Source of the DNA: Candidatus Tectimicrobiota bacterium
GTDB lineage: Bacteria > Tectomicrobia > Entotheonellia > Entotheonellales > Entotheonellaceae
Direction of reading: 5' to 3'
DNA length: 64,000 nt
Assembly (NCBI GenBank): GCA_026005175.1
Contig: BPKO01000013.1
Coordinates: 34,721 to 98,720, forward strand
In this document: positions 1 to 64,000 of the stretch, piece after piece
How the letters are laid out: each line of letters opens with the position of its first letter
How positions within the stretch are numbered: position 1 is the first letter of the stretch
Notes under the pieces: model-generated
What the model saw: the letters and a program-made list of their open reading frames with translations, nothing else
The model's database searches: none
What the model was told of the DNA's origin: nothing
Program-made: the position numbers and the translations under genes

Positions 1-79
1 TCCTGCCTCCCGGTATTCCCCGTAGCGGCCGCCGCGGCTCTGGGGTGTGTCGTCCCCGTCTTGGGCAAAGGAGTGCGGC

Positions 80-1579
80 ATGCGCGTCCTCTTCGTGCAC
101 CCCAGCTGCTTGCTTTACTCCGAGCTCTACCTGCGGCTTGAGCCCTTGGGGCTAGAGCGCGTGGCCCAGGCGGCGCGCGCCGCCGGCCACCAGGTGCGGC
201 TGCTCGACCTGCAGGTGGCCCGCCACCGCGACTTTTTCCGCGCCCTGGAGACTTTCCGGCCTCAGGCCATCGGCTTTTCCCTCAACTACCTGGCCAACGT
301 GCCGGAAGTGCTCGACCTGGCGCAGGCGAGCAAGGCCCGCCTGCCCGAGTGCTTCGTCTTTATCGGCGGCCACAGCGCCTCCTTCATCGCCCCCGAGCTG
401 CTGCAGCACGCGCCGCAGGCCGTCGACTGCGTGGTGCGCGGCGAAGGGGAGCCGGTGATCGCGCCCTTGCTTGCCGCCTGGCCCGAGGGTCCCCTGGAGC
501 ACTTGCCCGGCGTCGTTACCCGCCACGGCATGGGCCCGCCGCCGCCGCTGCTCGAGCGCCTCGACGCCTACCTGCCGGCGCGCGACTTGACACGCCGGCG
601 CCGCAAGTACTTCATCGGCCAGCTCGACCCCTGCGCCTCGGTGGAGTTTTCCCGCGGCTGCCCCTGGGACTGCGCTTTCTGCAGCGCCTGGACGTTTTAC
701 GGCCGCGCCTACCGCCAGCTCTCCCCGGAAGCCGCCGCCGAAGACCTGGCCCGCCTGCGCGAGCCCAACGTCTTTATCGTCGACGACGTGGCCTTCGTCC
801 ATCCCGAGCACGGGCTGGCCATTGGCCGCGAAGTGGAAAAGCGGCGCATCCGCAAGCAGTACTACCTGGAGACGCGCTGCGACGTGCTGCTGCGCCACCG
901 CGAGGTCTTTGCTTATTGGCGGCGCCTGGGCCTCAAGTACCTCTTTTTGGGCCTGGAAGCCCTCGACGAGGAAGGGCTGCGGCTGCACCGCAAGCGCGTC
1001 ACCCCGGGCGAGAATTTCAAAGCCTTGGAGGTGGCCCGGCAGCTGGGCATCGCGGTGGCCGTCAACCTCATCGCCGACCCCGACTGGGACGAGCGCCGCT
1101 TTGAGATCGTGCGCGAGTGGGCCACCAGCGTGCCGGAAATCGTCCACCTTACCGTCAACACCCCTTACCCCGGCACCGAGACCTGGTACACGGAAGCGCG
1201 CCAGCTGACCACTTACGACTACCGCCTCTTCGACGTGCAGCATGCCGTGCTGCCCACCCGCCTCCCCCTGCAGCGCTTTTACGAGGAGCTGGTCAAGACG
1301 CAGGCGGTGCTCAACCGCAAGCACCTGGGCTTTGCTGCGCTGCGCCGCGTGGGCACCACGGCGCTCTCCTTGCTGCTGCGCGGCCAGACCAACTTCCTGC
1401 GCATGCTCTGGAAGTTCCCGCGCGTCTACAACGCGCAGCGCCAGTACGCCGACCACTTCCGCCCGGTGCGCTACGCCCTCTCGCCACCGCCGGCCACCCG
1501 CCCGGCGGCCACCGCCCTCTACGTGCACCTGCCGGCCACGGTGCAGCGCCGCGCCGCGCGCCAGGGATCCCAGGGCTGA
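80..1579 (+). CDS. hpnR: Hopanoid C-3 methylase, B12-binding radical SAM protein
   Basis: Predicted to methylate bacteriohopanepolyols at C-3, giving 3-methylhopanoids, using S-adenosylmethionine and cobalamin (family knowledge). The 499-aa protein has an N-terminal cobalamin-binding fold (about residues 1-130) and the radical SAM cluster motif CPWDCAFC with cysteines at 194, 198 and 201, then a long C-terminal region with HpnR-like stretches (YLETRCDVLL, VNTPYPGTETW, KTQAVLNRKHLG). ATG at 80 is preferred over the in-frame start at 47 because AAAGGAG lies just upstream and the family begins MRVLFVHPS. It stands alone here, without other hpn genes; the next gene has its own promoter. The family call is strong because similarity runs over nearly the whole length. 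Confidence 0.9.
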   Translation: MRVLFVHPSCLLYSELYLRLEPLGLERVAQAARAAGHQVRLLDLQVARHRDFFRALETFRPQAIGFSLNYLANVPEVLDLAQASKARLPECFVFIGGHSASFIAPELLQHAPQAVDCVVRGEGEPVIAPLLAAWPEGPLEHLPGVVTRHGMGPPPPLLERLDAYLPARDLTRRRRKYFIGQLDPCASVEFSRGCPWDCAFCSAWTFYGRAYRQLSPEAAAEDLARLREPNVFIVDDVAFVHPEHGLAIGREVEKRRIRKQYYLETRCDVLLRHREVFAYWRRLGLKYLFLGLEALDEEGLRLHRKRVTPGENFKALEVARQLGIAVAVNLIADPDWDERRFEIVREWATSVPEIVHLTVNTPYPGTETWYTEARQLTTYDYRLFDVQHAVLPTRLPLQRFYEELVKTQAVLNRKHLGFAALRRVGTTALSLLLRGQTNFLRMLWKFPRVYNAQRQYADHFRPVRYALSPPPATRPAATALYVHLPATVQRRAARQGSQG

Positions 1580-1589
1580 GGCCACCGTC

Positions 1590-1618
1590 TTGCCCGCTGT
1601 GACCCGGTGTGCTATATA
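1590..1618 (+). promoter_or_regulatory. Sigma70-type promoter of the ammonium transporter gene
   Basis: TTGCCC at 1590-1595 and TATATA at 1613-1618 are separated by 17 bp, and a TG lies one base before the -10 (extended -10). It sits 58 bp upstream of the amt start and just after the hpnR stop. Confidence 0.6.
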
Positions 1619-1675
1619 GAGCGCTGTGACGCCTGAACCGCGGCTGGCCGCAACACGAAGGGGAGGAGAAATTAC

Positions 1676-3463
1676 GTGCGCCGCCGCTCTCTGCTCACCA
1701 GCTCCGTGCTCCTTGTGGCATGGCTTTCCGAGGCCGTGGCGCAGGAAGCCCAGGGCGTGGCCGCGCTCGCCGACACCAAGGTGGCGCTCGACACCCTGTG
1801 GACGCTGCTTTGCGCCTTCCTCGTCATGTTCATGGCCCTTGGCTTTGCCATGCTCGAGTCGGGGTTTTGCCGCGCCAAGAACACCGTCAACATCCTGGCC
1901 AAAAACCTGGTGGTCTTTGCCATCACCGCCATTGCCTTTCTCGCCGTGGGCTGGGGGCTGATGTTTGGCGACGGCACCGGGTTTATCGGCCTCAAGGGCG
2001 TCTGGTTCCTCAGCGGCCCCGACAACAGCCCGGCCACCGGCGAGGCCTACCGGGGCGTCTACGGCGCCATTGCCTGGACGGGGATCCCGCTGGCCGCCAA
2101 GTTCCTCTTCCAGATGGTCTTTGCCGCTACCGCCGCCACCATCGTTTCGGGGGCGGTGGCGGAGCGCATCCGCTTTTCCGCGTTTCTTCTCTTTTCCACC
2201 CTGATGGCTGGCCTCCTTTACCCCATCACCGGCCACTGGATCTGGGGCGGGGGCTGGCTGCAGCAGCGCGGCATGCTCGACTTTGCCGGCTCTACCGTGG
2301 TGCACTCGGTGGGCGGCTGGGCGGCCCTGGCCGGGGCGCTTCTTTTGGGGCCGCGCCTGGGCAAGTACACGCCCGAGGGCCGCGTGCAGGCCATCCCCGG
2401 CCACAGCCTCACCTCGGCCACCATCGGCGTCTTCGTGCTGTGGTTTGGCTGGTTTGGCTTCAACCCCGGCTCGACGATGGCCGCCGACTGGCGCCTCATC
2501 GGCCACATCGCCGCCACCACCAACACCGCCGCCGCCGCGGCCACCCTCAGCGCCACCGCCACTGCCTGGGTGCTGCTGGGCAAGCCCGACTTTGCCATGA
2601 TCCTCAACGGCGCCATTGCCGGCCTGGTGGCCATCACCGCCCCCTGCGCCTTTGTCAGCCTGGGCAGCGCCTTCTTCATCGGCCTTGGCGCCGGCATCCT
2701 GGTGGTGCTGGCGGTGCTCTTCTTCGACCGCATCCGCGTCGACGACCCGGTGGGCGCCATCTCCGTCCACCTCGTCTGCGGCGCCTACGGCACCCTGTGC
2801 GTTGGCCTCTTTGCCGAGCCGGCGGTGAACCCGGCGGTGACCACCGCCGGCCTCTTCTTTGGCGGCGGCTCGACGCTCTTCGGGGTGCAGCTGCTCGGCG
2901 TGGTGGCGGTGGGCGCTTTTACCTTTCTGTCTTCCCTCGTCGGCTGGTCGCTGATTAAAGGGCTGGTGGGCCTGCGCGTGCCGCCGGAAGAGGAGCTCGA
3001 GGGCCTCGACCGCGGCGAGCACGGCAACCTCGCTTACCCTGACTTTGCCCTGGTGACCACCGGCCGCGAAGTGACCGTGCCGCGGCCGGCGCCACCGGTG
3101 GCCGCGCCGGTTGCCGCCACCGCCCAGCCCGCCGCGGCGGCCCGCGGGCCACAGCCTTCTAGCCGGCGCCCGCCGCTGCGGCCAGAAGCGCCCCGCAGCC
3201 CTGCCGGCTTCCAGCACCGCCCCTTTACCCTGGTGGTGCACGGCGTCGACAAGCGCGCCCTCAAAGCGGTCTGGGAGCAGCTCTGCTACGACTACCCGGC
3301 CAAGACGCCCAAGGCCTTCAACGAGCTCTACCCGCACGTGGTCACCGTCGGCGAGCAGACCTTCACCTTCCGCCAGGGCGATCCCCTGCTCTACCGCGAA
3401 GCGGTGGAACGCCTGCTGCGGGACTACGGGCTGGAGACGGCCCAGGTGGAAGTCACTGCCTAG
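1676..3463 (+). CDS. amt: Ammonium transporter (Amt family) with extra C-terminal domain
   Basis: Inner-membrane ammonium channel. GTG start with GGGGAGGAG upstream; residues 1-22 are a signal peptide ending AVAQ. The Amt core spans about residues 30-440, with the pore twin histidines visible at 210 (VVHSVGGW) and 365 (VHLVCGAYG). After the core there is a Pro/Ala-rich linker (about 465-510) and an extra domain of about 75 residues starting FTLVVHGVDKRAL that I do not recognise; it is not an obvious P-II protein. No glnK gene is adjacent, which is unusual for amt loci, so the tail might do a regulatory job (inference). The flotillin-like gene begins 12 bp after the stop and is probably cotranscribed. 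Confidence 0.9.
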   Translation: MRRRSLLTSSVLLVAWLSEAVAQEAQGVAALADTKVALDTLWTLLCAFLVMFMALGFAMLESGFCRAKNTVNILAKNLVVFAITAIAFLAVGWGLMFGDGTGFIGLKGVWFLSGPDNSPATGEAYRGVYGAIAWTGIPLAAKFLFQMVFAATAATIVSGAVAERIRFSAFLLFSTLMAGLLYPITGHWIWGGGWLQQRGMLDFAGSTVVHSVGGWAALAGALLLGPRLGKYTPEGRVQAIPGHSLTSATIGVFVLWFGWFGFNPGSTMAADWRLIGHIAATTNTAAAAATLSATATAWVLLGKPDFAMILNGAIAGLVAITAPCAFVSLGSAFFIGLGAGILVVLAVLFFDRIRVDDPVGAISVHLVCGAYGTLCVGLFAEPAVNPAVTTAGLFFGGGSTLFGVQLLGVVAVGAFTFLSSLVGWSLIKGLVGLRVPPEEELEGLDRGEHGNLAYPDFALVTTGREVTVPRPAPPVAAPVAATAQPAAAARGPQPSSRRPPLRPEAPRSPAGFQHRPFTLVVHGVDKRALKAVWEQLCYDYPAKTPKAFNELYPHVVTVGEQTFTFRQGDPLLYREAVERLLRDYGLETAQVEVTA

Positions 3464-3474
3464 GAGAGACTCCC

Positions 3475-5070
3475 ATGTGGTTCCTCGTCCTCCTCGTCGT
3501 CCTTGCTGCCCTTGCGGCCTGGCTCTTCACCCGCCTCTACGTCAAAACCCCAGCCAACATGGCCTTCATCCGCACCGGCCTGGGGGGCAAGCGGGTGGTC
3601 ATCGACGGCGGCGCCCTCGTCTGGCCGCTGGTGCAGCACATCCAGTGGCTTTCCCTCGAAACCTTTAAGCTCGAGGTGGTCAAAAGCGGCAAAGAGGCGT
3701 TTATTACGCGTGACCGCTTGCGCGTCGACGTGGGGGCCGAATTCTACCTCAAGATCCCGCCCGATGCCGCCGCCATCGAGCGCGCCGCCCGCTCCCTGGG
3801 CGAGAAGTCCTTTAGCCCCGAAGGCGTCCACCTCCTCATCCAGGAAAAGCTCATCTCCGCCCTGCGCGCCGTCATCGCCACCATGGAGCTCATCGAGATG
3901 CACGAAAACCGCCGCCGCCTCGCCCTGGCGGTGATGGAGCAGCTGCAGGAGCCGCTGCTGGCGGCCAACGGCCTGATGCTCGAGGAGGTGTCGATTTTCC
4001 ACCTCGACCAGACCGAGCGCGGCTTTCTCGACCCCGGCAACGTCTTTGACGCCGAGGGCCTGCGGCAAATCGCCGCCCAGGTCTCCGAGCGCGCCCGCCA
4101 GCGCAACGAGATCGAACGCAACACGGAAGTGGCCATCAAGCGCAAGGACGTGGAGGCGGTGAAGCTAAAGCTGGCCCTCGACCAGGAACGTGCCTTTGCC
4201 GAAGCAGAGCAGGCCAAGGCGGTGGAGACTTACCGCGCCCAGCGGCTGGCCGAGACCGAGCAGTTCAAAGCCGAGCAGGAGCGCCTGGCGCGCGAGGCGG
4301 AAATCGCCAAGCGCCGCGCCATCCGCGAGGCGGAAATCGCCGAGGCGCAGGCCATCCGCGCCGCCGAGCTGCAGCGCGAGGTCTTCCTCCTGGGGCAGCA
4401 GCGCCTGCGCGAGCTGGCCGAAATCGAAAAGGCGCAGGCCGTGGAAGAGGCACAGCAGGACAAGGCCATTGCCGTGCTCCTCAAGGAGCGGGCGCGGCTA
4501 GAGGAAGAGCAGCGCCGCCTGCAGGCCGAAGCCCTCAAGGAACAGGCAGCACAGGAAGTGATCACCGCCGCCGAGCGCCTGGCCGCCGAGCGCGCCCGCG
4601 AGCTGGCGGTCATCGCCGCCCTGCAGGAGCTGGAGGTGGCCATGAAGAAAGCCGAGGCGCGCGAGCGCCTGGCCGCCGCCCGGCGCCAGGAAGGAGAGGC
4701 CGAAGCGTACGCCCTGCTCAAGCAGCGCGAGGCGGAAAACACCCTGGAGGAAAAAATCATCCGCCGCGACTTGCTTCTCGCCCTCATCGAGCGCGCCCCG
4801 CAGCTGGTGGCCGAGCTCATGGCCCCGGCCAAGCAGATCGACAGCATCCGTATCCTCGACGTGGGCGGCTGGCGCGCCAATGGGGCCGCTGGCGAGACCT
4901 CGGCGGTGGACCGCGTCATTGCCGGCGTCCTCGGTGCTGGCGCCGCTTTGCCGCTGCTCAAGGAGCTCCTTGACTTTGCCCGCCTCGAGCCCGCCCAGCT
5001 GCTGCAGCGCCTCGCCGAGCAGCTGCCCGGGCTGCGAGAAGCCCTGGCACGCCAGGAGCCGCCCCACTGA
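3475..5070 (+). CDS. Flotillin-like SPFH/band-7 membrane protein
   Basis: A 531-aa membrane-associated scaffold. A hydrophobic N-terminal segment (residues 2-18) anchors it, followed by an SPFH domain (about 25-190, with VKTPANMAFIRTG and VIDGGALVWPLV) and a long Ala/Glu/Lys-rich coiled coil (about 200-420) made of repeats such as AEIAKRRAIREAEIAEAQA. These are the hallmarks of bacterial flotillins, which organise membrane microdomains (family knowledge). The gene follows amt with a 12-bp gap; AGGAGAG upstream supports the ATG. Coupling with amt suggests it may support the transporter, but this is inference. Confidence 0.85.
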   Translation: MWFLVLLVVLAALAAWLFTRLYVKTPANMAFIRTGLGGKRVVIDGGALVWPLVQHIQWLSLETFKLEVVKSGKEAFITRDRLRVDVGAEFYLKIPPDAAAIERAARSLGEKSFSPEGVHLLIQEKLISALRAVIATMELIEMHENRRRLALAVMEQLQEPLLAANGLMLEEVSIFHLDQTERGFLDPGNVFDAEGLRQIAAQVSERARQRNEIERNTEVAIKRKDVEAVKLKLALDQERAFAEAEQAKAVETYRAQRLAETEQFKAEQERLAREAEIAKRRAIREAEIAEAQAIRAAELQREVFLLGQQRLRELAEIEKAQAVEEAQQDKAIAVLLKERARLEEEQRRLQAEALKEQAAQEVITAAERLAAERARELAVIAALQELEVAMKKAEARERLAAARRQEGEAEAYALLKQREAENTLEEKIIRRDLLLALIERAPQLVAELMAPAKQIDSIRILDVGGWRANGAAGETSAVDRVIAGVLGAGAALPLLKELLDFARLEPAQLLQRLAEQLPGLREALARQEPPH

Positions 5071-5088
5071 GGCCGCCCGCCGCCGGAC

Positions 5089-5117
5089 TTTCGCGCGGGC
5101 TGCCGCTGTGCTATGCT
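5089..5117 (+). promoter_or_regulatory. Possible promoter directly before the osmolyte ABC operon
   Basis: TATGCT at 5112-5117, preceded by TG one base upstream, forms an extended -10; a weak -35-like TTTCGC lies near 5089. The start codon at 5127 is only about 10 bases after the -10 and has no Shine-Dalgarno sequence, so the transcript could be leaderless. Confidence 0.4.
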
Positions 5118-5126
5118 GGCACCACC

Positions 5127-5906
5127 ATGGTGGTGCTGGAGCATGTCAGCAAGCGCTTTGGCGCGCGCCTTGCCCTCGACGACGTCTGCCTCTGCCTGGG
5201 GCAGGGGCGCACCCACGTGCTGCTGGGCTCGAGCGGCTGCGGCAAGACGACGCTGCTGCGCCTCGTCCTCGGCCTGGAGCAGCCCGACGGCGGCGCGGTG
5301 TACGTCGGCGGCACGCGCGTGGAGGCTGCCACCTGCCGCGCCTTGCGGCGGCAGATGGGCTACGTGGTGCAGGAAGGCGGCCTTTACCCGCACCTGACGG
5401 CGGCCCGCAACGTGACGCTGCCCGCCGAGGCGCAGCGCTGGCCGCGGCCGCGTATTGCCGCTCGCCTCCACGAGCTGGCGGCGCTGGTGGACTTGGACCT
5501 GGCCACGCTGCAGCGCTATCCCCAGCAGCTCAGCGGTGGCCAGCGCCAGCGCGTGGGCCTCATGCGCGCCCTCATGCTCGATCCGCCGCTGCTGCTCCTC
5601 GACGAGCCCCTGGCTGCCCTCGATCCCCTGGTGCGCGCCGAGCTGCAAGCGCAGCTGCGGGCCATCTTCACCACCCTGGGCAAAACGGTGCTCCTTGTTA
5701 CCCACGACCTGCGCGAGGCTGCCCTCCTTGGCGACACCGTTACCCTGATGCACGCCGGCCGCGTGGTGCAGCACGGCACGCTGGCCGACTTGGTAGAGCG
5801 CCCGGCCACGCCCTTTGTCACCGCCTTCTTGCAGGCGCAAGCGCTGCCCCCGGTGCTGGAGAAAGGGCGCCTGGCGCCTGCTGCCGGCGCAGAGGAGTCG
5901 CCCTGA
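5127..5906 (+). CDS. Osmolyte (glycine betaine/choline type) ABC transporter ATPase
   Basis: ATP-binding subunit of an OpuC/Osm-type importer. Visible motifs are Walker A GSSGCGKTT, signature LSGGQRQRVG, Walker B LLLLDEPLAALDP and the H-loop LVTHD. At 259 aa it lacks the C-terminal CBS pair found in OpuCA/OsmV proteins of about 380-400 aa, so ionic-strength sensing through CBS domains is absent. The substrate-binding/permease fusion follows after a 3-bp gap, so the two make a compact two-gene transporter. The start has no clear ribosome-binding site (see the promoter entry). Confidence 0.85.
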   Translation: MVVLEHVSKRFGARLALDDVCLCLGQGRTHVLLGSSGCGKTTLLRLVLGLEQPDGGAVYVGGTRVEAATCRALRRQMGYVVQEGGLYPHLTAARNVTLPAEAQRWPRPRIAARLHELAALVDLDLATLQRYPQQLSGGQRQRVGLMRALMLDPPLLLLDEPLAALDPLVRAELQAQLRAIFTTLGKTVLLVTHDLREAALLGDTVTLMHAGRVVQHGTLADLVERPATPFVTAFLQAQALPPVLEKGRLAPAAGAEESP

Positions 5907-5909
5907 GCC

Positions 5910-7403
5910 ATGGGCAAAGGCGTGGCTTGCGCAGCAATGCTCTTTTGCCTGCTGTGGCTGCCGCGCAGCGCCGTCGCGCAGCCGGTGCTGCGCGTGGGCT
6001 CTAAAGCCTTCACCGAGAGCTACCTGCTGGCCGAGCTCGTGGCCCAGATCGCCGAGCAGGTGGGCGAAGCGCGGGTGGAACGCCACCTGGGGCTGGGCGG
6101 CACCGGCATCACCTTTCAGGCCCTGGTGAGCGGCAAGATCGACCTCTACCCCGAGTACACCGGGACCTTGAGCCACGTGATTCTCAAAGACCCCTCGCTG
6201 CGCCAGGTGGCAGCGCTGCGGGCGCGCCTTGAGCGCTGGGGGCTGACCCTCAGCGAGCCCCTGGGCTTTAACAACACCTACGCCCTGGCAGTGCGCCGCG
6301 AGCTGGCCGAGCGCCTTGGCCTGCGCCGCATTAGCGACCTGGCCCGCCATCCCGAGCTGCGGGCTGCCTTCAGCCCTGGCTTCCGCGAGCGCGCCGACGG
6401 CTGGCCGGGCCTGCAGCGCCACTACGGCCTGCGGTTTGCCGCCGTGCACACCATGGAGCACGCCCTCACCTATACCGCCCTGGCCGAGGGGCGGGTGGAG
6501 GTGATCGACGTCTATACCACCGACGGCAAGCTCACCCGCCTCGACTTGGTGCTGCTGGCCGATGACCGCGGCTTTTTCCCCGCTTACTACGCCGTGCTGC
6601 TGGCACGGCAGGAAGCGGTACGCCGCTTTCCCCGCACCTGGCAGCGCCTGCAGCGCCAGCTGGTGGGGCGCCTCGACGACGCCACCATGGCCCGCCTCAA
6701 CGCCCGCGTCGACCTCGACGGGCAGCGCTTTGAGGCGGTGGCGGCGGAGTTCCTGCACGGCACGGCGGCGCCACGGCGCTTCTGGCGCCAGCTGCTGCGC
6801 CTCACCTGGGAGCACCTGGCGCTGGTGCTGCTGGCCCTCGCCGGCGCCGTGGCCGCAGGTGTGCCGCTGGGGGTGCTGGCCGCCCGCTGCCGCGGCCTGG
6901 GACAGCTGGAGCTCATGGCCATCGGCGGCCTGCAGACGGTGCCGGCGCTGGCCTTGCTCTGCTTCATGATTCCGCTGCTGGGCATCGGCCCGCTGCCGGC
7001 GCTGGTGGCCTTGTGGCTCTACGCCTTGCTGCCCATCGTGCGCACCACCCACGCCGGGCTTATCGCCCTAGAGCGGCAGCTTCTCGACATCGCCGACGTC
7101 CTTGGCCTGAGCCGCTGGCAGCGCCTGTGGCGCCTCGAGCTGCCGCTGGCTTCGGTGAGTATCCTGGCGGGAATCAAGACGGCCGCGGTGTTTACCGTGG
7201 GCACCGCTACCCTGGCCGCTTTCGTCGGAGGCGGCGGCTACGGCACCCTCATCGTGCAAGGCCTGGCCCTCAACGACGTGGGGACGATCCTGGCAGGGGC
7301 GGTGCCGGCCGCGCTGCTGGCCCTTCTCATGCACGGCGCCTGCGAGCTCCTCGACCGCCTGTGCGTCCCGCGCGGCCTGCGCCAGGCGCGCGCTTCGAAT
7401 TAA
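5910..7403 (+). CDS. Glycine betaine-type ABC transporter: substrate-binding protein fused to permease
   Basis: A 497-aa fusion. A signal peptide (residues 1-25, ending AVAQP) is followed by an OpuAC-type substrate-binding domain (about 27-280; VGSKAFTESYLLAELVAQ, YPEYTGTL, VIDVYTTDGKL) and then a five- to six-helix BPD_transp_1 permease (about 290-495) with the EAA-like loop LDIADVLGLSRWQRLWRLELPLA. OpuC-family fusions of this kind exist, commonly with the permease first; here the binding domain is first. If the domain is periplasmic, the N-terminal signal would hold it on the outer face. Likely imports quaternary-amine osmolytes; the exact substrate is not readable. Confidence 0.87.
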   Translation: MGKGVACAAMLFCLLWLPRSAVAQPVLRVGSKAFTESYLLAELVAQIAEQVGEARVERHLGLGGTGITFQALVSGKIDLYPEYTGTLSHVILKDPSLRQVAALRARLERWGLTLSEPLGFNNTYALAVRRELAERLGLRRISDLARHPELRAAFSPGFRERADGWPGLQRHYGLRFAAVHTMEHALTYTALAEGRVEVIDVYTTDGKLTRLDLVLLADDRGFFPAYYAVLLARQEAVRRFPRTWQRLQRQLVGRLDDATMARLNARVDLDGQRFEAVAAEFLHGTAAPRRFWRQLLRLTWEHLALVLLALAGAVAAGVPLGVLAARCRGLGQLELMAIGGLQTVPALALLCFMIPLLGIGPLPALVALWLYALLPIVRTTHAGLIALERQLLDIADVLGLSRWQRLWRLELPLASVSILAGIKTAAVFTVGTATLAAFVGGGGYGTLIVQGLALNDVGTILAGAVPAALLALLMHGACELLDRLCVPRGLRQARASN

Positions 7404-7404
7404 C

Positions 7405-7433
7405 TTGATCTACCGGTCACGAAGGGTTACGCT
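7405..7433 (+). promoter_or_regulatory. Sigma70-type promoter of the kinase/receiver operon
   Basis: TTGATC (7405-7410) and TACGCT (7428-7433) with a 17-bp spacer, about 50 bp before the first receiver/kinase start. It begins directly after the ABC fusion stop, so it opens a new unit. Confidence 0.5.
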
Positions 7434-7484
7434 TAGCTCAACCCGCGTGCCTGGCGGCAAGCTGCGGGCTTGGAAAACAAGGCA

Positions 7485-8769
7485 ATGAAGTTACTTGTGG
7501 TAGACGACAACCCGGCGCAGCGGCGCGCCTTGGCCGAAAGCCTGCGCAGCCGCGGCTTCGAGGTGGTGACGGCGAGCAGCGGCGAAGAGGCCCTGGCGCG
7601 GCTGCGCCAGGAAGGCGTTGACCTGGTGGTGGCCGATGTCTTCATGCCCCGCCTCGACGGCCTCCAGCTCTGCCACGCGGTAAAAGCCGACCCGCAGCTC
7701 TCTCGCATCCCCTGCGTGCTTTTACTCTGCCCTCTGCACCGGTGCCGAGGACGAGGCCCTGGCGCGCCAGGCCGGGGCGGCGGCGTTTGTCGCCCTGCCG
7801 GTGGATGAGGAAACGCTGGCCGCCGCCCTGCAGCAGGCGCGGCAAGCCCCAGCGGCCCGCCGCCCAGCCCTGCCCCCGCCGGCCGACGCGCCCGTGCGCC
7901 TTGAGGCGTACGACGCCCGACTCGTTCACCGGCTGGCGGCGCAGGCGCAGCGCCTGGCGCGCGCCAATGCCGAGCTGCGGGCCGAGCAGGAAGCGCTCGG
8001 CGCCACCCAGGGCCGCCTCTCGGCCCAGGTGGCGGCGCACGCGCAGGAGCTGCGCCAGGCCTACGAAGACCTGGAGGCCTTTGCGTACGCCGTGTCGCAC
8101 GAGCTGCGGGCGCCGCTGCGTGCCCTGCAGGGCTTTGCCCAGGCGCTGCTCGAAGACTACGCGCCGCAGCTCGACGCCCACGGCCAGGACTACGCCCGCC
8201 GCATCGCCCGCGCAGCAGAGCACATGGACACGCTGATCCAGGATCTGCTGGCTTACAGGCCGCCTGGGGCGCGCCGCCTTGCCGCTGCAGGCCGTGCCGC
8301 TGGCCGAAGTGGTGGCAGAAGCGCAGCGCCTGCTGCAGGCAGAAATCGCCGAGCGCCGCGCCCAGGTGACGGTGGTGCCGCCGCTGCCCGTGGTGTACGG
8401 CCACCGCACCACTCTTGTGCACGCGGTGGCCAACCTGCTCTCCAATGCCATCAAGTTCGTGGCTCCCGGGGTGCGGCCGCGGGTGCGGCTGTGGGCAGAA
8501 GTGCGCCAGGGGCGGGCACGCCTGTGGGTCGAAGACAACGGCATCGGCATCGCCGCGGAGCACCACGAGCGCATCTTTCGCGTCTTCGAGCGCCTGCACG
8601 GCACCGAGGCCTATCCCGGCACCGGCGTGGGCCCCTGGCCCTGGTGCGCCGCGGCGTCGAGCGCCTCGGCGGCCGCGTAGGGGTGGAGTCAGCGCCGGGC
8701 CAGGGCAGCCGCTTCTGGATCGAGCTGCCGCAGGCTACGGGGACGGAAAACGCGCGGGGAGGGACGTGA
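7485..8769 (+). pseudogene. Receiver-histidine kinase hybrid, frameshifted three times
   Basis: Read across three indels, this is an N-terminal receiver domain (DDN acidic pair, phospho-Asp in VVADVFMPR), a coiled linker, a HisKA H-box (SHELRAPLRALQGF) and a HATPase domain (N-box NLLSNAIKF, DNGIGI, then GVGLALV). Frame breaks: T4 at 7720-7723 (one extra T restores VLYSALCTGAED), GG at 8258-8259 (one extra G restores AYSRLGRAALPL) and CCCC at 8632-8635 (two extra C restore TGVGLALVRRGVERLGG). All three are insertions in short runs, so sequencing error is as likely as decay. ATG at 7485 is chosen over an upstream TTG. The single-receiver gene follows 9 bp later, as in phytochrome-type kinase/Rcp1 pairs. 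Confidence 0.75.
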
Positions 8770-8778
8770 CCAGGACAT

Positions 8779-9216
8779 ATGCCCGACGTCGTCTTGCTGG
8801 TGGAGGACGATGCCAACGACGTGCTGCTCGTCGAGCTGGCGTGGCAGCGGGTGCAGCCGCCGGCGCAGCTGCAGGTGGTGCGAAATGGCGATGCCGCCAT
8901 CGCTTACCTTAGCGGCCGGGGCGCTTACGCCGACCGCCAGCGCTATCCGCTGCCCGTGCTGGTGCTGCTCGACCTGCAGCTTCCCGGCCGCTCGGGCTTC
9001 GAAGTGCTGGCCTGGCTGCGGCAGCAGGCGCGCCTGCGGCGCCTGCCGGTGATGGTTTTCACCTCCTCAGGCGAGGCGGGTGACGTGAATCGCGCGTACG
9101 ATTTGGGAGCCAACGCCTACCTGGTCAAGCCGGCAACGCTGGCGGCGCTGGTGGATCTGGTGCAGGTGCTGGCCGCGCACTGGCTGCGGCTGGTGCGGCG
9201 GCCGGAGGTGGCTTAG
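8779..9216 (+). CDS. Single-domain response regulator, Rcp1/CheY type
   Basis: A 145-aa stand-alone receiver. Acidic pair EDD near the N terminus, phospho-acceptor D65 in LLLDLQLPG, switch residues in VFTSSGE and the Lys of LVKPATL. The insert SGRGAYADRQRYPLP between beta2 and beta3 is typical of Rcp1-like partners of bacteriophytochrome-type kinases. It lies immediately after the frameshifted kinase and is probably its cognate phosphoacceptor. Confidence 0.85.
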   Translation: MPDVVLLVEDDANDVLLVELAWQRVQPPAQLQVVRNGDAAIAYLSGRGAYADRQRYPLPVLVLLDLQLPGRSGFEVLAWLRQQARLRRLPVMVFTSSGEAGDVNRAYDLGANAYLVKPATLAALVDLVQVLAAHWLRLVRRPEVA

Positions 9217-9250
9217 GGATGCCGCGCCCGATGCGGGCAGGAGGGCAGCG

Positions 9251-9907
9251 GTGACGCCCGGCAAGCACCCGCAGGCCCGCAGCGCCATCGCACGGCCGGC
9301 CCAGGAGGAGCCCCAGTGGCAGCGGCTGGCGCAGCTGCTGCACGACGGCCTGGGACAGCAGCTCACCGGCGTTGCCCTGCTGGCCAAGGCCCTGGAGCAG
9401 CGCCTGGCCGACCGCGCCCTGCCAGAAGCGGCGGCGGCCGCGCAGCTGGTGGCGATGGTCAACCAGGCCGTGGATCACGTGCGCCAGCTGTCGCAGTTCC
9501 TGGCGCTGGCCCCCCTGCAGCAAGGGGACTTGCCGGCGGCGTTGGCCGCCCTGGCCGCCAGCCTGCATGGCCTCTTCGGGATCAACTGCGCTGCACACAG
9601 CGTGCCAGGCATGCAGCCCGTGCCGGCAGAGGCGGCGCGGAGCCTGTACCGCCTTGCCCAGGAGGCCGCAGTGAGCCTTGCCGGCAGCAAGCAGGCATGC
9701 GGGGTGACCCTTGGCCTCGCGCCACACCGCGCCGGCCTGCGCCTCACCGTGGACGCCAGCGGGGAGGGGGCTCCCGCGGTGCTAAGCCGGCTGCGCCTGC
9801 GGGCGCGCTGCCTCGGTGCCCGCTTGACGGTGCGGCGGCGGCCGCACGGCCTGCGCTTGGTCTGCACCCTGCCCCTGCCAGGAGCACGCTCGGACCATGC
9901 CCGCTGA
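9251..9907 (+). CDS. Short NarX-type (HisKA_3) sensor kinase with degenerate ATPase
   Basis: GTG start with GGAGGGCAG upstream; 218 aa, no transmembrane segment. The H-box LLHDGLGQQLTG marks the HisKA_3 (NarX/DesK) dimerisation domain at about residues 20-90. The C-terminal half aligns with a HATPase fold, but the usual N-box asparagines (RLAQEAAVSLAGSKQA in their place) and the GxG lid are not visible. ATP binding is therefore doubtful, and the protein may act as a phosphotransfer partner or be inactive. It overlaps the LuxR-type regulator by 11 bp, a classical kinase/NarL pairing. Confidence 0.7.
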   Translation: MTPGKHPQARSAIARPAQEEPQWQRLAQLLHDGLGQQLTGVALLAKALEQRLADRALPEAAAAAQLVAMVNQAVDHVRQLSQFLALAPLQQGDLPAALAALAASLHGLFGINCAAHSVPGMQPVPAEAARSLYRLAQEAAVSLAGSKQACGVTLGLAPHRAGLRLTVDASGEGAPAVLSRLRLRARCLGARLTVRRRPHGLRLVCTLPLPGARSDHAR

Positions 9908-10571
9908 CGTGCCGCCGCAGCGCTTCCGTATCCTGGTGGTCGACGACCACCCCATTGTGCGCCGGGGGCTGGTGTGGCTCCTGGCGCGCGAGCCCGACCT
10001 GGAGGTGTGCGGCGAGGCCGAAGACGCGGCGCAGGCTCTGGCCGCCGTAGAGGCGCTGCGCCCTGATCTGGCCATCGTCGACATTGCCCTGCGCGCGAGC
10101 AGCGGCCTTGACCTCATCAAAACCCTGCACGCCCAGGTCCCGCAGCTGCCGGTGCTGGTGCTCTCCATCCACGACGAGACCCTCTACGCCGAGCGCGTGC
10201 TGCGCGCCGGCGGCCGCGGCTACGTGATGAAGCAAGAAGCCACCGAGACCCTGCTGCAGGCCGTGCGCCAGGTGCTGCGCGGGGAGCTCTACCTCAGCCC
10301 GCGCATGGCCTCGCGGCTGCTCGCGGCCTTTGTCCAGGGGCGCCCGGCCCCGGTGGTGTCGCCGCTGCAGCGGCTCAGCGACCGCGAGCTCGAAGTCTTT
10401 CGCCTCCTGGGACAGGGCTACAGCACGCGCCAGGTGGCCGCGGCGCTGCACGTGAGCGTCAAGACCGTAGAGACCCACCGCGCCCATCTCATGAAAAAGC
10501 TGCACTTGGCCAGCGCTGCCGAACTCCTCCGCTACGCCACCCAGTGGGTGAACCACCCCGAACGCGGCTAA
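9897..10571 (+). CDS. NarL/LuxR-family response regulator
   Basis: A 224-aa two-domain regulator: receiver (residues 5-125; DDHP, phospho-Asp 62 in AIVDIALR, Lys in YVMKQEA) and a C-terminal LuxR helix-turn-helix (about 158-215; LSDRELEVFRLLGQGYSTRQVA, SVKTVETHRAHLMKKL). Its start overlaps the HisKA_3 protein upstream, so the two are probably translationally coupled. Target genes are not evident. Confidence 0.92.
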   Translation: MPADVPPQRFRILVVDDHPIVRRGLVWLLAREPDLEVCGEAEDAAQALAAVEALRPDLAIVDIALRASSGLDLIKTLHAQVPQLPVLVLSIHDETLYAERVLRAGGRGYVMKQEATETLLQAVRQVLRGELYLSPRMASRLLAAFVQGRPAPVVSPLQRLSDRELEVFRLLGQGYSTRQVAAALHVSVKTVETHRAHLMKKLHLASAAELLRYATQWVNHPERG

Positions 10572-10595
10572 ATCTCCCCCTTGATTTGCACTCGC

Positions 10596-10614
10596 CCTCA
10601 GGGTTTCCCTGAGG
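10596..10614 (+). terminator. Hairpin after the luxR-type gene
   Basis: CCTCAGGG-TTT-CCCTGAGG, a perfect 8-bp stem with a 3-nt loop, 25 bp after the stop. No T run follows, so it is either a weak terminator or an mRNA-stabilising hairpin. Confidence 0.5.
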
Positions 10615-10721
10615 CCACAGTCAGGAAGCGGGGCATCAAGGCAAAAGCGGCGCCGCCCGATACGTATTGCAGCAAGGGGGAGTGAGCTGCCCCTGGCGGG
10701 AAGTGCGAGGAGAGGGGAGGC

Positions 10722-12685
<1,964 letters not shown>

Positions 12686-12689
<4 letters not shown>

Positions 12690-13906
12690 CGGCTGCCAGC
12701 GAACCGGTCAAAAAGCGTGTGCTCTTTGTCGACGACGAACCCAACGTGCTGCAGGCCCTGCGCCGCATGCTCCACACGATGCGTCAGGAGTGGGAAATGG
12801 CCTTTGCCAGCAGCGGCGAAGAGGCCCTGCGCCTGCTGGCCGAGCAGCCCTTTGACGTCATCGTCTCCGACATGCGCATGCCGGGCATGGACGGCGTGCA
12901 GCTGCTCACGCGGGTCATGGAGCAGTACCCCGGCATCGTGCGCATCGTCCTGTCGGGCCACTCCGACCGCGACATGATCCTGCGTTCGGTCAAGCCGGCG
13001 CACCAGTACCTGGCCAAGCCGTGCGATGCCGAGCGCCTCAAAGCCACCGTGGCTCGTGCCTGCGCTTTGCGCGAGCTGCTGGCGGATCAAGCGCTGCAGC
13101 GCCTGGTTTCCGGAGTCAAGACCTTGCCGAGTTTGCCGACATTATATACGGAGGTAATTGCTGCCATTCAGGCCCCCGATAGCTCCCTGGAGGAGGTGGG
13201 GCAAATCATCGAGCAGGACATGGCGATGTCGGCGAAGATCCTGCAGCTGGTGAACTCCGCGTTCTTTGGCCTGCGCCGCCACGTGGCCAGCCCCACGCAG
13301 GCCGTTTGTTTGTTGGGGCTCAATACGGTGCAGGCGCTGGTGCTCTCGGTGCAGATCTTTGCCCACTTTGACCAGGCAGTGCTGCGCCGCCTGGCACTGG
13401 ACACCCTCTGGCAGCACAGCCTGGCCACCAGCGTCTGCGCCAAGCAGATTGCCGCTGACCTCGCCAGCGACCGCACCACCGTCGATCACGCCTTCATGGC
13501 CGGCCTGCTGCACGACGTGGGCCAGCTCTTGCTGGCGGCTAACGTGCCCGAGGCTTACGGGCGTGCCCTGGCCCTGGCCCACGAGGCCTCTCTTCCCTTG
13601 TGGGAAGCCGAGCAGGCCGTCTTTGGCGCCACGCACGCCGAGGTGGGGGCATACTTGCTCGGGCTCTGGGGGCTGCCCGATGCCATTGTCGAAGCCGTGG
13701 CCTATCACCACCGCCCCGCAGCCTGCCTGCACCAGGCCTTCAGTCCCTTGGCGGCGGTGCACGTGGCCGACGCCCTGGTGCGGGAAGCCGAAGCCGGCGG
13801 CGGAGAAGACACCGGCCTCAATCCACAGTACGTGGCGGCGCTGGGCCTGGCCGAGCGCCTGGCCGAGTGGCGGGTACAGTGCCAGGGCGTGCCATCGCCT
13901 GCCTGA
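12686..13906 (+). CDS. Response regulator with HDOD output domain
   Basis: A 406-aa protein. Receiver (residues 8-125; VDDEPNVL, phospho-Asp 62 in VIVSDMRMPG, Lys in LAKPCD) plus HDOD domain (about 150-350; SAKILQLVNSAFFGLRRHVASPTQAVCLLG cut across its conserved core, then AGLLHDVGQ and YHHRP). HDOD proteins bind nucleotides or act as signalling scaffolds; catalysis is uncertain. GTG at 12686 is in frame, overlaps the kinase stop and starts just ahead of the receiver; earlier in-frame starts would run deep into the kinase gene. Confidence 0.88.
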
Positions 13907-13921
13907 CGCAGAGGAACGCCT

Positions 13922-14509
13922 ATGACCCACGCGGTGCTCCTTGTCGACGACGAACCGCACGTGCTGGCCGGCCTGCGCCGGGCGCTGCGGCGCGAGCCGC
14001 TCGAGCTTTTTTGCGCCACTTCTGCCGAAGAGGGGTTCGTCATCCTGCACGCCCGCCACATCGACGCCGTGGTCTCCGACCAGGACATGCCGGGCATGCC
14101 CGGCACCGTTTTCCTGGCCAAAGTGCGGCAGGAGTTTCCCGACACGGTGCGCTTCATGCTCACCGGCAAGGCCACCCTGGAAGTGGCGCTGCAGGCCATC
14201 AACGAAGGCGCCATCAGCCGCTTTTTTACCAAGCCCTGCGACCACGTTGAGCTGGCCATTGCCATGCGCCAGGCGCTGCAGCACCGCGACTTGCTGGTGG
14301 CGGCCAAGCGGCTGCTTGCCGGCGTGCGGCGCCAGTCGGCAGTGCTCGAGCAGCTCGAGCGCCAGTTCCCCGGGATTACCCGGGTGCGGCGCGACCCTTC
14401 CGGTGCCGTCCTCGCCGAAGCCCAGGACGTGCCCATCGAGGAGCTGCTGCAGCAGCTGCGCGCCGAGGCGAGCCGCCTCGAGGCCCGCCTGCGCCGCTTT
14501 GATCCCTAG
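13922..14509 (+). CDS. Response regulator, receiver plus short unknown tail
   Basis: A 195-aa protein: receiver at residues 3-125 (VDDEPHVL, phospho-Asp 53 in VVSDQDMPG, FTKPCD) and a charged helical tail of about 70 residues with no recognised output domain. It starts 15 bp after the HDOD regulator and shares its FTKPC/LTKPC-type alpha4-beta5 region with the neighbours, suggesting duplication within this island. Confidence 0.85.
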   Translation: MTHAVLLVDDEPHVLAGLRRALRREPLELFCATSAEEGFVILHARHIDAVVSDQDMPGMPGTVFLAKVRQEFPDTVRFMLTGKATLEVALQAINEGAISRFFTKPCDHVELAIAMRQALQHRDLLVAAKRLLAGVRRQSAVLEQLERQFPGITRVRRDPSGAVLAEAQDVPIEELLQQLRAEASRLEARLRRFDP

Positions 14510-14595
14510 CCCGGGTGAAGGCTTACCCCTCAAGAAGCCCGGGGGGCAAGGCGGACGCGGCGTAAGCGCTGCGCAAGCGCCCGGCAGAAGCAAGG

Positions 14596-15750
14596 ATGGC
14601 TATGAGCGACGCGATTCTCTTTGTCGACGACGACGTCAACGTCCTCGAGGCATACCGCCGCGTGCTGCGGCGGCACTTTGCCATCGAAACCGCCGCCGGC
14701 GGCGCCGCCGGTTTGGCGCTGCTGGAACAAAAAGGGCCTTTTGCCGTGGTGGTTTCGGACTTGCGCATGCCGGGCATGGATGGCGTGCAATTCCTCACCG
14801 CGGTGCGGCAGCGGGCGCCCGATACGGTGCGGGTGATGCTCACCGGCCAGGCAGACATCACCGCTGCGATTGCCGCCATCAACGAAGGCCACATTTTTCG
14901 CTTCCTCACCAAGCCCTGCCCTCCCGAGCTGCTGCTCAGGGCCCTTGAGGACGCCCTGGCCCAGTACCGCCTGGTAACGGCAGAGCGCACCCTGCTGGAG
15001 CAGACCCTGCACGGCAGCGTCAAGGTGCTCACCGACGTCCTGGCGCTGGTCAACCCGGCGGCGTTTGGCCAGTCGGCACGCCTCAAGCACTACGTGCGCC
15101 ACATCAGCGAGCGGCTGGGGCTGGCCGAGCGCTGGCAGTTCGAGCTCGCCGCCATGCTCTCCCACCTGGGCTGCGTTACCCTGCCGGCCGAGACGCTGGA
15201 AAAAGTCTACGCCGGGCAGCCGCTGAGCCCCGAAGAAGAGCGCATGTTTGCCGCCCACCCCGAAGTGGGCCACGACTTGCTGCGCCACATCCCGCGCCTG
15301 GAAGGGGTGGCCCAAATGATCGCCCGCCAGCGCGAGCCCTGCGGCGCCAACGGCGCCTGCCCGCCTCTCGAGGCGCTCGATCCGGTCACTCTCGGTGCCC
15401 GCCTGCTCAAGGTGGTGCTGGCGTTCGACCAGCTGGTGGCCCGCGGCGTGCCCCACCGGCGCGCCGTGGCCGAGCTGCGCCAGCACCCCGAGGCGTACCA
15501 CCCCGCGCTGGTCGAGGCGCTGGAGGACGTCGACGCCGCCGGCACCGCCATGGTACTGCGGCTGGTCACGGTGCGCGACCTCTTCCCGGGCATGGTCCTC
15601 GACGAAGACGTGCGCACCACCAGCGGCGTCCTCGTGCTGGCCAAAGGCCACGAGGTGACCCCGGCGCTGGTACAGCGGCTGCGCAGCTTCGCCCTCAAAG
15701 CCAAAATCGTCGAGCCCTTCCGCGTCCTCGTTCCCCGCCACGACGCCTGA
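14596..15750 (+). CDS. Response regulator with degenerate HD-type domain
   Basis: A 384-aa protein. Receiver at residues 5-125 (phospho-Asp 55 in VVSDLRMPG; LTKPCPPELL). The C-terminal part keeps HD-domain texture (LAAMLSHLGCVTLP, HPEVGHDLL) but lacks the paired histidines and the GYP motif of c-di-GMP phosphodiesterases, so hydrolysis is unlikely. A small C-terminal beta region (LFPGMVLDEDVRTTSGVLVLAKG) resembles the tail seen in many receiver-HD proteins. It is the last of three consecutive receiver genes after the PAS kinase. Confidence 0.82.
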   Translation: MAMSDAILFVDDDVNVLEAYRRVLRRHFAIETAAGGAAGLALLEQKGPFAVVVSDLRMPGMDGVQFLTAVRQRAPDTVRVMLTGQADITAAIAAINEGHIFRFLTKPCPPELLLRALEDALAQYRLVTAERTLLEQTLHGSVKVLTDVLALVNPAAFGQSARLKHYVRHISERLGLAERWQFELAAMLSHLGCVTLPAETLEKVYAGQPLSPEEERMFAAHPEVGHDLLRHIPRLEGVAQMIARQREPCGANGACPPLEALDPVTLGARLLKVVLAFDQLVARGVPHRRAVAELRQHPEAYHPALVEALEDVDAAGTAMVLRLVTVRDLFPGMVLDEDVRTTSGVLVLAKGHEVTPALVQRLRSFALKAKIVEPFRVLVPRHDA

Positions 15751-15818
15751 AAAGCGCCCTCTTGCCACCTGCTTTTGGCTGGCGTAGCTTTAGGCATGCA
15801 GAAGGGAGGAGCGCAGAG

Positions 15819-16466
15819 ATGGCAGCGGAGACCACCGAGCGCGACCCGGCAGCGGTGCGCGCGGCCGTGTCGGCCATGGCGCAGCAGGCCGTGGACATGC
15901 TGCGCTTGACCTGGGAGGGGTGGAAAAAGCAAGATGAAACCCTGCTTCAGGAAGCCGGACGCCTGGGGCGCGAGCTGCACCAGCAGGAAAAGCAGCTCAC
16001 GGCGCAGCTGCTGCAGCCAGGAAGCGACACCCCGGCCGAACTCACCCTCGTGCCCTTGCACCTCGAGCGCATCGGCGACAACGTCGAGCTGCTGGTGCGG
16101 GCCGTGCGCGGCGCCGTGCACGATGGCGTGCTCTTTACCGAGCGCGCGCGGCGCGAGCTGCACACCCTCTTCGAGAAGGCGTGCGAGCTCCTGGAGTGCG
16201 TGCGCGATGCCATCCGCACCGGCAACCGCGTGCTCATTCGCTACGTGCGCGACGAGGCGCAGCGCTACGAAGCGCTGGTCAACGCCTACGCCCTTTCCCA
16301 CCAGCAGCGCCTGGTGGAAGGCGTGTGTATGCCGCGTGCCTCGTCGATTTACGTGGCCCTGCTCGACGACTTCAAGAGCCTGGTGTGGCACGCCGGCCAG
16401 ATTGCCGACAAGCTGGCCGCGCCGGCCTCAGCGGCGGGCGCGCAGGGCGGCGAGGAGGGCGGGTAA
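15819..16466 (+). CDS. PhoU-like helical domain protein
   Basis: A 215-aa all-helical protein with two PhoU-like three-helix repeats; LHLERIGDNVELLVRAVR and LLDDFKSLVWHAGQIADKL are the recognisable segments. Family members tune phosphate uptake or Na/Pi cotransport, but no pst or nptA gene is adjacent. ATG at 15819 has GAAGGGAGGAG upstream; in-frame starts further upstream lack this. Its end overlaps the convergent ETF-alpha gene by 39 bp. Confidence 0.7.
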   Translation: MAAETTERDPAAVRAAVSAMAQQAVDMLRLTWEGWKKQDETLLQEAGRLGRELHQQEKQLTAQLLQPGSDTPAELTLVPLHLERIGDNVELLVRAVRGAVHDGVLFTERARRELHTLFEKACELLECVRDAIRTGNRVLIRYVRDEAQRYEALVNAYALSHQQRLVEGVCMPRASSIYVALLDDFKSLVWHAGQIADKLAAPASAAGAQGGEEGG

Positions 16467-17409
16467 GACCTCTTGCCAGTCGCCGACGATGCCGTAGCGG
16501 GCAACGCGGAAGATGTGGGCCTGCGGGTCTTTGTTGATGGCCACGATCACCCGCGCCCCGGCGCAGCCTGCCAGGTGCTGGCTGGCGCCGGAGATGCCCA
16601 CGGCGAGGTAAAGCTCCGGGGTGACGGTCTTGCCGGTGAGGCCGATCTGCCAGTGGCCGGGCACCCAGCCGGCGTCGACCGCCGCCCGCGAGGCCCCCAC
16701 GGCGCCGCCCAGGAGGCCGGCCAGCTCTTCCAGGAGGCGAAAGGGCTCCGGCCCGCCCAGCCCGCGGCCGCCGGCCACCACCACGCGCGCGTCTTCCAGC
16801 TTTACGCCCGGCGTGTCGTGGCGCACCACCTGCCGTACCGTCACCTGCGGGGTAACCGCGTCGAGGTCAACCTCAAAAGGCACCACTTCCCCCTGGCGGC
16901 TGGGGTCGGGGGGCAGGGGGGCATAGGCCTTGGGGCGCAGGGAAGCCATGTGCGGAAGGGTGGTGCTGCGCAGCCGCGCCAGCACGTTGCCGCCGTAAAC
17001 CGGGCGCTCGGCCAGAAGCGCCCCGTCGGCATCGAGGGCCACCGCCACGCAGTCGGGCAGCAGGCTGACGCCCAGGCGTGCCGCCAGGCGCGGGCCCAGC
17101 TCGCGGCCCAGCGCCGTGCGCGCCAGCAGCACGATGCGCGGGCTGAGCTGCGCGGCACAGCGCCTCGGCCGCTGCCAGCAGCAGCGCTACCTGCCCGCCG
17201 GCAAGCCGCGGGTGGGCCACCGTGTACACGCGGTCGGCGCCGCCATGCAGCGCCGCCGTGGCGGCCGCGCTCAGTTCTGTGCCCAGCAGCGCCGCCCCTA
17301 CCGCCTTGCCGGCAGCGGCCGCCAGCTGGCGCGCCGCGGCCAGCACCTCGGCAGTGGCGGCGCTCAGAGCGCCGTCTTCCACTTCCCCCAGCACCAAAAT
17401 GTCGCTCAT
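16428..17409 (-). CDS. etfA: Electron transfer flavoprotein alpha subunit (one frameshift)
   Basis: FAD-binding subunit of ETF, passing electrons from flavin dehydrogenases to the respiratory chain. The N-terminal part reads [19 protein letters not shown]; after the break the C-terminal FAD domain is clear ([54 protein letters not shown]). The frame breaks at a three-base G run (17140-17142): removing one base joins [10 protein letters not shown] to [12 protein letters not shown]. It follows etfB by 15 bp in a three-gene operon with the FAD dehydrogenase. Confidence 0.88.
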
Positions 17410-17424
17410 CGCGTCCCTTTCGTC

Positions 17425-18228
17425 CTAAAGAAGCCCTTCGGCGTGCAGCTTGTCGAGCAGCTGCTCGACGGCAGCGGCGGCGTCGTCGGCGGCAGAAATG
17501 AGTTCGCACTGCAGCTGGCGCTCGGGCCGCCACAGCGCCACCACCTCCACGCCAGGAGTGAGCTGCGCGGCGCTTAGTCCCAGGTCGGCCAGCGTCCACA
17601 CCGTGGGCCGCTTGCGGTTGGCAGCCATGATGTGGCGCATGGTGGGGTAGCGCGGCTGCCCCAGCTCGTTGCTCACCGTTACCAGCGCCGGCAGCGGCGC
17701 CTCGGCCACCTGGTAGCCGTCGGGCAGCAGCAGCTCGGCGCGCACGCTGCCGCCTGCCACCTCGACTTTCTGCGCCAGGGGCAAGCAGGGCAGGTGCAGC
17801 AGCTCGGCCAGGTAAAGCGGCACCTGGGCGTTGTCCCAGTCCGAGGCCTGGCGGCCGCAGAGGATGAGGTCAAACGGCTCCAGCTTGGCGAGGGCGGCTT
17901 GCAGCACGCGCGCCGTCACCAGGCTGTCGGGGCTGTTGGCCAGCGCCGGGTCCTGGCACAGCACCAGGCGGTCGGCGCCCATGGCCAGCGGCTTGCGCAT
18001 CACCGCAAGGTCAAACTGCGGGCCGGCGGCCAGCACGGTAACCGTGGCGCCGTGCTGGTCCTTGAGGCGCAAGGCGGCTTCCACGGCGTACTCGTCAAAG
18101 CCGTTGACCACCGGCGGGAAGGTGGGCGGCACCGTCACCTGCCGTGCCGCGGCGTCGATGTGAAAAGCCGCCGGCGGAATTTCCGGGTCGATCACCTGCT
18201 TGGCGGTCACCACGACGTGCAGTGCCAT
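17425..18228 (-). CDS. etfB: Electron transfer flavoprotein beta subunit
   Basis: A 267-aa partner of EtfA. Family features: N-terminal MALHVVVTAKQVIDPE, VNGFDEYAVEAALRLKD, GADRLVLCQD, and the AMP-binding region LCGRQASDWDNAQVP; the segment VTVSNELGQPRYPTMRHIMAAN is the beta-subunit recognition loop. ATG at 18228 lies 11 bp after the FAD dehydrogenase stop. The dehydrogenase is therefore the likely electron donor. Confidence 0.93.
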   Translation of the reverse strand: MALHVVVTAKQVIDPEIPPAAFHIDAAARQVTVPPTFPPVVNGFDEYAVEAALRLKDQHGATVTVLAAGPQFDLAVMRKPLAMGADRLVLCQDPALANSPDSLVTARVLQAALAKLEPFDLILCGRQASDWDNAQVPLYLAELLHLPCLPLAQKVEVAGGSVRAELLLPDGYQVAEAPLPALVTVSNELGQPRYPTMRHIMAANRKRPTVWTLADLGLSAAQLTPGVEVVALWRPERQLQCELISAADDAAAAVEQLLDKLHAEGLL

Positions 18229-18238
18229 GGTCCCGCCC

Positions 18239-19720
18239 TCAGTAGCCCAGGTCGGCAGCGGCACTGGCGCCGGCCAGGCGGCCAAACACCGCCCCTGCGG
18301 CCAACCCGGCGCCGCCGGGGTAGTTGTGGTAGAAGAGGCCGCCCACCAGCTCGCCAGCGGCGTAGAGCCCGGGAATGGGGTTGCCCTCGGTGTCGAGCAC
18401 CTGGGCGCGGCTGTTGATGCGCAGGCCGCCAAAGGTAAAGGTGATGCCGCAGGTAACGGGGTAGCCCACAAAGGGCGGGGTGTCGATGGGCAGCGCCCAG
18501 TTCGACTTGGGCGGGGTGATGCCCCGCGTGCCCTTGCCGTCGAGAATCGTGGGGTTGAACTCGCCTTCCTGCACCGCGGCGTTGAACTCCCGCACCGTCT
18601 GCAGCAGGCCCTCGCGGTTAATCCCCAGCTGCTCGGCCAGCGCCTCCAGGGTCTGGGCCTCCACGCGCGTGGCCTGCGGGATGCGGTACTCCTCGCGCAG
18701 CAAGTGCAGCACCTTGGCGTCGAAGATCTGCACCGCCACCCCCAGGGGCTGGCGCAGGATCTCGCGGCCGTACTTGGCGTAGGTGTAGTTGCGGAAGTCG
18801 GCCCCCTCGTCGAGAAAGCGCTTGCCCTCGAGGTTGACGACGATGCCAAAGGGGTAGGAGTGCTTCTGGTAGAGCTCGGTGAGGTTGCGGTCGCCGCTGG
18901 GCGGGGCGTTGATGTCCCAGGCCACGGCGTGGCAGCTGCTCCAGTGGCCGTAGGGCTGCGCCCCCACCTCCAGGGCCATGCGGATGCCGTCGCCGGTGTT
19001 GTAAGGAATGCCGCGCACTTTGGCCAGGTCCCAGCCCGGCCCCAGGTAGCGGGCGCGCATTTCGGCGTTGGCCTCAAAGCCGCCGCTGGCCAGGATGACG
19101 GCGCGCGCCGCCAGGTCTTCAAAGCCCTGCGGCCCCTGTGCCGTCACCCCCACGATGCGCCCCTGGCGGTCCTGCAGCAAGCGCACCCCTTTGGTGGCGT
19201 AGCGGATCTCCACCCCGAGGCGCTCGGCGGCTGCAAACTGCTGGTCCGAGAGCCCTTTGCCGGCACCCACCGCTTCCACCACCAGGCCGCCCCAGAAGTG
19301 GTACTTGCCGTCGCGCTTGAAGGCCTGGCGGCCAAAGGCGAGCACGAAGCGCACCCCGTGGCGGTGCAGCCACTCCAGGGTGTCAAAAGACTGCGACACC
19401 AGGATCTGCGCCAGCTCGGGGTCGGCCAGGCCCTCAGTGACGCGCATGAGGTCGTCGTAGTACTGGTCCTCGGTGTACTGGCCGACCTCCACCGTGGCCT
19501 CTTCCTCGGGGGTAAGGTCGGGAATGAGCCGCTTGAGGTCCGCGATCCCGTTGTAGGCACAGCGGATGATGCCGCCGGTAAAATACGTGTTGCCGCCGCG
19601 AAAGTAAGCCGGCGCCTTTTCCAGAGCCAGCACGCTGGCCCCGCGCTCGCGCGCGGCAATGGCCGCACACAGCGCCGCGTTGCCAGCGCCCACAATGATC
19701 ACGTCGTAGCCGTTGCTCAC
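18239..19720 (-). CDS. FAD-dependent dehydrogenase, tricarballylate dehydrogenase/fumarate reductase flavoprotein family
   Basis: A 493-aa flavoprotein with the N-terminal dinucleotide motif VIIVGAGNAALCAAI and the family C terminus GLYAAGELVGGLFYHNYPGGAGLAAGAVFG (seen in pieces GELVGGLFYHNYPG and GAGLAAG). It resembles TcuA-like FAD dehydrogenases. The substrate cannot be read from sequence; the etfBA genes immediately downstream indicate it is oxidised by ETF. GTG at 19720 is preferred because GAGGTG lies seven bases upstream and the next residues SNGYDVIIVGAG fit the family start; the longer frame has no ribosome-binding site. Confidence 0.82.
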   Translation of the reverse strand: MSNGYDVIIVGAGNAALCAAIAARERGASVLALEKAPAYFRGGNTYFTGGIIRCAYNGIADLKRLIPDLTPEEEATVEVGQYTEDQYYDDLMRVTEGLADPELAQILVSQSFDTLEWLHRHGVRFVLAFGRQAFKRDGKYHFWGGLVVEAVGAGKGLSDQQFAAAERLGVEIRYATKGVRLLQDRQGRIVGVTAQGPQGFEDLAARAVILASGGFEANAEMRARYLGPGWDLAKVRGIPYNTGDGIRMALEVGAQPYGHWSSCHAVAWDINAPPSGDRNLTELYQKHSYPFGIVVNLEGKRFLDEGADFRNYTYAKYGREILRQPLGVAVQIFDAKVLHLLREEYRIPQATRVEAQTLEALAEQLGINREGLLQTVREFNAAVQEGEFNPTILDGKGTRGITPPKSNWALPIDTPPFVGYPVTCGITFTFGGLRINSRAQVLDTEGNPIPGLYAAGELVGGLFYHNYPGGAGLAAGAVFGRLAGASAAADLGY

Positions 19721-20084
19721 GGTGCACCTCACGCTCAGAGAAACGCCACTCGCTTGCCGAATCCCCAAAAGTACAGCACAAACGCCCGCGTCGTGCAAGG
19801 GCCGCCTTGCCCGGGGCGGCCAGCTGCGCTAGGCTGGACACGCGGACCCCGGCCGGTGTCAAGCAAAAGTGCAAGAAAAACGAGGGCCTGGGGGGTTCCC
19901 CACCGCGGCTGTGGAAAAGCTGGGGAAAAGCGGCGCTAAGCGGCTGTTTTTGGAAAGTAAAAGGCCCTTTGCCCACGGCCGCCTCACCGCCCAAGCCCTT
20001 GAAAAACCGGAAATTATACGCCTGTGACGAGCGTGGCCGCCGGGCAGGGGAGTTTTCAACACCGTTGTGCACAGGAGGACGAGG
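19721..20084. other. Intergenic region between two divergent genes
   Basis: 364 bp without a gene, between the FAD-dehydrogenase operon (minus) and the deacetylase gene (plus). It is more AT-rich than its surroundings and holds purine-rich blocks near 19911-19935 (GTGGAAAAGC and GGGGAAAAGC). A closely similar block recurs near 26547-26575, upstream of another minus-strand gene. A TTATAC -10-like hexamer lies near 20016, without a matching -35. Confidence 0.5.
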
Positions 20085-21218
20085 ATGCGGCGTACCGCTT
20101 ATATTTACACCGACGAGTATGCGCGCTTTGAGTACGGCGAGACGCACCCACTCAAGCCTTACCGCCTCAAGCTCACCCACGCGCTGATCGAGAGCTACGG
20201 CCTGCTTGCCCTGCCCGCGTGCCGGGTGGTGGAGACGGTGCCGGCGACGCGTGCCGAGCTGGAGACGTTTCACACCCCAGAGTACCTCGACGTCCTGGAA
20301 GCCGCCGACTTGGGCCTCTACCGCCCCGATTACGCTGCTTACGGCCTGGGGCCGGGCGACAACCCCATCTTCCCCGGTATGTACCGCTGGTCGCAGCTGT
20401 GCGCGGGCGGCACCTTGCAGGCGGCGCGCCTGGTGGCGTCGGGGGAGGTGGACGTCGCCTTTCACAGCGCTGGCGGCTTGCACCACGGCATGCCCGACCG
20501 CGCTTCGGGCTTTTGCTACATCAACGACCCGGTGCTGGCCATCGGCGAGCTGGTGCGCCAGGGCTACCGCGTGGCTTACATCGACATCGACGTGCACCAC
20601 GGCGACGGCGTGCAGGCGGCCTTTTACGACACCGACCGCGTGCTCACCATCTCCTTGCACGAAAGCGGCCGCTACCTTTTCCCCGGCACCGGCTTCCCGC
20701 AGGAAATCGGCGAGGGCAAGGGCCGCGGCTACGCCGTCAATTTGCCTTTCCCGCCGGGAATGGACGACGCGCTTTATCTGGAAGGCTTCCTGGCCATCGT
20801 GCCGCCGCTGGTGGCGGCCTACCAGCCCGACATCGTCTTTACCCAGCTCGGCGTCGACGCCTTCCACGACGACCCCCTGGCGCACGGCAACCTGACCACC
20901 GCCGGCTTCCTGCGCGTGCTGGAAGTGCTCAAAGCGCTGGCGCGGCGCTGGGTGGCCACCGGCGGCGGCGGCTACAACCTGGCCAACGTGGCCCGTGCCT
21001 GGACCCTGGCCTGGGGGGTGATGAACGACGTGGAGGTGCCCGACCCCCTGCCCGAGGCGGTGCGGCCGCTGCTGGCGCGCCAGGGCTACCACGGCCAGAC
21101 GCTGCGCGACCGCCCCCTCGAGCAGCCCGTCTCGCCCCGCCAGCGCCAGGAGGTGGCCGAGGCCATTGCCTACCTCAAGCGCCACGTCTTCCCCCTCCAC
21201 GGCCTGCCCAGCACCTAA
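20085..21218 (+). CDS. AcuC-type histone deacetylase family protein
   Basis: A 377-aa zinc-dependent deacetylase of the arginase/deacetylase fold. Visible active-site elements: GGLHHGMPDRASGFCYIND, YIDIDVHHGDGVQAAFY, TISLHESG, the Asp of QLGVDAFHDDPLA and the glycine-rich GGGGYN loop. In Bacillus, AcuC deacetylates acetyl-CoA synthetase; no acs or acuA gene lies nearby. ATG at 20085 has AGGAGGACGAGG upstream and is preferred over an in-frame GTG 18 bases earlier. Confidence 0.88.
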   Translation: MRRTAYIYTDEYARFEYGETHPLKPYRLKLTHALIESYGLLALPACRVVETVPATRAELETFHTPEYLDVLEAADLGLYRPDYAAYGLGPGDNPIFPGMYRWSQLCAGGTLQAARLVASGEVDVAFHSAGGLHHGMPDRASGFCYINDPVLAIGELVRQGYRVAYIDIDVHHGDGVQAAFYDTDRVLTISLHESGRYLFPGTGFPQEIGEGKGRGYAVNLPFPPGMDDALYLEGFLAIVPPLVAAYQPDIVFTQLGVDAFHDDPLAHGNLTTAGFLRVLEVLKALARRWVATGGGGYNLANVARAWTLAWGVMNDVEVPDPLPEAVRPLLARQGYHGQTLRDRPLEQPVSPRQRQEVAEAIAYLKRHVFPLHGLPST

Positions 21219-21226
21219 GGCCAGGG

Positions 21227-21255
21227 TCGACACGCGCGTCGGACTCTGGTACACT
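21227..21255 (+). promoter_or_regulatory. Promoter of the receiver-kinase hybrid
   Basis: TCGACA (21227-21232), 17-bp spacer, TACACT (21250-21255) preceded by TGG as an extended -10; 34 bp before the start codon. The same extended -10 (TGGTACACT) precedes the FTR1 gene. Confidence 0.55.
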
Positions 21256-21288
21256 GGCGCCACCCCTGCAGGGCCCGGAGAAGGCGTG

Positions 21289-22425
21289 ATGGCGGCGGAG
21301 CCCCCCACCATTCTGCACGTTGACGATTACGCCGGCACGCGCTACGCGGTGCGGCGCATTTTGCGCCGCGCCGGCTTCCGCGTCGTCAGCGCCGCCAGTG
21401 GCGCCGAGGGCCTGCGGCGAGCGCGCCAGGGCCCCAGCCTCGTTATCCTCGACGTCCACTTGCCCGACATGAGCGGCCTGGAGGTGTGCCGGCGCCTCAA
21501 GAGCGATGCGCGCACCGCCCACCTCCCCGTGCTGCATCTTTCGGCCACCTGCACCGGGGTCGAGGACCGCGTGCGCGGGCTGGAAAACGGCGCCGACGCC
21601 TACCTGGTCGAGCCGGTAGAGCCTGCCGAGCTGCTGGCCATGGTGCGCCTTTTGCTTGCCTATGACGACCGCCTCGAAGCGCTTCGGCAGCGCGTGCGCG
21701 AGCTCGAGCGCCTCCTCGCTGCCCGGCCTCCCACGCGGCTTCTTTCTTACCTGGGGCACGAGATGCGCACTCCCCTCAACGCCATTTTGACCCTCACCCG
21801 CCTGCTTTTGGAAAGAAGCGACGGCGAGCTGACGGCGGAGCAGGAGCGGCAGGTGGCCCTTATTCGCCAGGCAGCGGCAGACCTGTCGCGCCTGGTGGAC
21901 GACACCCTCACCCTGGTGCGCGCTGCGGCCGACACGCTGCCGGTGCGGCCGGAGCGCTTCAGGGTCGGCGAGCTCTTCGCTGCCCTGGAAGGCACGTTTC
22001 GCCCCCTGCACGCCAACGCCGCCGTGGCCCTGGTCTTTGAGCCGGCCCCAGCGCTGCCGCCCCTTGTCACCGACCAGCACAAGCTGGCGCAGATCCTGCG
22101 CAACCTCATCGACAACGCCCTGCGCCACACGGCGCGCGGCGAGGTGCGGGTGGCCGCCCGCTACCGTCCTGCCGACGACACCGTGGCCTTTACCGTCACC
22201 GATACCGGCCCCGGCATTGCCCCTGAGGCGCAGGCGCGCATTTTCGAGCCCTTCGTGCAGCTCGAAGGCGCCGGGGAAGCCGCTGCCGGCAGCGCCGGGC
22301 TGGGGCTGGCGCTTGGCCAGGAGCTGGCCCGCCTGCTGGGCGGCGACCTTACCGTGCAGAGCCGGCCCGGGGCGGGCACCACCTTTGCCCTCACCCTGCC
22401 GCGGGTTTACGCGGCCCGGAGGTAA
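21289..22425 (+). CDS. Hybrid receiver-histidine kinase (soluble)
   Basis: A 378-aa protein: receiver at residues 5-120 (HVDDYAGTRYAV, phospho-Asp 55 in VILDVHLPD, AYLVEPVEP), HisKA with H157 in SYLGHEMRTPLNAI, and HATPase with NLIDNALRHT, DTGPGIAP and GLGLALGQELARLLGG. No membrane segment or PAS/GAF sensor, so input probably arrives by phosphotransfer to the receiver. The gene just downstream has a receiver so similar ([29 protein letters not shown]) that a tandem duplication is likely. Confidence 0.9.
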   Translation: MAAEPPTILHVDDYAGTRYAVRRILRRAGFRVVSAASGAEGLRRARQGPSLVILDVHLPDMSGLEVCRRLKSDARTAHLPVLHLSATCTGVEDRVRGLENGADAYLVEPVEPAELLAMVRLLLAYDDRLEALRQRVRELERLLAARPPTRLLSYLGHEMRTPLNAILTLTRLLLERSDGELTAEQERQVALIRQAAADLSRLVDDTLTLVRAAADTLPVRPERFRVGELFAALEGTFRPLHANAAVALVFEPAPALPPLVTDQHKLAQILRNLIDNALRHTARGEVRVAARYRPADDTVAFTVTDTGPGIAPEAQARIFEPFVQLEGAGEAAAGSAGLGLALGQELARLLGGDLTVQSRPGAGTTFALTLPRVYAARR

Positions 22426-22442
22426 GCCGTAAGGAAAGCCGT

Positions 22443-24877
22443 ATGTCTCCTCAGCCTCTCGTTCTTCTTGTTAACGACCACGCAGGCAGCCGCTACGCGC
22501 TGGGGCATCCCCTGCGCCAGGCCGGCTTTGCCGTCCTCGAGGCGGCCAGCGGGGGCGAAGCCTTGCGCTTGGCCCGGGAGCAACAGCCCGACCTCGTCAT
22601 CCTCGACGTGTACTTGCCCGACATAAGCGGCTACGCGGTGTGCCAGCGCCTCAAGGCCGACCCGCATACCGCCGCCATTCCCGTCCTTTACGTGTCGGCG
22701 ACGTTTACCAAGAGCGAAGACCGCGTGCGCGGGCTGGAAAGCGGCGCCGACGCCTACCTGGTGCAGCCGGTAGAACCCGCCGAGCTGCTGGCCACGGTGC
22801 GCCTCTTGCTACGCCGGCGCCAGGCCCTTGCCGAGCTCTACGCCGAGCTCGTGCAGCAGCGGCGGCAAGCCGAGGAGCTGGCCGCTGCCAGCCGCCTCCT
22901 GCTGGAAGAAGCCGACGTGGCCGAGGTGGCGCAGTACGTGGTCGACAGCGTCTGCCGCCTTTTTGCCGCCCAGGGGGCGGTGCTTTACCGTCTTGACGAG
23001 GCGACGCAGGAGCTGGTGGTGGTGGCAGTAAGCGGCGCCCTGCCGCAGGCCGAGCTACGCCCGGGCCTGCGGCTGCCGCCGCAGGTGGGGGCGGTGGGGC
23101 TGGCGGTCGAGCGGCGGCAGGTGGTGGCCTCGGCCGATATCTTCGCCGATTCGCGCCTTCACTTCCCTCCCGAGCTGCGGGGCCCCGCTACGCTGCAGCG
23201 CCGGCGGCGGTGCTTGCCGTGCCCTTGCTCGTCAAGGGGCGGGTCACCGGCGCCCTGGGGGTAGGAGACGCGGCCGGGCGCACGTTTACCCCGGAGGAGA
23301 TGCGCCTGGCGGTGGCTTTTGCCAACCAGGCGGCCCTGGCCCTCGAGCAAGCGCGGCTCTACGCTCGCCTGCAGCGCACCGGCGACTTTCTCCTCTCGGT
23401 AATCGACCACTCCGCCGACGCCATCCTCACCACCGACTTGCACGGGCGCATCACCTTTTGCAGCCCCAGTGCCGCCGAGCTCTTTGGCTGCCGCTGCGAG
23501 GAGCTGGTGGGGCAGGCCATGGCCGCCTTCTATCGCGGCGGGCGGGCCGAGGCAGAGGGGGTAATGCGGCGGCTGCGCGCCGAAGGCACCCTGCGCGACT
23601 ACGAGACGGTGCTGCGCACCCGCGACGGCCGGGAGGTGGAGGTAAGCGCTTCGATATCGCTGCTGCGCAACCTCAAAGGCGAGGTGACCGGTACCCTGGG
23701 CATCCTCAAGGACATCTCGGCGCGCAAGCGGCTCGAGGCGCAGCTGCGGCAGGCGCAGAAAATGGAGGCCATCGGCACCCTGGCCGGCGGCATCGCCCAC
23801 GACTTCAACAACATCCTGGCCGCCATCATGGGCTACGCCGAGCTGGCGCAGCAGGACGTCCCCGAGCAGAGCCCGCCCTGGCACCACCTGCAAGAAGTGC
23901 TGCGCGGCTGCCAGCGCGCCCGCGACCTCATCCGGCAGATCCTTGCCTTTAGCCGCCAGGGCGAAGCAGAGCGCCGGCCGGTGGCCCTGCACCAGCTGTG
24001 CCGCGAGACCCTGCGGCTGCTGCGCGCCGCCCTGCCGGCCACCGTCACGTTGCGCGAGCACCTCGAAGAGGGCACGGTGCTGGCCGACCCCACGCAGCTG
24101 CAGCAGGTGCTGCTCAACTTGGGCAGCAACGCCGGCCACGCCATGCGCGAGGGCGGCGGCGAGCTGGAAGTGCGCCTGGAGACAGTGCAGGTAGAGGCGC
24201 CCCTGGCGGCCACGCACCCGGCGCTGCACCCCGGCCCTTACCTGTGCCTGACGGTGCGCGACACCGGCACCGGCATGCCGCCGCAAGTGCTCGAGCGCAT
24301 TTTTGACCCCTTCTTTACCACCAAGGCGCCGGGTGAAGGCACCGGCTTGGGGCTGGCCACCGTGCACCGCATCGTCAGCGACCACGGCGGCGCCATCCTG
24401 GTGGAGAGCACCCCGGGGCGGGGGACGACTTTCCGCGTCTACTTGCCGCGCCACGAGGGCACGGCGGCCAGCGAAGCGGCGCCGGCGGCGCTGTCCGGCG
24501 GCCAGGAGCGCGTCCTGTTCGTCGACGACGAGCAAGCCCTGGCCGCTTTGGGCGGCGAGCTGCTGAGCCGCCTGGGCTACCAGGTGGTGGTGTGCAGCGA
24601 CAGCCGCGCCGCCCTTGAGGTCTTCCGGGCGCAGCCGCAGCGCTTCGACGTGGTGGTTACCGACCAGACCATGCCCCACCTTACCGGCGAGGCGCTGGCG
24701 CGCGAGCTGCGCCGCCTGCGTCCCGACATCCCCCTTATTCTCTGCACCGGCCTTGGCTTCGAGCGCGCCGAGGACGCCGACGCCGTGCTGCTCAAGCCTT
24801 ACAGCGCTGCCGATCTGGCGCAGGCGATTCGGCGGGCGCTGGCGGCGCGGCGTCCAGCAGGCTCCGCAGCAGGGTGA
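22443..24877 (+). CDS. Receiver-GAF-PAS-histidine kinase-receiver hybrid (one frameshift)
   Basis: Read through, about 810 aa: receiver (1-120, [12 protein letters not shown]), GAF (about 150-290), PAS (about 305-425, [20 protein letters not shown] cut at its core), HisKA ([22 protein letters not shown]), HATPase ([30 protein letters not shown]) and a C-terminal receiver ([24 protein letters not shown]). The break is in the GGGGCCCC run at 23179-23186, one missing C or two extra G; both sides code conserved GAF sequence ([11 protein letters not shown] then [17 protein letters not shown]). The HDFNN kinase class usually has such a terminal receiver. The 3' end overlaps convergent nfo by 86 bp. 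Confidence 0.88.
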
Positions 24878-25706
24878 GGGCCTCGCGGTCTTCTTGCAAG
24901 TCCTTGCCCTTGGGCGTTTCCAGGCACATGGGCAGGCCCCAGAAGCGGCGGTCGTGCAGCAGGCGGTGGAAGAAGGCCACCCCCAGCTGCCCTTTGCCGA
25001 TGTGGGCATGGCGGTCGACGCGGCTGCCGCGGCCCTGGGGGGCATCGTTGAGGTGAAAGGCGGCCAGGCGCTCGAGGCCAACAAGGGCGTCAAACGTGGC
25101 AAAAGCGTGCTCGTAGCCGGCGGGGGTGCGCAGCTCGTAGCCGGCGGCAAAGGCGTGCTGGGTGTCAAAGCACACGCGCAAGCGCTCGCTCTCGCGTACC
25201 AGCTCGAGCAGGCGCCGCAGGTGGGCAAAGCGGCAGCCCAGGCTGGTGCCCTGGCCGGCGGTGATTTCCAGGGCAAGCCGCACCCGGAAGCCAGGGCAGG
25301 CGGCGTGAATGGCGTCGAGGGCGCGCGCCACGCGGCGCAGTCCGGCAGCTTCGCCCTCGCCGCCGTGGGCGCCGGGGTGGAGGATGAGCAAGTCGATACC
25401 CAGCGCCTCGCAGCGCTCCAGGTCCTCGATGGTGGCGCGCAGCGAGCGCTGCCAGAGGGCCGCATCGGCGCTGGCGAGGTTGACGAGGTAAGGGGCGTGC
25501 GCCACCACGGTGGCAATGCCGGTGGCGCGGCGGGCTTCCTGCCAGGCGGCAAGCGCCGCCTGCGTCAGGGGTGGGGCCTGCCACTGGCGGCTGGGGCGGG
25601 TAAAGACTTGAACTACCTCGCAGCCCACCTGCTGGCCGCGGTAGAGGGCCTGGGGCAGGCCGCCGCTTGTGGGCATGTGGGCGCCCAGCAGCGGCGCGGC
25701 GCTCAT
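24792..25706 (-). CDS. nfo: Endonuclease IV (AP endonuclease)
   Basis: A 304-aa TIM-barrel enzyme that cuts DNA at abasic sites using three zinc ions. Visible ligand regions: LGAHMPTSGG, VVAHAPYLVNLAS, LILHPGAHGGEGE, LEITAGQGTSLG, CFDTQHAFAAGY, FHLNDAPQGRGSRVDRHAHIGKG (cut at its centre) and CLETPKG. The GQGTSLG and VDRHAHIG elements identify the Nfo family. ATG overlaps the stop of the LivG-like ATPase upstream, so the two are coupled although functionally unrelated. Confidence 0.93.
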   Translation of the reverse strand: MSAAPLLGAHMPTSGGLPQALYRGQQVGCEVVQVFTRPSRQWQAPPLTQAALAAWQEARRATGIATVVAHAPYLVNLASADAALWQRSLRATIEDLERCEALGIDLLILHPGAHGGEGEAAGLRRVARALDAIHAACPGFRVRLALEITAGQGTSLGCRFAHLRRLLELVRESERLRVCFDTQHAFAAGYELRTPAGYEHAFATFDALVGLERLAAFHLNDAPQGRGSRVDRHAHIGKGQLGVAFFHRLLHDRRFWGLPMCLETPKGKDLQEDREALTLLRSLLDAAPPAPAESPAPDRQRCKA

Positions 25707-26443
25707 GCCGCCTCTCCCAGGTAGACCCGCTGCACCTCGGGGTGGCGGCGCACCGCCTCGGGCGGGCCTTCGGCCAGCACGCGGCCCTGGTGCAGCACGG
25801 TGATTTTTTCTGCAATGCTGAACACCACCTCCATGTCGTGCTCGGTAAAGAGCAGGGTGAGGCCGCGCTGGCGGGCGATGCGCGCAAGAAGGGCGATGGT
25901 GCTGGCCGTCTCCTGTGGAGACATGCCGGCGGTGGGCTCGTCGAGCAGCAGCAGCTCTGGCTCGCTGGCCAGGGCGATGCCCAGCTCGAGCTGCTTTTGC
26001 AAGCCGTACGACAGGGTGCCACTGGGGAGGTGGGCCACGTCGGCCAGGCCCACTGCCTCGAGGAGGGCTTCGGTTTCGCGCCGCAGCAGCTTCCGGGCCG
26101 GGGTGAAAAAGCGCAGCGTCTGGCGGTGGTGGGCGAGCACCGCCACCTGCACGTTGTCAAAGACGCTGAGGCGCGGGAAGATGTTGGTGCGCTGGAACGA
26201 GCGGCCGATGCCCAGCCGGCAGATGCGGTGCGGGGGCAAGCCGGTGATGTCGCGGCCGCGGAAGTAAATGCGGCCGCGGCTGGGGCGCAGGTGGCCGGTG
26301 ATGAGGTTGAAAAGCGTCGACTTGCCGGCGCCGTTGGGGCCAATGAGGCAGGCCAGCTGGCCTTTTTCGACGGCAAGGTCGACGCGGTCGACGGCAAGAA
26401 AGCCGTCAAACGCTTTGCTGACGCCTTCGACACGCAGCAGCAT
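25703..26443 (-). CDS. ABC transporter ATPase, LivG/branched-chain amino acid type
   Basis: A 246-aa ATPase: Walker A GPNGAGKST, the LivG-specific insert GIGRSFQRTNIFPRLSVFDNV (seen as RSFQRTNIF), signature LSYGLQKQLELGIALASEP, Walker B LLLLDEPTAGMSP, and the short C-terminal tail RRHPEVQRVYLGEAA of LivG proteins. No permease, LivF or binding protein is present, so it is orphaned and probably serves a transporter encoded elsewhere. ATG at 26443 has GAGAGGAG upstream; longer in-frame starts would run through the promoter region of the next gene. Confidence 0.88.
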   Translation of the reverse strand: MLLRVEGVSKAFDGFLAVDRVDLAVEKGQLACLIGPNGAGKSTLFNLITGHLRPSRGRIYFRGRDITGLPPHRICRLGIGRSFQRTNIFPRLSVFDNVQVAVLAHHRQTLRFFTPARKLLRRETEALLEAVGLADVAHLPSGTLSYGLQKQLELGIALASEPELLLLDEPTAGMSPQETASTIALLARIARQRGLTLLFTEHDMEVVFSIAEKITVLHQGRVLAEGPPEAVRRHPEVQRVYLGEAA

Positions 26444-26735
26444 GGCTCCTCTCTCATCGCGTAACACCGGGAAAGCGGGCCGGCCCTGCGGCCCGCGCAC
26501 CCTGTCAGCATACCAGAAAGACAAAGCCAGCGCAGCCGGCGCCGGGCTGTGGAAAAGGCGGGGAAAAGGCGGGGAAAAAGAGTGGCAAAAGCGGCCAAAT
26601 CCGGGTATAAGTGACGGCGGAGCCTCCCCCTGTCGCCAAGGGAGAAAAAAATGCTCCACCCCCATTGACTTCTGCGGGCAAACGCAGTACGTTAGTCGGC
26701 AGTTAATGCAAGTTGCATTAAGTGGGGACACGCGC
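26444..26735. promoter_or_regulatory. Divergent regulatory region between livG-like and merR/ftsZ genes
   Basis: 292 bp, AT-rich for this genome, with a triplicated GGCGGGGAAAA-type direct repeat at about 26551-26580. On the plus strand a promoter is readable: TTGACT (26665-26670), 17-bp spacer, TACGTT (26688-26693). The predicted transcript start (about 26700) is followed at once by the palindrome listed separately. Confidence 0.55.
26703..26721 (+). promoter_or_regulatory. 19-bp palindromic operator before the MerR-type regulator
   Basis: TTAATGCAAGTTGCATTAA is a perfect inverted repeat (9+1+9). It lies at the predicted transcription start and 15 bp before the GTG start, where a repressor would block initiation. 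Autoregulation by the MerR-type protein is the simplest reading (inference). Confidence 0.6.
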
Positions 26736-27233
26736 GTGGAACTCTACGACAGCCGCACGGTAGCCGCCCAGCTGGGGATCCCCTACCGCACCCTGATGTA
26801 CTGGGTGGAGACGGGGCTGGTGCGTCCCCACACCTATTCGGGGCGGCGGCGCACCCCGGTGCTCTTTTCCGCCAAGGACGTCAAGGAAATCGGGCGCCTG
26901 GCGCAGCTGCGCAAGTACCTGCGCGGGCAGGCGCTGCGCGACGTGCTCAACACCCTGCGCGCCATGGGGCACAACCCCTTGTCGCAGGGCGATTTCCTCG
27001 TCCTGGAGAGCCGCCAGGGGCGGCGCAACGTCATCAAGATCATGCAGAACAACGAGGCCATCCAGCTGCTGCACGCGCAGCCCGACCGCCAGCTGCGGCT
27101 CATCCCGCTCACCGGGGACGAGGTGCAGGAGGCCATTTCGGCGGGGCGGCAAGAGGTGCTCTTCAGCACCCGCGAGAGCGAGCCTCCGGCGCGCGGCGGC
27201 GAGGCGGGACCGGCGCGGCAGGGGGAAGGGTAA
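26736..27233 (+). CDS. MerR-family transcriptional regulator upstream of ftsZ
   Basis: A 165-aa protein with an N-terminal winged helix (ELYDSRTVAAQLGIPYRTLMYWVETGLVRPH cut here; residues 2-70) of the MerR type with the wing arginines SGRRRTPVLFSAKDVKEI. A helical C-terminal region follows with no cysteine pattern, so metal sensing is unlikely. GTG at 26736 is chosen because the in-frame ATG at 26706 lies inside the palindromic operator and lacks a ribosome-binding site. ftsZ begins 27 bp after the stop, so this regulator probably leads the ftsZ transcript. Confidence 0.75.
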   Translation: MELYDSRTVAAQLGIPYRTLMYWVETGLVRPHTYSGRRRTPVLFSAKDVKEIGRLAQLRKYLRGQALRDVLNTLRAMGHNPLSQGDFLVLESRQGRRNVIKIMQNNEAIQLLHAQPDRQLRLIPLTGDEVQEAISAGRQEVLFSTRESEPPARGGEAGPARQGEG

Positions 27234-27260
27234 GGCACGGCGACAGGGGGAGGAGGGTGT

Positions 27261-28442
27261 ATGATTCAGTTTGCCGAGGAGCCGGTTAGCAACGCCCGCA
27301 TCAAAGTCATCGGGGTCGGCGGTGGCGGCGGCAACGCCGTCAACACCATGATCGCCTCCGGCCTACAGGGGGTGGAGTTCATCACCGCCAACACCGACCG
27401 CCAGGCGCTGGAGACCACGCAGGCCGAGGTGCGCCTTCAGCTCGGCGCCCACCTCACGCGCGGCCTGGGGGCCGGCGCCAACCCGGAAATCGGCCGCAAG
27501 GCGGCGCAGGAGGACCGCGAGGCCATCCTCGAGGTGCTCGACGGCGCCGACATGGTCTTTATTACCGCCGGCATGGGCGGCGGCACCGGCACCGGCGCCG
27601 CGCCGGTGATCGCCAGCCTGGCGCGCGAAAAGGAAATCCTCACCGTGGCGGTGGTCACCAAGCCCTTTGCCTTCGAAGGGCGGCAGCGCATGCGCCAGGC
27701 CGAAGCGGGCATTCACGAGCTGCGCGAGCACGTCGACACCCTCATCGTGATTCCCAACCAGCGGCTGCTGGAGCTGGTGGACCGCCAGACGACGCTGCGC
27801 GACGCCTTCCGCATGGCCGACGAGGTGCTGCGCCAGGCGGTGCAGAGCATCTCCGACTTGGTGCTGGTGCCGGGGCTCATCAACCTCGACTTTGCCGACG
27901 TGCGCACCATCATGGCCGGGCGCGGCAAGGCGATCATGGGCACGGGCACCGCCGAGGGGGAGACCGGCGCCATGGCGGCGGCGCAGCGCGCCATCGACAG
28001 CCCCCTGCTGGAGGCCTCGGTGCACGGCGCCCGCGGCGTGCTCATCAACATCACCGGCGGGCCGCAGATGACCCTCATGCAGGTGCACGAAGCGGCGTCG
28101 GCGGTGCAGATGGCCGCCCACCCCGAGGCGCAGATCATCTTCGGGGCGGTGATCGACGAGCAGATGGGCAACGCCATCCGCGTCACGGTGATCGCCACCG
28201 GCTTTGACGAAGCCGCCAGCGAAGAGGCCGCAGCGGGGCTGCCGGGGCGCCGCCTCGAGCTGCCGGGACACGAAGCGCCCTCCAGCCCGCAGCCCTCCTA
28301 CGAGGTGCACGAGAAGTTCAACGAGGAGGCCTACTCGCGTTGGCTGGCCTTTGCCCGCGGCAAGGAGAGCAATCCGGCGCCGGCAGACGAGCGCTTCCTG
28401 GACGTGCCCACCTTTTTCCGCCGCCGGGCGCGCCGGCGCTAG
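27261..28442 (+). CDS. ftsZ: Cell division GTPase FtsZ
   Basis: A 393-aa tubulin homologue that forms the Z ring. Seen: [16 protein letters not shown] at the N terminus, the tubulin signature [33 protein letters not shown], the T7 synergy region [21 protein letters not shown], and the C-terminal peptide [10 protein letters not shown] that binds FtsA/ZipA/SepF-like partners. GGGGGAGGAGGG precedes the ATG. It is not in a dcw (mur/fts) cluster here: the upstream partner is a MerR-type regulator and a PilZ gene converges downstream, overlapping by 4 bp. It could be the sole ftsZ or a second copy. Confidence 0.96.
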
Positions 28443-28804
28443 GCCGCCGTCTCCTTGCCCACCGTGTGGCGGGTGACAAAGTCGGCCAGCGCCGCCTGCA
28501 CCGAGGCGTCGCGCCAGCCAATCCACCAGAACTCGGCGCCCACCTCGTGGTGGGCGCCGCGCGGGCGGCACCACACCACGCGCGCCAAGGCAACAATGGG
28601 AGCGCCAAAGTCCGGGGCCTCGATTTCCAGGGTCAGCACGCTGCCTTTGGGCAAGGCAGACGCGGCTTCAAAGCAGATGCCGCCGCCGCTGATGTTGACG
28701 GCAAAGCTGCTCAAGGGGTGCTGCGCCAGGGCTTGGGAATCCACCACCTCGTAGCGCAGCCGGTACTCCCGCCGCAGGCGGGGAAACTTGCGTCGCTGCC
28801 ACAC
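28439..28804 (-). CDS. PilZ domain protein
   Basis: A 121-aa single-domain protein of the c-di-GMP-binding PilZ fold: basic N-terminal [15 protein letters not shown] (the RxxxR-type segment) and the [11 protein letters not shown] loop (the [D/N]xSxxG motif), followed by [20 protein letters not shown] at 28804 has GGCAGGAGGAACGG upstream. Faces ftsZ tail to tail. Probably a c-di-GMP effector; target unknown. Confidence 0.82.
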
Positions 28805-28887
28805 CGTCCGTTCCTCCTGCCAGGGACGACACCGCTCGGGCTTCTGGATCCTATCGGCAGCCGCAGCGGCCCACTTGAGCCCGCGGG

Positions 28888-29559
28888 CTAGCGCTTGCCC
28901 TGGGCGCGCAGCAGCAGCGGGTCGGGCAGGCCGGCTTCGGCAAAGCCGCGAGCGCGCAGCTGGCACGCCGGGCACTGCTGGCAGGGCGGAAAGGTGCCGG
29001 CGTAGCAGGTGTGCGAGTAGGCCAGCGCCTCGTACGCGCCTACCTCGCAGGCCAGCCGCACCGTCTGTGCTTTGGTGAGGTGCATGAGCGGCGTGTGGAT
29101 GCGGAAGGGGTAGTCCATGCCCAGCTGCAGGGCCCGCTCCATGGCTGCCATGGTCTGCTGGCGGCAGTCGGGGTAGCCGCTGTAGTCGGTCTCGCAGGCG
29201 CCGATGACCAGATCGGCAATTTCGTGGTGGTAGGCAAAGGCCGCCGCCACGGTAAGAAAGAGCAGGTTGCGCCCCGGCACGAAGGTGGTGGGCAGGCCGC
29301 CGCGGCCGCCGCTGGCAGCAATGGGCAGCTGCGGGTCGATCAGCGCCGTGCCGCCCAGCTCGCGCAGCACGTCGAGGCGCAGCACGGTAAGGGGCACCCC
29401 GGCCCGCTCGCACACCGCCCGCGCCGCTTCCAGCTCGATGCGGTGGCGCTGGCCGTAGTCAAAGCTCAGCGCCAGCAGGGGAGCAAAGCGCTGCTTGGCC
29501 CAGTACAGGCAAGTGGTGGAGTCTTGGCCGCCGCTGGTCAGGCAGACTGCCCCGGCCAT
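28888..29559 (-). CDS. queC: 7-cyano-7-deazaguanine synthase
   Basis: Converts 7-carboxy-7-deazaguanine to preQ0 with ATP and ammonia in the queuosine pathway. 223 aa; PP-loop LTSGGQDSTTCLYWA at the N terminus, FDYGQRHRIELEAA, FVPGRNLLFLTVAAA, DYSGYPDCR, and the C-terminal zinc site with cysteines in SHTCYAGTFPPCQQCPACQ. No queD/queE/queF neighbour. Two dodecin genes lie just upstream on the same strand. Confidence 0.95.
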   Translation of the reverse strand: MAGAVCLTSGGQDSTTCLYWAKQRFAPLLALSFDYGQRHRIELEAARAVCERAGVPLTVLRLDVLRELGGTALIDPQLPIAASGGRGGLPTTFVPGRNLLFLTVAAAFAYHHEIADLVIGACETDYSGYPDCRQQTMAAMERALQLGMDYPFRIHTPLMHLTKAQTVRLACEVGAYEALAYSHTCYAGTFPPCQQCPACQLRARGFAEAGLPDPLLLRAQGKR

Positions 29560-29572
29560 GGCGTCGCTTCCC

Positions 29573-29776
29573 TCAGCGCTCCAGGCGGAAGGAGACTTCG
29601 GCGCGCACGCGGAAGACTTCGATTTTGTCGTCGCGCAGGCGCACGTCGAACTCTTTCACCCCGATGCGGGTGATGCCGCGCAGCGTCTTTTGCGCCTCGG
29701 CCACCACCTCGCGCAGGGCCTCTTCCCAGCCGTGGGGCGACTCGCCCACCAGCTCGATGATCTTGACCACGCCCAT
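29573..29776 (-). CDS. Dodecin-family protein without the flavin-stacking tryptophan
   Basis: A 67-aa small protein of the dodecin fold (beta-alpha-beta-beta), normally a 12-mer storing riboflavin/FMN. KIIELVGESPHGWEEALREVV and EVFRVRAEVSFRLE match the family. At the position where dodecins carry the flavin-stacking tryptophan, the sequence reads RGITRIGVKEF, so flavin binding may differ or be lost. It lies 9 bp after the second dodecin gene. Confidence 0.85.
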   Translation of the reverse strand: MGVVKIIELVGESPHGWEEALREVVAEAQKTLRGITRIGVKEFDVRLRDDKIEVFRVRAEVSFRLER

Positions 29777-29785
29777 GGCGGTGCC

Positions 29786-30007
29786 TCAGAGCTCGTCGGC
29801 GTCGAGGAGGCGAAAGCCCACTTTGAGCGCCACCTGGTACTCGGAGATCTTGCCGTCTTGGATGAGGCCGCGCAGCTCGGTGACCTGGAACCAGCCCAGG
29901 CCGCGCAGGGTGGCGCTGGCGCGCTCGATGGCGTTCTTGGTGGCGTCGGAGTAGCTCTCTTTCGACACCCCGACGATTTCGATGAGCTTGTACGTGCGGT
30001 TGTCCAT
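29786..30007 (-). CDS. Dodecin, flavin-binding type
   Basis: A 73-aa dodecin with the canonical YKLIEIVGVSKESYSDATKNAIERAS helix and LGWFQVTELRG containing the flavin-stacking tryptophan, then YQVALKVGFRL. GGAAGGAGGAAGG precedes the ATG. The start is the ATG at 30007; longer in-frame starts run through the promoter. Forms a pair with the tryptophan-less paralogue downstream, so mixed dodecamers are conceivable. Confidence 0.92.
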   Translation of the reverse strand: MDNRTYKLIEIVGVSKESYSDATKNAIERASATLRGLGWFQVTELRGLIQDGKISEYQVALKVGFRLLDADEL

Positions 30008-30046
30008 GGCCTTCCTCCTTCCGGCAGCGAACCCCGCTCGCTGCTG

Positions 30047-30076
30047 ACTATAGGCCCTGGGGCCGCTCCCTGTCAA
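30047..30076 (-). promoter_or_regulatory. Promoter of the dodecin/queC operon
   Basis: On the minus strand TTGACA (30076-30071) and TATAGT (30052-30047) are separated by 18 bp; 40 bp before the dodecin start. Confidence 0.65.
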
Positions 30077-30089
30077 GCGGCGCCTTGCC

Positions 30090-30118
30090 TTGACGCCGCT
30101 GGCGGGCCTTGCCATACT
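30090..30118 (+). promoter_or_regulatory. Promoter of yacG
   Basis: TTGACG (30090-30095), 17-bp spacer, CATACT (30113-30118), 26 bp before the yacG ATG. Back to back with the dodecin promoter. Confidence 0.55.
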
Positions 30119-30143
30119 AAAGACCGTATAGAGGAGGCTTGCC

Positions 30144-30341
30144 ATGGGACGCGTGCTGCGGCGCCCCTGCCCGCACTGCGGCCAGGAAGTCTGCTGGCCC
30201 GAAACGCCCACGTACCCGTTTTGCTCCGAGCGCTGCCGCCTCATCGACTTGGGGCTGTGGGCCAGCGAGCACTACCGCCTGCCGGGCGAGCCCCTGGCCG
30301 AGGAGCCGCTCGCCCCAGAACCCCCTCCGGAAGAGGCGTAA
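30144..30341 (+). CDS. yacG: DNA gyrase inhibitor/zinc-binding protein YacG
   Basis: A 65-aa protein. The zinc site is visible as CPHCGQ and [24 protein letters not shown], the YacG signature; the acidic proline-rich tail ([13 protein letters not shown]) is typical. In E. coli YacG binds GyrB. GAGGAGGC precedes the ATG; the VOC gene follows by 6 bp. Confidence 0.93.
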
Positions 30342-30347
30342 CGTCCG

Positions 30348-30755
30348 ATGTCCACCCCGCCTTTTACCGTCACTGCCATGGACCACATCGTGCTGCGGGT
30401 GCGCGACTTGGAAGCGGTGCTGCACTTTTACGGCCAGGTGCTGGGCCTGCAGCCCGAGCGCCTGGAGGCCTTTCGCCGCGGAGAGGCTCCGTTTCCCTCG
30501 CTGCGCGTCAGTGCCGACACGGTGATCGACCTCCTGCCGGTCTCCGCTCCCCCGGCGGAAGCCGCCGACCTCGACCACTTCTGCCTGGTGCTGGCGACGG
30601 AGGACGTGGCAGGCCTGGTGGCCTACTTGCGCGCTCACGGCGTGCCCGTCGAAGAAGGCCCGGTGCCGCGCTGGGGGGCGCGGGGCATGGGGACCTCGGT
30701 GTACTGCCGCGATCCGGAAAACCGCCGCCTCGAGCTGCGCACTTACCCCGGCTGA
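30348..30755 (+). CDS. VOC-family (glyoxalase/dioxygenase fold) protein
   Basis: A 135-aa protein with two beta-alpha-beta-beta-beta modules: MDHIVLRVRDLEAVLHFYGQVLGL and LDHFCLVLATEDVAGLVAYLRAHGV, ending in GTSVYCRDPENRRLELRTYPG. Candidate metal ligands are His of MDHIV, His of LDHFC and Glu of RLELR. It resembles uncharacterised VOC proteins of the fosfomycin-resistance/dioxygenase group; substrate unknown. Confidence 0.85.
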   Translation: MSTPPFTVTAMDHIVLRVRDLEAVLHFYGQVLGLQPERLEAFRRGEAPFPSLRVSADTVIDLLPVSAPPAEAADLDHFCLVLATEDVAGLVAYLRAHGVPVEEGPVPRWGARGMGTSVYCRDPENRRLELRTYPG

Positions 30756-30758
30756 GCC

Positions 30759-30776
30759 GTTCTCATCCTTGAGAAC
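30759..30776 (+). terminator. Hairpin after the VOC gene
   Basis: GTTCTCA-TCCT-TGAGAAC, a perfect 7-bp stem with a 4-nt loop, three bases after the stop codon. Only a loose pyrimidine stretch follows. Confidence 0.5.
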
Positions 30777-30959
30777 CGTGGCGCCTCTTTCTTCCCTCTG
30801 AGACGCCGCGCGCCGGCGGCGCCGCCGGCCCCAGGGGACAAGAGGGCGCGTCGTTGCTTGCCCTGCGGCCATTGCGGCAGCGGCCGCCTGTGGTGGCACG
30901 CCCTTTGCGTGTACAGGACCCAGGTAGTCGACGAGCACAAGGCCGGAGACGCAGAACGG

Positions 30960-31313
30960 ATGAGGATGACGGACGTGATGCAGGCAAAACCCTTTCGCGA
31001 GGCGGCCCAGCTCCTGGCCACCTTGGCACAAGCGGGCTGCCGCCTGCGCATCGAAGGCGACCGGCTGCTGGTCTACGGGCCGCGGCGGGTGCTTACCGGC
31101 GAGCTCTGCGAGGCCATTCACCGCCACAAAATGGCCATCTTTGCCCTGCTGCTGCGCCACACCCTGGTGCGGCTGCTGCGCGTGCTCGACATGGCCCAGC
31201 CCGACATCCCGGTGGGGGTGCAGGAGGACTTTGCCGAAGCCTGGCTCGCCGCGGTGCAGCTGGTGGGAGATCCCTGGGCCGAGGACGACGAGCCCGATGT
31301 CAGGCTGGCGTAA
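30960..31313 (+). CDS. Small protein with TubC_N-like docking fold
   Basis: 117 aa from the chosen ATG. The segment [43 protein letters not shown] (read in parts) resembles TubC N-terminal docking domains of NRPS/PKS systems and mobile-element proteins; no NRPS genes are near. The C-terminal part ends in acidic [14 protein letters not shown]. The start is uncertain: ATGs at 30960, 30966 and 30978 are all in frame, the second preceded by GGATGAGG. Converges with the K+ channel gene, overlapping by 14 bp. Confidence 0.55.
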
Positions 31314-32325
31314 GGCGCGGCCGCTCTTCGGCAATCAGGTAGAGGCGGTCGCCGGCCTGCAGGGTGTAGGCGGCCGGCGGGTTGGTGCACAGGGTGCCGT
31401 CTTCGCGCTGCACGGCAATGGCCAGGGCGTTGTGCGCTTCTTTGAGCCACCCCAGGGCTTCGAGAAACCTCTTGCCTGCCAGGGACGGCGGCAGGGGCAC
31501 CAGGTAGAGCTCGCTGCCCTGGCGGGTGGTGAGCAGCTCCGAGATCACGCGCGTGCTGCCGGGGTTGAGCGCCGCTTGCACCAGCAGGTTGCTGGTGAGG
31601 GCGCCGCTGACGATGATCTCGTCGGCGCCCGCCAGGCGGCAGTGCGCCAGGTTGGCAGCGTCGACCAGCTCCACGCACGTGTAGAGTGCCGGGTAAGCCC
31701 GCTTGAGGGTGAGGGTGGTGAGAATGGTGCGGGCGTCGCGCGAAAAGGCATCCAGGCGCTCGTCGCCCAGCACGATGGCGGCGCGCGCCGCCCCCAGGTT
31801 GGCCCGCGCCATGGTTTCTGGCGTCACCTCGCCGCGCACAAAAAAGACCTGCTCGAGGTCGAGCGGGCTTGCGGGCAAGTCGGCCAGCAGCACCAGCGGC
31901 GCCGAGGTGGGGTCGGCGCGCAGCTCGGCGATGATCTCTTGCGCCTTGTGGTTCCAGCCACAAATGACAAAATGGTCGCGGCAGTGAAGGGGACGCATGC
32001 CGCCTCTGCGCTCCAGCTTCAGGCTCACCATGGCGCTGGCCAGGGTGGCGGTGAGCGTGCCCAGCAGGCCGATGCCGGCCAGCATGGTGAGCGAGCCGAC
32101 GATGCGGCCGCCGGTGCTCACCGGGGTGATGTCGCCGTAGCCCACCGTGGTGATGGTCACCAGCGTCCACCACAGGGCGTTGCCCGGCGACACGGCCTCA
32201 AAGTAAGCCAGCCCTGCCGTACCGCCGGCCAGTACCAACGCCAGCAAAAGGAGCATCTTGAGGACATTGGCCTGCCGCAAGGCACGCCCCAGGCGGCGCC
32301 AGCGGCCGGCAAGCGCGCTGCGCAT
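31300..32325 (-). CDS. Potassium channel protein with RCK/TrkA domains
   Basis: A 341-aa ion channel. Two transmembrane helices (about 22-44 and 78-105) flank the K+ selectivity filter TTVGYGD. An RCK N domain follows (about 112-235; [19 protein letters not shown]), then a TrkA_C-like domain (about 250-335; [28 protein letters not shown]). The RCK nucleotide site is GxNxxA rather than GxGxxG. Likely gated by ligands or divalent ions binding RCK (family knowledge). Confidence 0.9.
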
Positions 32326-32444
32326 GGCTCCTGTCCCGCGTTCGGATGCCCCCGCCCGGGGACTGGCCGCCGCCCGGCGGGGCTCGTATAACAGTATGCC
32401 TGGCTGCTGCCGCCGTCGCCAGTCCCCTGGGAGAGGAGAGCCGC

Positions 32445-33242
32445 ATGCTGGTGCTCTTTACCGACTTTGGTACCCGTGACGCCTACGTGGCGCAAATGAA
32501 GGGGGTGATTGCCAGCCTTAACCCCCGCGTTCCCATCCTCGACCTCACCCACGAAGCCGGGCAGTTTGCCATCGCCCAGGCGGCATACTTGCTGGCCAAG
32601 TGCGTGGCCTACTTTCCCGCCGGCACGGTGTGCGTGGCGGTGGTCGACCCCGGGGTGGGCACCGCCCGCCGCGCCGCGGTGGTGGTCACCGCCGCCGGCA
32701 AGTTTTACGTCGGCCCCGACAACGGCCTCTTTACGTACGTGCTGGCGCGCGAGGGCCTGCAGGCCGCTTACGAGCTCACCAACCCGCAGTACTTTCGCAG
32801 CCCCCAGGTGGCTCCCACGTTCCATGGCCGCGACCTCTTTGCCCCGGTGGCGGCGTACCTCACTCTGGGGGTGCCGCCGCAGGCCATGGGGCCGCCGCTT
32901 GCCGAGCTGGTGCGGCTGCCGCTGCCGCAGCCGCGCCTTGCCGGCGACACGGCGTACGGCGAGGTGGTGCACATCGACCACTTTGGCAACGTGATCACCA
33001 ACATTCCCCCGGCCTTTGTGGCGCCGCTGGCCTACGGCGCGCTTCTGGAAGTCACCCTTGCCGGCCGCACCTGGCAGGTGCCTTACCTGCGCACGTACGG
33101 CGAGGGGCAGGCGGGGCAGCTCCTTTGCCTGCGCAACAGCGACGACGAAGTCGAGGTGGCGCTGCCGCAGGGCAGCGCCGCGCAGCGGTGCCAGGCGCAG
33201 GTGGGCATGGCGGTGCGCCTGCGCCGGCTTGAGCCGGCCTGA
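32445..33242 (+). CDS. SAM hydroxide adenosyltransferase (DUF62/chlorinase-fluorinase superfamily)
   Basis: A 265-aa enzyme that splits S-adenosylmethionine with hydroxide to adenosine and methionine. N-terminal [38 protein letters not shown]-type [25 protein letters not shown] and the C-terminal [12 protein letters not shown] are the family signatures; the Asp-Arg-His set of the hydroxide enzymes is compatible. The halogenase-specific 23-residue insertion is not apparent, so a fluorinase or chlorinase role is unlikely. GAGAGGAGAG precedes the ATG at 32445. Confidence 0.9.
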
Positions 33243-33257
33243 AGCGCGCGGTATAAT
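33229..33257 (+). promoter_or_regulatory. Promoter of the acyl-CoA dehydrogenase gene
   Basis: TTGAGC (33229-33234), 17-bp spacer, TATAAT (33252-33257; consensus -10), 33 bp before the ATG. The -35 overlaps the stop region of the previous gene. Confidence 0.65.
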
Positions 33258-33290
33258 GCCGCCGGCCACCGCTGGCAAGAGGGGAGAGAG

Positions 33291-34445
33291 ATGGACTTTC
33301 GCTTCACGCCCGAACAGGAAGCCTTTCGCCAGGAAGTGCGCGCGTTTTTGCGCCAGGAGCTGCCCGAGCCGCCGCCCATTCCCGAAGACGCCTGGATCAT
33401 CGGCTTTGACCGCGCCTTTTCCAAGAAGCTGGCGGCACGGGGCTGGATCGGCCTCACCTGGCCCAAAGAGTACGGCGGCCAGGGGCGCAGCTACCTCGAC
33501 CGCCTCATCCTCACCGAGGAGCTGCTGCGCCACGGGGCGCCGGTGGCGGCGCACTGGATCGGCGACCGCCAGATGGGACCGGCCATCCTGCGCTTTGGCA
33601 CCCCGCAGCAGAAAGCCAAGTATTTGCCGGGGATCATCTCTGGCGACCTCGTCTTCTGCATCGGCATGAGCGAGCCGGGCGCCGGCTCCGACTTGGCCGG
33701 GCTGCAGACGCGCGCGGTCGAGGAAGGCGACTACTACGTCCTCAACGGCCAGAAGATCTGGACCAGCTTTGCCCACCTGGCCGATTACTGCTACCTGGTG
33801 GCGCGCACCAACCCCGACGTGCCCAAGCACAAGGGGATCAGCGAGTTCATCGTCGACATGAAGACCCCGGGCATCACCATCAAGCCCATTGTCGACATGA
33901 CCGGGGCGCACCACTTCAACGAGGTCTTCTTCGACCAGGTGAGGATTCCCAAAGACTGCCTGGTGGGGGAGAAAGACCGCGGCTGGTACCAGATTGCCAC
34001 CCAGCTTGACTACGAGCGCAGCGGCATCGAGCGCCTGATGAGCAACTACCCCCTCATGGGGCTGCTCACCGAGCATGTCAAGCGCACCGGCCTGGCGCGC
34101 CGCGAGACGGTGCGCCACCGCCTGGCGCAGCTGCACATCGAGTTCGCCATGGGCCGCTTTCTCGTTTACAAAGTGGCCTGGCTGCTCAGCCAGGGGGTGG
34201 TGCCCAACGCCGAGGCGGCGGCGGCCAAGGCCTTCTGCACCGAGTTCGAGCAGCGCCTGGCGCAGGCAGCCAGCGAGCTGCTGGGCGGCTACGGGCTGCT
34301 GCTGCCCGGCTCGCCCCGGGCGCTGTACAACGGCCGCGTGGCACGCAACGTCCTCTATGCCCCAGCCTACACCATCCAGGGCGGCACTTCGACTATCCTG
34401 CGCAACATCATTGCCCAGCGCGGCCTGGGCCTGCCGCCGGGATAG
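33291..34445 (+). CDS. Acyl-CoA dehydrogenase family protein
   Basis: A 384-aa flavoenzyme with the N-terminal helical domain (MDFRFTPEQEAFRQEVRAFL), FAD/substrate motifs CIGMSEPGAGSDLAGLQTRA and NGQKIWTSFAHLADYCYLVART (in parts), and the C-terminal helical domain ending YTIQGGTSTILRNIIAQRGLGLP. A glutamate at the usual short/medium-chain catalytic position is not evident (the C-terminal region reads YAPAYTIQGGTS), so it may act on cholate-, isobutyryl- or other branched acyl-CoAs. Electrons would go to ETF, possibly the etfBA encoded 16 kb away. Confidence 0.9.
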   Translation: MDFRFTPEQEAFRQEVRAFLRQELPEPPPIPEDAWIIGFDRAFSKKLAARGWIGLTWPKEYGGQGRSYLDRLILTEELLRHGAPVAAHWIGDRQMGPAILRFGTPQQKAKYLPGIISGDLVFCIGMSEPGAGSDLAGLQTRAVEEGDYYVLNGQKIWTSFAHLADYCYLVARTNPDVPKHKGISEFIVDMKTPGITIKPIVDMTGAHHFNEVFFDQVRIPKDCLVGEKDRGWYQIATQLDYERSGIERLMSNYPLMGLLTEHVKRTGLARRETVRHRLAQLHIEFAMGRFLVYKVAWLLSQGVVPNAEAAAAKAFCTEFEQRLAQAASELLGGYGLLLPGSPRALYNGRVARNVLYAPAYTIQGGTSTILRNIIAQRGLGLPPG

Positions 34446-34446
34446 C

Positions 34447-35370
34447 CTAGCCCAGGCTGCCGATGGTGATGGGCACCGGCATGAAGCAAAGGACAAAAAT
34501 CGCCAGGGCGGCCGCCGCCATGCTCAGGCTGCGGCGGTCGAGCGGCAAGTAAGGGTCGAGAATCAGCGGGTGGCGCAGGCTGGTGAGCCAGCCAAAAAAG
34601 GCCCAGAAGAACCAGCCGGGAAAGAGGAAGCCCAGCACCAGCAAGGCGGCAATCACCGCCCGCGACACGTAGCGGGCGTAGCGGCCCAGCAGGGCGTACA
34701 GGATGTGGCCGCCGTCGAGCTGGCCAATGGGCAGCAAGTTGAGCATGGTCACCAGCAGGCCAAACCAGCCGGCCACCCCCACGCTGTTGATGTGCAGGGC
34801 ATAGCCTTCGGGAACGGGGCCAACGAGCAGGCGGCCGATGGCTTGCAGCAGCAGGGGCTCGCCGAAGTAAATGCCTGCCGCGGTGCCGTGAATGGGCACC
34901 ACGGTGGCGGTGGCGTAGGCGTAGATCACCGCCGGCAGGGCGACGCAGAAGCCCGCCAGGGGGCCGGCGGCGCCCACCTGCAGCAGGGCGCGGCGGTGGC
35001 GGGCCGGCGACCTCATGCGGATAAAGGCGCCCAGGGTGCCCAGGAAAAAGAGCGGCGGCGGCGCCGGAATGAAGTAGGGCAGGGTGACGTCCATGCCGTA
35101 GTAGCGCGCCGTGAGGTAGTGGCCCATTTCGTGCGCCAGCAAAATGGCCAGCAGCGTTCCCGCATAGGGCAAGCCGCGGTAGAACTCGCCCGGGTGCGCC
35201 AGGGGGTTGAGCCCCTCCATGACCATGCCCGCCACCACCGTGGTCACCACCGTCATCACGAAAAGCAAGACGTGGGTGTGGTAGTTGGGGCGCGTCGTGG
35301 GGGCAGGGCGCCAGAGGCGGGCCAGGCCGTTTTCGGAAGGATCGAGCCGGGGTGAGCTGTAAGGCCGCAT
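34447..35370 (-). CDS. Site-2 protease-like M50 metallopeptidase
   Basis: A 307-aa polytopic membrane protease with at least six hydrophobic segments. Zinc site LAHEMGHYL (HExxH) in the second membrane helix and the distal LPIGQLDGGHIL motif. It is of the EGY1/PSMD-type bacterial class with an internal FIRMRSPARHRRALLQVGAAGPLAGF loop (read in parts). Likely cleaves a membrane-bound substrate; no anti-sigma gene adjacent. Converges with the acyl-CoA dehydrogenase, 1 bp apart. Confidence 0.88.
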   Translation of the reverse strand: MRPYSSPRLDPSENGLARLWRPAPTTRPNYHTHVLLFVMTVVTTVVAGMVMEGLNPLAHPGEFYRGLPYAGTLLAILLAHEMGHYLTARYYGMDVTLPYFIPAPPPLFFLGTLGAFIRMRSPARHRRALLQVGAAGPLAGFCVALPAVIYAYATATVVPIHGTAAGIYFGEPLLLQAIGRLLVGPVPEGYALHINSVGVAGWFGLLVTMLNLLPIGQLDGGHILYALLGRYARYVSRAVIAALLVLGFLFPGWFFWAFFGWLTSLRHPLILDPYLPLDRRSLSMAAAALAIFVLCFMPVPITIGSLG

Positions 35371-35389
35371 GGCTGCCTCCCTGCGCCGC

Positions 35390-36337
35390 TTAGGGGGTGG
35401 CCGGAGCCGGGCGCTGCTCGAAGTAAGGGATGATCTCCTGCGCGTAGTAAGCCAGCTGCGTGATGAGCTGCGCGGGCGGGCACACCGGCCAGAGGACGAA
35501 CTTGGTCAGCCCGTGCTCGACGTAGCGCTGCAGGGCCTCGCGGCACGCCTCGGGGGTGCCCACGGCGCTGCGCGGCAGCACCAGCTCGGGCGGCCGCCGG
35601 CGGTTGCCAGCAAAAACCGCGGTGACGTGGCGCCGGGCGCGCTCGCCGTCGCGGTCGACGTGGCAAAAGACGATGCTGCCGGCCTCGATCTCCTCGTCGG
35701 CGCGGCCGCAAGCCGCGGCGTAAGCGGCGATTTTCTCCATCCCGGCGGCAAACTCCTCGGGGGTGACGAAGGAAGCAAACCAGCCGTCGGCCAGCTGCGC
35801 CACGCGCTTGAGGGCGCGGTCGCTGCGCCCGCCCACCCAGAGGTCGATTTTCTTGGTGGGCCGCGGCGTCAGCGTGACGTCGTCAAAGTGGTAAAAGCGG
35901 CCGTGGTGGCTGACGTGGGTCTGCGACCACAGCTTGCGCAGCACCACGATGGCCTCGTCGGTCATCGCCGCCCGCTGCGCGAGCGGCACGTTGAAGGCGG
36001 CCACTTCCGCCTCGTCGGCGCCCAGGCCCACGGCCATGATGACGCGGCCGCCCGAGAGGTAGTCGAGGGTGGCGATTTCCTTGGCCACGGCGATGGGGTG
36101 GCGCAGGGGAAGGATCATCACGCTGGGGCCGAACTTGAGCCGCTGCGTGCGCGCGGCAATGGCGGCCATTACCGGCACGATGGCCAAGGTGGGGTGCGGC
36201 GCCAGCACGTGGTCGCTCAGCCAGATGGAGTCGAGGCCCCAGGCCTCGGCTTTGTCGATGTACTCAAAGAGGGTGGCGGCGTCCGGCAGGCCCTGCTGCC
36301 AGAGGCCCAGGCCGATGCCCATTTTGATGCTGCCCAT
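35390..36337 (-). CDS. LLM-class (F420/FMN-dependent) oxidoreductase
   Basis: A 315-aa luciferase-like TIM-barrel protein: KMGIGLGLWQQGLPDAATLF, WLSDHVLAPHP, RLKFGPSVMILPLRHPIAVAKEIATLDYLSGGRVI (in parts), VGLGADEAEVAAF and LWVGGRSDRALKRVAQLADGWF. This layout fits F420-dependent TIGR03619-type oxidoreductases, but FMN use cannot be excluded. No F420 biosynthesis gene is in the window. The M50 protease gene follows by 19 bp and may be cotranscribed. Confidence 0.85.
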   Translation of the reverse strand: MGSIKMGIGLGLWQQGLPDAATLFEYIDKAEAWGLDSIWLSDHVLAPHPTLAIVPVMAAIAARTQRLKFGPSVMILPLRHPIAVAKEIATLDYLSGGRVIMAVGLGADEAEVAAFNVPLAQRAAMTDEAIVVLRKLWSQTHVSHHGRFYHFDDVTLTPRPTKKIDLWVGGRSDRALKRVAQLADGWFASFVTPEEFAAGMEKIAAYAAACGRADEEIEAGSIVFCHVDRDGERARRHVTAVFAGNRRRPPELVLPRSAVGTPEACREALQRYVEHGLTKFVLWPVCPPAQLITQLAYYAQEIIPYFEQRPAPATP

Positions 36338-36351
36338 GGCCGTGTCTCCCT

Positions 36352-36381
36352 TTGTCTGCCCAGGCGGACCGAAGCTATTGT
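36352..36381 (+). promoter_or_regulatory. Possible promoter of the DUF190-CBS/crcB operon
   Basis: TTGTCT (36352-36357), 18-bp spacer, TATTGT (36376-36381), 57 bp before the ATG. I looked for a fluoride (crcB) riboswitch in the leader and did not find a convincing one. Confidence 0.4.
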
Positions 36382-36438
36382 AGCCGCTTTGGGGGGGCGA
36401 GGCAAATCGCCCGGCAGCGTCCCTGAAAAGGAGCCTGC

Positions 36439-37671
36439 ATGCCCAGAGGACAGCGCATTACCGTTTACTTTGGCGAGTCAGACCGCTGGCAGCACCAGTC
36501 GCTGGCCATGGCGCTGCTCGAGCTGCTGCGGCGCGAGGGCTGCAGCGGCGCCACCCTGACCCGTGGCGTGGCCGGCTTTGGCGCCGGCAGCCGCATCAAG
36601 ACCAGCGCCGTGCTGCGCCTCTCTTTCGACTTGCCCCTGGTGCTCACCGTGGTGGACACGCCGCCGCGCGTGGCGCGCCTGCTGCCCAAAATCGGCGAGA
36701 TGGTGGGCGGCGGCCTCATCACCGTCGAGGAAGTGGAGATCTACCAGTACAGCTCGCCGTTCAAGGACGCCCTGCCCGAGCTGCCGGTGCGCGAGGCAAT
36801 GACCACCGCGGTGGTGAGCGTGTCGCCCGACACGCCGCTGGCCGCCGCCCTGGAACTCCTGTTGCAGCACCCCTTTACGGCCCTGCCGGTGGTGGACGCG
36901 CAGCGCCGGGTGGTGGGGATGCTGCGCGAGGCCGACCTGGTGCAGGCCGAGGCGGTGCGGGCCGCACCGGAGCGTACCCCCGTGGCGGCGGTGATGCAGC
37001 GCGAGGTGCTGACCACCACGCCCGAGACCTCCATCCGCGAGGTGGCCCACCGCATGCTGCACAGCGACGTCAGGCAGCTGCCGGTGGTCGATGCCGCGGG
37101 GACCCTGCAAGGGATCATCAGCCGCATCGACTTGCTGCGCGTCGTCGGCGCCGGCTACTTGCCGCAGGAAGGGCCGCAGCCCGCCGCCGTGCCCACCGGC
37201 GGCCCCGAGGTGCCGGTGGCCCACCTCATGCAGCAGCCCGCGCCCACCGTTCCCCTCACCGCGTCCCTGGCCGAGGTGGTGCACACCATCCTCGGCAGCG
37301 CCGCCCGCTGCGCCCTGGTCGTCGATGCCGAGGGGTGCCTGAGGGGCATCGTCACCCCCAGCGACTTGGTGTGGCGCCTCGACCCGCAGGCCCACCCCGG
37401 CCTCTGGCAGACGCTGCGCAGCCACTTGCCCTTGCTTGGCCACCGCGCCGCTCGCCAGGCGGTCCGCAAAGCCACCGCCAAGCAGGCGGAAGAAGTCATG
37501 AGCGCCCCGGTGGTGACCGTGGCGCCGCAGACGCCGGTGCGCACCGCGTTGCTGCTGGCCACGCAGCAGGGCCTGAAGCGCCTGCCGGTGGTAGACGCGC
37601 AGCAGCGGCCGCTGGGCCTGGTAAGCCGCAAGGAGCTGCTGCGCGCCGTGCTGCGGGGTGCCGGCGAATGA
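36439..37671 (+). CDS. DUF190 domain fused to four CBS domains
   Basis: A 410-aa soluble protein. Residues 5-105 are a DUF190 domain (RITVYFGESDRWQHQSLAMALLELL, GAGSRIKTSAVLRLSFDLPLVLTVVD in parts); the rest is four CBS motifs at about 115-170, 180-235, 255-315 and 350-405 (for example VREAMTTAVVSVSPDTPLAAAL and TALPVVDAQRRVVGMLREADL). DUF190 is repeatedly linked to crcB fluoride channels. Here crcB overlaps the stop by ATGA, so DUF190-CBS probably modulates the channel in response to an adenine nucleotide bound by the CBS pairs (inference). Confidence 0.88.
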   Translation: MPRGQRITVYFGESDRWQHQSLAMALLELLRREGCSGATLTRGVAGFGAGSRIKTSAVLRLSFDLPLVLTVVDTPPRVARLLPKIGEMVGGGLITVEEVEIYQYSSPFKDALPELPVREAMTTAVVSVSPDTPLAAALELLLQHPFTALPVVDAQRRVVGMLREADLVQAEAVRAAPERTPVAAVMQREVLTTTPETSIREVAHRMLHSDVRQLPVVDAAGTLQGIISRIDLLRVVGAGYLPQEGPQPAAVPTGGPEVPVAHLMQQPAPTVPLTASLAEVVHTILGSAARCALVVDAEGCLRGIVTPSDLVWRLDPQAHPGLWQTLRSHLPLLGHRAARQAVRKATAKQAEEVMSAPVVTVAPQTPVRTALLLATQQGLKRLPVVDAQQRPLGLVSRKELLRAVLRGAGE

Positions 37672-38042
37672 CGCGCTATCTGTGGATCGGCCTGGGCGGC
37701 TGCCTGGGGGCCATCGCCCGCTACCTGCTGGTTGGCTGGGCAGCGCAGCGGTGGGGCACGACGTTTCCCTACGGCACCTTGCTTGTCAACGTCAGCGGCA
37801 GCTTCCTGCTCTGCTTTCTTGCCGAGGTGCTGAGCACCCGCCTGGCGCTTTACCCCACCCTGCGCCTGGCGCTGACGGTGGGCTTCCTGGGGGCCTACAC
37901 GACTTTTTCCACGTTTAGCTACGAGTGGCTGCAGCTGGCGCAAGACGGCAACGGCTGGCAGAGCCTCGGCTACCTCCTGGGCAGCGTCCTGGGTGGCGGG
38001 CTTGCCGGCCTTCTGGGCTTGCTGCTGGGGCGGGGGCTGTAA
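37668..38042 (+). CDS. crcB: Fluoride channel CrcB/Fluc
   Basis: A 124-aa, four-helix membrane protein that forms dual-topology dimers exporting fluoride. GLGGCLGAIARYLL at the N terminus, FPYGTLLVNVSGSFLL with the conserved Asn, and GFLGAYTTFSTFSYEW with the Phe/Thr pore track are all present. ATGA overlap with the DUF190-CBS gene implies coupled translation. Confidence 0.95.
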   Translation: MTRYLWIGLGGCLGAIARYLLVGWAAQRWGTTFPYGTLLVNVSGSFLLCFLAEVLSTRLALYPTLRLALTVGFLGAYTTFSTFSYEWLQLAQDGNGWQSLGYLLGSVLGGGLAGLLGLLLGRGL

Positions 38043-38153
38043 GCCGTCTACGCCCCTCGACAGGCGCCGGGTCCGGCCGCTTGACCTCGCACGCAGGGTG
38101 AAGAGCCCCAGCCGCATCAGGAGGGCTCCTCGTTCCCTTAGCACCGCCGGCCC

Positions 38154-39320
38154 TTAAGTGCCAGGGAGATGGCGGAGCCGCCACAGCAGCGGCAGGGCAG
38201 CCAGAGACAAGCCGGCGGCAAAGGCCACCAGCGCCGGCCGGGAGGCCTCGTAAAGCAGGCCCAAAAGGGTGCTGCCCGCGAACCAGGCCAGGCCGTAGCC
38301 GGTGCTGAAGAGCCCAAAGGCCGTGCCGCGGCGCGCCGGCGGCACCAGGGTGGCCACCGCCGCCCGCAGCACCGACTCCTGCATCCCCAGGCTTGCCCCC
38401 CACAGCCCCACCCCGGCCAGTGCCCACCCCGGGGAAGAAGAAAACGCCAGGGGGGCAACAAGGGCGGTAAGCGGAGCCAGGCAGAGCAGGCTGCCCAGGC
38501 CGTGGCGGTCAAAGAGGGGACCCATGGCCAGCGCCGCCCCGGCGTCCACGGCCATGGCCCCGGCATAGAGGACGGCAATGGCGGCGTCGGGCGCCAGGGC
38601 CTGCGCTTTGAGGTGGTAAGCAATAAGGGGGAAGTCGGCGGTGCTGGCAGCCAGGCAGGCGGCCGCCGCGAGGTAAAGCCAGAAAGCGCGCGGCAAGGGC
38701 GACGCCGGAGGCGGCGAGGCGGCGGCCAGCCCTTGCGGCTGCGGGAAGAAGGCGCGGGCCAGCAGCAGCGCCGCCAGGGCCAGCATCGCCGGCACGCCCA
38801 GCAGGGCAAAGCTGCGGGCATAGCCCTGCTGCGCGTAGAGCAAGGCGGCCACAAAAAGCGGCCCGGCCATGGCGCCGATTTGGTCGAGGGCCTCGTGCAC
38901 GCCAAAGCCGCGGCCGTGGCCCACCTGGCTGGTGGCATACGAAAGCAGCACGTCACGCGCCGGCGTGCGCAGCGCCTTGCCCAGGCGTTCGACCACCAGC
39001 AGCAGCGCTGCCAGCGGCCAGTGGTGCGCCAGGGCCAGCATGGGCACGGCGAGCAAGTTGACGCCGTAGCCAAGCAGGGTAAGCGTCCAGTAGCGCCGGG
39101 TGCGGTCTGCCAGGTAGCCCGACAGCAGGCGCAGGCCGTAGCCTGCCCCTTCGCCCAGCCCGGCCACCAGCCCCACCACCGCGGCGCGAGCGCCGAGCAG
39201 GGCGAGAAACGGGCCGCTGATGCTGCGCGCCCCTTCGTACGTGACGTCGGCCAGCAGGCTGACGAGGCCAAACAGGACCACCACGCGCCACGCCGCCCGC
39301 ACCGCCTGCGAGCGTGCCAT
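38154..39320 (-). CDS. MFS transporter
   Basis: A 388-aa, roughly 12-helix major facilitator protein. VSLLADVTYEGARSISGPFLALLGA and GLGEGAGYGLRLLSGYLADRTRRYW (with the DRTRR loop of motif A) identify an MFS subgroup common in bacteria without assigned substrate; the second half has GPLFDRHGLGSLL and GTAFGLFSTGYGLAWFAGSTLLG. ATG at 39320 has GGAGGGAGAAG upstream. It is divergent from the iron-regulated FTR1 gene, so a role in metal or siderophore export is possible but not shown. Confidence 0.82.
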   Translation of the reverse strand: MARSQAVRAAWRVVVLFGLVSLLADVTYEGARSISGPFLALLGARAAVVGLVAGLGEGAGYGLRLLSGYLADRTRRYWTLTLLGYGVNLLAVPMLALAHHWPLAALLLVVERLGKALRTPARDVLLSYATSQVGHGRGFGVHEALDQIGAMAGPLFVAALLYAQQGYARSFALLGVPAMLALAALLLARAFFPQPQGLAAASPPPASPLPRAFWLYLAAAACLAASTADFPLIAYHLKAQALAPDAAIAVLYAGAMAVDAGAALAMGPLFDRHGLGSLLCLAPLTALVAPLAFSSSPGWALAGVGLWGASLGMQESVLRAAVATLVPPARRGTAFGLFSTGYGLAWFAGSTLLGLLYEASRPALVAFAAGLSLAALPLLWRLRHLPGT

Positions 39321-39380
39321 CCGCTTCTCCCTCCTCCGCCCCCGCAGTATATCCCGCTGCCCGCCCCGCCGCCAGCCCCG

Positions 39381-39409
39381 TTGCCTTTTGCCCACGGCGC
39401 TGGTACACT
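39381..39409 (+). promoter_or_regulatory. Promoter of the cytochrome c-FTR1 gene
   Basis: TTGCCT (39381-39386), 17-bp spacer, TACACT (39404-39409) with TGG before it (extended -10). Confidence 0.6.
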
Positions 39410-39417
39410 GAAGCCAA

Positions 39418-39436
39418 AAATAAGAATCATTCTCAT
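39418..39436 (+). promoter_or_regulatory. Fur-box-like operator
   Basis: AATAAGAATCATTCTCATC contains the inverted repeat AGAAT-C-ATTCT and matches the Fur consensus pattern. It lies at about +2 to +20 of the FTR1 transcript, where Fur with Fe(II) would block transcription. The downstream gene is an iron permease, which supports the reading. Confidence 0.65.
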
Positions 39437-39452
39437 CTCGAGGAGGCAGGCG

Positions 39453-41357
39453 ATGCGGGCGTGGGCCGCGGGCGTGGTGTTCCTCTTGGTGGTGGGCCGT
39501 GGCGCGGGAGAGGCGGCGCCGCAGGAGGTGGCGCGGGCGCTGCTGCACCTTCTCGACTACCTGGCCGTTGACTACCCGGCCACGGTACGCGACGGCGCCG
39601 TGGTCGACCCTGAGGAGTATGCCGAGCAGCAGGAGTTTGCCCGCCAGCTGCTCGGGCAGCTTGAGCGCCTGCCTGCCGAAGCGCGGCGCGAGGCGCTGCG
39701 CCCCCAGGTCGAGGCGCTGGTAGCGGCCATCGACCAGCGCCGGCCCGCCGCAGAAGTACAGGCGCTGTGCGCCCGCCTGTCGACAGCCCTGATTGCCGCC
39801 TACGAGGTGCCGGTGGCGCCGCGGCGCCTGCCGCCGCTGGCCGCCGCCCCGGCCCTCTTCCAGCAGCACTGCGCCGCCTGCCACGGCCCCCAGGGCTTTG
39901 GCGACGGCCCGGCCGCCGCGGCGCTGCAGCCGCCGCCGAGCAACTTCCACGACCGCCAGCGCCAGCAGCAGCGCAGCGTCTACAGCCTCTACAGCACCCT
40001 TACCCTGGGGGTGGCCGGCACCGCCATGCCCGCTTTTACTCAGCTCAGCGACGCCGAGCGCTGGGCTCTGGCCTTTTACGTGAGCAACTTCTTTGCCACC
40101 GAGGCCGAGCGCGCCCGCGGCCAAAGGCTGTGGCAGCAGGGCCGCTTTCGCGCCCTCTTTCCTGACCTGGCCGCCCTGACGCGCGCCACCCCGGCAGCGG
40201 TGGCCGCCCGCGCCGGGGAAGAGGGGGTAGCGGTGCTGGCCTATCTTCGCGCCGCGCCGCAGCAGGTGCTGTCGGCCGCCGCTTCTCCCCTGGTGGTGGC
40301 GCAGCAGCAGCTTGCCGCCAGCCTGGCGGCCTACCGGGCGGGGGAAGTCTCGCGCGCCTACGACTTGGCGGTGGCGGCGTACCTGGAGGGCTTCGAGCTT
40401 GCCGAAGCGGGACTGCGTGCCGTCGATGCCGGCTTGGTGGGGCGCATCGAGGCGGCCATGGCGGACTACCGCCAGGCCCTCCGCCAAGGGGTGGCGGCTG
40501 AGGTCCTGGCGGCGCGGGTTGAGGCGCTGCAGGCCCTGCTGCAGCAGGCGGCGCGGCGCCTGGAAACCGGCGGCCTGTCGCCGGCGGCCGGCTTTGCCGG
40601 GGCGTTTGTCGTCCTGCTGCGCGAGGGGCTAGAAGCGGTGCTGATTCTGGCTGCCATGGTGGCGTTTCTGCGGCGGGTGGGGCGCCGCGACGCCCTGCGC
40701 TACGTGCACGCTGGCTGGGGAGCGGCGCTGCTGCTGGGCGGCCTTACTTGGCTGGCGGCCCGCTCGCTGGTGCGCGTGAGCGGGGCCAGCCGCGAGGTCA
40801 CCGAAGGGGTAGCCGCGCTGCTGGCGGCGGCGGTGCTGGTGTACGTGGGCTGCTGGCTGCACAACCACGCCCACGCGCAGCGCTGGCAGCGCTTCTTGCA
40901 GGAAAAGATGGCCCACACGCTTGGCCGCGGCCGGCTCTGGGGGCTGGCCCTGGTGGCCTTTGTCGCCGTTTACCGCGAGGCACTGGAAACGGTGCTCTTT
41001 TACGAAGCCCTGTGGCTGCAAGCCCTGCCCGCGGCGCGCAGCGCCCTCCTCCTGGGGCTGGGCACTGCTGCGCTGGCCCTGGGCGGGCTGGTCTGGCTGC
41101 TCCTGCGCTACAGCGTGCGCCTGCCGCTGCGGCGCTTTTTCCAAGTCAATGCCGCTTTGCTGCTGGCCCTGGCGGTGATCCTTGCCGGGCGCGGCGTTGC
41201 CGCTTTGCAGGAAGCCGGCCGGCTGCAGGCGCATCGCCTGGGGGTGCCGGGGCTGCCCTGGCTGGGCCTCTATCCCACCCTGGAGGGCTTGGGGGTGCAG
41301 CTGGCCCTGGTGGCGGCCATCGGCGCCGTGGTCTGGTGGCAGCGGCGGCAGGGATGA
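39453..41357 (+). CDS. Cytochrome c-FTR1 iron permease fusion
   Basis: A 634-aa protein with three parts: signal peptide (residues 1-22); periplasmic region with a class I cytochrome c (about 125-235; heme site CAACHG, Met ligand in GTAMPAF) and a helical linker; and a C-terminal seven-helix FTR1 permease (about 380-634) with the iron-binding motifs REGLE (LLREGLEAVLIL) and REALE (VYREALETVLFYEA). The heme domain may oxidise Fe(II) or pass electrons during uptake, as ferroxidases do for yeast Ftr1 (inference). AGGAGGC precedes the ATG. The Fur-like box upstream supports an iron function. Confidence 0.9.
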   Translation: MRAWAAGVVFLLVVGRGAGEAAPQEVARALLHLLDYLAVDYPATVRDGAVVDPEEYAEQQEFARQLLGQLERLPAEARREALRPQVEALVAAIDQRRPAAEVQALCARLSTALIAAYEVPVAPRRLPPLAAAPALFQQHCAACHGPQGFGDGPAAAALQPPPSNFHDRQRQQQRSVYSLYSTLTLGVAGTAMPAFTQLSDAERWALAFYVSNFFATEAERARGQRLWQQGRFRALFPDLAALTRATPAAVAARAGEEGVAVLAYLRAAPQQVLSAAASPLVVAQQQLAASLAAYRAGEVSRAYDLAVAAYLEGFELAEAGLRAVDAGLVGRIEAAMADYRQALRQGVAAEVLAARVEALQALLQQAARRLETGGLSPAAGFAGAFVVLLREGLEAVLILAAMVAFLRRVGRRDALRYVHAGWGAALLLGGLTWLAARSLVRVSGASREVTEGVAALLAAAVLVYVGCWLHNHAHAQRWQRFLQEKMAHTLGRGRLWGLALVAFVAVYREALETVLFYEALWLQALPAARSALLLGLGTAALALGGLVWLLLRYSVRLPLRRFFQVNAALLLALAVILAGRGVAALQEAGRLQAHRLGVPGLPWLGLYPTLEGLGVQLALVAAIGAVVWWQRRQG

Positions 41358-41363
41358 GGGCGC

Positions 41364-41969
41364 TCAGGCCTTGCGCAGCACGGCAAAGGTCTGGGCGTGC
41401 ACAAAGCGCAGCAGGGCGTGCAGGCTTGCAAGCTCCAGCCCGCTGGCCGCCACCAGGGCGCGAAAGCGCGCGAGGGTGAGCATGCCCTGGCGGGCGCGCC
41501 CGCCGCGCCAGCGGCGCGTGGCGGCGTGCAGGGGCGTGTAGCGGTAAAACGAGACGAGGACCACGCGGCGCGTCACCCGCGCCAGCTCTTGCAGGATCTG
41601 CTGCCGCTCGGCGTCGGGGCGGCGGTGGTGGAGCAGGCGCACGCACAGGGCCCCGTCAAAGGCGCCGTCGGCAAAAGGCAGGGCCAAGAGGCTGGCCTGC
41701 ACCCAGCGGCCCCGCCCGTGGGCTTCGGCGGCCAGGCGCAGCATGGCAAGGCTGAGGTCGGCGCCGACGGCGGTAAAGCCCAGGCGGGCCAGCAAGGGCG
41801 CGAAGCGGCCGTAGCCGCAGGGTACGTCGAGCCACGGCCCTTGCGGGGGCAGCCAGGCGCGCAGCAGGTGGGCGAGCAGGCGCTGCTCGCGCCAGTTCAC
41901 CCACGCCTGATCAAGCGTGCGGTAGCGCCGCTGCCGGTAGGCGCGGGCCTGTTCCAGAGTGAGGGCCAT
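41364..41969 (-). CDS. Class I SAM-dependent methyltransferase
   Basis: A 201-aa Rossmann-fold methyltransferase: motif I WLDVPCGYGRFAPLLARLG, the acidic VGADLSLAMLRLA, and motif IV-like FADGAFDGALCVRLLHH. The substrate is unknown. It follows the tungstate ABC ATPase gene by 12 bp and is probably the last gene of that operon. Confidence 0.82.
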   Translation of the reverse strand: MALTLEQARAYRQRRYRTLDQAWVNWREQRLLAHLLRAWLPPQGPWLDVPCGYGRFAPLLARLGFTAVGADLSLAMLRLAAEAHGRGRWVQASLLALPFADGAFDGALCVRLLHHRRPDAERQQILQELARVTRRVVLVSFYRYTPLHAATRRWRGGRARQGMLTLARFRALVAASGLELASLHALLRFVHAQTFAVLRKA

Positions 41970-41981
41970 CGCCTTTCTCCT

Positions 41982-43064
<1,083 letters not shown>

Positions 43065-43083
<19 letters not shown>

Positions 43084-43778
43084 CGGATCTGCTCTCGCTG
43101 CTGGATCTGCGTCAGGAGAAAGTTCACCGCAAAGCTCAGGGCGAGCAGGATCAGCCCCAGGGCAATGGCGGTGCCGAAGTTGCCCATCTGCGTTTCGAGC
43201 ACCGTGGCGGTGGTGAGCACCCGCGTCTGCCCCTTGATGTTGCCCCCCACCATCATCACCGAGCCCACTTCGGAAATGGCGCCACCAAAGCCGGCCATGA
43301 TGGCGGCCAGCAGCGGCAGCCGCGCTTCTTTGGCCAGCAGCCACAGCAGCTGCCACCGCGAAGCCCCCAGCCCCAGGAGCTGCAAGCCCAGCTGCGGGTT
43401 CAGGGTCTGAAAGGCGGCCAGGGTGAGGCCGGCGACAATGGGGAAGGCGATCACCGCCTGCGCCAGGATCATGGCCGCCGGCGTGTACATGAGGTCGAGG
43501 AAGCCCAGCGGCCCGCTGCGCCAGAGTAAGATGCTGATGAAAAGGCCCACCACCACCGGCGGCAGCCCCATGCCGGTATTTATCAGGCTCACCAGCAGGG
43601 TGCGGCCGGGAAAGCGGGCCAGGGCCAGGAAGCTCCCCAGGGGCACCCCGCAGAGCAGCGCCAGCAGGGTGGCACTGCCCGAGACCTGCAAAGAGAGCAG
43701 GGTAATCTGCCACACCTCGCGCTCGCCGCGCCACAGCAGCACCAGCGCCTGCCTTAGGCCCTCCCATAGCAGCTCCAT
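43065..43778 (-). CDS. tupB: Tungstate-type ABC transporter permease
   Basis: A 237-aa membrane protein with five or six helices and the EAA loop LLGLGASRWQLLWLLAKEARLPLLAAI (in parts), followed by GFGGAISEVGSVMMVGGNIKGQTRVLTTATVLETQMG (in parts), which is the characteristic TupB/permease signature. ATG at 43778 is chosen because family members start with this short helix; an in-frame upstream start lies inside tupA. Confidence 0.9.
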
Positions 43779-43788
43779 GGCGGCCTCC

Positions 43789-44612
43789 TCAGGGCAAGGG
43801 GTCCAGGACAAAGAGCGGCTGGCCGAAGCGCTCGACGCCGTAGCGGGCGATCAGGGCCCGCGCCTCCTCGCCAAGCAGCCAGGCGTGAAAGGCGCGGGCG
43901 CCGGCAGCGTTGACCCGCGGGTGCCGCGCCGGGTTGACCAGCATGACGCTGTAGGGGTTGCGCAGGACGGGATCGCCGGCAAAAAGAAGCCGCAGCCGCA
44001 GCGTCTGCTGCAGAGACAGGTAAGTGGCGCGGTCGCTCAGGGTATAGGCCTGCCTTTTCGCTGGCCAGGCGCAGCGTGGCGGCCATGCCCTGCCCGGCTT
44101 CCAGGTACCAGGCGCCTGCGGGCTGAACGCCGGCGGCGCGCCACAGCGCCTGTTCCTTTTGGTGCGTGCCAGAGTGGTCACCCCGCGAGACAAAGCGTGC
44201 CTGGTGCTGGGCGATGCGCCGGAAGGCCTCGGCAGCCGTGCGCGCCTGCGCCACCTGCGCCGGGTCGCGCCGGCGGCCCCACGAGGACGAAGTCGTTGTG
44301 CATGAAGGGCACCCGCGCGATGAGCCAGCCGGCGGCCACCAGCGGCGCTTCTGCTTCCGGGGCGTGGGTGATGAGCACGTCGGCATCGCCGCGCCGGCCC
44401 AGGGCCAGCGCCTTGCCGGTGCCCACGGCAATGGTCTTGACCAGATAGCCCGTCTTGGCCTGGAAGACGGGGAGCAGCACGTCGAGCAAGCCCGAGTCGC
44501 GGGTGCTGGTGGTGGTGGCCAGCAGCACCACCCGGTTGGCTGCCCGCCCGGCCGGCAAAGCGGCAAGGAGCACGCCGAGCAAAAGCCCCAGCAGCGTCTT
44601 GCTGCGTCGCAT
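43789..44612 (-). CDS. tupA: Tungstate-binding periplasmic protein (two frameshifts)
   Basis: Read through, about 274 aa. Signal peptide, then the TupA ligand motif VVLLATTTSTRDSGLLDVLL, TGKALALGRRGDADVLITHAPEAE and NDFVLVGPP. Two single-base insertions break it: CC at 44270-44271 (repair joins VGPP to RDPAQVAQA) and CC at 44053-44054 (repair joins RLASEK to QAYTLSDRATYL). The TTTS oxyanion site is the TupA class; WtpA/ModA differ. Tungsten or molybdenum taken up here would feed pterin enzymes such as the MsrP-like protein at 55.7 kb. Confidence 0.87.
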
Positions 44613-44624
44613 CCGCCTCTCCTC

Positions 44625-45519
44625 TCAGGGGGCGCGCAGGCGCCCCGTTTCGCTCGTGTCGTAGCCGCCCAGGGCGGCCAGCTGCGCCCGAAAGGCACGC
44701 GAGCCCACAAGGTTGAGCAGCAGCTGCACGCGGCGGGAGAAAAAGTGCGCCTGCGGAATGAGCAAGTCGAAGCGCTCCTGGGTCAGGGGCACGAAGTCCA
44801 GGCCCAGCAGCCGCGCCGTGGCGCGCGTGGCCAGGCCCACGTCGGCCTCGCGGCGCAATACTTTGAGGCCCACTTCCAGGTGAGTGGTCACGGCGTCCTC
44901 GTAGCCTGGCAGCCGCTGCGGCGAAATGCCCAGGCGGGCCAGCTCCTGGTCGAGGTAGGCGCGCGTGCCCGAGCCCGCCTGGCGGTTGACCAGGCGCAGG
45001 CCGCCGCGCGCCAGGTCGGCCAGGCCCGCGCAGCCCCTGCGGGTTGCCCGGCGGCACCAGCAGCCCCAGCTCGCGGTGAAAGAGGGTGACCGCCACCCCG
45101 CCGGCAGGGAGGAACTGCGGCAAGTAAGGGAGGTTGTACTCGCCGCTGGCGGCGTCGAACAGGTGCGCCAAGGCCAGATCGGCCAGGCCGTCGCGCAGCG
45201 CCGCCAGGCCGGCAGCGCTGCCCACCACGGCGAGAAAAAGCGAGGCCGGAGCCGTGCGCTGCGCGTAGCCCTGCTGCAGTAGCCCCAGGCAGGGGTCGTC
45301 GCTGCCCGCCACCAGCAGCACCGGCCGCGCCGCAGCCCGCGCCTGCCGCGTTCCCTGCACGCTTTCCTCCAGCCAGGCGTCAAGGAGGCGGCGGGAAAAC
45401 AGCCACTTGCCGGTAAGGCGCGTGGCCGGCAGGCGCCCCTGCCGCGCCAGGGCGTAGACTTTTTTCTCGTGCAGGCCCAGGTACTGGGCCACCTCTTTGG
45501 TGCTCAGCCACTCCCGCAT
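44625..45519 (-). CDS. Excisionase-type HTH regulator with PBP-like sensor domain (one frameshift)
   Basis: About 297 aa when repaired. An N-terminal winged helix of the excisionase/MerR class ([38 protein letters not shown] in parts; residues 1-50) is joined to a periplasmic-binding-protein-like domain (PF12727 type; [49 protein letters not shown] in parts). The break is in CCC at 45025-45027 (one extra base; repair joins NPQGLRG to [12 protein letters not shown]). Proteins of this build occur beside mod/tup operons and probably sense the oxyanion or cofactor. It is the first gene of the tup operon, 12 bp before tupA. Confidence 0.82.
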
Positions 45520-45526
45520 GCCCTAT

Positions 45527-45592
45527 CACATAGCACAGCGAAGAAAAAAGGGCAAGAAAACGCCAAAAAATCCTCAAAAAGTCCAAAAAGTC
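45527..45592 (-). promoter_or_regulatory. Promoter and direct repeat upstream of the tup operon
   Basis: On the minus strand TTGCCC (45555-45550) and TATGTG (45532-45527) with a 17-bp spacer. Just upstream lies a direct repeat of GGACTTTTT (plus strand AAAAAGTCC twice, 45573-45592), a possible operator for the HTH/PBP regulator. Confidence 0.45.
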
Positions 45593-45606
45593 CGAGAGCG
45601 GGGGCC

Positions 45607-45946
45607 TCAGCGGGGGCCGAAGACGATGACCGCCATGCCGGCCAGGCAGAGGGCGGAGCCCAGCAAGTCCCAGCGGTCGGGCGGGTGGCCTTCGACCAGC
45701 CACAGCCACAAGACGGCGGTGGTCACGTAGACGCCGCCGTAGGCGGCGTAGGTGCGGCCGGCGGCCCCCCGTCGGGTGCAGGGTGAGCAGCCAGGCAAAC
45801 AGCGCCAGGCTGGCAGCACCGGGCAGCAGCCACGCGGGGTGGGCACCGGCTTTGAGCCAGGCGTAGGCGGTGTAGCAGCCAAAGATCTCGGCGACAGCAG
45901 TAAGGGCAAACAGCAGCGCGGTTTTGGCTACCCGTAGCAGAAGCAT
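45607..45946 (-). CDS. YnfA-family small membrane protein (one frameshift)
   Basis: 112 aa when repaired, the usual YnfA length. Four hydrophobic helices; [21 protein letters not shown] at the start and [26 protein letters not shown] after the break are diagnostic (each read in parts). The break is a six-C run at 45765-45770, where five restore the frame. Function in bacteria is unclear; some members resemble small multidrug exporters. Confidence 0.82.
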
Positions 45947-45959
45947 CGCCCCCTCCTTT

Positions 45960-45984
45960 AAAAAGGACTCTGACCCCAATTTTT
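45960..45984. repeat. Single copy of a GACCCC-core repeat
   Basis: Shares the CTCTGACCCCA core and flanking A/T runs with the 24-bp inverted repeats at 56667-56690 and 57154-57177, with several differences. It overlaps the stop codon of the TlpA-like gene. Confidence 0.5.
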
Positions 45985-46525
45985 ACGGCTGGCAGCGGGG
46001 GTCGGCGAGCAGGGTGGCGAGCAGGGCGTGCACGGCGGGGGTGCCCCACGGGCGCGGCCCGACGGCGTGGCCCACGACGTGGCCGCCGCAGTCAAGGAGG
46101 TAGGTGGTGGGCAGGCCGCGCACCCGGTAAAGGTCGCTTACCCTGCCCTGGGCGTCAAGCAGGGCGGGGAAGTGCAGGCGGTGCTCGGCCATAAAGGCGG
46201 CGACGCGGGCGCGGTCTTCTTGCATGTTCACTGCCAGCAGCACGAAGGGGCGCTGGCGCAGGGCCTGGTAGAGCGCTTCCATGGTAGGCATTTCGTGCAC
46301 GCAGGGCGGGCACCAGGTGGCCCAGAAGTTGAGGAACACGACGCGGCCGCGCTGCGCCGCCAGGCGCCACCGCCGGCCCTGGGTGTCGGGGAGGTCGAAG
46401 TCGGCGGCGGCAGCCGGCGGCGACACAGGGGTCAGCCCGGCGGCGCGCAGCTGCGCCGCCAGCGGGTCGGCCAGGGCCAGGCGGCTGCCGAGCAGCAGCA
46501 GGGCCCCAAGGTAAAAGGGACGCAT
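45983..46525 (-). CDS. TlpA/ResA-type thioredoxin-like protein
   Basis: A 180-aa exported thiol-disulfide oxidoreductase. Signal peptide (residues 1-19), then a thioredoxin fold with NFWATWCPPCVHEMPTMEAL (active site CPPC) and the cis-Pro loop GLPTTYLLD. Such proteins reduce apocytochrome c or oxidase copper sites; nearby Sco and CtaG genes fit that role. A repeat overlaps its stop codon. Confidence 0.9.
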   Translation of the reverse strand: MRPFYLGALLLLGSRLALADPLAAQLRAAGLTPVSPPAAAADFDLPDTQGRRWRLAAQRGRVVFLNFWATWCPPCVHEMPTMEALYQALRQRPFVLLAVNMQEDRARVAAFMAEHRLHFPALLDAQGRVSDLYRVRGLPTTYLLDCGGHVVGHAVGPRPWGTPAVHALLATLLADPRCQP

Positions 46526-46587
46526 AGGGTCTCCTTGGCGTTTGCTTTGCTTGCCACAACAGCCGAGCCGCCCGGCCTATTCCCGCG

Positions 46588-46616
46588 TTGTCGGCAGCCC
46601 GGAGGCGTGGTATACT
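46588..46616 (+). promoter_or_regulatory. Promoter of the small protein/DUF4382-like/Sco genes
   Basis: TTGTCG (46588-46593), 17-bp spacer, TATACT (46611-46616), 53 bp before the first ATG. Confidence 0.6.
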
Positions 46617-46669
46617 CGCCGCGGCGCACAAAGGCGCAGCGGTTGCCTGAACCAAATAAGGATCGCATC

Positions 46670-46897
46670 ATGCGGGGTTGGGCTGTGGCCTGGGGGGTGG
46701 CAGCGTGGGGAATCCCGCAGGCCGCCTGGGCCTGTGCCGTGTGCTGGGGTGGGGACGATCCCCTGGCGCAGGGGCTGCGCGCGGGCATCGTCTTCTTGAT
46801 GGCCATGCCGTTTGCGCTGGGCAGTGCCTTTGCCGGCATTCTCTTCGTTGCCCACCGCCGGGCTCGGCGCCAGCCGACGGCGCGGCACCAAGGCTAA
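46670..46897 (+). CDS. Small secreted/membrane protein of unknown function
   Basis: 75 aa. An N-terminal signal-like segment ending in WACAVCWGGDDPLAQGL, with a CAVC motif directly after the predicted cleavage site, then one hydrophobic helix (about 36-58) and a basic tail. The CxxC just outside the membrane suggests metal or redox chemistry. It leads a three-gene run ending in Sco. I do not recognise a family. Confidence 0.65.
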   Translation: MRGWAVAWGVAAWGIPQAAWACAVCWGGDDPLAQGLRAGIVFLMAMPFALGSAFAGILFVAHRRARRQPTARHQG

Positions 46898-46900
46898 GCG

Positions 46901-47443
46901 GTGCGAGGAAGATACGGGGTCCTGCTCCTCGGGCTGCTGCTGGCACAGCTGGCGGTTGCGGGTGAGCCGGGGCGGCTGGAAATTTATCTCACCGACCACC
47001 GCCAGGCTATCGATGACTTTGCGTCTCTTGTCGTCGAACTGGAGGCCCTCCGCGTCAAGCGCCGCGTGGGCTGGCGCTTTTGGCAGTCGGGGTGGGAAGA
47101 GCTGGTGCCGCAGCAGCGGCGGCTCGACCTGACCGCCTACACGGACGGCCGCCGCGCCCTGGTGTTTGCAGGCGCGGTGGCAGCCGGCACGTTTGACGCC
47201 CTGGAATTGCGGCTGGCAGGCCTCAAGGGAGTGCTGCGGCGCGGCGGCAAGCCGGTGGCGGTGACCGACCGCACCGGGCCCCTTGCCGTGACGTTCCGCG
47301 TGCGGCCGCAGCAGACGACGCGCTTGGTGCTCGACCTCGTGGTGCTCGACCTGAGCGACCACGGCCAGGGGTACGTGCTACAGGTGGCGGGCTACGCGCA
47401 GTACGAAAACGGGGTGCTGGTCGACAAGGTGCCTCCGGGCTAA
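46901..47443 (+). CDS. Exported DUF4382-like protein
   Basis: A 180-aa protein starting with GTG 3 bp after the previous stop. Signal peptide (residues 1-20, ending AVAGEPG), then a beta-rich domain: LEIYLTDHRQAIDDFASLVVELEALRVKR (in parts) and the FDALELRLAGLKGVLRRGG region resemble DUF4382, which includes surface or metal-related lipoprotein domains. No lipobox cysteine here. Function unknown; the neighbour Sco suggests a link to copper or oxidase maturation. Confidence 0.6.
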   Translation: MRGRYGVLLLGLLLAQLAVAGEPGRLEIYLTDHRQAIDDFASLVVELEALRVKRRVGWRFWQSGWEELVPQQRRLDLTAYTDGRRALVFAGAVAAGTFDALELRLAGLKGVLRRGGKPVAVTDRTGPLAVTFRVRPQQTTRLVLDLVVLDLSDHGQGYVLQVAGYAQYENGVLVDKVPPG

Positions 47444-47454
47444 GGGAGGGGCGC

Positions 47455-48090
47455 ATGCGCCGGCCTCTCTTGCTTTTCCTTGCCAGCGGCCTCTTTGTAG
47501 GGCTGGCTGTACTGCTGGCCTGGCAGGGGTACCGGGCGGCGCGGCCGCGTGCCGGGGCCCTGCCGCTGGCGCCCTTGCAGGTCTACGGCGAAGTGCCGGC
47601 CTTTACCCTCACCGAGCGCAGCGGCCGCCGCGTGCGCCTGGCCGACCTGCGCGGCACCCTGTGGATTGCCAACTTCATTTATACCCGCTGCACCGACACC
47701 TGCCCGCTGCAGAGTGCCGAGATGGCCCGGCTGCAGCGCGAGCTGGCCGACCTGCCCGCGGTGCGGCTGGTCTCCATCAGCGTTGACCCCGCGCACGACA
47801 CGCCCGCGGTGCTGGCGCGCTATGCGGCGCGCTTTGGCGCCGATGCGCAGCGCTGGCTCTTCTTGACTGGCGACGAGGCCGCCATCCGGCGCCTCGTGCA
47901 AGAAGGCTTTCGCCTCAGCGCCGTGCCGGCCGCGGCGCAAGAGGGAATCATCCTGCACAGCAGCCGCTTTGTGCTTGTCGACGCCCAGGGGCGCATTCGC
48001 GGCTACTACCGCAGCGACGACCCCGATGCCCTGCGGCGCCTGCGGCGTGACGTGCGCACCCTCTGGCAGCAGCATGCCCGGGCGTCCTGA
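47455..48090 (+). CDS. Sco1/SenC copper chaperone
   Basis: A 211-aa membrane-anchored (helix about 5-24) thioredoxin-fold protein that delivers copper to cytochrome oxidase CuA. The copper site CTDTCP (CxxxC) within FIYTRCTDTCPLQSAEMARL and the distal histidine (IILHSSRFVLVD) are present, as is the SISVDPAHDTP loop. AGGGAGGGG precedes the ATG. Third gene after the CAVC protein; CtaG and FixH-like genes face it. Confidence 0.93.
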   Translation: MRRPLLLFLASGLFVGLAVLLAWQGYRAARPRAGALPLAPLQVYGEVPAFTLTERSGRRVRLADLRGTLWIANFIYTRCTDTCPLQSAEMARLQRELADLPAVRLVSISVDPAHDTPAVLARYAARFGADAQRWLFLTGDEAAIRRLVQEGFRLSAVPAAAQEGIILHSSRFVLVDAQGRIRGYYRSDDPDALRRLRRDVRTLWQQHARAS

Positions 48091-48207
48091 GGGAGACCCT
48101 CTGCGCCGGCTGTGCGGCTGGGGGCTGCTGTCGCTTGGCCACACGGCTATAGCTCTCGCACCGGGCGCCCCGAGGGGGGTGAAGCAAGGGGCGGCGGCCC
48201 TTGCGGG

Positions 48208-48705
48208 CTACCGCGCCCTGCCGGCGCGGCGCCAGCGCCAGGCCAGCCAGCAAAGGGCCAGGCCAGCACCGGCAGCCCCCAGCAGCCCCCAGGGCTGGCG
48301 GCGCGGCTGCACCTCCAGGACAAAAGCCGCCTGTCCGGTGCCGGCAGCGCCCGAGACCGCGACGGTAACGTGCCACGCGCCGGGGACGGGCAGCGGCAGC
48401 GCGGCGTGAAACAGCAGGCGGTTGCCGCCGGCACCGGGCGCGGCCACGGCGGTCACCGGCGCCGCGCTGCCCTCCAGGGTGGCGGTCAGGCGCACCGCGG
48501 CGTCGAGCAGCGGCGCCCCGTCAGCCGGGCGCATGACGGCCACGCTCACGTCCTGCTCTCCCACCCGCGGCGTGGCCGGGTGCGTCCACACCGAGACGAG
48601 GTAGGGCCCGGCGGCCGCGCGCACCAGGCGCGGCGTGCCGCCGTTGCCCCAGGCGGTGGCGACAAGGATGCCCAGAGCCAGGGCAGTGGCCAGGCCGTCG
48701 CGCAC
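48208..48705 (-). CDS. FixH/YtkA-like membrane-anchored protein
   Basis: 165 aa. N-terminal helix, a beta-sandwich domain (PYLVSVWTHPATPRVGEQDVSVAVMR and AWHVTVAVSGAAGTGQAAF in parts) and a C-terminal helix before a basic tail. This is the FixH/YtkA-like fold, linked to oxidase maturation and copper. GTG at 48705 is preferred: GAGGG lies nine bases upstream and the start is 4 bp after the repaired ctaG stop. A longer in-frame start would lie inside ctaG. Confidence 0.7.
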   Translation of the reverse strand: MRDGLATALALGILVATAWGNGGTPRLVRAAAGPYLVSVWTHPATPRVGEQDVSVAVMRPADGAPLLDAAVRLTATLEGSAAPVTAVAAPGAGGNRLLFHAALPLPVPGAWHVTVAVSGAAGTGQAAFVLEVQPRRQPWGLLGAAGAGLALCWLAWRWRRAGRAR

Positions 48706-48709
48706 GGCG

Positions 48710-49565
48710 TCAGCCCTCGACAATCTGGCGCTGGCGCACCTGCTGCTCCTCGTAGTCAAGCAGGCAGGCCAGCAGAATGAGGAAGGTGATGACGTACATC
48801 ATGCCACCGGGGATCCACATGATCACCCCGCCGAGGATCTGATCACTGCGCGGCGTCAGGGCCCCACAGGCGCGGCACCGCCTCGTAGTAGGGGTACAGG
48901 ACCCGTTCGGTGAGCGAGATCAGCGCCGCCAGCAGGGTATTTTGCAGCGCGGCAAGAAGGACGTAGACCAGGCGCAGGCCGTAGGCAATATGGCCGTGCA
49001 GACGCGGCGCCGGGTTGACAATAGGCCACCAGAAAAGGAGCGCCGTAGCAAAAAACGTCAGGTGCTCGGCGTCGTGCACCACCTCGAGGCGCAGCGCCGC
49101 CTGGTAGGCAGCGGGCAGGTGCCACAGCCACAGGGTGAGCACGTAGAGGGGCAGGGCCACCGGCATGTGCGTCAGGGTGCGCAGCAGCCGGCGCGTGAGC
49201 GCTTGCCGCGTCAGGAGCCGTCCCAGGCGGCGGCGGGCCGCGCGGGGCAGGCCCCAGAGCAGCACCGGCAGGGGGTTGGCAAGCAGCAGCAGGGGCGGGG
49301 CCACCATCACGAAGAGCTCGTGCTGGATCATGTGCATGAAGAAGAGAAAAGCGCCAAAAGTATCAATGGGCGACAGCAGCCCCAGGGCGAGCACGCCAAG
49401 GCCCGCCAGGTAAAAGGCCAGGCGCCCGCCGCTGGCGCTGCGCGCCTGCAGGCGCCGCAGGCGGCACCAGCCCGTGACGTACGTGCTGCCTAGCAGCCCT
49501 AGCACCAGCAGCACCTCGGGCCGCCAGCTCCAGGAAGCAAGAAACGCCCGCAACGTCGGGTCCAT
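48710..49565 (-). CDS. ctaG: Cytochrome c oxidase assembly protein CtaG, caa3 type (one frameshift)
   Basis: 284 aa when repaired, with about seven membrane helices. FGAFLFFMHMIQHELFVMVAPPLLLLANPLPVLLWGLP (in parts) is the caa3_CtaG signature. As sequenced it stops at 48843, but one extra base in GGG at 48859-48861 explains this: the repaired frame adds the family C terminus DQILGGVIMWIPGGMMYVI and runs to a stop at 48710. It is preceded by a membrane protein gene 4 bp upstream and followed by the FixH-like gene, forming a three-gene oxidase maturation operon. No oxidase subunit gene is in the window. Confidence 0.87.
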
Positions 49566-49569
49566 CGTT

Positions 49570-49938
49570 TTACGCCCGCAGGGCCAAAAGCGCCACCCCC
49601 CACCCGGGCAGCAGGGCCACGAGGCCGCTCAGCCACCAGAGCACAGGGGGCAGGGCGCGGCCGCGCCTTTGCAGGCGCCGCACCCCGGCGTCGCTAAGCA
49701 CCACCCCCAGCAGGGCCACCCCCGAGGAGAAAAGCACCGGCGGCGGCAAGGGCTCGGTGAGGGGCGCGGTATTGAGAAGAGCAATAAACGCCAGCAGCCA
49801 GGCCGGAAACAGCGCCGCCAGGCCCAGCAGCCAGTAGCCCTGTGGCCGCCACCGCACGCCGCGCGCAGCCAGCACCGCCAGCCATATCCCGCTGCCGCCG
49901 CAGCCCAGCACCGCGCCGATCACCGACCAGGTCAGCAC
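49570..49938 (-). CDS. Small polytopic membrane protein of the ctaG operon
   Basis: 122 aa from GTG (GGAGGACAGG upstream), with about four hydrophobic helices. No family recognised. The order unknown-ctaG-fixH-like suggests a function in cytochrome oxidase or copper delivery. A longer in-frame start would overlap the opposite-strand gene at 50071. Confidence 0.6.
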   Translation of the reverse strand: MLTWSVIGAVLGCGGSGIWLAVLAARGVRWRPQGYWLLGLAALFPAWLLAFIALLNTAPLTEPLPPPVLFSSGVALLGVVLSDAGVRRLQRRGRALPPVLWWLSGLVALLPGWGVALLALRA

Positions 49939-50070
49939 CCTGTCCTCCTTCTCCTGCAGTACTTTACCACGGCTTGCGCTGCCGTGCCCCTTGACCGCGG
50001 CATTTTGGGAAGGCAGGATAGCGGCAAGCCGTTCTTCCGCCAACCCGAGGCCCGCAGAGGAGCGCCCAAG

Positions 50071-50691
50071 ATGGAGACACAGACCCTTCGCACCGCTTAC
50101 CGCCAGGCCACAGCCTGCTTTGTCGACACCGTGGGCCGCGTGGCCCCGGCGCAGTGGGGGCAGCCGGCGCTGGGGGAGTGGAGCGTGCGCGACCTGGTCG
50201 GCCACGCCTCACGGGCCCTGGCCACCGTGGAGGCGTATCTGGAGCGCGGCGCGGCCGAGGTCGAAGTGGCCTCGACCGCCGAGTACTTCCTGCGCGCCCG
50301 AGCGACCCTGGCCGACCCGGCGGCGGTAGCGGCGCGCGGCCGCGAGGCCGGGCAGGCGCTGGGCGCCGCGCCGGCGGCGGCGGTGCAGGCGCTGGCCGAG
50401 CGGGTGCTGGCGCGGCTCGACGCCACCGCCGACACCGCCCTGGTGGGCACCCCCGTAGGCGGCATGCGCCTCCTGGACTACCTGCCCACGCGCGTGCTGG
50501 AGCTCACGGTGCACACCCTCGACTTGGCTGCCGCCCTGGGCCTCGAGCTCGCCCTGCCACCGGCGGCGGTGGCGGTGACCGGGGCCGTGCTGGTCGAGTT
50601 GGCCCAGCGCAGCGGCCAGGCCCCCTTGCTGCTGCAAGCCCTCACCGGCCGCCGCCCCCTGCCCCCGGGCTTTTCCCTCCTCGGCATGTAG
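50071..50691 (+). CDS. DinB-like maleylpyruvate isomerase N-terminal domain protein
   Basis: A 206-aa four-helix-bundle protein of the mycothiol-dependent maleylpyruvate isomerase/DinB type: ALGEWSVRDLVGHASRALATVEAYL (in parts) holds the first metal-site histidine, and VLELTVHTLDLAAALG holds the last. Such proteins use thiols such as mycothiol or bacillithiol; actual substrate unknown. GAGGAGCG precedes the ATG at 50071. Confidence 0.75.
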   Translation: METQTLRTAYRQATACFVDTVGRVAPAQWGQPALGEWSVRDLVGHASRALATVEAYLERGAAEVEVASTAEYFLRARATLADPAAVAARGREAGQALGAAPAAAVQALAERVLARLDATADTALVGTPVGGMRLLDYLPTRVLELTVHTLDLAAALGLELALPPAAVAVTGAVLVELAQRSGQAPLLLQALTGRRPLPPGFSLLGM

Positions 50692-50726
50692 TCCTCTGGA
50701 GGGCCACGGCCGGTGGCGCTTTGTTC

Positions 50727-50755
50727 TTGACAGCTGCCGCGAAGCGGCATATGCT
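50727..50755 (+). promoter_or_regulatory. Promoter with embedded inverted repeat upstream of blaI-like gene
   Basis: TTGACA (50727-50732), 17-bp spacer, TATGCT (50750-50755). The spacer contains GCCGC-GAA-GCGGC, an inverted repeat covering most of it, well placed to be a repressor operator. It does not match the TACA/TGTA core of classical BlaI sites. Confidence 0.6.
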
Positions 50756-50793
50756 GAAAGCAATGTGACACCGAGTCGCAAGAAGGAGCCGCT

Positions 50794-51237
50794 ATGGCAG
50801 CGCGTCGGCGCCGCTCTCCGGTCTTTCGCCCGCAGGAAAAGGGGCTGCGCAAGGTTTTTGGCGAGCTGGAAGCGGCGGTCATGGAGTGGCTGTGGGCCCA
50901 CGGCGCAGGCACGGTGGGCGACGTCTACCAGGCGCTGGCCGGGCAGCGCGAGCTGGCCTACACCACGGTGAAAACGGTGATGGAGCGACTGGCGGCCAAG
51001 GGCTACTTGCGCTGTGACAAGCGCCAGCGGGCCTACCTGTACACGCCGGTGCAGAGCCGCGAAGCGTTTCTGCGCCAGGTGGGGAAGGCGGTGGTGGGCG
51101 GGCTGCTGCGCGACTTCGGGGCGCCGCTGGCGGCGCACCTGCTCGAAGAGACGGTGCGCCAGTGCGACCTCGAGACCCTGGAGCGGTTGCAGGCCCTGAT
51201 CGAGGCGCGGCGGGCCGCCCAGGAGCCTGGCCAATGA
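50794..51237 (+). CDS. BlaI/MecI/CopY-family repressor
   Basis: A 147-aa winged-helix repressor: LRKVFGELEAAVMEWLWAHGAGTVGDVYQALA (in parts), YTTVKTVMERLAAKGYLRC and a C-terminal dimerisation helix region. Proteins of this family are cleaved by, or released through, a BlaR1/M56 sensor or by metals. The M56 gene follows with an ATGA overlap, so the pair is coupled. Confidence 0.92.
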   Translation: MAARRRRSPVFRPQEKGLRKVFGELEAAVMEWLWAHGAGTVGDVYQALAGQRELAYTTVKTVMERLAAKGYLRCDKRQRAYLYTPVQSREAFLRQVGKAVVGGLLRDFGAPLAAHLLEETVRQCDLETLERLQALIEARRAAQEPGQ

Positions 51238-52139
51238 CGGCCAGCGCTGCGCGCGCCCGGCAGGGGTTCTGGTCCCTGACGGGGGGCGGCGTGCTGCTGC
51301 TGGCCGGGGTGGGGGTGGCGTGGGCGCTGCGCCGCCCGCAGCCGCTGTCGATGCTCGAGCTCTGCTGGGCGATGATGCGCCGCCTGTGGGGGGAGCCGCC
51401 GCCGGCGGCGCTTTCCCTGGCAGACGTGCCCCTGCTGGTGGTGGCGGCCTCGAGCCTGTGGGCCACCGCGGTCTTGCTGTGGGCCTGGGGGCGGGGGCGC
51501 TGCCTGCTGCGCCGCAGCCAGCCTTATCGTCCCGGGGCGTGGCCGGCCCTGGACGCGGCGCTGTCCGGCCTACCCTGGCAGCCGCCGCAGCTGCGTCTGC
51601 TTGCCGTTCCTTCTCCTCTGGCCTGCACCCTGGGGCTGTGGCGGCCGCGGCTGCTGCTTTCCACCGGGCTGCTGCGGCAGCTGTCGGCTGCGGAAGTGCG
51701 GGCCATGCTGGGGCACGAGTGGGGCCACGTGCGCCACGGCGACGTGCTGCGGCTGGCGGTGCTGCGCTGGTGGCGCGCGGCGCTGTGGTTTCTGCCCGCG
51801 GTGCACGCCCTGGCGCAGGCCTGCCAGCGGGCCATCGAAGAAGCGGCCGACGACGCCGCGGTAGCGCTGACTGGGGCGCCGCTGGACCTTGCGGCGGCGC
51901 TGGTCAAGACGGCCAAGGCGCGGGCCGTGCCGGCCTGGTCGCCGGCCCTGGCGGGCGAAGCGGCGCTGCCGCAGCGCATCGAGCGGCTACTGGCCCCGGC
52001 CGCGACGCGGCCTCGCCGCGTGCGCTTCTGGCCGTGGGGGGTGAGCCTTGCCGTGGTGGCCGGCTTGCTGGCGCTGCTCTTTGTTCCCCACCCGCCGCCG
52101 GCCTGGGGGCAACCGATGCTTCTGTGTCCCATGCGCTGA
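51234..52139 (+). CDS. BlaR1-like M56 membrane metallopeptidase without sensor domain
   Basis: 301 aa. Three or four hydrophobic helices, zinc protease motif LGHEWGHVRHGD (HExxH) and the downstream EEAADDAAV acidic ligand. The C terminus ends soon after a membrane segment (SLAVVAGLLALLF); there is no penicillin-binding sensor domain, so the signal is not beta-lactam binding of the classical type. It probably cleaves or inactivates the BlaI-like repressor encoded upstream. Confidence 0.88.
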   Translation: MTASAARARQGFWSLTGGGVLLLAGVGVAWALRRPQPLSMLELCWAMMRRLWGEPPPAALSLADVPLLVVAASSLWATAVLLWAWGRGRCLLRRSQPYRPGAWPALDAALSGLPWQPPQLRLLAVPSPLACTLGLWRPRLLLSTGLLRQLSAAEVRAMLGHEWGHVRHGDVLRLAVLRWWRAALWFLPAVHALAQACQRAIEEAADDAAVALTGAPLDLAAALVKTAKARAVPAWSPALAGEAALPQRIERLLAPAATRPRRVRFWPWGVSLAVVAGLLALLFVPHPPPAWGQPMLLCPMR

Positions 52140-52224
52140 GGCGCCATGGGGCAGGGAGGGAAGTCTGATGCGGCGCGGGTATTGGTTCTGGCTGGCGGCC
52201 GCTGGCCCGCCGCGGCCAGGCCCG

Positions 52225-52833
52225 CTAGGGGCGAGCCGCCTGGCGCAGGGCGGTGGCCGCGGCGCGAATCACGCCGCCGGCCGAGGCCAGGAAGAGGGTG
52301 GCGATGAGCAGGCCGATGACGAGGTCCGGCCAGAGCGTGCCGCTTAAGGCTACCCCGGCCGCAGCCAGCAGCACGCCGGCGTTGGCCAGCACGTCGTTGC
52401 GCGAGCAGAGCCATGCCGAGCGCAAGTTGAGGTCGTCCCCGCGGTGGCGCAGAAGCAAGGCGAAGCAGGCAAGGTTGGCGGCCAGGGCCAGCACGCCAAA
52501 GACGCCCATCAGCGGGGCGCGGGGCACGGTGCCGTGCAGGGCTTTGCTCACCGCCTCGCCCACCACCCCGAGGCCAAAGGCCGCCATGATCAGCCCTTTG
52601 CCCAGGGCGGCGCCGGCCCGCCAGGTCTCGCCGCGCCGCAGGGCGTAGAGGCTCAAGCCGTAGACCAGGGCGTCGCCCAGCATGTCGAGGGCGTCGGCCA
52701 GCAAGGCGGTGGAGTGGGCCAGCAGGCCGGCGGTGGTTTCGGCCAGGAACATGGCGCTGTTGATTGCCAGGACCAGCCACAGCACGCGCTGCTGGCGGGT
52801 GGCCAGGGCGGCGGGGGAACAGCAGGCGTCCAT
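52225..52833 (-). CDS. Cation diffusion facilitator-type transporter (short)
   Basis: A 202-aa, six-helix protein. The transport-site pattern is visible: ALLADALDMLGDALVYGLSLYAL (HD-D-type TM2, read in parts) and SRNDVLANAGVLLAAAG (TM5). There is no C-terminal cytoplasmic domain, which CDF proteins of about 300 aa have. Likely exports Zn, Cd or Co. N-terminal MDACCSP carries a Cys pair. Confidence 0.85.
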   Translation of the reverse strand: MDACCSPAALATRQQRVLWLVLAINSAMFLAETTAGLLAHSTALLADALDMLGDALVYGLSLYALRRGETWRAGAALGKGLIMAAFGLGVVGEAVSKALHGTVPRAPLMGVFGVLALAANLACFALLLRHRGDDLNLRSAWLCSRNDVLANAGVLLAAAGVALSGTLWPDLVIGLLIATLFLASAGGVIRAAATALRQAARP

Positions 52834-52879
52834 GCCGGCTCCTTATCGAGAAGGGGTGGTGGGGTCTCCCGGGGAGAGG

Positions 52880-52907
52880 AGTATACCCCACCTGCGGCAG
52901 AGGGCAA
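52880..52907 (-). promoter_or_regulatory. Promoter of the CDF gene
   Basis: Minus strand: TTGCCC (52907-52902), 16-bp spacer, TATACT (52885-52880), about 47 bp before the ATG. Confidence 0.55.
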
Positions 52908-52920
52908 GGATGCGCGGCCG

Positions 52921-54174
52921 TCAGTGCCGGTGTGGCGCCTCTGGTGGGGTGCGCCGGGGGGCGGGCAGCGGCGGGCGGTAAATCGAGGTGGTGGCCGGGC
53001 TGCCCAGGCGCACGAGGATCTGGTCGCTCATCCACACCGCCTCGTTGACGCCGCGGTAAGCCGGCTGCGGCCCCAGCAGGACGGCCAGCATGTAAGTGTG
53101 GTGGCGCTGCCAGGCGGTGTCGCCCAGGTCGTCGTTGGCGAGCGGAAAACGAAACTCGTACTCGCGAGCCGGTCCCACGCCACGATGGCCGCTCTCGAGC
53201 AGGTTGCTTTTGGCATCCTGGACCAGGACGCCGGTGCTCATTCAGGTGTGCACGCCGGCGGTGCGGCGGGGGCCGGGGCGGCGCTGCTCGGGGAAAGTGG
53301 CCACGAAGGAGTCTGCGATCCCTTCGACGGTAAGCAGCTTGGCGTCGTTGAAGTCTCCGAGCATGCCGTGGTGGGGGAAGTCCTTGAACAGCACCGCCAG
53401 CCAGCGGTCCGTGTTGGCGCGCACCGCAAAGGCGATGGTGTCCCCCACGAGGTGGCTCCAGATTTCCACGGTAAAGGCTTCGGCGGGCTCGGCAACTGCC
53501 GGCTGTCCCGGGCCGCCTCAGCCGTAGGCGGTCAGCTGCCGCCGCGGGGTGCCGAGGGTGAGGGCGGTGTAGGCCGCCCCTGCCCACTCCTGCGGGTCGA
53601 TCACGCCGTCGAGGCGCGGGGCAGGGCCGTCGCGCACCAGGAAGGGGCTGTCAAACTGCACGTAAGGCAGGCGCTGGCCGGCCAGGCTGGCCGGGTAGGC
53701 CTCGGGCGTAAAGGGCATGGCCACGGTGCCCGAGCCCAGGCCACAGCCCGGGCCGTAGACGTCCCCGGTGGTGGCGCTGACGTGCAGGTGGGCGTGGGTA
53801 CTGACGTAAGACACGGGGCCGACGTGGACGCTGTAGGCCAGGTTGGGCACCTCGGCGTGGTACATGTAGACGAAGTCGCCGTGCTCGTAGACAAAGCCTT
53901 CAAACGCGAGGTGGGCGTCGCGCACACCGTAAGCCTGGGCCAGGTAGCGCCGGGCAATGGCCTCGGCCAGCGCCGACTCCACTTTTACGGCCGCTGCCGG
54001 CAGCAGGGCGTGGCCGGTGGCTTCCTCCAGATAAAAAGGGACCGGCGGCCCTGACACCTGGCGCACGCCGCTGGTCGGGAGCACGTCGGCAATAAACGCC
54101 GTGATGCCGCCGCAGGCCAGCGCCAGGGCAGGGCTTAATACCACTCCCAGGAGCCCGCTTGCATGCCTGAACAT
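52921..54174 (-). CDS. Candidate selenoprotein with two in-frame UGA codons; exported PepSY-like plus DOMON-like protein
   Basis: One open frame of 417 codons broken only by UGA codons at residues 219 (53520-53518) and 311 (53244-53242). A signal peptide (1-20) and a PepSY-like region (to about 150, with HLHVSATTGDVYGPGCGLG) are followed by a beta-sandwich resembling the DOMON/ethylbenzene-dehydrogenase heme domain (RLDGVIDPQEWAGAAY; FTVEIWSHLVGDTIAFAVRANTD in parts; EYEFRFPLANDD). Neither UGA involves an indel, and coding texture continues across both. Hairpins of SECIS type follow each (listed separately). Contexts are TAYG-U-GGPG and GVHT-U-MSTG. AGGAG precedes the ATG. Alternatives: a decayed gene with two TGA stops, or read-through. 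The domain assignment is tentative. Confidence 0.7.
53212..53232 (-). promoter_or_regulatory. SECIS-like hairpin after the second UGA
   Basis: Beginning nine bases after the UGA on the minus strand: a 9-bp stem (one G-U pair) formed by GGCGUCCUG and CAGGAUGCC around the apical GUC; opening the last pair exposes GGUCC, so the loop carries the GGU typical of bacterial SECIS elements. The loop is about 18 nt from the UGA, inside the usual bacterial range. Confidence 0.7.
53490..53501 (-). promoter_or_regulatory. SECIS-like hairpin after the first UGA
   Basis: CGGC-AGUU-GCCG on the minus strand, starting 16 bases after the UGA, with GU in the tetraloop and flanking GGG/CCC able to extend the stem. 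Loop distance about 20 nt. Confidence 0.5.
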
Positions 54175-54219
54175 CGCGCTGCTCCTCTTGGCACGGAGTG
54201 CCTCTACGGGGGCGATAGT

Positions 54220-54238
54220 TTGCTACACCACGTAGCAA
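54220..54238. promoter_or_regulatory. Inverted-repeat operator TTGCTAC-N5-GTAGCAA
   Basis: Perfect 7-bp arms with a 5-bp spacer, overlapping the -10 and start region of the minus-strand promoter of the two-UGA gene and lying 115 bp before the divergent cytochrome gene. A repressor site is likely; the regulator is unknown. Confidence 0.6.
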
Positions 54239-54265
54239 TATAGGCGCCCTTGCGCCCGTTGTCAA
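54237..54265 (-). promoter_or_regulatory. Strong promoter of the two-UGA gene
   Basis: Minus strand: TTGACA (54265-54260), 17-bp spacer, TATATT (54242-54237), close to the sigma70 consensus and overlapped by the inverted repeat. Confidence 0.7.
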
Positions 54266-54281
54266 GCCCGCAGCTGGTCCC

Positions 54282-54310
54282 TTGCTGGAAGCTGCCTGAA
54301 GGGGTATATT
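54282..54310 (+). promoter_or_regulatory. Promoter of the cytochrome c/PCYCGC operon
   Basis: TTGCTG (54282-54287), 17-bp spacer, TATATT (54305-54310), 43 bp before the GTG start. Confidence 0.65.
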
Positions 54311-54352
54311 CTGCGACAGGAGTTCGCAGAACCAAGCGAAAGGAGAGATACG

Positions 54353-55192
54353 GTGGGGCCAAGGCGTGTGGGGTGGGTGGTGCTCCTGGCCGGCCTGTGG
54401 GGAGACGGCTGGGCGCAGCCGGTCGCCGCGGCGGCGCAGCTCGCCCTGGGGCAGCGCGTGTACGAGGGCAACTGCGCGGTGTGTCACGGCCTGCTCGGCG
54501 ACGGCCGGGGCATGGCGGCGCACATGTTTCGCACCCAGCCCCGCGACTTTCGGCAGGGGGTCTTTAAGTTCCGCTCCACGCCTTCGGGCTCCTTGCCGCG
54601 CGACGAGGACCTGCTGCGGGTGCTGCAGCGCGGCGTGCGCGGCACCGCCATGGTACCCCAGACCCACCTGAGCGAGGCTGAGCAGCGCGCTGTCATCGCC
54701 TACCTCAAGACCTTCTCGCCGCGCTGGCGCGAGGAGAAGCCTGCGCCGCCCATTCCCATCCCGCCGCCCCCGCCGCTGACGCCGGCGCGGCTGGCTCAGG
54801 GCAAGGCGCTTTACGCCCAGGCGGGCTGCGACCAGTGCCACGGCCCCGAGGGGCGCGGCGACGGCCCCCAAGCCGAGACCCTCGAAGACGACTGGGGCTG
54901 GCCCATCCGCCCTGCCAACCTGCAGCGGCGGCCTTTCAAAGGCGGCTCCCGCCCTGCGGACCTCTACCGCACGCTGGCCACCGGCCTTGACGGCACGCCC
55001 ATGCCGGCGCTTGCCGAGGCCCTCTCGCCAGAAGAACTCTGGGCCTTGGTTTACTATCTCGATTCCCTGGCCTCCCCGGCAGCGCGGGCCAACGAACAAC
55101 GGTGGGTGGGCGAGGAAGCCCGCGGGGCGATGGTGGAGCGCATGCACCGCAGGATGGGTGGGGGCATGCCGATGCGCATGAGACGCCCATAA
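54353..55192 (+). CDS. Exported di-heme cytochrome c
   Basis: A 279-aa protein: signal peptide (to about residue 24), cytochrome c domain 1 with CAVCHG (about 40-120, Met ligand in GTAMVPQ), a proline-rich hinge (PPIPIPPPPPLTP) and domain 2 with CDQCHG (about 145-245, Met in GTPMPALAEAL). The Met-rich tail (HRRMGGGMPMRMRRP) could bind copper. GTG start with AAAGGAGAG upstream. The PCYCGC/Sec gene follows by 16 bp, so electron transfer between them is plausible. Confidence 0.9.
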   Translation: MGPRRVGWVVLLAGLWGDGWAQPVAAAAQLALGQRVYEGNCAVCHGLLGDGRGMAAHMFRTQPRDFRQGVFKFRSTPSGSLPRDEDLLRVLQRGVRGTAMVPQTHLSEAEQRAVIAYLKTFSPRWREEKPAPPIPIPPPPPLTPARLAQGKALYAQAGCDQCHGPEGRGDGPQAETLEDDWGWPIRPANLQRRPFKGGSRPADLYRTLATGLDGTPMPALAEALSPEELWALVYYLDSLASPAARANEQRWVGEEARGAMVERMHRRMGGGMPMRMRRP

Positions 55193-55208
55193 CAAGAGGA
55201 GAAGACGC

Positions 55209-55694
55209 ATGCCGATGAGTCGACGACACTTGCTGTGGTTCCTGGCTACCGGGGCCGGCACCGCCCTGGCCGCCGGCGCCGTGGTCTGGCAGGCCATGGC
55301 GCCGCCGCGGCGCACCGCCAGCGGCGACCGCCTGGAAACCGTGCCGGCGGGGCAGCTGCCCAGCTTTGCCCGCAGCCCGCAGGTGCAGGCGGTCTATCGC
55401 TTTGCCGCCGCCAACGGGGACCTCCTGCAGTACATTCCTTGCTACTGCGGCTGCGCGAGCTTTGGCCACCGCCACAACGGCGACTGCTACGTGGCGCGGC
55501 GCGTTGCCAACGGGCGCATCACTTTCACCAGCCACGGCGCCGCTTGAGGCATCTGCCAGGACATCACGCGTGACGTGATGGCCATGCACGCCCAAGGGCT
55601 GCCGCTGCCGCAGATCCGCGCCCGCATCGACGCCACCTACCGGCGCTTCGGCCCTCCCACGCCGACGCCGCTGCCGCCAGCGAGCGCTACATGA
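55209..55694 (+). CDS. Candidate selenoprotein: PCYCGC-motif protein with UGA in a CxxC position
   Basis: 161 codons with one internal UGA at residue 113 (55545-55547). A signal/anchor helix (residues 5-28) is followed by IPCYCGC (Cys 78, 80, 82), HNGDCYV (Cys 93) and then HGAA-U-GIC, where homologues of PCYCGC-motif proteins, as I recall them, carry a cysteine in a CxxC pair. The reading frame continues past the UGA with family-like sequence (QDITRDVMAMHAQGLPLPQIRARID in parts) to a UGA at 55692-55694. A near-ideal SECIS hairpin follows the internal UGA. A truncated 112-aa product would lose the second motif. PCYCGC proteins are thought to bind metal at the cell surface; role unproven. Converges with the MsrP-like gene. 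Confidence 0.8.
55562..55580 (+). promoter_or_regulatory. SECIS-like hairpin in the PCYCGC gene
   Basis: CAUCACG-CGUGA-CGUGAUG: a perfect 7-bp stem with a 5-nt loop containing GU, starting 14 bases after the UGA. Stem, loop distance and GU loop fit bacterial SECIS rules. Confidence 0.75.
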
Positions 55695-56652
55695 AGTAGC
55701 GGCGGTCGTTGAGGTCGGGGTAAAGCCCTGCCACCCACTCCCCGTAGCCGTTGAAGATCAGCGTGGGGCGCACCTCGTCGGTGCCCAGCATGCGCTCTTC
55801 GGCCTGCGACCAGCGCGGGTGCGCAAAGGCCGGATTGACGTTGGCCCAGAAGCCGTACTCGTGCGGCACCAGCGTCTCCCAGAACGTCTTGGGCCGCTCG
55901 CGGGTAAACTCGATGGCCACGATCGACTTGATGCTCTTGAAGCCGTACTTCCAGGGCACAATGAGGCGCAGGGGGGCGCCGTGCTGCTTGGGCAAGGGGT
56001 GGCCGTAGACGCCGGTCACCAGCAGCGTCAGCTCGTTCATCGCTTCGGCCATGGTCAGCCCTTCGACGTACGGCCACGGGTACCAGAAGCGCAGCTGGCC
56101 CAGGGCCACGGTGCGATCCAGAAACGTGGTGAACTTGACGTAGCGGGCGTCGCTCAGCGGCTCTACTTTTTTGACCAGAGCGGCAAAGGGAAAGCCCGTC
56201 CAGGGCACCGCCATGGCCCAGGCCTCGACGCAGCGGAAGCGGTAGAGGCGCTCCTCAAGGGGCATGGCACGAATCAACTCGTCGATGTCAAAGGTCTTGG
56301 GCTTGCGCACCAGCCCCTCCACGCGCACCTGCCAGGGGCGGATCTTGAGCCGCTGCGCCAGCCAGGCCACCGTCTTCATGGGGCCAAACTCGTAGAAGTT
56401 GTTGTACGAAGCCGCCACATTCTCGTCGGTCAGCGGGCGGTCAAGCGTAAAAGCGGGGTTGCGCGGCGCCGGGTAGAGGTCGCGGGTGGGGTCTTCGGGT
56501 TCGGCCGCCTGCACCGGGCCGCGCAGGCCGAGGAGGCCGCCGGCGATGGCTCCCAGGCTGCCGGCCAGGAAAGTGCGGCGCCGCATGAACACCGCCTCCG
56601 GCGTCGCCTCGCGTTCGGGAATCGCCCAGCCGGGCTTGCGCAGGTAGTGCAT
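55687..56652 (-). CDS. MsrP/YedY-like molybdopterin sulfoxide reductase
   Basis: A 321-aa Tat-exported molybdoenzyme. Twin-arginine signal RRRTFLAG near residue 25, then the SUOX fold: VRVEGLVRKPKTFDI, the Mo-ligating Cys 141 in YRFRCVEAWAMAVPW, HGAPLRLIVPWKYGFKSIKSI (in parts) and FWANVNP. In E. coli MsrP repairs periplasmic methionine sulfoxide with electrons from the heme protein MsrQ; no msrQ is here, so the neighbouring cytochrome could donate instead (inference). Overlaps the PCYCGC gene end by 8 bp. Confidence 0.9.
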   Translation of the reverse strand: MHYLRKPGWAIPEREATPEAVFMRRRTFLAGSLGAIAGGLLGLRGPVQAAEPEDPTRDLYPAPRNPAFTLDRPLTDENVAASYNNFYEFGPMKTVAWLAQRLKIRPWQVRVEGLVRKPKTFDIDELIRAMPLEERLYRFRCVEAWAMAVPWTGFPFAALVKKVEPLSDARYVKFTTFLDRTVALGQLRFWYPWPYVEGLTMAEAMNELTLLVTGVYGHPLPKQHGAPLRLIVPWKYGFKSIKSIVAIEFTRERPKTFWETLVPHEYGFWANVNPAFAHPRWSQAEERMLGTDEVRPTLIFNGYGEWVAGLYPDLNDRRYFM

Positions 56653-56666
56653 CCCTCCTCCCTCCC

Positions 56667-56690
56667 AAAAATGGGGTCAGAGAACATTTT
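56667..56690 (+). repeat. 24-bp inverted repeat, left copy
   Basis: Perfect inverted match to 57154-57177, with core GGGGTCAGAGAACA. Resembles short elements often found around REP-associated or IS200-like transposases, though no transposase is present. It forms the break point of the MerR-type gene. Confidence 0.8.
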
Positions 56691-57017
56691 CTTTCACTGT
56701 ACCAGATCGGCACCGGGGCGTCAGCCTGCCGTGGCCAGTGCTGGTACACCAGCGCAAGTAAGCGGGGCCGCACGGCGCTGCACGGCTCGCGCTCCAGCTC
56801 GCCCACCAGCGCCTTGATGTGCCGCAGCGGCAGGGCCCAGCGCCCGCGCCCGGCGGATAAACAGCAGTCGGTGCACGTCGTGCCGCGTGTACTGCCGGTA
56901 GCCGGCGGCGCTGCGTGCCGGCGCCGGCAGCACTCCTACTTGCTCGTAGTAGCGAATGGCTTTGGACGCCACACCCGTGGCGCGAGCAAGGGCGCCAATA
57001 GTCAGGGGGCACTCCAT
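56691..57017 (-). pseudogene. Truncated, frameshifted MerR-family metal regulator
   Basis: The N-terminal helix-turn-helix is intact (LTIGALARATGVASKAIRYYEQVGVLP and AGYRQYTRHDVHRLLFIRRA in parts). One extra base in a GGG run (56833-56835) breaks the frame; repaired it continues LGLPLRHIKALVGELEREPCSAVRPRLLALV (in parts) and then loses similarity at the inverted repeat. The C-terminal dimerisation helix and any later cysteines of MerR/CueR sensors are gone. It lies next to a mer-type operator (57184-57215) and was probably its regulator. Confidence 0.75.
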
Positions 57018-57153
57018 CGTCTGCCTCCTTCGCCTTTTAGCATACGCCTTCCAGTTGCTGGAGGGTCAAGGGGGAACTGGCGGCGTCCGGCGAAGCTGGC
57101 AAAGGTCACCGTCAAAGAAAGGCCCTTGAGCTTGTTTGCCCGGTAGTACGTAA

Positions 57154-57177
57154 AAAATGTTCTCTGACCCCATTTTT
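57154..57177 (-). repeat. 24-bp inverted repeat, right copy
   Basis: Reverse complement of 56667-56690 without mismatch. The two copies frame about 460 bp that contain the MerR remnant. Confidence 0.8.
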
Positions 57178-57183
57178 TTCCTC

Positions 57184-57215
57184 TTTACTCCGTACCTAGG
57201 TACGGGGATTACAAT
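57184..57215 (+). promoter_or_regulatory. Mer-type promoter/operator of the cupin-ATPase operon
   Basis: TTTACT (-35, 57184-57189), the palindrome CCGTAC-CTAG-GTACGG (57190-57205) and TACAAT (-10, 57210-57215) with a 20-bp spacer. The palindrome inside an over-long spacer is the hallmark of MerR-activated promoters, and CCGTAC-N4-GTACGG is the half-site pattern of the Tn501/Tn21 mer operators (established knowledge). Confidence 0.8.
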
Positions 57216-57257
57216 GAGGGGCGGAGGGATTTGGGACCATGCACAAGGAGGGGTCGC

Positions 57258-57782
57258 ATGCGTATACGGCGGTTTCTGCTTACCGTGTGCCTGGGCATGG
57301 CGTGGCTGGGGCAGGGAGCCCTGGCCCAGCAGATGCCCATGATGCCCCAGCCACCCGGCGCCACCCAGCCCATGGCCGCCATGGGCGCGGCGCCAGTACC
57401 TACGCCGGACCTGGTGATCACCGCGTTTGAAAAGCAGGTGGTGCTTCCCGACCGCGCCTTGCCTTTTACCCCCACGGGCATGGGGCAGCAGTTTTTTGCC
57501 AAGCTCATCGCCAAAGTGGACTTCGGCCGCGGCGTCTGGTTCTCCATCCGCAAGGCCCGCATTCCCCCCGGGGGCCACGTGGGCATCATGCGCACCACGG
57601 AGATCTGTTACATCGAGCGCGGCTTGGGCCTGCTCCTCGACGCCCAGGGCAAGACGGTGCAAGCCGTGCCGGCAGGCTCCTGGTTCACGGTGCCCACCAA
57701 CTGGGCCCACACCCTCAAGAGCATCGGCGAGGAAGACCTGATCATGACGGTGATCCGCGTGGGTCCCAAGGAGATTCACTAA
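57258..57782 (+). CDS. Exported cupin-domain protein
   Basis: 174 aa. Signal peptide (residues 1-23), a Met/Pro-rich stretch ([20 protein letters not shown] in parts) that could bind soft metals, then a cupin: [27 protein letters not shown] and [20 protein letters not shown] (in parts). Candidate cupin ligands are H in GGHVG, E in TTEICY and H in WAHTL. ATG at 57258 has AAGGAGG upstream. First gene of the mer-operator operon; metal-binding or sensing is inferred. Confidence 0.8.
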
Positions 57783-57796
57783 CAAGGAGGTTCCTG

Positions 57797-60277
57797 ATGG
57801 GCCGCTTTTCCGCGCAGGAGCTGGCGCCCCGGCAGGAGGAGGGCACCGCGGCGGCCTGCGCCGCGGGCAGCGCCAGAGTGCTGCTGAAGGTGGGCGGCAT
57901 GTCCTGCTCTTTCTGCGTCGCCAGCATCACCAAAGCGCTGACGCAGCTCGACGGGGTCCGTGAGGCGCACGTGAACCTGGCCCACGAAGAGGCCCTGGTG
58001 GTCTACGACCCGGGGCGGGTGGGGCCGGCACAGCTGCGGGCCACGCTGCAAGCGTTGGGCTACACGGTGCGCGACGCCGACAAAGCCCGCACCTTTGAAG
58101 AAGAAGAGGCCGAGCTGCGGCGCGAGCGCCACAACCTGCTGCTGGCCGCCGGCTTTGCCGCCCTGGCGGTGAGCCCCATGCTGCTCATGTGGCTCGGGGC
58201 ACTGCCGGCCGGCGCCTGGCCGCTGCTGCGCTGGCTCATGCCCACCCTGGCCCTGGCGACGGTCTTTGGCCCCGGCTGGTCGATCCTCACCATGGCCTGG
58301 GCCAGCCTGCGCCGCGGCATCCTCAACCAGCACGTGCTGCTCGAGCTGGGCGCCTTTGCCGGCCTCAGCGGCGGCTTTCTGGCCTATCTCGTTCCCACGT
58401 TCCCCCTCATGGACTTCTTCGCCGTGGCGGTCTTCGTCACCACCTACCATCTGCTTTCGGGCTACGTGTCGCTGCTGGTGCGCACCCGCAGCTCGCAGGC
58501 GGTGCGCCGGCTGCTGGCGCTGGTGCCACCCACGGCGCGCGTGCTGCGCGCGGGCCAGGAAGTGGAGGTGCCGGTGGCGGAGGTGCGCCCTGGAGAGCTG
58601 GTGCGCGTGCGGCCTGGCGAAGCGATTCCCGTAGACGGCGAGGTGGTGGAGGGCGCCTCGAGCGTGGATCAGAGCCTGGTCACCGGGGAGGCTATCCCCG
58701 AGGACAAGGGCCCCGGCGATGAAGTCATCGGCGGCGCCGTCAACCAGACCGGCACGCTGCTGGTGCGGGTGACCCGGGTGGGGGAGGAGAGCTTCCTGCA
58801 GCAGGTGGCGCGGCAGGTGGCCGAAGCCCGGGCCTTGAAACCGGGGCTGCTGGCCCTCGTCGACCGCATCCTGCAGGTCTACGTGCCGGCGGTGCTGGCT
58901 TGCGCCGGCCTCGCCGTCCTCGTCTGGACCCTGGGGGCCTGGCTGGTCACTGGTTCTCCGGCCTGGACGCGGGCGCTGTTTGCCGCGCTGGCGGTGCTGG
59001 TCATGGGCTACCCCTGCGCCCTGGGCATGGCCACGCCGCTGGCCATGATCCACGGCGGCGGCTTGGCCGCCGAGCGCGGCATCCTCATGCGCTCGGCCGC
59101 TGCCTTCCAGGTGCTGCGGGAGGTCAAGAAAGTGGTCTTCGACAAAACCGGCACCCTGACCCGCGGCCGGCCGGCGGTGGTGGCGGTGGTGCCCCTGACC
59201 GCAGAGGAAAGCGAGGTGCTGCGCCTGGCGGCAGCCGCCGAGCAGGCTTCCGAACACCCCCTGGCCAGGGCGGTGGTGGCGGCGGCGCAGGCGCGCCAGC
59301 TGGCGCTGCCGCCCCTGGAGGCCTTCCAGGCCCTCCCCGGCCAGGGGGTGGCGGCCACGGTGGCCGGACAGCGGGTGCTGGTGGGCAAGCCCCGCTTTCT
59401 TGCCGAGGCAGGCGTCGAGATGGCGCCAGCGCACCCGCCGCTCGCGGCCCTGCAAGAAGCGGGCCACACCGTGGTGGCGGTGGCTGCGGCGGGGCGGCTG
59501 CTGGGGCTGCTCGCCCTGGCCGACCCGCTCAAGGAGGACGCCCGTGAGGCGGTAGCCCGCCTGCGCGCGGCGGGCCTGGAGCCGGTGCTGCTCACCGGCG
59601 ACAACGCCCGCACGGCGCGCGCCATTGCCGCGCAGCTGGGCATCGAGGACTACCGCGCCGAGGTGCTGCCCCAGGACAAGGCGCAGGCCATACGCGACTG
59701 GCAGCGCCAGGGCCAGCGCGTGCTCATGGTGGGCGACGGCATCAACGACGCCCCGGCCCTCATGCAGGCCGACGTGGGCATGGCCATCGGCGCCGGCACC
59801 GACATCGCCATCGAGGCCGCCGACGTGGTGCTCATCGGCGAGCGGCTGACGGCGGTGGTCGATGCCTACCACATCGGCAAGGTCTCTTATCGCAAAACGG
59901 TGCAGAACCTCTGCCTTGCTTTTGCTTTCAACGGCATCGGCGTGCCCCTGGCGATGACCGGCCTGCTGCACCCGGTGTGGGCCATGGTGGCCATGGTGGC
60001 CAGCGTCACCGCGGTGCTCACCAACTCCTTTGCCGGGCGGCTGCTGCCCAAAGCGCGGCAGCCGGTAACGCAGCTGACGCTGCGCGTTCCCAACCTGCAC
60101 TGCGCCCGCTGCCTGGAGGCCATCCGCGAGGCGGTGGGCCAGCTTGCCGGGGTGGAAGCGGTGCACGGCGATGCCGCCGTGCAGACGGTAACGGTGACTT
60201 ACCGTCAGGGCGTGGTGGCGCCGGAGGCCATCCGCCGCGCCCTGGCGGCGCGCGGCTTTCCGCCCCAGGAGGAATGA
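57797..60277 (+). CDS. P1B-type heavy-metal ATPase with N- and C-terminal HMA domains
   Basis: An 826-aa soft-metal pump. N-terminal heavy-metal domain with MSCSFC (Cys 37, 40), eight membrane helices, A domain TGEAIPED, phosphorylation site DKTGTLT (Asp 449), SEHPLARA (HP motif), [10 protein letters not shown], and a second heavy-metal domain at the C terminus with LHCARC (Cys 769, 772). The membrane metal site reads YPC (405-407) where copper pumps have CPC and Zn/Cd pumps CPC or SPC, so the metal is uncertain; Cu(I), Ag(I) or Hg(II) are candidates. It lies 14 bp after the cupin gene, behind a mer-type operator. Confidence 0.9.
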
Positions 60278-60283
60278 GCGCCC

Positions 60284-60843
60284 ATGGACTCCCATCCCCT
60301 GCTGCGCAACCTGCTGGTGACCGCTCTGGTGGCCGGGCTGATGGCCGGCTTCGTGCTTGTCTACACGGCGCTAAAGCCGCCGCAGGCCCCGGGAAAGATG
60401 GCCGCGGCGGCGGCGCCTGCGGTGCCGCCGGTCAAGGGCTTTGCCGAAGGCGAAGCGATTTTCTTCCTGCACACCGAGGCCTCTGATCCCGAGGTGGCGC
60501 GGCTGCTCACCGAAATGATGCAGTCGCCGGTGCTGGTGGTGCCGGCGCTGGCCCAGGCTCCGGCTGCCCTGCTGGCCAACGTCTACGTCTTTACCAACGG
60601 CGTCAAAGGCGAGGGGCCGCTGGGCTTCCAGCCCGACGTGTTTGATCGCCCCCCGGGCACGGCGGGCTACAGCCCGCTGCGGGCGCTGCACCTGGTGACC
60701 TGGCAGGACCCGCAAGGCGCACGGGTGCTGAAGTCGGCGGCCGAGGTGGCGGCGGCGGCGGCGCGGGGGGAAGTGACCATCGAGCGGCCCGGGGTGGTGA
60801 TCAACATGCCGCTGCTGACCTGGGCCCGGGCGGGCGGCGCTAG
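60284..60843 (+). CDS. Membrane-anchored protein of unknown function (probable frameshift near the end)
   Basis: About 186 aa. One N-terminal helix (about 9-27), then a domain with ANVYVFTNGVKGEGPLGFQPDVFD and GYSPLRALHLVTWQDPQGARVL (in parts); this sequence occurs next to copper ATPases and in cupredoxin-like loci, but I cannot name a function. As sequenced the frame continues to 61003 across an opposite-strand toxin remnant. An indel in GGGCCCGGG (about 60817-60825) would end it LTWPGGRR at a stop at 60841-60843, which fits better. Third gene of the mer-operator operon. Confidence 0.65.
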
Positions 60844-60892
60844 CCCGGCGTGCGGTCCCGCCTTGGCGGCGCCGCCTGCCGCCTCCCCTCCC

Positions 60893-61094
60893 TCAGCGTC
60901 TTCGATAAATCTCTCGCCGATGACCGATCGCATGAATCACGATGGTCTCTTCCTCCCAAAGTACCTCATAGATAACCCGGTAATCCCCCAGCCAGCCAGC
61001 TGAGGCGTTCAACGATGCGGCGTCCGGTTGGCTTATCTAAGCGCGCTAGATCACGAGACGCTGCCAGCAGAATACGAACACGGTACGTGCTCAT
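60893..61094 (-). pseudogene. RelE/ParE-type toxin remnant
   Basis: Starts as a normal RelE (MSTYRVRILLAASRDLARLDKPTGRRIVERLSWLA in parts) and ends as one (GDYRVIYEVLWEEETIVIHAIGHRREIY in parts), but about 25 codons between the two are missing and the frame shifts at the join. The toxin core is therefore deleted. Coupled by ATGA overlap to the antitoxin. Confidence 0.75.
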
Positions 61095-61304
61095 AAGCCA
61101 AGGCGGTGAACCACTTCCTCAAGGGGCTCCCCGCGTTCACCCCTGGGCCACCGCTTCCTTTTGGCGCAGGAGCCTCTCGCGAACGGTCTTACGCATGGGT
61201 AACCCCTCGTCCGCATCACCGAGCAGCTCCAGGAGCTTCTCCTCGATGATGGTCTCTATTAGCTTGCGCAGCTCATCTTTCGTCATCTGCGCCACCGTAT
61301 CCAT
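61091..61304 (-). pseudogene. Antitoxin partner of the RelE remnant (frameshifted)
   Basis: ATG at 61304 with GTGGAGG upstream. MDTVAQMTKDELRKLIETIIEEKLLELLGD (in parts) is an amphipathic antitoxin-like helix region. One extra base in CCCC (61140-61143) ends it early; repaired it continues GERGEPLEEVVHRLGL and its stop overlaps the toxin start. A decayed toxin-antitoxin pair. Confidence 0.7.
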
Positions 61305-61516
61305 GCCATCCTCCACGTAGAGCGCATACATCGCTGCCTAGCGATAAAGCGCCGCCTGCCGCTCTGCAAGGAATTAAGCCATCATTATTGCCAGCCACCT
61401 GCCCTCCCAGGACGATACCACAAGAAGACGGCCCAAGGCCAGGCCGCCTCGCCGCCCACCAGACAGGCGCCGGGGCAGGGGGGAGCAAGCCCCCCAGGCC
61501 GCGGCAAAACCCCTGC

Positions 61517-61548
61517 TTGACTCCGTACTTAGGTACGGGGTGTATCCT
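61517..61548 (+). promoter_or_regulatory. Mer-type promoter/operator of the beta-barrel/UxxU/permease operon
   Basis: TTGACT (-35, 61517-61522), CCGTAC-TTAG-GTACGG (61523-61538) and TATCCT (-10, 61543-61548) with a 20-bp spacer. TTGACTCCGTAC followed by GTACGG is nearly identical to the -35/operator block of classical mer operons. Confidence 0.85.
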
Positions 61549-61614
61549 TTGGGCAGGTGCCTGGGAGGGGCGCCGTTCTGGCCGCCCCTGGGCTGGGGGA
61601 GAGGAGGGAGAGCA

Positions 61615-62516
61615 ATGGCACGAGGGCTTTTCGAGGGTCTCTCCTTGGTACGGCCGAGCCGTCTTGCAAGGGACCTGGTGGTGCTGCTGCTGGTGGCCGT
61701 GTCGGGGGCGACGGCAGCGCCCCTCTTCGGCGTTTCACCCCGCACCCAGTTCTTCCTGGGGTCGGTGGTGCGCAGCTTTGGCCTCTTTGGCCGCAGCACC
61801 GACAGTGGCGTCACGCTGGAGGCCTGGGCAGCGCCGCTGGTGCTTTCCTACGCCCTGCAGACCGACATGACGCTGACGCTGGGGGTGCCCTTTTTGGTGA
61901 AGCGGCTGGAAACACCGGCGGGCGACCGGCAGCGCGAGGGGGTCGGGGATCTGAATCTGACCTGGAAGTACACCTTCCTCCGCCGCGATCGGCCCTTTGC
62001 GCGGGACCAGGCTGCTCTCCTGGTGGGACTGGAGCTCCCTACGGGAGCGCTCGACCGGGAGGCGCCGCCGCTGAGCCTGGGCTCGCGCTCCCTCGACGGC
62101 ATCCTCGGCGCTGCCGTAGGACACACCACCCGCCACTTTAGTATCGAAGGGGGGCTGGTTTACAAGGCCAATACGGAAGCCAACGACTTCCGCTTTGGCA
62201 ACACGCTCAGCTATGACCTCTACCTCGCCTACCAGGGGCCTATCCCAACTTCCCCACCCCGGGGCTCTCCCAGCTCAACTTTTCCGTGGAGCTCAACGGC
62301 CGCACGGCGGAGAAGAACGAGCGGGAGAGAAGAGAGATCCCGAGCACCGGCGGCACCGTCGTCTTTCTCTCCCCGGGGATCCAGTATATCGTCGGGCCGA
62401 CCCTGCTCTTTGAGGCCGGGGTGCAGCTCCCCATCGTGCAGGACTTGCCGCCGGGCGCCCTCGCGCCCGACTTCAACGTCCTCTTCGGGCTGCGCTGGAT
62501 CTTTGCCGGGGTGTAG
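61615..62516 (+). CDS. Outer-membrane beta-barrel protein (MetA-pathway-of-phenol type), one frameshift
   Basis: About 300 aa when repaired. Signal segment (about residues 15-35, ending ATAAP), then repeated amphipathic strands typical of the PF13557-type outer-membrane family: TDSGVTLEAWAAPLVLSYAL, GVGDLNLTWKYTFLRRDRPF, LLVGLELPTGA and the C-terminal FNVLFGLRWIFAGV. The frame breaks in GGGG at about 62236-62239 (repair gives YQGAYPNFPTPGLSQLNFSVELNG in parts). GAGGAGGGAGAG precedes the ATG. As first gene behind the mer-type operator it may pass metal or ligand through the outer membrane (inference). Confidence 0.75.
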
Positions 62517-62591
62517 CCGGTGGAAATGTTTCGCGCCCGGGAGGGCGTTGACAGGGTGGAAACAGCACTTACGACGCGAAGGAGGCAGACC

Positions 62592-63095
62592 ATGAACAGG
62601 CGCATGCAGCAAGTCGCTCTCTTCATCGGGCTGGCGCTGGTGCTGGCCTTGCCGCCGCTGGCCCTGGCGCAGATCACCCGGGTGCAGATGGGCGTCGATG
62701 GCATGATTTGACCCGTCTGAGCTTATGGGGTCCAAAAGGCCCTCTCCCGCCTGGACGGCGTGGACAAAGTCAAAGTCAGCTTGCAAGAAGCCCGCGCAGA
62801 CATCCAGCTCAAGGAGGGACAGCGCCTGGAGCCGCAGAAGCTGCGCCAGGCCGTGGTCGGTGCCGGGTTTACCCCCACCTGGATCCGCTTCGAGGGGGTG
62901 GGACAGCTCATCGTCCGCAACGGCGGCCTGGCCTTCAAGGTCCAGGGCACGGAGCAGCTCATCCCCCTGGCCAGCGATGAGAAGGCCAGGGCGCTGCAGC
63001 AGGCGGTGGCGCAGGAAGGCCGGCGGGTCTTTGTCGTGGGCCTGATCCCGAAGGGGCAGGAAACGGCGCGCGTCGAGCGGTTTGAAGTCCGCTAG
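62592..63095 (+). CDS. Candidate selenoprotein: exported HMA/MerP-like protein with UxxU metal site
   Basis: 167 codons with in-frame UGA at residues 40 (62709-62711) and 43 (62718-62720). Signal peptide (about 1-27, ending ALAQ), then VQMGVDGMI-U-PV-U-AYGVQKALSRLDGVDKVKVSL: the heavy-metal-associated motif GMxCxxC with both cysteines replaced by UGA. Coding texture continues without indel through a full HMA domain (to about 100) and a C-terminal extension (ending ETARVERFEVR). A purely truncated product would be 39 residues of no use. Selenocysteine at both metal ligands would give very high affinity for Hg(II) or Cu(I). The companion permease starts 25 bp downstream. A Cys-to-UGA double mutation by chance is unlikely but must be excluded. 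Confidence 0.82.
62748..62760 (+). promoter_or_regulatory. Possible SECIS hairpin of the UxxU gene
   Basis: CGCC-UGGAC-GGCG, a 4-bp stem with G at loop position 2, starting 27 bases after the second UGA. A second hairpin (GGGGUCC/GGCCCUC with loop AAAA, 62727-62744) is closer but lacks a GU loop. Weaker than the hairpins of the other two candidates. Confidence 0.4.
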
Positions 63096-63120
63096 CGCGA
63101 GCGGTCTGGAGGAGGCGCGC

Positions 63121-64000
63121 GTGTACACGCTGTTCGTCAAGCTGGCCCAGTTCCTCAACGGCCAGCAGGCCTTTTTTGCCGACTGGTTCTTCTGGACGCT
63201 GGCCATTTTCCGCCATCCCTTTGTCATGTGGCCTTTCCCCCTGATGACCTATGGGGCCTTTTTCGGCTCGGCCTTGCTCCAGGCCTTTGCCGCTCCGCGC
63301 TGGCGGGCTCGGCTGCTGGCTCGCACCGCTGCCCGCCGCACCGCCGCGTGGCCCGCCCTTGCGCTGGGCGTCACCGGCCCCCCCGACTGGCGGACCAACC
63401 TGGCGACGTTTGAGGCGCTGCTGCGGCGGGGGGTGCCTCCGGCTGCGGCCTTCACGTATCTCCTCTCCAGCTACAACCTGACGCTTTACTTCTTCGTCCT
63501 CATCACGGTGAACAACGGCCCGCAGCTCACCCTTGGCCACCTCATCGCCGTCTTGCTGATGATCGCCCTTGTCCGCCTGGGGCTACGCTGGGTTGTCCCC
63601 CAGGGGCCCTTGTGGGGCCAGGCGCCGGTCTTGCGGGCGGGTACCTCCCCGCAAGAGGCCCCGTCCCCGCCCGCGAGCTCGCCGGCTCGCCTGGCGTCCT
63701 GGCGCGCCTGGCTGGGTGCCGTGTGGGCCCTGGGGCGAGACGTCAAAGTGCTTTTTGTCCCGCTGCTGCTGGGGCTGCTCCTGGCCGGCTTCCTGGCCGC
63801 CTGGGGCCGCAGCGAGAGCTTTGTCGAGCTGCACCTGGGCGGCGGGGTGGCGGGGCAGCTCCTCAATGCCCTCATCGGCCCGCTCCTGGGCAGCGTGACT
63901 TTCATGGTGCCCGTGCTGAACATCTTCGTGGGGGCCTGGCTGTGGAAGACGGAGTTTCTGGCCTATGCCGGCCTGGTTGGCTTTTTCCTGGCCACCGTTT
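63121..64000 (+). CDS. Polytopic permease, UPF0718/ArsP-like (cut by window end)
   Basis: Open from GTG at 63121 (CTGGAGGAGG upstream) to the window edge, at least 293 residues without a stop. About seven hydrophobic segments in two blocks separated by a polar loop (VLRAGTSPQEAPSPPASSPARLA in parts). It resembles DUF318/UPF0718-type permeases that move metalloids and are often paired with an HMA domain. Here that partner is the UxxU protein just upstream. Substrate unknown; mercury or organometal is inferred from the mer-type operator. Confidence 0.7.
   Translation, partial: MYTLFVKLAQFLNGQQAFFADWFFWTLAIFRHPFVMWPFPLMTYGAFFGSALLQAFAAPRWRARLLARTAARRTAAWPALALGVTGPPDWRTNLATFEALLRRGVPPAAAFTYLLSSYNLTLYFFVLITVNNGPQLTLGHLIAVLLMIALVRLGLRWVVPQGPLWGQAPVLRAGTSPQEAPSPPASSPARLASWRAWLGAVWALGRDVKVLFVPLLLGLLLAGFLAAWGRSESFVELHLGGGVAGQLLNALIGPLLGSVTFMVPVLNIFVGAWLWKTEFLAYAGLVGFFLATV

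Follow-up and report, generated by a model that had tools for sequence, protein, structure and literature searches.

A MerP-like metal-binding protein with UGA at both metal-ligand codons and two SECIS-like hairpins downstream in a Candidatus Tectimicrobiota genome

A gene that very probably encodes an exported, MerP-like HMA metallochaperone with selenocysteine as both metal-ligand residues (UxxU) was discovered in the genome of a Candidatus Tectimicrobiota bacterium. It lies near the end of a 64,000-nucleotide stretch of contig BPKO01000013.1, the whole of which is referred to here as the window. The predicted product continues behind the HMA domain into an OB-like domain and would bind a soft metal, and each of the two UGA codons appears to have a hairpin of its own. 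The features of the gene, in window positions, are as follows.

62592 to 63095, + strand: reading frame of an exported HMA protein of 167 amino acids, with two UGA codons read as selenocysteine (U40 and U43)
62592 to 62669, + strand: hydrophobic N-terminal export signal (PPLALA/Q), judged by eye; low pLDDT at residues 1 to 24
62709 to 62711, + strand: UGA codon 1, the first metal-ligand column
62718 to 62720, + strand: UGA codon 2, the second metal-ligand column
62727 to 62743, + strand: SECIS-like hairpin A (GGGGUC-CAAAA-GGCCCU), apical loop 21 nt after UGA 1
62746 to 62762, + strand: SECIS-like hairpin B (CCCGCC-UGGAC-GGCGUG), apical loop UGGAC 31 nt after UGA 2
62883 to 63092, + strand: C-terminal, OB-like beta-barrel domain, from an AlphaFold2 model and fold comparison

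The first-pass annotation had proposed that both ligand cysteines of an HMA motif are encoded by UGA in a frame that is otherwise intact and free of indels, and our analysis agrees on both points. In frame +1, the TGA codons at 62709 and 62718 are the only in-frame stops before the terminal TAG at 63093, no indel breaks the frame, and the GC contents of the three codon positions (0.73, 0.40, and 0.86) are coding-like. Two premature stops would fall on exactly the two ligand codons out of 167 by chance about once in 13,900 cases, a figure calculated before counting the eleven homologues with both UGAs described below. With cysteine substituted for U, the protein scores 40.4 bits against the Pfam HMA model (cut-off, 24.8). 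Its hydrophobic N terminus, also found in the homologues, is followed by the HMA domain with the loop GMI-U-PV-U-AYGVQKAL and then by the C-terminal extension. Alignment to MerP, CopZ, and other HMA homologues had been suggested as a check; both UGAs align with the two ligand cysteine columns of the HMA domains of MerP, CopZ, and ATP7A/B, including those of solved structures, and CxxC homologues exist, one of which (L113) carries the C-terminal extension. An AlphaFold2 model of the protein (mean pLDDT, 86) has the HMA fold, and its best match in the PDB is MerP (1osd; TM score, 0.83 by target length). Modeled alone, the C-terminal extension has a pLDDT of 91 and a resemblance to the OB fold that is weak by E value and consistent by kind.

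Orthologues with UGA in the same columns, which the first-pass annotation had recommended looking for, were found. The search covered Candidatus Methylomirabilota and diverse other genomes, and two genomes outside the set from that phylum gave members. Twelve sequences of this type (AYG type, after the motif that follows the second ligand) have UxxU, counting that of the window, and come from nine genomes; the eleven further sequences, from eight other genomes, are mostly from independent assemblies. Those of two Candidatus Methylomirabilota contigs, L053 and L054, are full-length homologues with 62 to 66% identity and UGA at both positions, and the lowest identity to the window protein among the double-UGA homologues is 41%. 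In the other members of the AYG family, the ligand columns read CxxU (six sequences), UxxC (one sequence), or CxxC (six sequences). A single origin of each state agrees with the maximum-likelihood tree, in which UxxU has moderate support (76% of bootstrap trees).

The gene was absent from the close kin of the host that were searched (four genomes, three belonging to a single family and the fourth to the same class), and the nearest protein relatives of the window protein are in Candidatus Methylomirabilota, so that the gene may have been acquired by transfer. The viral contigs searched contained no relative of the window protein, and the plasmids searched gave generic HMA matches only. Directly 3' of the UxxU gene of L053 is another HMA frame (L053:7630-7962) with CKGU, that is, Cys and then UGA. 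Many HMA proteins with a single ligand as UGA were seen in Methylomirabilota and elsewhere (CxxU in L076 to L079, L084, and L090; UxxC in L080, L082, L083, and L127), and most of these share a hairpin with a GGA loop 32 nt after the first codon.

A search of the genome for selA, selB, selC, and selD had also been advised, on the grounds that a lack of selenocysteine machinery would speak against the proposal, and all four were found: selA (638 bits), selB (392 bits), selD (379 bits), and a tRNA-Sec with the anticodon UCA. The host selD has an in-frame UGA of its own in the active-site motif CAGUASK (CAG-U-ASK), a well-known Sec position, and it is an internal positive control for Sec decoding. 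SelB was found over the cut-off in the tested genomes with UGA forms, except G172 and G289. UxxU genes are present in both of these genomes (L130 and L133 in G172; L132 in G289), and the absence of a SelB match over the cut-off is possibly due to incomplete assemblies.

Two explanations that dispense with selenocysteine were considered and rejected. The gene could be a pseudogene, or the UGAs could be sequencing or assembly errors, in which case they are undecoded and the gene is dead or misread. Frameshifts do occur in this assembly, in the genes for the beta-barrel, for MerR, and for a MerA-like protein that are described below, but the errors seen in it are indels and not substitutions, and the remaining frame is intact and conserved up to the last residues. 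Because the same UGAs recur at the same codons in independently assembled genomes, they are not sequencing errors; the double-UGA homologues refute this explanation, whose probability we regard as negligible. Hardly less improbable is a reading of UGA as Cys or Trp by a reassigned code or a suppressor tRNA, which the open frame would fit and nothing else does. UGA is the normal stop of other genes, such as that of the P1B ATPase in the window (60275 to 60277), which rules out a genome-wide change of the code. The full Sec machinery with a Sec-containing SelD, the exchange of Cys and Sec among the homologues, and the SECIS-like hairpins adjoining the codons also argue against reassignment. We infer that selenocysteine is inserted at both UGAs of the window gene.

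The hairpins are conserved at the level of synonymous codons. The codons of fully conserved residues at +6, +10, +14, +16, and +17 from UGA 1, which make up hairpins A and B, are identical in 80 to 100% of sequence pairs, compared with 22 to 64% for nearly all other such codons, the exception being one Lys codon (Mann-Whitney P = 0.0003; hairpin P values are optimistic because the sequences are related). In a comparison of ten sequences, each hairpin has a single double change that is fully compensatory, and none is seen when the partners are slid. Among 25 AYG homologues, the energy of hairpin A is -8.0 kcal/mol or lower in all 13 sequences with UGA 1, between -5.2 and -7.0 kcal/mol in the six CxxU sequences, and weaker than -4 kcal/mol in CxxC sequences, while hairpin B is at -7.7 kcal/mol or lower in 18 of 18 sequences with UGA 2. 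The UxxC homologue, the only one with just the first UGA, keeps hairpin A and lacks hairpin B (-0.2 kcal/mol), a comparison that consists of one sequence on a long branch of the tree. Some CxxC sequences have a B-like hairpin of down to -8.5 kcal/mol by chance. Of 70 CxxC HMA controls of equal GC content, 2.9% reach the level of hairpin A, 5.7% reach that of hairpin B, and 0% reach both together, and both hairpins occur in at most 0.2% of synonymous reshuffles. Both are clearly conserved and are better formed in the relatives than in the window, where a C-U mismatch shortens the strict core of hairpin B to 4 bp.

According to the published rules for bacterial SECIS elements (bSECIS), the loop lies 16 to 37 nt after the UGA and has a G in its first two positions (PMC13188914). 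The loop of hairpin A is 21 nt from UGA 1 and 12 nt from UGA 2, and that of hairpin B is 40 nt from UGA 1 and 31 nt from UGA 2; by the spacing rule, hairpin A is therefore in range of UGA 1 only and hairpin B is in range of UGA 2 only. In 5 of the 12 UxxU sequences, that of the window (CAAAA loop) and four others, neither of the first two loop bases of hairpin A is a G, which breaks one rule of the published model. We propose that SelB and tRNA-Sec would read each UGA with the aid of its own downstream hairpin, with hairpin A serving UGA 1 and hairpin B serving UGA 2. Once translation has advanced by nine bases and reached UGA 2, hairpin A would be too close and would be melted, so that hairpin B would take over. 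We give about even chances to this proposal in its full form, in which two dedicated tandem SECIS elements hand the ribosome from one hairpin to the other across UGAs nine bases apart, and in which the product is an exported diselenol carrier of mercury or another soft metal that belongs to a subfamily separate from the known UxxU proteins. It is conceivable, though we think it rather unlikely, that one SECIS serves both UGAs and that the second conserved hairpin is incidental. The NF041115-like UxxU subfamily offers a parallel, with one hairpin whose GG-starting loop is 32 nt from UGA 1 and 23 nt from UGA 2 and thus in range of both. In the window subfamily, by contrast, each hairpin has only one of the UGAs within range, both hairpins show the synonymous-site conservation described above, and the UxxC homologue has hairpin A without hairpin B.

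The gene lies among genes for metal transporters and metal regulators, and the neighboring features of the window are as follows.

56835 to 57005, - strand: MerR-family regulator, in frame for the first ~57 amino acids only
57190 to 57205, + strand: second MerR-type dyad, CCGTACCTAGGTACGG, before the ATPase operon
57797 to 60277, + strand: heavy-metal ATPase of the P1B type, with an HMA domain at either terminus and YPC as its membrane motif
61517 to 61548, + strand: MerR-family promoter/operator (TTGACT, CCGTACTTAGGTACGG dyad, TATCCT)
61615 to 62516, + strand: gene for an outer-membrane beta-barrel (PF13557), which opens the operon and is interrupted by a frameshift near 62241
63121 to 64000, + strand: ArsP_1-type permease (PF03773), cut by the contig end

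The gene had been described as standing behind a mercury-type operator, a claim that holds for a MerR-type operator and is inexact as to its place. A MerR-type dyad (CCGTAC-TTAG-GTACGG) is present at 61523 to 61538, but this is ~1.05 kb upstream of 62592, with the beta-barrel gene, the first of the operon, in between, and an operator directly before 62592 was thus rejected. Nearly all relatives whose flanking DNA reaches far enough keep the beta-barrel neighbor, and genes for MerR, P1B ATPase, and permease recur in the cassettes of the relatives. For the cassette MerR regulators of L053, L054, and L096, the best fit is to the Hg-responsive MerR model (141 to 145 bits versus a cut-off of 150.85), CadR/CueR fits the cassette regulator of L106 better than MerR does, and the window ATPase fits copper/heavy-metal families. 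The membrane metal site of P1B ATPases is usually CPC/CPx or SPC/TPC; the cassette P1B ATPases of the window (57797 to 60277), L053, L054, L096, L098, and L106 have YPC at this site. The frameshifts in this assembly, in the beta-barrel gene (61615 to 62516), the MerR gene (56835 to 57005), and a MerA-like gene on another contig (L009, about 14033 to 15440), are either indel errors or real decay.

A second UxxU protein is encoded in the same genome. Protein P0002 of contig C6 (L009:9800-10156, corresponding to C6:13299-13655) is a lipoprotein-like HMA protein with a double UGA, GMS-U-GS-U, and scores 95.2 bits against NF041115 (cut-off, 95). Its neighbors are a MerR-family regulator, a MerT-like protein, and a glutaredoxin-like frame. 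This last frame (L009:9222-9473) has a UGA at the first Cys of its motif (UGAC), and UxxC is kept in four other loci. A MerA-like reductase is found ~3.9 kb downstream of the C6 UxxU gene in two frames, with the end KLSCCAG; the fragments score 228 and 282 bits, compared with a whole-protein cut-off of 454 for MerA, and the frameshift is probably an assembly indel. The mer-type locus around this protein suggests that the host organism probably handles mercury.

As to function, the mature window protein would most likely bind a soft metal by two selenolates outside the cytoplasmic membrane. It would hand this metal over to the transporters encoded alongside it (the P1B ATPase, the ArsP-type permease, and the outer-membrane barrel) or receive it from them. 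Selenols bind Hg(II) more tightly than thiols, and Hg(II), favored by the mer context, is the most likely candidate metal. A double selenoprotein for another soft metal, such as Cu(I), Ag(I), Cd(II), or Pb(II), is a less probable alternative that nevertheless deserves to be taken seriously: the match to HMA domains of copper transporters is about as good as that to MerP, the adjoining ATPase fits copper and general heavy-metal families, and one cassette regulator (L106) is CadR/CueR-like. Against this, MerP is the best fold match, three of the cassette regulators (L053, L054, and L096) fit the Hg-responsive model best, and the sister UxxU protein is found near MerT-like and MerA-like genes. 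It is improbable that the U-x-x-U motif has a redox role instead, cycling between diselenol and diselenide, for example, in an extracytoplasmic reductase that carries no metal. UxxU does occur in peroxiredoxin-like oxidoreductases (PMC2398784, PMC13188914), and a Sec glutaredoxin adjoins the UxxU gene in a related locus, but the fold is that of an HMA metal-binding domain with a GMxUxxU loop, and the genes around it are for metal transport and metal-responsive regulation.

Predicted selenoproteins are for the most part regarded as redox proteins. The putative carrier described here seems to use selenium for holding metal, and does so on either side of the classic metal-binding loop. The occurrence of CC, CU, UC, and UU in one fold constitutes a clean natural set for what Sec gains in metal capture and, because the hairpins come and go with their proposed UGA partners, a natural experiment on the bacterial decoding of UGAs that lie only nine bases from each other. 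Standard annotation would miss or truncate such genes.

HMA proteins with two Sec residues have been predicted before. NF041115 is listed as a UxxU metal-binding (seleno)protein with two Sec residues in a 2026 review (PMC13188914), the same type was named earlier as a "putative mercuric reductase" with UxxU (PMC9312934), and the GOS survey lists two MerP selenoprotein sequences, with the motif not given (PMC2398784). The window protein shares with NF041115 the HMA domain and the replacement of both ligand Cys residues by Sec in Sec-decoding bacteria. It differs in scoring 49.2 bits (cut-off, 95) over positions 1 to 48 of the 74 profile positions only, in having the OB-like C-terminal domain, the AYGVQK motif, and another cassette, and in belonging to a subfamily with two hairpins, whereas the NF041115-like type has one. 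With MerP (TIGR02052; structures 1afi and 1osd), which is the top structural match, it has in common the HMA domain, preceded in the window protein by a putative export signal judged by eye, and the position of the GMxCxxC loop; it differs in its score (40.9 bits; cut-off, 92.55), in having Sec for both Cys residues and an extra C-terminal domain, and in its partner genes: in place of MerT, these encode the P1B ATPase, the ArsP-type permease, and the barrel. The MerT/CopZ fusion-like heavy metal transport selenoprotein (NF045683) is likewise an HMA-containing selenoprotein tied to heavy-metal transport, but it is fused to a MerT-like membrane part, and the window protein matches its HMA region only (26 bits versus 375). 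Judged by sequence, the window protein represents a distinct, extended, and putatively exported subfamily that falls below the cut-offs of NF041115 and MerP, and an earlier published description of exactly this subfamily is possible. An arrangement of one hairpin per UGA was not found described in the literature covered, with several key papers outside that coverage, and the tandem pair of conserved SECIS-like hairpins is apparently new. As in the bSECIS model (PMC13188914), there is a stem-loop just 3' of the UGA within the coding frame, with a loop 16 to 37 nt after the UGA; in contrast to that model, the window has two tandem hairpins for two close UGAs, and its hairpin A is without the usual loop G.
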